Part shown: in pieces, positions 1 to 23,501 of the stretch
Layout of the letters: the number at the start of each line of letters is the position of its first letter
Position numbering within the stretch: position 1 is the first letter of the stretch
Notes under the pieces: generated by a model
What the model saw: only the letters and a program-made list of their open reading frames with translations
The model's database searches: none
What the model was told of the DNA's origin: nothing
IMG/VR virus record: IMGVR_UViG_3300045015_000004
Location: 1 to 23,501 of that record
Origin: a virus
Length of the DNA stretch: 23,501 nucleotides
Strand: one strand, 5' to 3'
Position numbers and translations under genes: made by a program

Positions 1-2
1 CC

Positions 3-179
3 ATAGTCATCTTTCCGTGGCCCTACGATTGCCCGGTTTACGACGTTCATGTGCATTACTCGCGCCATGAAGGGGAGATCGCGGAGGCTTTCGTTGACCT
101 GTTCAAGCACGGTTCAGTCAAGGCGTTGAAAGTAAGTGGCCCGGTAAGCCGTCGCCTACCGGGCCTAAACGCAAGCTAG
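3..179 (+). CDS. C-terminal end of an unrecognised protein (partial)
   Basis: An open frame enters from the left edge and runs 58 codons to a TAG stop. The visible part reads like real protein, with IVIFPWPYDCPVYDVHVHY followed by an acidic/amphipathic stretch (EGEIAEAFVDLFKHG). I do not recognise the family. It is on the plus strand and converges with the minus-strand early block, so it may be the end of a late or lysis-side operon. Its last 15 or so codons overlap a strong GC hairpin, which is common where a terminator is embedded in a gene end. The start lies outside the window. The frame is the only one of the three on this strand that is open across the stretch, but it is short, so confidence is moderate. 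Confidence 0.5.
   Translation: MVIFPWPYDCPVYDVHVHYSRHEGEIAEAFVDLFKHGSVKALKVSGPVSRRLPGLNAS
138..165. terminator. Strong hairpin at the convergent gene junction
   Basis: GGCCCGGTA (138-146) and TACCGGGCC (157-165) are a perfect 9-bp inverted repeat with a 10-nt loop. It lies between a plus-strand gene end and the end of the leftward operon, where a bidirectional terminator would be expected. No clear U-tract follows on either strand, so intrinsic termination is an inference. Confidence 0.45.
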
Positions 180-217
180 TCACTGCGTACCGTCTTACGT
201 GCTAGCTCAGACCTTAC

Positions 218-232
218 AACCCCGATGGGGTT
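218..232 (-). terminator. Small hairpin over the stop codon of the last leftward gene
   Basis: AACCCC (218-223) and GGGGTT (227-232) pair perfectly around a 3-nt loop and overlap the TAA stop (231-233) of the leftmost minus-strand gene. It may protect or end the leftward transcript together with the larger hairpin at 138-165. No U-tract follows it. Confidence 0.35.
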
Positions 233-458
233 ACTTGCCGACCATGACTTTCTTGTAGGTGGCATGGACGAACTTGCCGCCGTCCATGACCTCAAGGGCC
301 TCAGCCGCGTTGCGAGTACCGACGATCAGATTGATTCGATCCTTCGGGAACTCAATCGGCTGGCCGGATTCATCAAGGACCTGAAACACGACGAACACGG
401 GTTTCGGGCCAGCAGCACGACGAGTCGCCTTGGCTTTGTTTGGGGTAGCATCAGCCAT
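231..458 (-). CDS. Small conserved-looking phage protein, function unknown (75 aa)
   Basis: I chose the ATG giving MADATPNKAK because GGGAG lies 8 nt upstream. A GTG 11 codons further up has no such site. The N-terminus (residues 1-20) is basic and Ala/Lys/Arg-rich. It is followed by a beta-rich stretch (VFVVFQVLDESG) and a compact C-terminus ending KKVMVGK. No known domain is visible. It is the last gene of the leftward arm and has its own strong promoter just upstream (503-531), so it is probably expressed well and partly independently. It lies next to the putative single-strand DNA-binding gene, so a role in DNA metabolism is possible but unproven. Confidence 0.75.
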   Translation of the reverse strand: MADATPNKAKATRRAAGPKPVFVVFQVLDESGQPIEFPKDRINLIVGTRNAAEALEVMDGGKFVHATYKKVMVGK

Positions 459-502
459 CTGGTAGTCTCCCTTCTTGGGTTTGATGTTCACTTAACGTAG
501 TC

Positions 503-531
503 ACTATAATAGGAGGGGCGAGAACTGTCAA
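503..531 (-). promoter_or_regulatory. Leftward sigma70-type promoter
   Basis: Read on the minus strand, TTGACA (531-526) and TATAGT (508-503) are separated by 17 bp. That is a perfect -35 box and a -10 box matching at 5 of 6 positions. Transcription would start near 497 and leave a short leader before the 75-aa gene. This is the strongest promoter match in the left block. Confidence 0.75.
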
Positions 532-536
532 CAAGA

Positions 537-558
537 AAAGCAGCATGTGGACTGCTTT
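537..558 (-). terminator. Intrinsic terminator-like hairpin before the leftmost promoter
   Basis: AAAGCAG (537-543) and CTGCTTT (552-558) form a 7-bp stem with an 8-nt loop. Leftward, the stem is followed by TTTTCTTGTT, a U-rich tail that runs into the -35 box at 526-531. It would end transcripts arriving from the 140-aa gene just before the next promoter restarts transcription. Confidence 0.5.
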
Positions 559-585
559 CTCGCTAGCTGCCCTCGCCCCTACTAC

Positions 586-605
586 CCGTCCTTTTGTGAG
601 GACGG
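586..605 (-). terminator. GC hairpin downstream of the 140-aa gene
   Basis: CCGTCC (586-591) and GGACGG (600-605) pair around an 8-nt loop. The neighbouring stretch 612-640 contains further GC-rich self-complementary words (GAGGC/GCCTC and CCTCCC/GGGAGG). The whole 492-651 gap has no gene and appears to be a structured terminator/promoter spacer. Confidence 0.4.
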
Positions 606-651
606 TATGCCGAGGCTTTGGGGGCCTCCCTGGGAGGGGAAGGAGGAACGG

Positions 652-1074
652 CTAGGCCGCCCGCACCCTGGCAATCACGGCACGATTGACGCCTTCGTAG
701 AGTTCATGGGAAACCTCGACCGCTGCCTCTCGGCCTACCCACTCGGCAACGTCGATCTTCTTGCCGAGAGGAGCACCGATGGCTTCGATGAACCGACGAG
801 TGCCGAAGCGAGCGTTCGGTGTATCTTCGAGGCTCACACGACGGTACATGATGGTCGTCCCATCGGGATTGCCATCCTTGTAGTCAGCAGGATACTGATC
901 GCTGCTGACGAAGAACGCAACCTCAGCGTACTTGGTTCCCTTCTGCGACAACTTGACGTTCGCAGAACGGATTGAACCGCGATACTCACGCACGGGAAGC
1001 GGTTCGGGAGCTTGCTGGTTGTTCAGGTCGATGGAGAAGTTGATGATGGAAGGCATAGCGCTTTGGTCAGACAT
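652..1074 (-). CDS. Putative single-strand DNA-binding protein, DUF669-like (140 aa)
   Basis: The ATG is preceded by GGAG at 8-nt spacing. The protein has a beta-rich core beginning near residue 28 (VREYRGSIRSANVKLS, then KYAEVAFFVSSD) and a C-terminal block (FIEAIGAPLGKKIDVAEWVG, then VSHELYEGVNRAVIARV). The pattern of an aromatic-Gly strand, 'F.eaiG.plg..iD...wvGr', then 'YEGvnr' recalls DUF669-type phage proteins, many of which are SSB-like partners of Sak-type recombinases. That comparison is from memory, without a search. Encoding it in the same arm as a Sak4-like recombinase and a Cas4-like nuclease supports a role in recombination or replication. It has its own promoter candidate at 1111-1138. 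Confidence 0.6.
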   Translation of the reverse strand: MSDQSAMPSIINFSIDLNNQQAPEPLPVREYRGSIRSANVKLSQKGTKYAEVAFFVSSDQYPADYKDGNPDGTTIMYRRVSLEDTPNARFGTRRFIEAIGAPLGKKIDVAEWVGREAAVEVSHELYEGVNRAVIARVRAA

Positions 1075-1110
1075 TACTCAGTCTCCGTTGGTGTGTTGTT
1101 GAGGGGTTGG

Positions 1111-1138
1111 AGAGTATCATGGTCCTGGCAGATGTCAA
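1111..1138 (-). promoter_or_regulatory. Leftward sigma70-like promoter for the 140-aa gene
   Basis: On the minus strand TTGACA (1138-1133) is followed after 16 bp by TACTCT (1116-1111). The -35 is perfect, and the -10 matches at only 3 of 6 positions. It lies in the gap just upstream of the putative SSB gene. Confidence 0.5.
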
Positions 1139-1170
1139 TCCACTAGGGATTGGTGCTGCTTCTGGTTAGT

Positions 1171-1190
1171 CCACACTATATATAGTATGG
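1171..1190. repeat. 20-bp AT-centred near-palindrome
   Basis: CCACACTATATATAGTATGG is self-complementary except for one symmetric mismatch. It sits in the 143-bp gap between the 64-aa gene and the putative SSB gene, upstream of the promoter at 1111-1138. The size and position suit a dimeric DNA-binding protein. It could also act as an alternative AT-rich -10 region. Confidence 0.5.
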
Positions 1191-1217
1191 TCTACTCCTG
1201 CTTTTGTATCACAGGAA

Positions 1218-1412
1218 TTACTTGTTGGTGTCTTCGACGGATTCGCAGGCGCTACGGAACGCTGCCAATGCGCTCGCATGGGATTCACGAGCAGCGGACA
1301 ACTCCTGGGCGGCACGCTTGTCGGCACGTTCAGCAGCGACCAACCGCTTCTTAGCATCTGACACGATCTTGTGCATCAGTGCTAGGTCAACGGGAATTTC
1401 GTTCTTGGGCAT
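1218..1412 (-). CDS. Small helical protein, function unknown (64 aa)
   Basis: The ATG has GGAG 7 nt upstream, overlapping the end region of the next gene. From about residue 9 the protein is almost continuous amphipathic helix (ALMHKIVSDAKKRLVAAERA), with heptad-like Ala/Leu spacing, suggesting a short coiled coil. There are no catalytic motifs and no membrane segment. It follows the 58-aa gene by about 10 nt and so belongs to the same transcript. The function is unknown. Confidence 0.7.
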   Translation of the reverse strand: MPKNEIPVDLALMHKIVSDAKKRLVAAERADKRAAQELSAARESHASALAAFRSACESVEDTNK

Positions 1413-1422
1413 GGTGTTCTCC

Positions 1423-1599
1423 TTAGTAGGTTACAGTTTTGTAGTGCCAGTTGCATAGAGGCAGTTTGTGCCACTTGTCCTTACCATACATGCCCAGTCG
1501 GTCGTGGTGTACGAGTGTGATCCTTACGACCCAGTACTTGAGATCGAATCGGAACGTGTGCGCGTTAGTGGCCTTGTTGTGGATGTGTTCGTAGAACAT
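1423..1599 (-). CDS. Small His/Trp/Tyr-rich protein, function unknown (58 aa)
   Basis: The frame starts with ATG two bases after the TGA of the Sak4-like gene, with AAAGG about 7 nt upstream, so translation is probably coupled. The protein is short and rich in His, Trp and Tyr (MFYEHIHNKA at the start, KWHKLPLCNWHYKTVTY at the end). No family is recognised. A longer reading with an upstream start would overlap the recombinase gene heavily and lacks a ribosome site, so I prefer the short form. Confidence 0.6.
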   Translation of the reverse strand: MFYEHIHNKATNAHTFRFDLKYWVVRITLVHHDRLGMYGKDKWHKLPLCNWHYKTVTY

Positions 1600-1601
1600 G
1601 A

Positions 1602-2441
1602 TCAGCCTTTCGGTAACTCTATCTTCTTGCCACCATTGGCTAGCCAGCGCTGATGCCACTCAGCGATGCCGTCCCCTTTCCATGTGTGAACGTCGTACTT
1701 CCACACGAACTCAGGGTCCTTGTCGGTCCTGAACATTCTCGACTTCATTGGACGGAACAACCGACAGTTCCGTACCTGGATTCGTCTCTCTGTGCCTGTG
1801 TCTTCAACGTGCCACACTTCGGATAGGTTGATGGGCACTTGCTCAACGAGACTTGAGCCTAGCAAGATTGAGATGAACAGCGGGTTGCCTTCCTTGTCTC
1901 GTTCGAGCCTGTCCTCGTGGCAGATGAAGATGATGTGCTTGTTGGCTCGTCGCGTCTCGTGATTCAGGTTGCGGACCATCAAGCTCATCCACGTGTACTT
2001 CATCCCGTAGCCAGCGAATCCAGGGTCTTCGAGCGTAGAGCTACGTCCCTTGGCTGTTCCCTGTGCAACAGTGACACCATGCTTCAGTGCAGTCTCTCCG
2101 AATGTGGTGAGGCTGTCAACCACGATGGTATCGTACTGTGCCCACTTGCTTGTGATCTCGGGCGGCACCCTCTCCTTGAACTTGGTGACGATGTTCTCGT
2201 GTTCGCCACTTAGATCGAGCACGGTGATATCGTGATGGACTTCGTTCCTGCCGATGAGTGAGTTAGGTCCATCGGGATCGAAGTTGATCCATAGCTTCTT
2301 GCCTGGAGCAGTTGAAGCCAGAGTTGTCTTGAAGCTGCCAGCGCGTCCCCACAATATCAAGCTGATGCGCTTCAGTGCATCATCTGGTTGGCCTGACTTG
2401 ACATTACCCAGAGTGATGGTGGTCTCTTCTTCAGCAGCCAT
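1602..2441 (-). CDS. Sak4-like RecA-fold ATPase, single-strand annealing/recombination (279 aa)
   Basis: Phage Sak4-type (AAA_24/RecA-core) proteins bind single-stranded DNA and promote strand annealing during phage replication and recombination. Walker A is clear at residues 32-40 (GRAGSFKTT), and Walker B at 103-110 (YDTIVVDS) ends in the expected Asp. The next strand (residues 168-176) is hydrophobic and ends in ICHEDR, as in RecA-core sensors. The length is close to that of phage homologues. I chose the ATG giving MAAEEETT because GGAGG lies 9 nt upstream; a start six codons earlier lacks one. It overlaps the preceding 56-aa gene and follows the Cas4-like nuclease, a typical phage nuclease-annealase pairing. 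Confidence 0.85.
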   Translation of the reverse strand: MAAEEETTITLGNVKSGQPDDALKRISLILWGRAGSFKTTLASTAPGKKLWINFDPDGPNSLIGRNEVHHDITVLDLSGEHENIVTKFKERVPPEITSKWAQYDTIVVDSLTTFGETALKHGVTVAQGTAKGRSSTLEDPGFAGYGMKYTWMSLMVRNLNHETRRANKHIIFICHEDRLERDKEGNPLFISILLGSSLVEQVPINLSEVWHVEDTGTERRIQVRNCRLFRPMKSRMFRTDKDPEFVWKYDVHTWKGDGIAEWHQRWLANGGKKIELPKG

Positions 2442-2601
2442 GCTTGCGTTCCTCCACAATGACGAGTGCTGACATTACTTCTTCTGCGTACGCTAAGGTC
2501 TTTGTAATACAGACTACCTCGTACGAGTCATGGAACTTCCTAGTGACCATGTACAGGTCATCTCTGAACTTCAGTACAGCGAATATGATTCTCTCAGTCA
2601 T
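2431..2601 (-). CDS. Small overlapping protein between nuclease and recombinase (56 aa)
   Basis: A complete frame of 56 codons begins with ATG, with GGAG 8 nt upstream, and ends at TGA. It overlaps the end of the nuclease gene by 8 nt and the start of the recombinase gene by 11 nt. The protein begins MTERIIFAVLKFRDDLYMV and ends VIVEERKHGC. It looks like a compact alpha/beta fold, with no known motif. The good ribosome site, the stop/start overlaps on both sides and the otherwise uncovered gap of about 150 bp make it likely real. An accessory to the recombination pair is a guess from position only. Confidence 0.7.
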   Translation of the reverse strand: MTERIIFAVLKFRDDLYMVTRKFHDSYEVVCITKTLAYAEEVMSALVIVEERKHGC

Positions 2602-3679
2602 CGACAGGACTCCACTTGTCGTGTTCCATCTCTTCGATGATACGTGCTCGCTCGTCTATGTCCGAGCCACAGTAGGCGAGCAATGAGCATGGACGGAAGT
2701 AGCGGTTGCAACTGTGTGTGAATCGAGGCGCGTGAGTCACATCATTCACATGCTGCTCGAACAGTTCTACGGTGTGGACGAACCACACTGCCCAGTCGAT
2801 GTACTGGAACTGCGAGCGGTTGACGTCCTCGAAGCGTATCCCCTCGAACAGTGTCTTGCCGATAGGGATACGCATACCGACTACTCTGGCGTCGTCGCAC
2901 GATAGGTTGGTGAACGTGGCTCCAGCTAGACAGTAGCCTGTAATCTGGTGACTGAGTTGCCACTGGGCGAGCCAAGCGTCATCGAGCCTAGCACCTGTCT
3001 TGTTCTCATCGACCATCAAGCGATTGCCATTGAACACGAGGCCATCAAGCTTGCCCTGCAACCTGCGTCGCATGGTGTTGGGCTTGCTGTCTTCTTCGTA
3101 CTCGATAGTCACCATGATATCGAAGGCGATCTCGATGCCAACATCGGTGTTGACATCGCTCGGATCACGAATCCAGATTGGATACCTGTCTGGTTGGATG
3201 CGGTCGATGTACGCGATTAGCGCTTCTGCGACGTTCGTGACTGTTCGCTTCTTGTCGCTGTCGCTGTCGTAGAATCCGCACGAGTACAAGGCGTCCAACG
3301 CGAAGTTGATGATGTTCGTTCGCTCCAGTTGGTTCGCGTCGAGCGTCTTCATCATGCTGGCGAACCGTTCCTCACCGAACAGGCGCACACCATGACGCTT
3401 CGCTGCCTCGATCATAACGTCGCCGTGCTTCGGTGCGTCGTAGTGGAGCAGTTGGAACAGTCGGATGGCAGCGAATGACTCGTGAGCAGCTTCGCCAGCC
3501 TCCAACGCCATAGCCCGACCAGCATCAGGCATGACCTTGTGCTTGCCGTAGCGAATCAGGCCCCACGTTGGGCAGGTGTTGACTGCTGACAATGCTGTGT
3601 GGTCGTACGCCGGGACGTCCTTCTCGTCAGCAGCAGTTAGCGAAGTCTTCAGAGAGATGATCTTAATCTGCTTCTTCAC
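2594..3679 (-). CDS. Cas4/RecB-like PD-(D/E)XK nuclease with Fe-S-type cysteines (361 aa)
   Basis: The family (PDDEXK_1, Cas4/AddB-like) degrades DNA ends to expose single strands. Visible motifs are an N-terminal Cys36 in NTCPTWG, His66 in AGEAAHESF, Asp212 in GKLDGLV, Glu225-x-Lys227 in VDENKTG, and a Q-x3-Y at 245-249 (QITGY). Three C-terminal cysteines lie at 324, 331 and 337. Cys36 plus these three match the four-cysteine iron-sulfur cluster of Cas4/AddB nucleases. The start is GTG, chosen because GGGAGG lies about 8 nt upstream inside the preceding gene, which it overlaps by 17 nt. It stands directly before the Sak4-like gene, so end resection followed by annealing is the natural model. 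It is not part of a CRISPR locus here. Confidence 0.85.
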   Translation of the reverse strand: MKKQIKIISLKTSLTAADEKDVPAYDHTALSAVNTCPTWGLIRYGKHKVMPDAGRAMALEAGEAAHESFAAIRLFQLLHYDAPKHGDVMIEAAKRHGVRLFGEERFASMMKTLDANQLERTNIINFALDALYSCGFYDSDSDKKRTVTNVAEALIAYIDRIQPDRYPIWIRDPSDVNTDVGIEIAFDIMVTIEYEEDSKPNTMRRRLQGKLDGLVFNGNRLMVDENKTGARLDDAWLAQWQLSHQITGYCLAGATFTNLSCDDARVVGMRIPIGKTLFEGIRFEDVNRSQFQYIDWAVWFVHTVELFEQHVNDVTHAPRFTHSCNRYFRPCSLLAYCGSDIDERARIIEEMEHDKWSPVDD

Positions 3680-3902
3680 TTTTGACTCCTCCCTGCAAGC
3701 GTTGGATCGTCTTCTTCATGTTATCTCCTACCTTCATGAAGCTCGACAAGATGTTTGTCATCATGTCGAGCTGCTTCGCCATCTCCACTAGGTCGTGTCT
3801 CATCTCGGAGACATCTTCAGCGACAGCAGCGATCACGTACACCAACTCCGGATCGACGTTGCGTGTTTGTAAGCGCTCACGAACCTCACGGCCTCTCATC
3901 AT
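3663..3902 (-). CDS. Small coiled-coil-like protein, function unknown (79 aa)
   Basis: The ATG (first of two adjacent) has GAGG 9 nt upstream, which itself spans the stop of the preceding gene, so translation is coupled. Residues 15-65 are predicted by eye to be helical, with Met/Leu/Val at heptad-like spacing (DVSEMRHDLVEMAKQLDMM), and the C-terminus is charged. It overlaps the nuclease gene by 17 nt. No domain is recognised. A structural or partner role for the nuclease is possible but only positional. Confidence 0.7.
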   Translation of the reverse strand: MMRGREVRERLQTRNVDPELVYVIAAVAEDVSEMRHDLVEMAKQLDMMTNILSSFMKVGDNMKKTIQRLQGGVKSEEAD

Positions 3903-3906
3903 GGAG

Positions 3907-4203
3907 CTATTCCTCTATTGCCAAACGCAGGGCGCGGATTTTGTTGATCTTCTTCTCGATCTTCTCGATCTTCGTGTCCAACGATTTCATGTCGGTGTTG
4001 ATGGTTTGCAGCATCTTCTCTAGGTCGTCACGCTGATCGTCTTCAAGCTCAGCCTCACGAAGCGTTTCTGCCTCCTCGAAGGCGCGCAGGAGCTTGAGTC
4101 TCCTGTCTCGAATGACTTGCAACATCTCATCGAGTTGCTCATCGGTGAGTTGGTCGATGTCAGCACGATCAATCGGGTTGTCAGGAATGTTCGTCTCTGG
4201 CAT
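3907..4203 (-). CDS. Acidic coiled-coil protein, function unknown (98 aa)
   Basis: ATG with GAGG 8 nt upstream. After a proline-containing N-terminus (PETNIPDNPIDRADIDQLT), residues 22-95 form a long heptad-like charged helix, with repeated Leu/Ile every 3-4 residues (EKMLQTINTDMKSLDTKIEK). It is probably a homodimeric coiled coil. It ends 4 nt before the next gene's start and is part of the same transcript. No membrane segment or catalytic motif is seen. Confidence 0.75.
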   Translation of the reverse strand: MPETNIPDNPIDRADIDQLTDEQLDEMLQVIRDRRLKLLRAFEEAETLREAELEDDQRDDLEKMLQTINTDMKSLDTKIEKIEKKINKIRALRLAIEE

Positions 4204-4241
4204 GTTGTTATCCTCACTCAGCGCCGATTGCTTTGTCTCAC

Positions 4242-5435
4242 TTAGAAGTCTTTTCCAATCAACCGTGAGCCGAAGTTCAGGAGCTTGTCGAACAACAGGT
4301 TCTGCATCTGTCTTGAGCAGTCGGGCACACTATAGCGAAGGTGGATGAACTCCTCAACTAGCGCATGGACGAGCGTGCGCATACCTCTCTCGAAGCAATC
4401 GTAGCCCACATATATCGTCTCTCTGGCTGCCACGCCGAGCACGTCCTTGCCTAGCTTCTTCGCAATGTATATCTCGTAGGATCCAACATCGAATCCCATC
4501 TCTTTCGCGTACCCGATGGCGCGCTGAAGCATCTGCCTGTCCGCCTCACTCAACTCTGCTGGCTCAGGACTGATCGTCTTGTTCCTTCTCTTACGATAGA
4601 CGGTCAACGCTGTCCTGTTCACATCGAAGTGACGAACCTCAGACAGTTCCTCGATGCACTTGAGGAATGTCTCGGAGGCATTGTTGTGAACTGACTGCCA
4701 ATCGAAGTCCAGCGATCCCTCATGGAACTCAGCAGCGTTCGCGGTGAGTATCTTGCTTATCAGTTCCTTGTCATTGCTGCTGGCGATCAGGCTCGCTAGG
4801 TGCAGGCTGTTCAGGTAGACGCTATCGATGGTACGGTCCTCAGTCAGCTCACAGTCGAACTTGATGTTGTACTTGTACAGAGTCTGGCGATCACTCCTAC
4901 CAGCGCGGATGCCTCTGTAGTAGAAATGGCCTCGATCAGAGCCCTCGTGAATCTCGACCTCACTCGATGCGAGAATCGGCTTCGTCTCCAGAAAGATTTG
5001 GTTGGCTGTGCGATGAGTGCCGTCGATCTCTGGGCCGGAGACAACGATCAATGTCGTATCGCCATTGAACGGCACGAAGTCTTGATTCGCTTCGTACACC
5101 TTGCCGCCTTCGTCTATTACGTTGCAGCGTAGCTCTCTGTAGGCTTGCCACACTTCCCAATTCTTGCCTAGGTCGAGAGTGTAGCTCAGTCGCTCCTCAT
5201 TGACGTAGACGAACTCGAACTGCTGACCACGGAACATGGTCGATTCCTCTCTGAACTTGTACGTCATGCCACCTGAGTAGATCGTTATCGAGTGGCCTGT
5301 CCTCAGCAACACAGCGATTGCGTACTTCAATCCCGTTCCGAAGTAGCCGATGGGATTGTTATTCTCCTTGGCGTTGACTCCGAAGGCTTTGAAGGCGATT
5401 GGATCGATCACGCCATCGTTCTGGAATACGATCAT
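4242..5435 (-). CDS. GHKL (HSP90-like) ATPase-type protein with C-terminal metalloprotease-like motif (397 aa)
   Basis: The N-terminus contains a GHKL-type G box, IGYFGTGLK (residues 29-37), preceded by FGVNAKENNNP, as in HSP90/MutL/histidine kinase folds. The gene starts at or just before the first glycine motif (MIVFQNDGVID), with GGAG 9 nt upstream of the ATG and an in-frame stop two codons before it, so the usual N-box helix with its Asn is not encoded. Residues 350-380 carry HALVEEFIHLRYSVPD, in which His357, Glu361-Glu362 and His365 resemble a zincin helix, but the canonical first His of HExxH is Glu. The middle region is unassigned. The role is unknown; similar 'HSP90-like ATPase' proteins occur in other phages to my recollection. 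Confidence 0.7.
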   Translation of the reverse strand: MIVFQNDGVIDPIAFKAFGVNAKENNNPIGYFGTGLKYAIAVLLRTGHSITIYSGGMTYKFREESTMFRGQQFEFVYVNEERLSYTLDLGKNWEVWQAYRELRCNVIDEGGKVYEANQDFVPFNGDTTLIVVSGPEIDGTHRTANQIFLETKPILASSEVEIHEGSDRGHFYYRGIRAGRSDRQTLYKYNIKFDCELTEDRTIDSVYLNSLHLASLIASSNDKELISKILTANAAEFHEGSLDFDWQSVHNNASETFLKCIEELSEVRHFDVNRTALTVYRKRRNKTISPEPAELSEADRQMLQRAIGYAKEMGFDVGSYEIYIAKKLGKDVLGVAARETIYVGYDCFERGMRTLVHALVEEFIHLRYSVPDCSRQMQNLLFDKLLNFGSRLIGKDF

Positions 5436-5473
5436 GTTCTATCGCTCCACATGCTTTTCAGATTTGACACATT

Positions 5474-5490
5474 GGTAGAGTAGTTCTACC
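5474..5490 (-). other. Small hairpin upstream of the GHKL-like gene
   Basis: GGTAGA (5474-5479) and TCTACC (5485-5490) pair around a 5-nt loop. An overlapping alternative pairs GAGTAGT with ACTACTC a little to the right. The 67-bp gap has no gene. It may set processing or expression of the GHKL-like gene, but no promoter was recognised on the minus strand here. Confidence 0.3.
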
Positions 5491-5502
5491 GCAACAGCAC
5501 GA

Positions 5503-5955
5503 CTACTCGACAGCAGGGGCGACTATGTAATACAGATTACCCTTGCGTTCCTTCGTAGCCCGTTCGGTCGCCGTGTCGATTATCTCTTTCGAGACACCGA
5601 GACTAGCGAGGGCGACGATGAAGTCCTTCATCTTGACTTCTGGCGATGACTTGTTACGCTTCTTCTGAAAGCACAACAGTCCATCATCCTCAACCACGAC
5701 GGTCGTGTCAGGTGGAGGATCGATGTTGTCGGTTACTTCATCGATGGCTTTCTTCGCAGCATCCAGCCGCTTGTCAGCGAGCGATGATAGAGCCTGTGAC
5801 AGTAGCAACTCTGCCATTGCGTTGCGAACGTCATGTGCGTGAGAGGCTTTCTCGTTGGACATTCCAGCCGTGTCGGGGTCCGGCAGATTCAGCTTCAACG
5901 CACGGAACGCCTTCTCAGTTACTGACTGCTCCTTCATGATCTCAAGATGGTTCAT
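5503..5955 (-). CDS. Unrecognised early protein (150 aa)
   Basis: ATG with GGGAG 7 nt upstream, overlapping the end of the DUF932-like gene by 14 nt. The N-terminal half (residues 1-75) is helical and Ala/Leu-rich (MAELLLSQALSSLADKRLDAA). A proline-rich acidic linker follows (NIDPPPDTTVVVEDDG). The C-terminal part (about 105-150) again looks helical and ends YYIVAPAVE. There are no catalytic motifs, membrane segments or cysteine clusters. It lies between the DUF932-like and GHKL-like genes, and the function is unknown. Confidence 0.75.
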   Translation of the reverse strand: MNHLEIMKEQSVTEKAFRALKLNLPDPDTAGMSNEKASHAHDVRNAMAELLLSQALSSLADKRLDAAKKAIDEVTDNIDPPPDTTVVVEDDGLLCFQKKRNKSSPEVKMKDFIVALASLGVSKEIIDTATERATKERKGNLYYIVAPAVE

Positions 5956-6979
5956 TTCGTTTCTCCCATTGGACTAGTTGCAGTTCCTCTCTCGGGAACT
6001 CGTGTACAGTGCCATCTTCGGAGACGCATTGGACTACGATGGTGGGGTTGTCTTTGTCAACGAAGACTTTGTAGTACTCGCCATCTTTAGCCTTCACCCA
6101 ATCGCCTTCATCGAATGGATGCTTGCTCTGCGTCAGGTCGCCTTTCAATAGCTCTTGGAACTTACTTGACTCAGTCCACTGCATGATCTCTTCTTCACGC
6201 TTCATCAACGTGGCAGCAGCGTTGTCTGTCTTGTTGATGTCACGCACGGCGAAGTCGCCTTCGTCATGTGAAGCATAGAACGTGGCTGCTGAGTACATGG
6301 CCCACACGTTCGTACCGTGAGAGTCTGCCCACTTGTGGTAGGCATCCATCAACTGCTGGATGCGACGGGCTGATATGTTGGGGATGAGTCTGTAGAATTG
6401 ATCGACTGTGAAATCTGACACAGCCATCTTCGACCACGCAGACCATCTTTCTGTCTGCTCGTAGTATGTCTTGTAGGCTCTGTTGACGATCTCACCAATT
6501 CTGGGCAGCGCAAGATTCGATGTATGCTTGACTACAGCTACATCGTATGATCCTGTAACCACTCCATTTGAACAGAAGAAGTCGATTGCTCCAGAATAAA
6601 TCTTGATGCTGGATGCACCGTCATACCCGTTGCTAACGACAACGCGAAATGCAACTGACGATCTGCGGCCAACAGCTTTCTTAGTTCCGGGGAACACGTA
6701 ATCTCTGAAGCACTGAGCTCCATAATATGCTGCTCTGTCATTAACTTGCATCCCCTGGATGATGTCGGCGGGTAGATGTCTCTTTAGCTCATCCTCGATG
6801 ACGTTGCACAAGTCTTGCATGTGCACAACTTTGTATCGTCTGCCGACAACACCGAGAACACGCTGCTCGTTATCCTCATCGAACCGTATGATTGCTTTGT
6901 GTGTGCTGACAGGTTGTAGACCTTGGCTGTCTTTGATGTACAAGCCGCGCTCGTACACCGGAAACATGATGTCCGTCAT
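5942..6979 (-). CDS. DUF932-like phage/plasmid protein (345 aa)
   Basis: The pattern of an N-terminal LGVVGRRYKVVHMQDLCNVI block (about residues 42-61), then VSNGYDGASSIKIYSGAIDF and CSNGVV, matches the DUF932 family widely found in phages and plasmids. The molecular function of that family is not established. Residues 165-275 are mostly helical. The last 55 residues (FDEGDWVKAKDGEYYKVFV onward) look like a separate small beta-barrel (SH3-like) domain. The start is the ATG with AAGGG upstream, in a leader behind a promoter candidate at 7019-7047, so this gene probably heads a sub-operon. The family assignment is from memory of sequence pattern. Confidence 0.7.
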   Translation of the reverse strand: MTDIMFPVYERGLYIKDSQGLQPVSTHKAIIRFDEDNEQRVLGVVGRRYKVVHMQDLCNVIEDELKRHLPADIIQGMQVNDRAAYYGAQCFRDYVFPGTKKAVGRRSSVAFRVVVSNGYDGASSIKIYSGAIDFFCSNGVVTGSYDVAVVKHTSNLALPRIGEIVNRAYKTYYEQTERWSAWSKMAVSDFTVDQFYRLIPNISARRIQQLMDAYHKWADSHGTNVWAMYSAATFYASHDEGDFAVRDINKTDNAAATLMKREEEIMQWTESSKFQELLKGDLTQSKHPFDEGDWVKAKDGEYYKVFVDKDNPTIVVQCVSEDGTVHEFPREELQLVQWEKRNEPS

Positions 6980-7018
6980 AGCTCACCCTTCTTGTTTACC
7001 GATCCAAACGCAACGGCG

Positions 7019-7047
7019 TTTGTATCACAGGTAGATCAGGCTGTCAA
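7019..7047 (-). promoter_or_regulatory. Leftward sigma70-like promoter before the DUF932-like gene
   Basis: On the minus strand TTGACA (7047-7042) and TACAAA (7024-7019) are spaced 17 bp apart. A perfect 7-bp inverted repeat (CAAACGC 7005-7011, GCGTTTG 7016-7022) overlaps the -10 and start region and could be an operator. The -35 overlaps the stop of the upstream zinc-ribbon gene. Confidence 0.6.
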
Positions 7048-7472
7048 GTACTTTTTGTAGGGAAGGCTGGCAGGAATACCTTCTCGAAAACGTTCTTGGC
7101 GACGAATACCTTCCCGTACTCCTTCGCCTTGCTCGCTGCCTCTTCGCCGCACAACTTCTCGATTGCGTCGGAGTCCTTCTTGATGACGCACCAGCGACTT
7201 GTTGGGTACACATCTTGATCCGTAACCTTGACTATAGGCACAGCCGTTCGCTTGTTCGGTTGCTCTGTGCACTCAATGACGGTGATCCCTTTGCTCATGT
7301 TGTCTCTGCAAGTGCCGCAAGGATCGTAGCTGAGCATCACGTACCTCGGTGCCTCTCCTTTGTAACTGTTACCGAGCAGGACTATACCTCTTGTTGGCTC
7401 GCCACACCAGAAGCAGACGATCATTGACGGGTTGAGGCCGTACTCGGGATGGAGCTTGATGCGATCACTCAT
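7044..7472 (-). CDS. Zinc-ribbon protein, function unknown (142 aa)
   Basis: I chose the ATG giving MSDRIKLHPEYG, which overlaps the HNH gene's end by 8 nt (ATGAGTGA), with GGAG 10 nt upstream. Two CxxC knuckles at residues 20-23 (CFWC) and 52-55 (CGTC) form a likely zinc ribbon, typical of small phage DNA- or RNA-associated proteins. The rest (VYPTSRWCVIKKDSDAIEKL, then a helix and a beta tail) is unassigned. A longer N-terminus in the same frame would lie over the HNH coding region and has no ribosome site. Confidence 0.75.
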   Translation of the reverse strand: MSDRIKLHPEYGLNPSMIVCFWCGEPTRGIVLLGNSYKGEAPRYVMLSYDPCGTCRDNMSKGITVIECTEQPNKRTAVPIVKVTDQDVYPTSRWCVIKKDSDAIEKLCGEEAASKAKEYGKVFVAKNVFEKVFLPAFPTKST

Positions 7473-7905
7473 GTTTGGATTGCTCCGTTCGCTCGTTGTT
7501 GATTCCAGTGACGGCCTCACGACTGATGCCGAACTTATCAGCGATCTCTTGATGAGTCTCACCACGATCCAACAGCTTCTTTATTCCACGGACGACTATC
7601 TTCGATAGGCCGTGACGCTCACGCGATTTCATGTCGTTGCTGTTATCTTGCTTGCTGCCCCAGAGTAGATGACGAGGGTTGCAGCATACTGGGTTGTCGC
7701 AGGTGTGCCTCACGACTCTGCCCTTCGCTTGTTCTCCAGTCATCAGTTCAAGAACGATGATGTACGCTGCGCGTTTCTTACCGTTGACTGTGAAGTATGG
7801 ACGTTCATCGATGAGTGACCCGATCCAAGGCCAGCAGCGTTCTTGGTTGCCTTGCATCATGTTGATATGCTTGAAGACATCTTGAGGTTTATTCTTCTTC
7901 ATCAT
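7465..7905 (-). CDS. HNH homing-type endonuclease with C-terminal HTH (146 aa)
   Basis: Residues 24-85 form an HNH_3-type nuclease: CWPWIG at the start, then RHTCDNPVCCNPRHLLWGS (67-84), containing His67, Asn76 and His79. Residues 100-135 (LSKIVVRGIKKLLDRGETHQ, then EIADKFGISREAVTGI) are a helix-turn-helix of the kind found at the C-terminus of homing endonucleases, used for DNA recognition. Such genes nick or cut one site and spread by repair. It is free-standing here and there is no intron or intein visible around it. AGGAGG lies 13 nt upstream of the first ATG, slightly far, so expression may be modest. Confidence 0.85.
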   Translation of the reverse strand: MMKKNKPQDVFKHINMMQGNQERCWPWIGSLIDERPYFTVNGKKRAAYIIVLELMTGEQAKGRVVRHTCDNPVCCNPRHLLWGSKQDNSNDMKSRERHGLSKIVVRGIKKLLDRGETHQEIADKFGISREAVTGINNERTEQSKHE

Positions 7906-8056
7906 TGTTGCGCAATGCCCTCCTAAAGTGACAACGCTTCCGGCCTATCAGTTGCGTTGCCTTCAAAACCTCGGGCAGTGCGGTCGGTATCTAGGCTTTT
8001 CGATCCCGGCCAAGGTGTTGTTTCCGTTCTTGCTCCCAATCGTTCACGGTTTCCAT
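7889..8056 (-). pseudogene. Possible small gene interrupted by an in-frame amber stop
   Basis: An ATG at 8056 overlaps the end of the 65-aa gene and reads 21 codons (METVNDWEQERKQHLGRDRK...) to a TAG at 7991-7993. The same frame stays open for 33 more codons (PTALPEVLKATQLIGRKRC...) to a TAA at 7889, inside the HNH gene start. Both halves look protein-like, so it may be a decayed gene or an amber-read-through product. It could equally be two chance frames, or one real 21-aa peptide plus spacer. Confidence 0.3.
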
Positions 8057-8241
8057 TGGGCTGCGTAGTCGCAGCGCGGCCCGCGCACATCCTCAAAAGC
8101 GGCCCTGCCGTTGTCGTGCAATTCACGAACGGCATAAACAACGTCATGCCCTGGGTTCAGCCCAAGAACCACCCTGATTAAAAGAAGTTGCGCCCGCATC
8201 CGTTCATACTCAGCCGTTCTGTCAACCATTGTCCTTTCCAT
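8044..8241 (-). CDS. Small charged protein, function unknown (65 aa)
   Basis: ATG with GGAGG 6 nt upstream, the best ribosome site in this cassette. A second ATG four codons in also has an AAGGA. The protein begins MERTMVDRTAEYERMRAQLL, is helical through about residue 50, and ends DYAAQWKP. No domain is recognised. It belongs to a run of small genes (8.0-9.3 kb) that look more GC-rich than the flanking genes, suggesting a separately acquired cassette. Confidence 0.65.
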   Translation of the reverse strand: MERTMVDRTAEYERMRAQLLLIRVVLGLNPGHDVVYAVRELHDNGRAAFEDVRGPRCDYAAQWKP

Positions 8242-8259
8242 GATGGGCCTCCCAATCGT

Positions 8260-8403
8260 TCACACTCGTTTGCGCGGTTTGTATGCCAGCAGAGCAGCCT
8301 TGATGACCGGCCAGTAATGCTCTAACTGAGCAAGTAGGGCGGGCGCTTCCATAGGGCGCTCCATGTCTTCGATAATCTGCTTTGGAGTTACTGCCTTCCT
8401 CAT
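8260..8403 (-). CDS. Very small helical protein, function unknown (47 aa)
   Basis: ATG overlaps the TGA of the preceding gene (ATGA), so coupling is expected; there is only a weak GGGAACC-type site upstream. The protein has one predicted helix pair (PKQIIEDMERPMEAPALLA, then LEHYWPVIKAALLAY) and a basic tail KPRKRV. No family is recognised. It is too short for automatic calling, but the overlap and codon pattern support it. Confidence 0.6.
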   Translation of the reverse strand: MRKAVTPKQIIEDMERPMEAPALLAQLEHYWPVIKAALLAYKPRKRV

Positions 8404-8609
8404 GTCCGGTTCCCATCCGTTTCGCGTTTGTCGGAGCCGAAGTTTTCCTGTGTGATCCTGTCGGCGCACTCGCCTATTGCCTTCCTGGGGTATAGCCAGA
8501 ATTGCGGTTCGTCGGCGTTCGGGAGCATCCGCCCCCTAAAGTTCCGAAGGCAGTCCTCGCAATAATCTGGACCGCCTGGAAGGCTGCAAAGGGTGATGTC
8601 CGTTATCAT
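8400..8609 (-). CDS. Small cysteine-containing protein, possible zinc-binding (69 aa)
   Basis: ATG overlaps the upstream gene's TGA. Cysteines at residues 8, 17, 20 and 48 (CSLPGGPDYCEDC, later GEC) could bind zinc. The C-terminus (GSDKRETDGNRT) is encoded by a junction sequence related to those of the neighbouring genes. No known family is recognised. It starts with a weak ribosome site and probably depends on translational coupling. Confidence 0.65.
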   Translation of the reverse strand: MITDITLCSLPGGPDYCEDCLRNFRGRMLPNADEPQFWLYPRKAIGECADRITQENFGSDKRETDGNRT

Positions 8610-8815
8610 TTGTCGGCACCGTCGCGTTTGGGGGACGCCTTGGCGAGCGCCGCGCGGGATTGGGCGAGGGTTTCAAGGATCACGGTGGCATTGTCCAGCG
8701 CCGCCCGCAGCCGTTCGATCTCGGCAGAAGCCTCATCCAACAGGTTCCACGCTTCACCGATGGGTAACTTGGGGTTGCATGCGGCCTTACCTAATCTCTC
8801 TACTAAATCAGCCAT
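8606..8815 (-). CDS. Small helical protein, function unknown (69 aa)
   Basis: I chose the ATG giving MADLVERLGKAA, with AGGGA 8-9 nt upstream, inside the shared junction repeat. It overlaps the end of the previous gene by 8 nt. The protein is mainly helical (EASAEIERLRAALDNATVIL), with a lysine-rich end, KASPKRDGADK. The pattern resembles small phage proteins often annotated as 'Lar-like' or ead-like, but I cannot assign it. Confidence 0.7.
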   Translation of the reverse strand: MADLVERLGKAACNPKLPIGEAWNLLDEASAEIERLRAALDNATVILETLAQSRAALAKASPKRDGADK

Positions 8816-8996
8816 GTTCGGAATCCCTTTTGTCTGCGCCCAAATCACACCCGTCATCTTTATAGACAGGCAGACCCTTAACTTTCAGGTCAGCGTTGAA
8901 GCGTAGGAATGGAGGAAACTTAAACTTACACCATCCGATGAAGCTGGCTGGCGGCGGGTGGGACGAAGAAAGAAATCGGCAGTTCTCACACTTCAT
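8808..8996 (-). CDS. Small zinc-finger-like protein (62 aa)
   Basis: I chose the ATG giving MKCENCRFLSSS, which overlaps the upstream gene's TGA (ATGA) and has AGGA 9 nt upstream in the junction repeat. Four cysteines (Cys3, Cys6, Cys23, Cys50) fit a small zinc-binding fold: CENC at the start, GWCKFKFPPF in the middle, DDGC near the end. Similar short 'C-x2-C ... WC' proteins are frequent in phage accessory cassettes. The function is unknown. Confidence 0.7.
   Translation of the reverse strand: MKCENCRFLSSSHPPPASFIGWCKFKFPPFLRFNADLKVKGLPVYKDDGCDLGADKRDSEHG
8815..8834 (-). repeat. Junction repeat copy 2 (gene-end/SD/start sequence)
   Basis: On the minus strand GACAAAAGGGATTCCGAACA spans the end of the 62-aa gene and runs into the ATG of the 69-aa gene. 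It matches the copy at 8997-9016 at 18 of 20 positions. The purine core serves as the ribosome site and the last A begins the start codon. Confidence 0.75.
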
Positions 8997-9277
8997 TGTT
9001 CGGAATCCTGTTTGTCGGTAGCTCCTCGGTTCGATCTGTCTCTCGTCAACCAATCATCAGTGACATCGAGCATTGATACGCTTCCGTCTTCGTGCCAAGT
9101 AACTTTGTGCATCTTTCCATCGTCACGAAGCTCGATGAAGTGGCCCAGAGTGAAGTCTCTGTTAGCAGCAAGCCAGATTCGCCATCCCGAATGATCGTCC
9201 TCTTCAAAGAACTCGGCTCGGAGACTCTTCAACCCGAGTTGTATTGGTATATGTCTGGCTGGATAGCGTTCTGGCAT
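8993..9277 (-). CDS. Unrecognised small protein (94 aa)
   Basis: I chose the ATG giving MPERYPARHIPI, with AAGGA 10 nt upstream. A GTG eight codons earlier lacks a site. The protein is soluble and mixed alpha/beta, with aromatic-rich strands (DDHSGWRIWLAANRDFTL) and a W-containing end (DVTDDWLTRD). The C-terminal residues ATDKQDSEQ are encoded by the junction repeat shared with neighbours. No family is recognised. Confidence 0.7.
   Translation of the reverse strand: MPERYPARHIPIQLGLKSLRAEFFEEDDHSGWRIWLAANRDFTLGHFIELRDDGKMHKVTWHEDGSVSMLDVTDDWLTRDRSNRGATDKQDSEQ
8997..9016 (-). repeat. Junction repeat copy 1 (gene-end/SD/start sequence)
   Basis: On the minus strand GACAAACAGGATTCCGAACA encodes the end of the 94-aa protein, supplies the AGGA ribosome site and is followed directly by the ATG of the 62-aa gene. 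A diverged relative lies at 8401-8432, at another gene junction. Confidence 0.75.
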
Positions 9278-9363
9278 GGCATTGTTGTCCTTCGTGACCA
9301 CATTTCAGCGCACACAGATTTTTCTGACATGGACACAACGAGCAGAGAACAACTACCAATGAC

Positions 9364-9558
9364 TCACTCCTTGATCCGATCAACACGAATGGCAGGCAAC
9401 ACGACGAGTTGCTCTCGAATTGCTCTGGCTATGTCTTGTGTTCCGAGTGCTACTTGCGTAACACTCTTGTCGAGTTGATGAATGGTGATTGACTGCCCGA
9501 TGCTTATGCCAATTGCTAGACATAGAGAGCAAGCGGCTATGAATGCTGAGGCTTGCAT
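9364..9558 (-). CDS. Small single-pass membrane protein (64 aa)
   Basis: ATG with AGG about 8 nt upstream, overlapping the previous gene's end by 22 nt. Residues 4-25 (SAFIAACSLCLAIGISIG) form one hydrophobic segment, so an N-terminal membrane anchor or uncleaved signal is likely. The following part (QLDKSVTQVALGTQDIARAI) is amphipathic helix. It has no lipobox ending consistent with a lipoprotein and no endolysin motif nearby, so a spanin or holin call is not supported. The 86 bases from here to the next gene hold no convincing frame. Confidence 0.65.
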   Translation of the reverse strand: MQASAFIAACSLCLAIGISIGQSITIHQLDKSVTQVALGTQDIARAIREQLVVLPAIRVDRIKE

Positions 9559-9806
9559 GACTTCAGCCTGTCTATCATCGTCAACACAAGATCGTGGTCG
9601 TACCCGACATGCATCATGCCCTCACGATGATTAGGGTTGCCGATAGTGAAGTGTGCATCGACATGCAGCAGTAGATTGCAGACGTCAGACCTGATGCGTT
9701 CGAGTTCATCTAGCAAGGCACATGCGTTGGCATGGTCAAGTTGACCACCTCCATCAACATGAGCACGCATGTGCTCTAGATATTCACGACTCATCTGTTC
9801 TGACAT
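9537..9806 (-). CDS. Unrecognised small protein, His-rich (89 aa)
   Basis: The ATG lies two bases after the TAG of the upstream gene. The ribosome site is weak, so translation probably depends on coupling. The N-terminal half is helical (SREYLEHMRAHVDGGGQLDH, then a helix with LLDELERIRSDV). The C-terminal half contains several histidines (HVDAHFTIGNPNHREGMMHV). No catalytic signature could be matched. It overlaps the membrane-protein gene. Confidence 0.65.
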   Translation of the reverse strand: MSEQMSREYLEHMRAHVDGGGQLDHANACALLDELERIRSDVCNLLLHVDAHFTIGNPNHREGMMHVGYDHDLVLTMIDRLKSCKPQHS

Positions 9807-9808
9807 GA

Positions 9809-10042
9809 CTACACCGTTATGTAGGTAGTCAGTTCGATGCAGATGTTAGTCTCGCCACTGGTCAGTGGGCTTGTGTACGGCTTTCCATTGATGGTAACAT
9901 CGATGTCGTTGGTCTTCGCTTCTTCAATCACTTGATGTAGCTTGGTCACGACTTCATCGATTGCCGTTGCACACTCAGCCAGGCTCTTACGCGGAACGTT
10001 GGTGATCCCGGCTTGTTGTTTGTCTTTGCTGGTCCTGCTCAT
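9809..10042 (-). CDS. Unrecognised small protein (77 aa)
   Basis: I chose the second ATG (MSRTSKDKQQAG) because GGAG lies 6 nt upstream; the GGAG is itself created just after an upstream in-frame ATG. A basic N-terminus is followed by a helix (ECATAIDEVVTKLHQVIEEA) and a beta hairpin (DIDVTINGKPYTSPL). It is the first gene behind the promoter at 10168-10196, with a structured leader of about 120 nt. The function is unknown. Confidence 0.7.
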   Translation of the reverse strand: MSRTSKDKQQAGITNVPRKSLAECATAIDEVVTKLHQVIEEAKTNDIDVTINGKPYTSPLTSGETNICIELTTYITV

Positions 10043-10136
10043 TGTATTCTCCATTGTTAAGTGGGACTAGACTATTCGGCATAGAGCGTCTACTGTCTCT
10101 TGTTTCGGCTGTAAAAGGAGAGCCTAGCCTTATTCG

Positions 10137-10154
10137 GCCTGCCTCATCGCAGGC
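10137..10154 (-). other. 5' leader hairpin of the 10.0-kb sub-operon
   Basis: GCCTGC (10137-10142) and GCAGGC (10149-10154) form a perfect 6-bp GC stem with a 6-nt loop, starting about 7 nt after the predicted start site near 10161. It could stabilise the mRNA 5' end. The rest of the gap 10055-10208 holds no gene, but has further short GGCTAGGCT-like words. Confidence 0.4.
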
Positions 10155-10167
10155 GTCCCGTTCGGTT

Positions 10168-10196
10168 AACTTACTTCACTTGAACTTGTGTGTCAA
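10168..10196 (-). promoter_or_regulatory. Leftward sigma70-like promoter
   Basis: On the minus strand TTGACA (10196-10191) and TAAGTT (10173-10168) are 17 bp apart. The -35 is perfect and the -10 is weak (3 of 6 positions). It lies in a 154-bp gap after the 56-aa gene and would drive the small genes at 10.0 kb and leftward. Confidence 0.6.
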
Positions 10197-10208
10197 GTCC
10201 TTTTGTTG

Positions 10209-10379
10209 TTAGGTGGAAGTCTCGATGATCTCGATTCCAGCCTTCTTGAACTGGTCGGTGAACCACCTCCGATCTTCAGCGGAGAGCGCCTTGATCTCGG
10301 CCGCAAACTGCAAGAGCGTCTGGTCATCGCGTTTGCCAATGCTCTCTCTCATAGCGGCAACGAACGTCATCTGTTTCAT
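10209..10379 (-). CDS. Small helical protein, function unknown (56 aa)
   Basis: A complete 56-codon frame starts at ATG with GGAG 8 nt upstream and ends in TAA. The protein begins MKQMTFVAAMRESIGKR and continues with a strongly amphipathic helix (TLLQFAAEIKALSAEDRRWF) and the end KKAGIEIIETST. Small proteins of this type are frequent in podovirus early regions, but I cannot name a family. It fills what would otherwise be a 373-bp gap, and the ribosome site and codon pattern are convincing. Confidence 0.75.
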   Translation of the reverse strand: MKQMTFVAAMRESIGKRDDQTLLQFAAEIKALSAEDRRWFTDQFKKAGIEIIETST

Positions 10380-10427
10380 CTTGGTTTCTCCGAGACACGT
10401 TGTTGGTGAGTTACAAGTCTGGACTAC

Positions 10428-10940
10428 TTAGGCGACTTTCTCTTTCTGCTTGGCTTGGCTGGCATTACGCTTGGAAGTGGCCCTGCTCTTGATGGCAGCG
10501 TAGTTGAGTTGGCCAAGTGTCTCGCTGATCTCATCGTGCGTGCGTACAGCGTAGACGAACATGATCGCAGCAGCGTACATCTTGCTCTTGACCTGATCGA
10601 TGCGCGCCTCTTGCTCAAGGATTTGATCTTCCTTGCTCTTATCATCGTTGATGTGAGGCTTCTCTTCGTTGGCGAACTTGAACACGTCGAGCGGACTCTC
10701 GCTGAGCACGCTTCGACCAGCCAGAATGTTCAGCTTGTTCTCGAAGTTCGGCAGCAAGTTGCCGCCGAGGTAGGTGAGTTGGTTCTCCATCGCAGTCGCA
10801 ACTCCCCACGCATGGGCACGGCAGAGGTAGGCATCTTCGAGGATCACTTGGGACAACTCGAACAGACGCTTGGTATCGACGAGCGTGGGATCGTCTTCGG
10901 TAACGCGGAGAGTGGAGATGTAGTTGGCAATGTCAAACAT
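10428..10940 (-). CDS. Unrecognised early protein (170 aa)
   Basis: ATG with AAGGA 10 nt upstream. The protein is largely helical: residues 20-60 (TKRLFELSQVILEDAYLCRA), 60-80 (NQLTYLGGNLLPNFENKL) and 105-150 (EARIDQVKSKMYAAAIMFVY). The C-terminus is Lys/Ala/Gln-rich (NASQAKQKEKVA). The hydrophobic stretch near 120-132 is probably a buried helix, not a clear membrane span. The two flanking genes are also unknown. No motif was identified. Confidence 0.75.
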   Translation of the reverse strand: MFDIANYISTLRVTEDDPTLVDTKRLFELSQVILEDAYLCRAHAWGVATAMENQLTYLGGNLLPNFENKLNILAGRSVLSESPLDVFKFANEEKPHINDDKSKEDQILEQEARIDQVKSKMYAAAIMFVYAVRTHDEISETLGQLNYAAIKSRATSKRNASQAKQKEKVA

Positions 10941-10946
10941 GGCAGT

Positions 10947-11246
10947 TCATTTCCTTATGTTGTAGAGTTTGCACAGATCATCAAGGGTTTCGGTGAACGT
11001 GTATCTGCGATGCACAGCAGCATCAGCCTCTGCCATGTGTCGCTCGTAATCGCTCGGCTCTCTCGGGCCGAACGACAGCTTACGCAAACGCAACTCACGC
11101 TGTAGCAAGCGAGGCAGTCGAGAGAACGTAAGCTCTCCTCGCTGTTCGACGAGGACTATGACATCCTCATCGGTTAGTTCACGCTTACGCTTACGCACTT
11201 GACTGCGCTTGAGTTGATGCTGATACGTTATTGTAACGTTGCTCAT
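10947..11246 (-). CDS. Basic small protein, possible nucleic-acid binder (99 aa)
   Basis: ATG with AAGGAAAGG upstream. The N-terminal third is very basic (HQLKRSQVRKRKRELTDEDV). The middle contains a pattern that could be a winged-helix or HTH (EQRGELTFSRLPRLLQRELR), and the C-terminus is helical (TFTETLDDLCKLYNIRK). The charge suggests DNA or RNA binding; that is inference only. It follows the 121-aa gene by about 40 nt. Confidence 0.7.
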   Translation of the reverse strand: MSNVTITYQHQLKRSQVRKRKRELTDEDVIVLVEQRGELTFSRLPRLLQRELRLRKLSFGPREPSDYERHMAEADAAVHRRYTFTETLDDLCKLYNIRK

Positions 11247-11288
11247 ACGCCTTTCCTTTCACACAAGTTTTTCGTATATCAGCACAGC

Positions 11289-11654
11289 CTAGTTTGTACC
11301 ATGTGAACCAGCAAACAACTGTTCGGTCATGTGTTGGATCATCTCCTCGGCTGTCTTGAAGTCTAACTCGACGGGAACTTCCTTCTTCCAGTCGATGAGG
11401 TTATCTCTGACGTAGCCAGCAGTGAAGTCGGACAACAGATGTTGCCTGATGCTATGCTCATTAGTGCTGGTAACTGACACAGCCTGTCGAGCAGCAGCGA
11501 AGGCACAATCGATACCAAGTCCTGATACCGAGTGCGAGTTGATACACAGTCCACCTTCTGGTGTGGCTAGTATACTAACAAGCATGTCAGTCTTGCGGCT
11601 GTATCCGATAGCAGCGAACCCTGCCTTGTTGTAGTTGATGAGATGGGTTGTCAT
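11289..11654 (-). CDS. Unrecognised early protein (121 aa)
   Basis: I chose the ATG giving MTTHLINYNKAG, with GGAG 9 nt upstream; it starts one base after the stop of the upstream gene. A start three codons earlier has the GGAG directly adjacent and is less likely. The pattern of short strands with Ser/Cys and small residues (ILATPEGGLCINSHSVSG, then GIDCAFAAARQAVSV) suggests a compact alpha/beta fold. No family is recognised. Confidence 0.7.
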   Translation of the reverse strand: MTTHLINYNKAGFAAIGYSRKTDMLVSILATPEGGLCINSHSVSGLGIDCAFAAARQAVSVTSTNEHSIRQHLLSDFTAGYVRDNLIDWKKEVPVELDFKTAEEMIQHMTEQLFAGSHGTN

Positions 11655-11655
11655 G

Positions 11656-11904
11656 TTACTCATCTCCCAAGTTGGGAGAGAACATCTCATCCCACTCTTC
11701 GTCGGAGATTCCCGTCATCAGAAACTCACGATCAGAGTTGGACAGATGCGGGAATACATCTTGAATCAACGTCGATGTATTCATCCACTGATTCAACTGA
11801 TCCAATGAGATCGGCAGCATCTTCGAGTACTCTTTGCCTGAGTAGTCGGATCGCGCAGTGATGATTGTATTCTCTTCATCGACTGCAGTTGCTAGTATGA
11901 TCAT
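11656..11904 (-). CDS. Small acidic protein, function unknown (82 aa)
   Basis: I chose the ATG giving MIILATAVDEENT, with AGGAG 8 nt upstream; a longer frame would read through the terminator/attenuator at 11930-11970. After a beta hairpin the protein becomes acidic and helical (PISLDQLNQWMN, then SDEEWDEMFSPNLGDE). The acidic C-terminus could mimic DNA or contact a basic partner, which is speculative. It is the first gene after the structured stretch 11905-12240. Confidence 0.7.
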   Translation of the reverse strand: MIILATAVDEENTIITARSDYSGKEYSKMLPISLDQLNQWMNTSTLIQDVFPHLSNSDREFLMTGISDEEWDEMFSPNLGDE

Positions 11905-11929
11905 CTTGTTTCTCCTTTCTAACACAACA

Positions 11930-11970
11930 CCGAACAAAAATGTTCGGCCAATTCCAGCCGAACATTTTTG
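11930..11970. terminator. Three-armed terminator/attenuator before the 82-aa gene
   Basis: A 14-bp perfect inverted repeat (CAAAAATGTTCGGC at 11935-11948, GCCGAACATTTTTG at 11957-11970) has an A-run and a T-run at its ends, as in a bidirectional intrinsic terminator. A third arm, CCGAACA (11930-11936), can instead pair with TGTTCGG (11941-11947) around AAAA. The two hairpins share an arm and cannot coexist. In the leftward transcript the element lies about 25-65 nt before the 82-aa start codon. Confidence 0.65.
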
Positions 11971-12130
11971 ACACACAACACCCGAACGAACACCCACAAC
12001 CTATTGTATTCGTGCCTTCTCTCTGCTACTAAATCATTGAATATACTCCGCAATGTACAGGAATTGCATGACGTGAGCGAGGTGAGATGTTCACGTTTGG
12101 TGCATACGTGAGTCGTGCTGCATCACTTAC

Positions 12131-12178
12131 GAACACACTCCGATCATCTCCGAACACGTATTGAACGACAATGAACAC
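12131..12178. repeat. Three GAACAC boxes at exact 21-bp spacing
   Basis: GAACAC occurs at 12131-12136, 12152-12157 and 12173-12178, so the boxes are in phase on one DNA face (two helical turns). The DNA between them differs. Further GAACA-type words occur at 11932, 11960 and 11984. The gap 11905-12240 has no convincing gene; it holds this array, the terminator/attenuator and the hairpin at 12195-12242. Confidence 0.55.
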
Positions 12179-12194
12179 GACGATAAGCACTCAA

Positions 12195-12242
12195 GAGCAG
12201 TTGCCGCACACTCCGTTGTTGCGGAATGTGCGGTTGCTGCTC
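12195..12242 (-). terminator. Long imperfect hairpin overlapping the stop of the 101-aa gene
   Basis: Two 21-nt arms (12195-12215 and 12222-12242) flank a 6-nt loop TTGTTG. The inner CCGCACAxTCCG part pairs fully if one G-U pair is allowed in the leftward RNA. It overlaps the TGA of the 101-aa gene. There is no U-tract, so it may be a stability or processing structure more than a terminator. Confidence 0.5.
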
Positions 12243-12546
12243 AGAGCGTGAAGGTGGAGCTATCCATACGCTGCCACTGACGTTCGCCTCTCGTATCGCG
12301 CCACGGGAAGTCGTGCGTGGTGATGTGAGAGGCAATCATTTCGATCAGCTCCGATGCTTCGTCTTTGGAGAAGGTCTTCGACGTACGATGCTTCTGTCCG
12401 TTGCTGAACTGTGCAACGATGAAGTACCTGTCGCCCTTGATGAGCTTCTGTCCTTCGAGGCTCACCTGTTTGCCCCATGCAGTGTTGCACACACGGGGCG
12501 CAATGACATCGCTCTTATCTCCGAACATCAACTTGCCGAGTTCCAT
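12241..12546 (-). CDS. First leftward gene, function unknown (101 aa)
   Basis: The ATG giving MELGKLMFGDKSD has AAGGAG 8 nt upstream, the best start in a frame that stays open well beyond. The protein has an N-terminal beta-like part (VSLEGQKLIKGDRYFIVAQF) followed by a helix with acidic residues (SKDEASELIEMIASHI) and a Trp/Arg-rich end (FPWRDTRGERQWQRM). No family is recognised. It would be the first product of the leftward early transcript. A longer form starting near 12765 (175 aa) is possible, but its extra part overlaps several strong hairpins. Confidence 0.65.
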   Translation of the reverse strand: MELGKLMFGDKSDVIAPRVCNTAWGKQVSLEGQKLIKGDRYFIVAQFSNGQKHRTSKTFSKDEASELIEMIASHITTHDFPWRDTRGERQWQRMDSSTFTL

Positions 12547-12875
12547 CTTACTTACTCCTTTTCCAAACTCTACTGTATGGCCCAGGGAATCCGAGCCGTT
12601 CAAACAGAACGGCGAGGATGCCCATTCGCACAATGCTGAAGTTACTCCCCCGTCGATCCAAAAGCGGGGTTTATGTAAGTGGCGAGTGACTTGAGGGAGA
12701 TTGCTCCCCACCCCCAATCGCCAAACATCGATTGCGTTGCCATCACTCACTTGTATGTCACACATTATAGAGCTACGCTGATCGACATATATGTAGAGTG
12801 TAAGGTGAGGTGAGTAGAGAGATGTGTGCAGTCCGCCCGCCTGCGGCGTGCGGGGATCGTAGTCGTTTTTAGGTG
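12547..12875. other. Structured intergenic region between the two divergent blocks
   Basis: This stretch has no well-supported gene. It holds perfect or near-perfect hairpins at 12595-12613 (GCCGTTC/GAACGGC), 12648-12669 (CCCCG/CGGGG) and 12695-12708 (GGGAG/CTCCC), plus a very GC-rich patch near 12833-12855. It would form the long 5' leader of the leftward transcript and the upstream side of the rightward promoter. Confidence 0.5.
12764..12794 (-). promoter_or_regulatory. Possible leftward promoter for the early block
   Basis: A perfect TATAAT lies at 12769-12764 on the minus strand. No -35 box matches at 16-18 bp; instead a perfect palindrome ACATATATGT (12785-12794) sits there. This could be an activator-dependent promoter. 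The prediction is weak without a mapped start. Confidence 0.35.
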
Positions 12876-12903
12876 TTGACATACGAGATATTGTATGTAT
12901 AAT
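12876..12903 (+). promoter_or_regulatory. Strong rightward (late/structural) promoter with internal inverted repeat
   Basis: TTGACA (12876-12881) and TATAAT (12898-12903) are both perfect, with a 16-bp spacer; the start would be near 12910. ACATAC (12879-12884) and GTATGT (12893-12898) form a perfect inverted repeat within the promoter, as an operator would. The 8-mer TTGTATGT also occurs at 12751-12758. It would drive the whole packaging and head operon. Confidence 0.8.
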
Positions 12904-12979
12904 AAGTAACGACCACGGCACGCCAACAAGCGAAGCGAAGATTGGTGTGTCATTCGTATTACATTCGGAGGATCAACAC

Positions 12980-13435
12980 ATGACTTCGTGGAGCGGATTC
13001 TGGGGTGATACAGCGAACACTACTGGTTCGTACACTCCTATCAACAACAAGACGCCTCTTCGTCATCAGTTACGTAAGTTGTTTCGTCGTCGTGGATTGC
13101 GTGAGCTTGGCGAAGCGATTGATATGATCGCTACCGATGCGACTCCTGCTTCTACGTTGAGCGTTACTCGTTCGCAAGTTCAGGCGACTGCGCTTGCTGG
13201 CGTTATTGGTGGTGGTGGTGCTGTCACTATCGAATCGAAGGAGCAAGTTGGCAAGCTCAACTCTGTTCCGAGTGACACAGGTGCGAATACGTCACGTGCT
13301 ATCGCTGCCGCTGACGTAACAGACGCACGTAAGATTGTCGTCGGAGGTTCTGAATCTTCGTCTGCCCCCTCGACGTACGCTACTGATGCTTCTGGTAACG
13401 GTGGCGGTGGTAAGCTGAGTGGTATTGCATACTAA
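12980..13435 (+). CDS. First gene of the structural operon, function unknown (151 aa)
   Basis: I chose the ATG giving MTSWSGFWGDT, with GGAGG 8 nt upstream; a frame start 11 codons earlier lacks a site. After a basic stretch (RHQLRKLFRRRGLRELGEA) the protein becomes Ala/Ser/Thr/Gly-rich, with a glycine-rich segment (AGVIGGGGAV) and a glycine-rich C-terminus (GNGGGGKLSGIAY). No domain is recognised. Its position before the small terminase and behind the strong promoter suggests a late, abundant product, possibly virion-associated. Confidence 0.75.
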   Translation: MTSWSGFWGDTANTTGSYTPINNKTPLRHQLRKLFRRRGLRELGEAIDMIATDATPASTLSVTRSQVQATALAGVIGGGGAVTIESKEQVGKLNSVPSDTGANTSRAIAAADVTDARKIVVGGSESSSAPSTYATDASGNGGGGKLSGIAY

Positions 13436-13444
13436 GGAGTGGCA

Positions 13445-14047
13445 ATGCCTGATGGAACGAACGACGGTGTGTTGGTCCTCAACGATGGCACTAGGATTGA
13501 TCCTCTAACTGGTGCTGTCGTTGAGGAGGTCAGGGAACGCACACCGATCCCAACAATACAAGAGATCGTACATACGCAACCGGCAGTGCGAACGCTGCCG
13601 GTTGATCTTCCTGCGCCTCCAAAGCAATTCAACGCGATCTGCGTGATCGTCGGATACACATTGGCGGGTATGGATGACGCATTGATCAGCGGCATCCTCG
13701 GCATCGATGTTTCTGCTATTGCTGGTATTCGTAACAGTGACGTTTATAGAAAGGTGTTCGATCTATTCGTTAAGCAAGTTACCGACAGTGATCAGGAGTA
13801 CGTCAGAGCACAGTTCACGCAGGGCAGCAAGAACGCTGCTCGTAAGGTGATCGAACTCGTTGACAGCGACAATGAAGCAACGGCGTTCATGGCAGCGAAG
13901 GACGTACTGGATCGTAGTGGTCATCGTCCTGCCGATGTTGTTGAACATCGTCATCACATGGAAGGCGGGCTACGCATCGAAGTGATCCGCAAGGATGAGA
14001 CGCTCAAAGTTCCGACAATCGAGATGGACATAGGAGGACAGTTCTAA
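13445..14047 (+). CDS. terS: Terminase small subunit, putative (200 aa)
   Basis: The small terminase binds phage DNA and starts packaging with the large subunit. The ATG (MPDGTNDG) has GGAG 5 nt upstream. Residues 58-105 look like a DNA-binding helical region (GMDDALISGILGIDVSAIAG), and residues 124-160 (FTQGSKNAARKVIELVDSDN, then AAKDVLDRSGHRPADVVEH) have the 'A..v..l......A...iLdr.Gh' pattern often seen in small terminases. Its place two genes before the large terminase supports the call. The family was assigned by pattern and synteny, not search. Confidence 0.7.
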   Translation: MPDGTNDGVLVLNDGTRIDPLTGAVVEEVRERTPIPTIQEIVHTQPAVRTLPVDLPAPPKQFNAICVIVGYTLAGMDDALISGILGIDVSAIAGIRNSDVYRKVFDLFVKQVTDSDQEYVRAQFTQGSKNAARKVIELVDSDNEATAFMAAKDVLDRSGHRPADVVEHRHHMEGGLRIEVIRKDETLKVPTIEMDIGGQF

Positions 14048-14268
14048 TGGCAACCGTTGTGGAAGCATCAGGCAACTCTCCGATTGGTCACAGCACCGAT
14101 CAGAAGCTTCGTGACTCCAATCGAACAGGCACAGCTTCTCCGATTGGTTCACTGACGCCACAGTTCAGCGGCGAGCGTTACTACGACTCGACCAATCGCA
14201 CGACCTACATCGCTCGTGGCTTGACCAATCTCAGTTGGGTTCTGCTCTATCCTGCTGGCGGAATCTAA
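14047..14268 (+). CDS. Small protein between the terminase genes, function unknown (73 aa)
   Basis: ATG overlaps the TAA of the small terminase (TAATG), and GGAGG lies 9 nt upstream. The protein is short, Ser/Thr-rich and lacks strong helices at the start. The end (RTTYIARGLTNLSWVLLYPAGGI) contains aromatic strands. It stops directly before the ATG of the large terminase. No family is recognised. Confidence 0.7.
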   Translation: MATVVEASGNSPIGHSTDQKLRDSNRTGTASPIGSLTPQFSGERYYDSTNRTTYIARGLTNLSWVLLYPAGGI

Positions 14269-15816
14269 ATGCCAGCATACAAGTTGCATGAAGGATCGCT
14301 GACTCAGCGGTTCTTCAACAGCAGGGCAAAGATCAAAGCGTACGGCGGCGGTTTTGCCAACGGCAAGACTGCTGCTAGCGTTATTGCTGCATTGCAACTA
14401 GCTAGAGACTACCCAGGCAGCAACGGATTGATTGCTCGCTCGACGTATCCGAAGCTCAATGACACCATTCGCAAGGAGTTCTTGAAGTGGTGTCCTGTCA
14501 GTTGGATCAAGTCGTTTCCTCGTTCGCAGAACGGATCGAATACCTGCACGCTGACTAACGGCACCGAGATCAACTTCCGTTACATATCGCAGCAAGGCAA
14601 GAACACTGGCGAGGCAACGACGACCAACCTGCTCTCTGCTACTTATGACTGGGCTATCGTTGATCAGATTGAAGACCCTGGCATTGTTCACAAGGACTTT
14701 CTCGATTTGTTAGGTCGTTTGCGCGGCTCTGCACGTTACGTTGGCAAGGACCCGACGATGCCGAGCTCAGGGCCGCGTTGGTTGATCATCACAATGAATC
14801 CGTCGCGTGGTTGGGTGTACAAGAAGCTCATCCAACCGCTCCAAGCCTTCAACCGTGGCATCATTCATCAGGACTTGATCTGCGAGCGCGATGAGAGTGG
14901 CCAGATAGTCTTCGACAAGAGTGGGAATCCGAGGTTGCTCATCGAGTTGTTCGAGGGATCGACCTACGAGAACGCCGCGAACCTGGAGCCTGACTTCATA
15001 AGGACGCTCGAAGCGACGTACACTGGTCAGATGCGCGAGCGTTTCTTGCTTGGCAAGTGGGCAGCGTATGAAGGGCTCGTATATTCTGAGTTCTCTCAGG
15101 ATATCCACCTGATCAGCCACAACAGGATGCTCGATTACTGGCGCGAGTTGAACGCTACGCACAAGTCGATCACGAACATCGAAGGATTCGACTTCGGCAT
15201 TGCTGTTCCTAGCTGTTACATCTACGGATTCTGTGACGGCGATGGTAATGTGATGCTACTTGATGGGTTCTACAAGCCTGAGATGTCAATCGAAGACATA
15301 TCGGCAGAGATTCTACGCATCCGACTTGAGTACGGTACGGATGATAACAAGGTCTGGAGTGATCCTGACATCTTCCGACGCAAGACAACCACAAAGAAGA
15401 CAGTCGGCAAGTCCGTTGCAGACATGATGCACAGCGAAGGCATCTTCTGTGTTCGTGGCAACAGCGATATCACCAACGGAATCGTTAAGGTGAAGCAGTA
15501 TCTCACTCCACAACGCTTCCATCGCAATCCATTCACTAAGCAAGCTGGTGCGCCGCATTTGTACGTGTCAGAGAAGCTTGAGTTCTTTGTTGATGAGATT
15601 AACTCATACTACTGGCAGAAGGACGCCAACAGTGAACTGAGTGATCTACCTATGGACAAGGACGATCATGCTATGGATACGCTCAAGTACATGCTGTCTG
15701 AGCGCCCGACCGTAGCAGTACTCATCAATAAGCATCCGAAAATCTTCAACATGCCTACGAACTGGACCGAATCGCCTGACAAGAAAGAAGACTCACGGAG
15801 ATACCGCTATGGGTAG
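14269..15816 (+). CDS. terL: Terminase large subunit (515 aa)
   Basis: The ATPase motor and nuclease that packages DNA through the portal into proheads. The Walker A-type loop is at residues 26-34 (GGGFANGKT) and Walker B at 127-136 (DWAIVDQIED), with Asp and Glu in place. The RNase H-like nuclease domain shows the three acidic sites GFDFG (306-310), WSDPD (363-367) and DDHAMDTLKY (465-474). The length is typical. It begins directly after the TAA of the preceding gene and overlaps the next by 8 nt. All key motifs are intact. Confidence 0.95.
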   Translation: MPAYKLHEGSLTQRFFNSRAKIKAYGGGFANGKTAASVIAALQLARDYPGSNGLIARSTYPKLNDTIRKEFLKWCPVSWIKSFPRSQNGSNTCTLTNGTEINFRYISQQGKNTGEATTTNLLSATYDWAIVDQIEDPGIVHKDFLDLLGRLRGSARYVGKDPTMPSSGPRWLIITMNPSRGWVYKKLIQPLQAFNRGIIHQDLICERDESGQIVFDKSGNPRLLIELFEGSTYENAANLEPDFIRTLEATYTGQMRERFLLGKWAAYEGLVYSEFSQDIHLISHNRMLDYWRELNATHKSITNIEGFDFGIAVPSCYIYGFCDGDGNVMLLDGFYKPEMSIEDISAEILRIRLEYGTDDNKVWSDPDIFRRKTTTKKTVGKSVADMMHSEGIFCVRGNSDITNGIVKVKQYLTPQRFHRNPFTKQAGAPHLYVSEKLEFFVDEINSYYWQKDANSELSDLPMDKDDHAMDTLKYMLSERPTVAVLINKHPKIFNMPTNWTESPDKKEDSRRYRYG

Positions 15817-16624
15817 CCTGATTGAGCAACTGACCAAGCGACTTATTAGTAAGGGCGTCAAGCCAGCCGATGCTGCTAGTCTAGCTGCTGATCAGGCTGA
15901 TCGAATTGCTCAGCAAGAGCGAGACTTTGTTAAGGCTCGTCTCGCCAGAGAGCGTGCCGATGAGTTTACAGCGGTTGCGCCACGTGTTACTACTACGAAG
16001 AGTGGCAGGAAGGTTACGACTTACTACGATGATAAACCACCGGGAGTCAAAGATGAAGACGTCACTTACACAACCGGAATTGGTAAGGGCGAAATTGAAC
16101 GTGCTGAAGCTGAGGCTGCTGCACCTCGCACTCAAGTTGAGCCTACGAGTGTCAACCAAGATGTGTCAGAACTACGCGACCTGCTTACTCGAATTAGAAC
16201 AGACAAGATCGCCAAGGGAATCATTGAGCGAGTGCCTGGGATCAGGAACAAGCTGCCTGAAGGTGTCGAAGGGCCTCCTGGAGGACCACAACAGTACTAT
16301 GACGACCTGATGCAACAACAGGGATTGCCTCTTACCGAATTAAGGGCTAACAATCCCGAGCAAGATGTTATCAATGCTCTTGCTGCTGCTAAGGGAACTC
16401 AACGCAAGGAGATCGCTGCACGAGTCAAGGCTGGCGATCAGGAATTGGAGTTGACGCCGGGATCGGTTGAAGAGGCGTTGTACGAGATACTGATGCGCGA
16501 CATTCCGAAGAGAGAAGTGGCGAATCCGACTATTAACCCGTGGAAGCCGAAGCAGGCCGAGAGCACTGACAGCGTGGTCGAACGCTTCTTGCGCGGCATC
16601 CACAATGTCACCGGAGGCGATTGA
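15809..16624 (+). CDS. Unrecognised protein between terminase and portal (271 aa)
   Basis: The ATG overlaps the end of the large terminase gene by 8 nt; a GGAG lies about 9 nt upstream. Residues 1-55 are a helix rich in Ala and charged residues (SLAADQADRIAQQERDFVKA). A flexible Lys/Thr/Asp segment (TTKSGRKVTTYYDDKPPG), a helix near 120-135, a Gly/Pro linker (EGVEGPPGGPQQYY) and a helical C-terminal part ending HNVTGGD follow. There is no catalytic motif. The position suggests a virion or assembly protein, but I cannot assign it. Confidence 0.8.
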   Translation: MGSLIEQLTKRLISKGVKPADAASLAADQADRIAQQERDFVKARLARERADEFTAVAPRVTTTKSGRKVTTYYDDKPPGVKDEDVTYTTGIGKGEIERAEAEAAAPRTQVEPTSVNQDVSELRDLLTRIRTDKIAKGIIERVPGIRNKLPEGVEGPPGGPQQYYDDLMQQQGLPLTELRANNPEQDVINALAAAKGTQRKEIAARVKAGDQELELTPGSVEEALYEILMRDIPKREVANPTINPWKPKQAESTDSVVERFLRGIHNVTGGD

Positions 16625-16626
16625 TA

Positions 16627-18771
16627 ATGGCCGAAGAAGATCAAATCCCCGAAGAAGTTGAACGGGCAGTGAACGAAGCTGTAGGTGATACAGGCACTCC
16701 GCGCAAGAGTAAGCAGGGACCTGCCTATCAACTAGTCGGCAAGTCGAAGATTCCTGTCTCCAAACACCTTGGCAAGTTGTGGAAGGTTCGCAAGATCGCT
16801 GGTGAAGCGGCGATGAAGGACGACATTGCTGCGTGGGACGAAGCGATTCGTTACTACAACCACGATCAGGGCGAGCATCGCAAGGACGAAGAAGGCACCA
16901 CATCGAACAACAAGAACTCGCGCCGTCTCGGTAGGAGTTTGTCGGAGACTGAGAACATTGTCTATGCTAACGTTAACGTCATGAAGTCAGCTTTGTACGC
17001 TCGCAACCCGTCTGCTGAGTTCACATCACACAACGAAGAGGCTGAGAAGCTTGCGAACCTGCTAGAGGATATCGTCAACGCCGTCACCAGTCGCCGGGCC
17101 GCTCCTGGGATCAATCTGAAGCCCAAAGCGAAGCGTGCTATCGTCAATGCGCTGCTGACTAACAACGGCTGGCTCAAGCTTGGCTGGACGAACAAGCAGG
17201 ATAGCTCCGAACAGGCGTACATGGACCTGAAGAAGCTTGGCGAGGAGTACGCGAAGGCGAAGAACCCGAAAGAGATCGAGGAGATCGAGGGCAAACTCAG
17301 TGCGCTGGAAGAGAGTATCGACATGCTCTCGACTAGTGGACCGTATGCGTGCGTCAAATTGCCTCACGATATCATCATCGATCCCGATTCTGCCGAACCT
17401 GACTACTCTGACGCACGTTGGATGATGGAACGTGACTATCTACCGACGAACTTTCTCACAGCGCGTTATGGTAAGAAGGTAGACGACGAAGTTCGCATGA
17501 TCTTCCAGCCAACTCACGTTATGAAGATCACGAAATCGACTGATGAAGGCGGATCAGAGCATGACAACGTTGCTTTCTCGCTCTATACGTCCGGTTCTCA
17601 CACCGATTTTGGCTTCGAGGACAGCGAATCGTTCGAGCGGGCTAAGGTGACTATGTGTTGGTGGGTTTGGGATCGCATCACTCGTCGCCTGTTGCTGTTC
17701 AACAACAGCGATTGGACTTGGCCGCTGTGGGTTTGGGATGATCCGTACAATCTTGACACGTTCTTCCCGTACTACTGCCTATCTTTCCACGACAATCCTA
17801 CAGGCAAGCGCTCGAAGGGCGAAGTCTCTTACTATCTTGATCAACAAGACAGCTTGAATGAGATTGCTGATGAGAGAAAACGTGCTCGACGTTGGGCGAG
17901 ACGCAATGTGTTCTTCAACAAGAACCTCGTCTCGGCTGGTGATGTTGAAGCGGTGCTAAAAGGAGACGACGGCACTGCTAGAGGACTTGATTTGCCTGAG
18001 GGCATGAAGCTTGGAGACGTAGTTGGCTCGATTACTCCTCCGTCTATGCAATTCGAGCAGCTATTCAACAAGGACGAAGTGCTGCAAGCTGTAGATCGCA
18101 TCTCATCCGTTGGTGAAGTAATGCGTGGGGGTCAGTTCAAGACGAATACGAACACTGCTGCTGTCCAAACGAACGTGTCTGCTGCCAATCTCCGCGTCGA
18201 TGACAAGAGCGATGAGATCGAGGACTGGATTGGAGCGTTCTGTTGGGGACTTGCTCAGCTTTGCTTGCAGTACATGGACAGGGAGCAGGTTCGTATGCTC
18301 GTTGGTGATGCGAAGGCGGCGGATTGGGACAACATGAGTGCCCAACAGATTGCCAAGAGCTTGTCCATGTCTGTTGTTGGTGGTTCTACTAAGAAGCCAA
18401 CATCTCAGGCGAAGAAGGAGGAGGCTCTTGAGCTCGGTCAAGTGCTCGGTCAGTTCGTCAACGCTGCTCCTGTAGTCGTAACGACGTTGATGCTGCAAGT
18501 ATTCGAGCGTGCCTTCGATGAGATCACCATCGATGACAGAGATTGGGAAGCACTACGTAACAGCATCAGCAACCAGCAGCAGCAGACTCAAGGTGCTCCT
18601 CAACAGCCTGATGCTGCTGGACAGCAAGCGACTGGTGCCGCTCCTGACGTGCAGCAACTACTCAGTCAGATACCGCCAGAGGTGAAACAGAAAGCAATGT
18701 CTGATATCGAAGCTGGCGTTCCTGCGCAGCAAGCTATCACTTCAGCGCTGCGATCAATTACCAGACAATGA
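16627..18771 (+). CDS. Portal protein (714 aa)
   Basis: The portal is the dodecameric ring at the head vertex through which DNA enters and leaves and to which the terminase docks. I chose the ATG (MAEEDQIPEE) with GGAGG 9 nt upstream; an upstream TTG is unsupported. Support is the length (P22-type portals are about 725 aa), the position between terminase and scaffold, the acidic N-terminus, the region DWTWPLWVWDDPYNLDTFFP (near 360-380) and long helices in the second half. The C-terminus is Gln-rich (NQQQQTQGAPQQPDAAGQQ), as in extended portal barrels. No portal family was confirmed by search. Confidence 0.85.
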   Translation: MAEEDQIPEEVERAVNEAVGDTGTPRKSKQGPAYQLVGKSKIPVSKHLGKLWKVRKIAGEAAMKDDIAAWDEAIRYYNHDQGEHRKDEEGTTSNNKNSRRLGRSLSETENIVYANVNVMKSALYARNPSAEFTSHNEEAEKLANLLEDIVNAVTSRRAAPGINLKPKAKRAIVNALLTNNGWLKLGWTNKQDSSEQAYMDLKKLGEEYAKAKNPKEIEEIEGKLSALEESIDMLSTSGPYACVKLPHDIIIDPDSAEPDYSDARWMMERDYLPTNFLTARYGKKVDDEVRMIFQPTHVMKITKSTDEGGSEHDNVAFSLYTSGSHTDFGFEDSESFERAKVTMCWWVWDRITRRLLLFNNSDWTWPLWVWDDPYNLDTFFPYYCLSFHDNPTGKRSKGEVSYYLDQQDSLNEIADERKRARRWARRNVFFNKNLVSAGDVEAVLKGDDGTARGLDLPEGMKLGDVVGSITPPSMQFEQLFNKDEVLQAVDRISSVGEVMRGGQFKTNTNTAAVQTNVSAANLRVDDKSDEIEDWIGAFCWGLAQLCLQYMDREQVRMLVGDAKAADWDNMSAQQIAKSLSMSVVGGSTKKPTSQAKKEEALELGQVLGQFVNAAPVVVTTLMLQVFERAFDEITIDDRDWEALRNSISNQQQQTQGAPQQPDAAGQQATGAAPDVQQLLSQIPPEVKQKAMSDIEAGVPAQQAITSALRSITRQ

Positions 18772-18784
18772 AGGGTGAACTACA

Positions 18785-19855
18785 ATGGACTCCAAGACAA
18801 CCGAAGACGAGATCATGAGTGGACTCAATGAGGCTGGTGAAAGCAACAACGCTGACACCGGAACTGATGATACTACCACCACAACCAATGACAGTAACGA
18901 CGCTGGCACTGGTACGGACAAGCCTGCTCCTCAGTCAGGAGATGATAAGAAGGCCGACTCAATCGAACGAACGATTGAGAGGATGACTGGCGAAGACAAC
19001 AAAGGACAACCCAAGGACTCGAAAGGCACAGGCACGCAGCAGCAAGACAAGAGGGCAGCGCAACACAAGCCACAGGACCTTGTCGATGAGAGAGGTCAAG
19101 TGATCGCCACTGGTGGCCGTGAGCGTCGCTTCTATGAGACTGCTCAACGAGAGCGTGCTCGTGCAGACAACCTCGACGGCCAGTTGAGGCAAGCCAACGC
19201 GCGTATCGATGCGTTCGAGAAAGCAAACGCGATTGGCACACAGCTTAACTTGACGCCGCAAGAGGTAGTGACAGGCGCTAACTTGATGGCAGCGCTGAAA
19301 CGTGATCCCGTCCAGGCCGCACAATATATATTGACACAAGTGCGTGCAGCAGGGCATAATGTAGACGACATTGCGGGTGGCGCTACAGATATGGGTGCCA
19401 TTCGCAATATGATTGCTGAGTTGATTGCTCCTCTGACTAGCGAGCACAAAGCACGCGAAGTAGAGGTAGCGGCCCGTCGAGAAGCAAGCGATATCTACAA
19501 TGGCTTCGTCGCTCGCTATCCTGATGCGAAGATACACGACGCTTCGATTGCCCGGCTTCTCGCTAACGATTCCAGTCTCTCACCGGAAGCTGCGTATTTC
19601 AAACTCAAGTCGTTCTACTTAGAACGGGGTTTGGATTTCAACAAGCCCCTTGATGTGTTGCAGAAAGAGATCGATGCTAAGAGAGCATCGGAGCAACAGC
19701 AGCAAGGTGAGCGGGGCGATTCGATCCCTGCTGGTGGTAGAGCGGCCTCAACCGTGATTGCTAACCAAGATGCCTCGTTTGATGCAAACGCTCAAACGAG
19801 TGACATTGTTAAGGCGGCAATGCGCGAGGCTGGCATGAACGTTAGCAACATCTAA
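18785..19855 (+). CDS. Scaffolding protein, putative (356 aa)
   Basis: Scaffolding proteins guide coat assembly and leave the prohead. The first 60 residues are low-complexity and acidic (GESNNADTGTDDTTTTTND). Residues 100-160 are charged helix (RFYETAQRERARADNLDGQL). The middle is Ala-rich and helical, and the end is Ser/Gln-rich with a short helix (IVKAAMREAGMNVSNI). Its position immediately before the coat gene supports the role. The start is the ATG with AAGGG upstream. The assignment is from synteny and composition. Confidence 0.8.
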   Translation: MDSKTTEDEIMSGLNEAGESNNADTGTDDTTTTTNDSNDAGTGTDKPAPQSGDDKKADSIERTIERMTGEDNKGQPKDSKGTGTQQQDKRAAQHKPQDLVDERGQVIATGGRERRFYETAQRERARADNLDGQLRQANARIDAFEKANAIGTQLNLTPQEVVTGANLMAALKRDPVQAAQYILTQVRAAGHNVDDIAGGATDMGAIRNMIAELIAPLTSEHKAREVEVAARREASDIYNGFVARYPDAKIHDASIARLLANDSSLSPEAAYFKLKSFYLERGLDFNKPLDVLQKEIDAKRASEQQQQGERGDSIPAGGRAASTVIANQDASFDANAQTSDIVKAAMREAGMNVSNI

Positions 19856-19866
19856 GGAGAAGCCAA

Positions 19867-20826
19867 ATGGCTGCCAACCCTCTTGCTACTGTGCTACATG
19901 CTACGATGACTCGTAGCCGCAAGAAGCTCATCATGGCGTCGATCAAGTCGAACGCTCTGATGGCTTGGGCTTTTGCGAATGAGCGCGTCGAGTTTGAAAG
20001 CGGTGGTCACGAGATTACCAATCCGCTGACGCTTGGACGCAACCCGAACGTCACCTCGTACGAGTACTACAATCCTCTTCCGATTGCTCAGACCAGCGAG
20101 TTCGACACTGTGACCTACAACTGGTCTCGTGTTGCTGGTACGGTGATCATCTCCGATCAAGAAGAAGATGAGAATCGCGGCGAAGCGATGATCTTCAAGT
20201 TGATGAAGGCGAAGATGGACGTTCTCGAAGAGTCCATCAAGGAAAAGTTCGCTGAGTATCTGTACGGCGCTGGCGCTGGCACCGATCCTCTCGGACTGGC
20301 CTCGCTCATTCCAGACGACCCGACGACTGGCACTCTCGGCGGCATCAGCCGCGCCAACGAGACGCAGTGGCGCACGTCGTCTTACGATTTCAACGGCAAC
20401 ATTGATAGCACGAACATCGAAGAAGTGTTCGATGACGTTATCATGGACTTGACGTTGAAGAGCGACAAGCCCGACCTGATCTTGTGTGGTCGTAACCTGT
20501 ACCGTCACTATCGTGCTGCGGTGCGTGACAAGGTTGTGATCAACATGGACGCTACCAACAGCGGCAAGAAGATGATGGACCTGGGCTTCGCTGGCGTGAA
20601 GCACCAGAACATCAACATGCTGTACGATGAAGATTGCTCGGTCAACAAGGCGTACTTCATCAACAGCAAGTACCTTCGTCTGCACATGCTGAAGCATGTC
20701 AATATGAAGGTGAAGGAACTTGTTGCTCCGTGGAACGTCGATGCTTGCGGACGCCGTACTGTCTGGCAGGGTCAGTTCTGCAACTGGAAGGCGTATCGTA
20801 CACACGCCGTTGTCATCAACGAGTAA
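19867..20826 (+). CDS. Major capsid protein (319 aa)
   Basis: The HK97-fold-like head shell protein. AAGGAG precedes the ATG at suitable distance. The N-terminal helical arm, the segment TGTLGGISRANETQWRTSSY (about 150-170) and the later KSDKPDLILCGRNLYRHYRA match the organisation of small phage major capsid proteins. The C-terminus contains a cluster of aromatic/basic residues (CGRRTVWQGQFCNWKAYRTH). The length is short compared with P22 coat (430 aa) because no large insertion domain is seen. A separate small product or a cleavage site is not evident. Confidence 0.88.
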   Translation: MAANPLATVLHATMTRSRKKLIMASIKSNALMAWAFANERVEFESGGHEITNPLTLGRNPNVTSYEYYNPLPIAQTSEFDTVTYNWSRVAGTVIISDQEEDENRGEAMIFKLMKAKMDVLEESIKEKFAEYLYGAGAGTDPLGLASLIPDDPTTGTLGGISRANETQWRTSSYDFNGNIDSTNIEEVFDDVIMDLTLKSDKPDLILCGRNLYRHYRAAVRDKVVINMDATNSGKKMMDLGFAGVKHQNINMLYDEDCSVNKAYFINSKYLRLHMLKHVNMKVKELVAPWNVDACGRRTVWQGQFCNWKAYRTHAVVINE

Positions 20827-20856
20827 CGCAGACTGAATTAGAGAAGGGAGATTAAA

Positions 20857-21177
20857 ATGGTTGCGACAGATATTAAGCCTCGCTACGAGGTTCACAAACT
20901 CGAAGGCGATGTAGAGGTGACTGTCTTTGTGAAGAACGATGACGGTAAGTTGGTGAAGGAACAGCGTACTCAACCTGCTGGATACATGGTGTACTTCCCC
21001 AACGGTGCTTCGATCCGAGTGCGTACAGAAGAAGAGTTGAAGCGTCTCGGATTCGATATTGATGCCCCGCTTGTCGACATGGTAAGCGGTGAGGTTGTCC
21101 CTGTTAAGACACAACACGGACAACTCAAGTCTCGGTCGCAACAAATCTCTGGCTCTCGTTCGCGTTCTCAAATCTGA
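20857..21177 (+). CDS. Small head-associated protein, function unknown (106 aa)
   Basis: ATG with AAGGGAG 7 nt upstream. The N-terminal 75 residues are beta-rich (DVEVTVFVKNDDGKLVKE, then GYMVYFPNGASIRVR) and end with a helix and a Val/Asp-rich strand. The C-terminal tail is basic and Ser-rich (HGQLKSRSQQISGSRSRSQI), perhaps flexible. The position directly behind the coat gene suggests a minor head protein or assembly cofactor. Confidence 0.75.
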   Translation: MVATDIKPRYEVHKLEGDVEVTVFVKNDDGKLVKEQRTQPAGYMVYFPNGASIRVRTEEELKRLGFDIDAPLVDMVSGEVVPVKTQHGQLKSRSQQISGSRSRSQI

Positions 21178-21193
21178 GTAAGGAGAAACTGAC

Positions 21194-21877
21194 ATGGGTA
21201 TCAATCCCAAGACTGCTGACTACCTGCCGAAGCTGATCAACAAGTATGTGCCCGCTTGCACGTATGTTGCGGCTGACGCCGGAGCCAATCGCATCAGCCT
21301 CGGCTCTCCAGCCGTTGCTTCTGCTACTGGCCTGAAGAACAGTGCGGCTATCACGAACGCTGCGTCTACCGTCACGATTGATGGTACTGCTGACAGCCCG
21401 TTCGGTCGAGCTGTCCAGATCAAGGGCGACACTGCTGGCGACAATGCTGTTTGCACTGTCAATGGCCGTGACTACCTTGGCCAACCGATGAAAGAGAACT
21501 TGACTCTGAGTGGAACGTCTGCCGTCACTGGCACGAAGGCGTTCTATTGGGTCGATACTGTCTCGGTTGCGTCTGGTAACGCCAATGCGTCTTCGTCTAT
21601 CGACCTTGGCTGGCGTGACGTTCTCGGCTTGCCGTTCAAGACCGTCAAGATTCTCTCCGAAGAGGATGATGGCGCTCTTGTTGGTACGCTCGGAACGCTG
21701 GTTGGTCCAGTGATGACCGACCCGCAGACGGCGACGACTGGTGATCCGCGTGGTACGTACGATCCCAATACTACGCTTGATGGAGCGTCTGAAGTCATCG
21801 TTACTTGTGTGTTCGACGCTTATGTGAACAGCAGCAACAACGGTGGCTACTACGGCATTAAGCACTACAACGGCTAA
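21194..21877 (+). CDS. Putative capsid decoration or minor structural protein (227 aa)
   Basis: AAGGAG lies 8 nt before the ATG. The protein is Gly/Ala/Thr-rich and almost wholly beta-strand-like (STVTIDGTADSPFGRAVQI, then DYLGQPMKENLTLSGTSAVT). The repeated short strands suggest an Ig-like or trimeric beta fold. A cysteine pair is not evident. The position behind coat and the small head protein, and the surface-protein-like composition, point to a decoration role, but the family is unverified. Confidence 0.7.
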   Translation: MGINPKTADYLPKLINKYVPACTYVAADAGANRISLGSPAVASATGLKNSAAITNAASTVTIDGTADSPFGRAVQIKGDTAGDNAVCTVNGRDYLGQPMKENLTLSGTSAVTGTKAFYWVDTVSVASGNANASSSIDLGWRDVLGLPFKTVKILSEEDDGALVGTLGTLVGPVMTDPQTATTGDPRGTYDPNTTLDGASEVIVTCVFDAYVNSSNNGGYYGIKHYNG

Positions 21878-21914
21878 GGGCGTAGTAAGGATATCCACCT
21901 TGGCTATGTCCTGA

Positions 21915-21957
21915 GCGGGGCCACACTCTCTAACCCCCTTCTTGAGTGTGGTCCCGC
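21915..21957 (+). terminator. Strong hairpin between head and connector genes
   Basis: GCGGGGCCACACTC (21915-21928) and GAGTGTGGTCCCGC (21944-21957) pair over 14 bp with one G-U pair and a 15-nt loop. It lies in the 104-bp gap after the putative decoration gene. There is no U-tract, so it may be a partial terminator or an mRNA-processing site that lowers expression of downstream genes relative to coat. Confidence 0.55.
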
Positions 21958-21981
21958 GAAGGACCAAGCGGAGACAATACT

Positions 21982-22635
21982 ATGCCAACGCTTGACGAAC
22001 TGATCGAACGTACTATTACTAGAATGTCGATGGTTAGCGGACGCGGCACTCAGCTGTATGCGGAGGATAAGGTCGCGGAGATGATACAACACAAGTTCGA
22101 TGTGTTGTTCGATGAGAACTTCTGGCCTGACTATACATCAGTTGCTCAATATACACTAGATGGCGCTACCGGAATTGTGACCACCGACTTGTCTACATTG
22201 ATTAAGCGATTCGTTGACATCGATTACGTGATGATCGGTAATACAAACACGAAGCTGACATCATTACCGACAACGATCAATCCATTCGGACTGTCAGGCA
22301 CTACGCCTGTCTACTTAGCACCGAACAACAGCACGACTAGACCGTTCAAGGTCTATCCAATCACTGCAACTGGTAACGTCACCGTACGCTTCCGTACGAA
22401 GCCCGCCACGTTTGTCGGCGAAGATGAAGTCAAGATGGATGATCAACTGCTCATCCTCGGTGCCGTGTACGACTACCTCGAAGATGATGCGTCTAATCCA
22501 GGCGCTACGCAGAAGTTCGAGGCGATGTTCGATAGTCGTCGCAAGCAATGGCACCGAATGCTGAACTCGCTGCCTGTGCAGCTTGACCCGCTAACACAGC
22601 TTCCTCAATCGAACGAGTTTGTGGAGTTACCGTGA
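21982..22635 (+). CDS. Putative head-tail connector/adaptor protein (217 aa)
   Basis: The ATG (MPTLDELIERTITRM) has GGAG 8 nt upstream; a longer reading frame starts inside the hairpin at 21915-21957. The N-terminal helix, the aromatic DENFWPDYTSVAQYTLDG and the C-terminal pattern DDQLLILGAVYDYLEDDASN (followed by KFEAMFDSRRKQWHRM) recall phage connector (gp4-like) proteins located after the coat. The role is therefore inferred from order and pattern. Confidence 0.7.
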   Translation: MPTLDELIERTITRMSMVSGRGTQLYAEDKVAEMIQHKFDVLFDENFWPDYTSVAQYTLDGATGIVTTDLSTLIKRFVDIDYVMIGNTNTKLTSLPTTINPFGLSGTTPVYLAPNNSTTRPFKVYPITATGNVTVRFRTKPATFVGEDEVKMDDQLLILGAVYDYLEDDASNPGATQKFEAMFDSRRKQWHRMLNSLPVQLDPLTQLPQSNEFVELP

Positions 22636-22636
22636 C

Positions 22637-23167
22637 ATGAGCGACATACTTGCACAGTTGGTGAGGCGTCTAGCTGCTGGCCGGAACGTTAAGGGAGAGA
22701 TACCGAAGGAGCCTAAGCTCCAACGTTATCAGTTGTACCAAGAAGGGACGGACGACTACGGCCAACCTTATCCCATACTGAAAGATCAGAAGGGATACAC
22801 GCCGGAAGATGCTATTGCAAGAGGGACAGGAGCCGAAGTCGTCACTAAGCACAACGACCCGTTTGGAGGACCAAGATACAGGACGGTAGAAGTGCTAGAC
22901 GACATTGAAGCTGCTGCTGGCCCGGAGACACTGCACAGAGGATCGAGACCGCTGGATGAGTGGCTGGAAATGAGTGGGCGCGAATTGGAGTCGAGCAACC
23001 GAGACAAACAAGCGGCGCTCAAGCGACAACTGATCGACAAGCGCATGGCGGAAGAGGCTGGTGATCCAAGAGACTTGACCACAGAGGCAGAGGCGATGGC
23101 TAGAGAGGCGATGGTTGAGAAGGCGCTTCGTCATCGCGGACGCAAGAAGACTGGGCCTGAAGATTAA
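22637..23167 (+). CDS. Unrecognised charged protein (176 aa)
   Basis: I chose the ATG giving MSDILAQLVRRL, with GGAG about 10 nt upstream, overlapping the end context of the connector gene. The protein is hydrophilic and rich in Arg, Glu, Asp and Gly (KEPKLQRYQLYQEGTDDYG, then RGSRPLDEWLEMSGRELESS). The C-terminus is helical and basic (MVEKALRHRGRKKTGPED). It has no membrane segment. It ends with a TAATG overlap with the next gene. The function is unknown. Confidence 0.75.
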   Translation: MSDILAQLVRRLAAGRNVKGEIPKEPKLQRYQLYQEGTDDYGQPYPILKDQKGYTPEDAIARGTGAEVVTKHNDPFGGPRYRTVEVLDDIEAAAGPETLHRGSRPLDEWLEMSGRELESSNRDKQAALKRQLIDKRMAEEAGDPRDLTTEAEAMAREAMVEKALRHRGRKKTGPED

Positions 23168-23501
23168 TGCCAAACACATTCCTCATCCCTCGCAGACAAA
23201 TCCAGCGCGTCAAGAAGCTGGATTCAGTCACTGTCCGCGACTTCAGCGGCGGGTGGAATGTTGTTGACAGCGATCTAAACCTCGCATCCAAGTTCCTCAA
23301 GATCATGCAGAACGTTGTGCGTGGTGAAGACGGATCGATCAAGGTTCGCTATGGCACTCGACTGTTTGCTGACGTATCTGACTACATCACGAAGATCATC
23401 AACATCTTCTACTTCGCTGGTCGCATTGTTGTTGTAGGCAGCAACGGTAAGATTGTGTACGTCGATGCCGCTGGTAACGTCATGCTAGCATGGGACGATA
23501 C
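23167..23501 (+). CDS. N-terminus of a tail or packaged-DNA-stabilisation protein (partial)
   Basis: The ATG overlaps the previous TAA (TAATG). The first 111 codons run to the right edge. After a basic start (NTFLIPRRQIQRVKKLDSV), the protein shows RDFSGGWNVVDSDLNLAS and LKIMQNVVRGEDGSIKVRYG. The pattern FsGG-w-n ... N-v-...-dG-s-i-...-R-G is typical of the N-termini of large phage tail-side proteins (P22 gp10-like beta-propellers and tail proteins). The rest is missing, so the exact family is uncertain. Confidence 0.6.
   Translation, partial: MPNTFLIPRRQIQRVKKLDSVTVRDFSGGWNVVDSDLNLASKFLKIMQNVVRGEDGSIKVRYGTRLFADVSDYITKIINIFYFAGRIVVVGSNGKIVYVDAAGNVMLAWDD

Follow-up and report, generated by a model that had tools for sequence, protein, structure and literature searches.

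A phage protein family with a probable segment-swapped GHKL domain joined to an EExxH minigluzincin-like domain

The window analyzed in this study is the whole 23,501-nucleotide stretch of IMG/VR record IMGVR_UViG_3300045015_000004. Its minus strand carries an early region, and the genes for terminase, portal, and major head protein lie opposite it on the plus strand. In this early region the gene described here is found together with genes for a Sak4-like annealing protein, a PD-(D/E)XK protein, a DUF932 protein, and an HNH endonuclease (the last by Pfam and PHROG; Table 1). The gene is a minus-strand open reading frame running from 5435 to 4242 and encodes 397 residues (P0001); an earlier note on this DNA had its position and length right and left out the strand. 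The gene is real, as judged from its full-length homologs in many phages (mostly 34–40% identity) and from the codon-position bias of a genuine gene (GC3 0.70 versus GC2 0.36). An in-frame TAG lies two codons 5′ of the ATG, as the note had also seen. In nearly all homologs translation can start at the same site, a few residues ahead of the G1 strand. The start codon is thus not an annotation error, and the absence of an N-box from the N-terminus is a true family trait.

Table 1. Coordinates of the gene, its domains and motifs, and neighboring genes in the window
Feature	Position	Strand	Details
Whole gene	4242..5435	-	397 aa; PHROG 8203 match, E 1.1e-91
Block B of GHKL domain	5196..5435	-	Residues 1-80: G1 strand, lid, G2 helix, three strands; second in canonical relatives
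G1 strand and loop	5403..5432	-	Residues 2-11, IVFQNDGVID; N6 79/81, G8 76/81
Lid and G2 motif	5325..5381	-	Residues 19-37; G19, K23, G30, F32, G33, T34, G35, K37 81/81
Block A	5091..5192	-	Residues 82-115: strand, N-box helix, strand; first in canonical relatives
N-box	5103..5159	-	Residues 93-111 (WEVWQAYRELRCNVIDEGG); R100, E101, N105, D108, E109 81/81
Last strand of domain	5037..5057	-	Residues 127-133; conserved T128, 79/81
Block C	4707..4943	-	Residues 165-243: Hsp90-middle/S5-like second domain; YRG and LTEDRT motifs; E199, R201 81/81
Minigluzincin-like domain	4257..4547	-	Residues 297-393; predicted secondary structure; selecase 1.00, abylysin 0.80
EExxH	4341..4355	-	Residues 361-365; E361 78/81, E362 78/81, H365 76/81
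Sak4-like annealing protein	1605-2459	-	Same early region as GHKL gene
PD-(D/E)XK protein	2597-3679	-	Pfam, below cut-off; same early region
DUF932 protein	5945-6979	-	Pfam; same early region

The family itself is already catalogued, as PHROG 8203. Its 73 phage records come chiefly from YuA/M6-like Pseudomonas phages (in YuA itself the protein is gp29), and further members belong to phages of Bordetella, Stenotrophomonas, Bradyrhizobium, Synechococcus, Dinoroseobacter, and Brevundimonas. Relatives are encoded in 327 IMG/VR stretches and in 22 loci of bacterial genome assemblies; a search for plasmid homologs returned none. Neither the window protein nor any of 81 family members has a significant Pfam match, and no PDB chain gave a significant sequence match. 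Existing annotations in some records of relatives read HATPase, ATP-binding protein, or metallopeptidase. A second contig, IMGVR_UViG_3300045005_000005 (L002/L030), encodes a protein identical to that of the window. In Pseudomonas phage EKU1 the homolog is found in four pieces over three annotated genes (PV844354.1, 32952-33959), suggesting that this copy is broken or mis-sequenced.

Hsp90, gyrase, MutL, and histidine kinases all belong to the GHKL proteins, for which the order N-box, G1, G2 is treated as a fixed signature. Conservation of these motifs was counted in an alignment of 81 family sequences, in which G19, K23, G30, F32, G33, T34, G35, K37, R45, G90, W93, R100, E101, N105, D108, E109, E199, and R201 are invariant. 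The lid and the GxxGxG pattern of G2 are intact, with the lid Lys and the G2 glycines invariant, and include the IGYFGTGLK reported at residues 29–37 in the earlier note. Residues 93–111 (WEVWQAYRELRCNVIDEGG) resemble the N-box of the PHROG 6077 proteins (W...AxRELxQNAxD) and that of GyrB, but are located after G1 and G2. This segment carries the catalytic Glu (E101), the Mg-binding Asn (N105), and the following Asp (D108) in every sequence. The note had stated that the N-box helix is not encoded and that the fold is truncated; the helix is present, at residues 95–108 downstream of G1/G2, and the N-box has been relocated rather than lost. Since all three residues are invariant, motif loss lends no support to its further suggestion of nucleotide binding without hydrolysis.

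The G1 motif departs from the DxGxG pattern. N6 occupies the position of the adenine-contacting Asp of other GHKL proteins and is Asn in 79 of the 81 sequences and Thr in the other two. In Hsp90, the mutant that serves as the standard for defective nucleotide binding has the Asp-to-Asn change (D79N/D93N), and the one for defective hydrolysis has a Glu-to-Ala change (E33A/E47A) (PMC10148809). Because the G1 Asn equals the first of these, nucleotide binding is not assured. Judged from its motifs, the family retains the hydrolysis machinery while base recognition appears altered, which is the opposite of what the note had proposed; this clade may tolerate Asn, or it may recognize a different base.

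PHROG 6077, which ranks second among the PHROG matches of the window protein, comprises GHKL proteins of Vibrio phages, Vequintavirinae, and PaMx11-like phages, in which the order is N-box, G1, G2, followed by LYVGGLFV...YSYDF...LDRDR. One tested member matches Pfam HATPase_c_3 above cut-off; the matches of others to HATPase models are weak. When all six frames of the whole record were searched with the PHROG 6077 HMM, profile positions 42–105 were matched at 5256-5444 in one frame of the minus strand. The next match in the same frame was to positions 5–38 (5091-5192; E 1.2e-4), and the third to positions 178–256 (4707-4943). In YuA, AH02, and Sonora the N-box match to this HMM lies downstream of the G1/G2 match, as it does in the remaining records in which both segments were found; PAKlein3 and A7_1 are collinear over the full profile. 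A second HMM, built from 12 canonical PHROG 6077 proteins, placed the N-box after G1/G2 in 92 of 95 relatives and before them in none, with no separate N-box match in three. The canonical proteins are collinear with it in 12/12 cases, which, as they are its own input, shows profile coherence only. When the residues from 63 on were shuffled as controls, an N-box match arose in 0/1900.

Profile–profile comparison gave the same arrangement. Residues 1–60 aligned to canonical 44–104 (E 1e-12), residues 86–125 to canonical 15–32 (E 1.9e-7; probability 93.7 for block A), and residues 150–215 to canonical 162–223 (E 4.7e-6), and residues 1–215 compared in one piece yielded two non-collinear alignments. 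Column shuffles peaked at 20.0 and 20.5 bits, versus 42.0 and 74.5 bits for the real profiles. In some relatives (L094, L036, and L108) block C starts near profile 127–141, the last strand of the domain, right after the N-box; in L108 it starts near 127. Homology to PHROG 6077-like proteins is thus found over all three blocks. As the order G1, G2, N-box of the window protein and of 92/95 relatives is non-canonical, we claim homology to GHKL proteins, and a likely GHKL-like working, for a rearranged variant rather than plain membership. The reading that we favor, and regard as likely, is a segment-swapped (circular-permutation-like) Bergerat/GHKL domain, in which A-B-C has become B-A-C, followed by Hsp90/S5-like and minigluzincin-like domains. 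In canonical relatives, C comprises the last strand of the ATPase domain together with the second domain. Three points are established at the level of the sequences: the block order, the invariance of N-box and G2, and the replacement of Asp in G1.

Two other placements of the N-box were discarded. To look for a separate upstream gene encoding it, the entire record was searched in all six frames, and the single N-box match lay within the open reading frame. The C-terminal EExxH helix as a relocated N-box was dropped, the relatives showing W..xxxREL..N..DE. In the open-access PMC literature, no report of a permuted Bergerat/GHKL protein was found.

Despite the swap, PHROG 6077 proteins and the window protein share the blocks W..xxxAxREL..N..D, GxSTK...IGxFGxGLK...LxRxG, and (Y/L)xxGxxV...Y...(E/R)DR. 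The G1 Asp is also lost in PHROG 6077 (to Asn, Ser, or Thr) and therefore does not separate the two clades. What distinguishes PHROG 6077 is the canonical A-B-C order, in 12/12, and a lack of the EExxH C-terminal domain. A canonical-order relative is encoded by PAKlein3 (L136, 2968-4056), and the PaMx11-like Pseudomonas phages have the ordinary form while YuA-like phages have the swapped one. Among viral contigs, one canonical-order locus was found. Distant members of the window family occur in uncultured phages of 462 kb and 595 kb (L025, L026), and the order in L026 is also swapped. Divergent swapped members (L124–L129) lie in genome contigs of bacterial assemblies, several of them from Bacteroidota, and have phage-type genes (exonuclease, helicase, or methyltransferase) as neighbors; these loci are probably prophages.

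The AlphaFold2 model of the full protein (pLDDT 93.6, pTM 0.78) comprises a β-strand at residues 2–7, a helix at 34–45, strands at 49–54, 57–68, 71–78, and 81–86, a helix at 95–108, and strands at 112–115 and 127–133. Residues 1–140 modeled alone gave pLDDT 90.5 and pTM 0.86, the block of lowest confidence (21–30) being the lid. The elements expected of the Bergerat α/β sandwich predicted here are present in a confident model. Foldseek searches of the PDB with the full model highlight Hsp90 first (E 2.5e-3, probability 0.57, TM 0.24), with TopoVI-B and MutL lower. In BFVD, canonical phage GHKL proteins are matched with probability 1.00 and the RIIA protein of KVP40 with 0.80. Kinship to GHKL proteins, as proposed in the earlier note, is accordingly supported by profile–profile, HMM, and Foldseek matches. 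With the isolated domain, no GHKL protein was among the best 50 PDB matches of Foldseek. As Foldseek aligns sequentially, this is as expected for a swap, but it means that the three-dimensional claim draws on sequence homology to canonical relatives, not on superposition.

Hsp90/sacsin-type ATPases resemble the window protein in the lid and G2 pattern, the last-strand Thr, and a second-domain Arg near the nucleotide, and the NCBIfam sacsin model is matched weakly in relatives. They differ in having the N-box first, Asp in G1, and no zincin-like domain. In the MORC family, fGxSxK...IGxfGxGLK is in register with the lid and G2 of MORC2 (E 0.24, a weak match), but the order is canonical and the architecture is otherwise unrelated.

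T4-type RIIA is likewise a phage early GHKL protein with a variable C-terminus. RIIA orthologs combine a GHKL domain with a variable C-terminal domain and act in counter-defence (PMC7824862). The window protein could be of this kind, with a common GHKL core and a C-terminus that varies with the target, a reading that is compatible with the segment swap and that we consider possible, if on balance doubtful. The structural match to KVP40 RIIA, the annotation of the canonical relative in PAKlein3 as an RIIA lysis inhibitor, and the variation of C-termini within PHROG 8203 itself are consistent with it. Against this, the PAKlein3 label is automatic, the window protein is about half the length of RIIA, and scans of Pfam, PHROGs, and NCBIfam gave no sequence match to the RIIA family. 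The RIIA order is not known to be swapped.

The C-terminal domain has the predicted fold of a minigluzincin catalytic half. Foldseek matched the full model to selecase (probability 1.00, TM by target 0.52) and abylysin (0.80), matches that are assigned to the C-terminus on their size and secondary structure. An hhalign match of residues 280–397 to the canonical family (E near 1e-21 over 7–28 columns) was taken for a ragged gap-column artefact and disregarded. The helix HALVEEFIHLR (357–367) had been described in the earlier note as degenerate and zincin-like, Glu occupying the place of the first metal His, and this holds family-wide. Its reading as HxxxEExxH survives in part: EExxH is kept, but H357 is conserved in only 2/81, so that the pattern fails at its first His. 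Beyond EExxH, D372 (76/81), Ser/Thr374, R375, and Q378 (77/81) are also conserved. The domain is missing from the proteins of the Dinoroseobacter and Brevundimonas phages R26L and MaInes and from loci L120–L123, indicating that this module can be separated from the GHKL core. A swapped core without the EExxH domain is seen at L023 (4001-5077), L024 (3992-5059), and L120–L123.

Wss1 and Spartan have been described as minigluzincins with a role in DNA repair (PMC4559962), and a working minigluzincin metalloprotease under ATPase control, cleaving host or phage proteins as such enzymes do, is an alternative that we consider unlikely. The predicted fold is like that of selecase and abylysin, the catalytic Glu and second His (Glu-x-x-His) are retained as in those proteins, and one record (phage AN14) is annotated as a metallopeptidase. 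In contrast to selecase and abylysin, the first metal His is replaced by Glu family-wide (the first and the second residue of EExxH are each Glu in 78/81), no member has HExxH in its place, and several members lack the domain altogether. A minigluzincin-like predicted fold with Glu for the first metal His points instead to an altered metal site or a pseudoprotease.

Another argument would be that the REL..N..DE helix resembles an N-box only by chance or convergence, and that the N-terminal half has another fold whose one feature in common with GHKL proteins is a glycine-rich loop, as the isolated domain finds no GHKL protein among its best 50 PDB matches. This is very unlikely, given a match of approximately 34 positions to the canonical N-box segment, on which 92/95 relatives agree and which shuffled sequences never produce, and the matches of full-length models to canonical phage GHKL proteins with probability 1.00. 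That the protein is a truncated GHKL protein without an N-box, binding nucleotide without hydrolyzing it, is scarcely credible: nothing N-box-like precedes G1, where the open reading frame starts with an in-frame stop just 5′, but HMM, profile–profile comparison, and invariance all place the N-box downstream, E101 and N105 included, so that truncation is refuted by the sequences themselves.

Among 53 groups of relatives, neighbors include recombination exonucleases, YqaJ, ERF proteins, and a host-nuclease inhibitor, the names being taken from record annotations, one PHROG match, and reading of the sequences. As a bare tally, this gives only a hint of a link to recombination genes. No partner gene is common to the window and the YuA group, and none is constant across the 53 groups. 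The window protein gave no match in a defence-system search, in which YuA gp29 matched DrmB (E 0.0049).

With the segment-swapped domain as the preferred reading, a working model can be proposed. Block A is predicted to pack on block B still, with E101, N105, and D108 lining one pocket together with the glycines of G1 and G2, and nucleotide and Mg would bind in that pocket. The second domain may supply R201 or E199 to the site and transmit closure, as in Hsp90 and MutL, and the C-terminal minigluzincin-like domain, with its altered metal site or as a pseudoprotease, may serve as an effector or substrate-binding arm. The likeliest setting would be early infection, near phage recombination genes, where the protein could be a nucleotide-gated clamp or chaperone acting on phage DNA-processing or host proteins. 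Its role as an early-region nucleotide-driven switch near recombination genes is inferred from gene neighborhood only.

What is new here is the probable segment-swapped Bergerat domain and not the family, which is already catalogued. The wider proposal, which we put forward tentatively and rate at somewhat under even, is that a natural permutation of the Bergerat fold has become fixed in a large phage family, keeping N-box and G2, carrying a G1 Asn that may reflect a changed nucleotide, and coupled to an EExxH zincin fold, yielding a nucleotide-driven switch with a new specificity and a new effector arm. The family is present in more than 300 viral contigs and in 73 phage genomes, those of the Pseudomonas YuA/M6 group among them, and profile annotation overlooks it, 81 members having no significant Pfam match. 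The consistent change of the G1 Asp to Asn makes nucleotide specificity a concrete question. A natural rearrangement of this kind reveals which of the fold's connections can be dispensed with, and makes it possible to test directly the communication among N-box, lid, and second domain.
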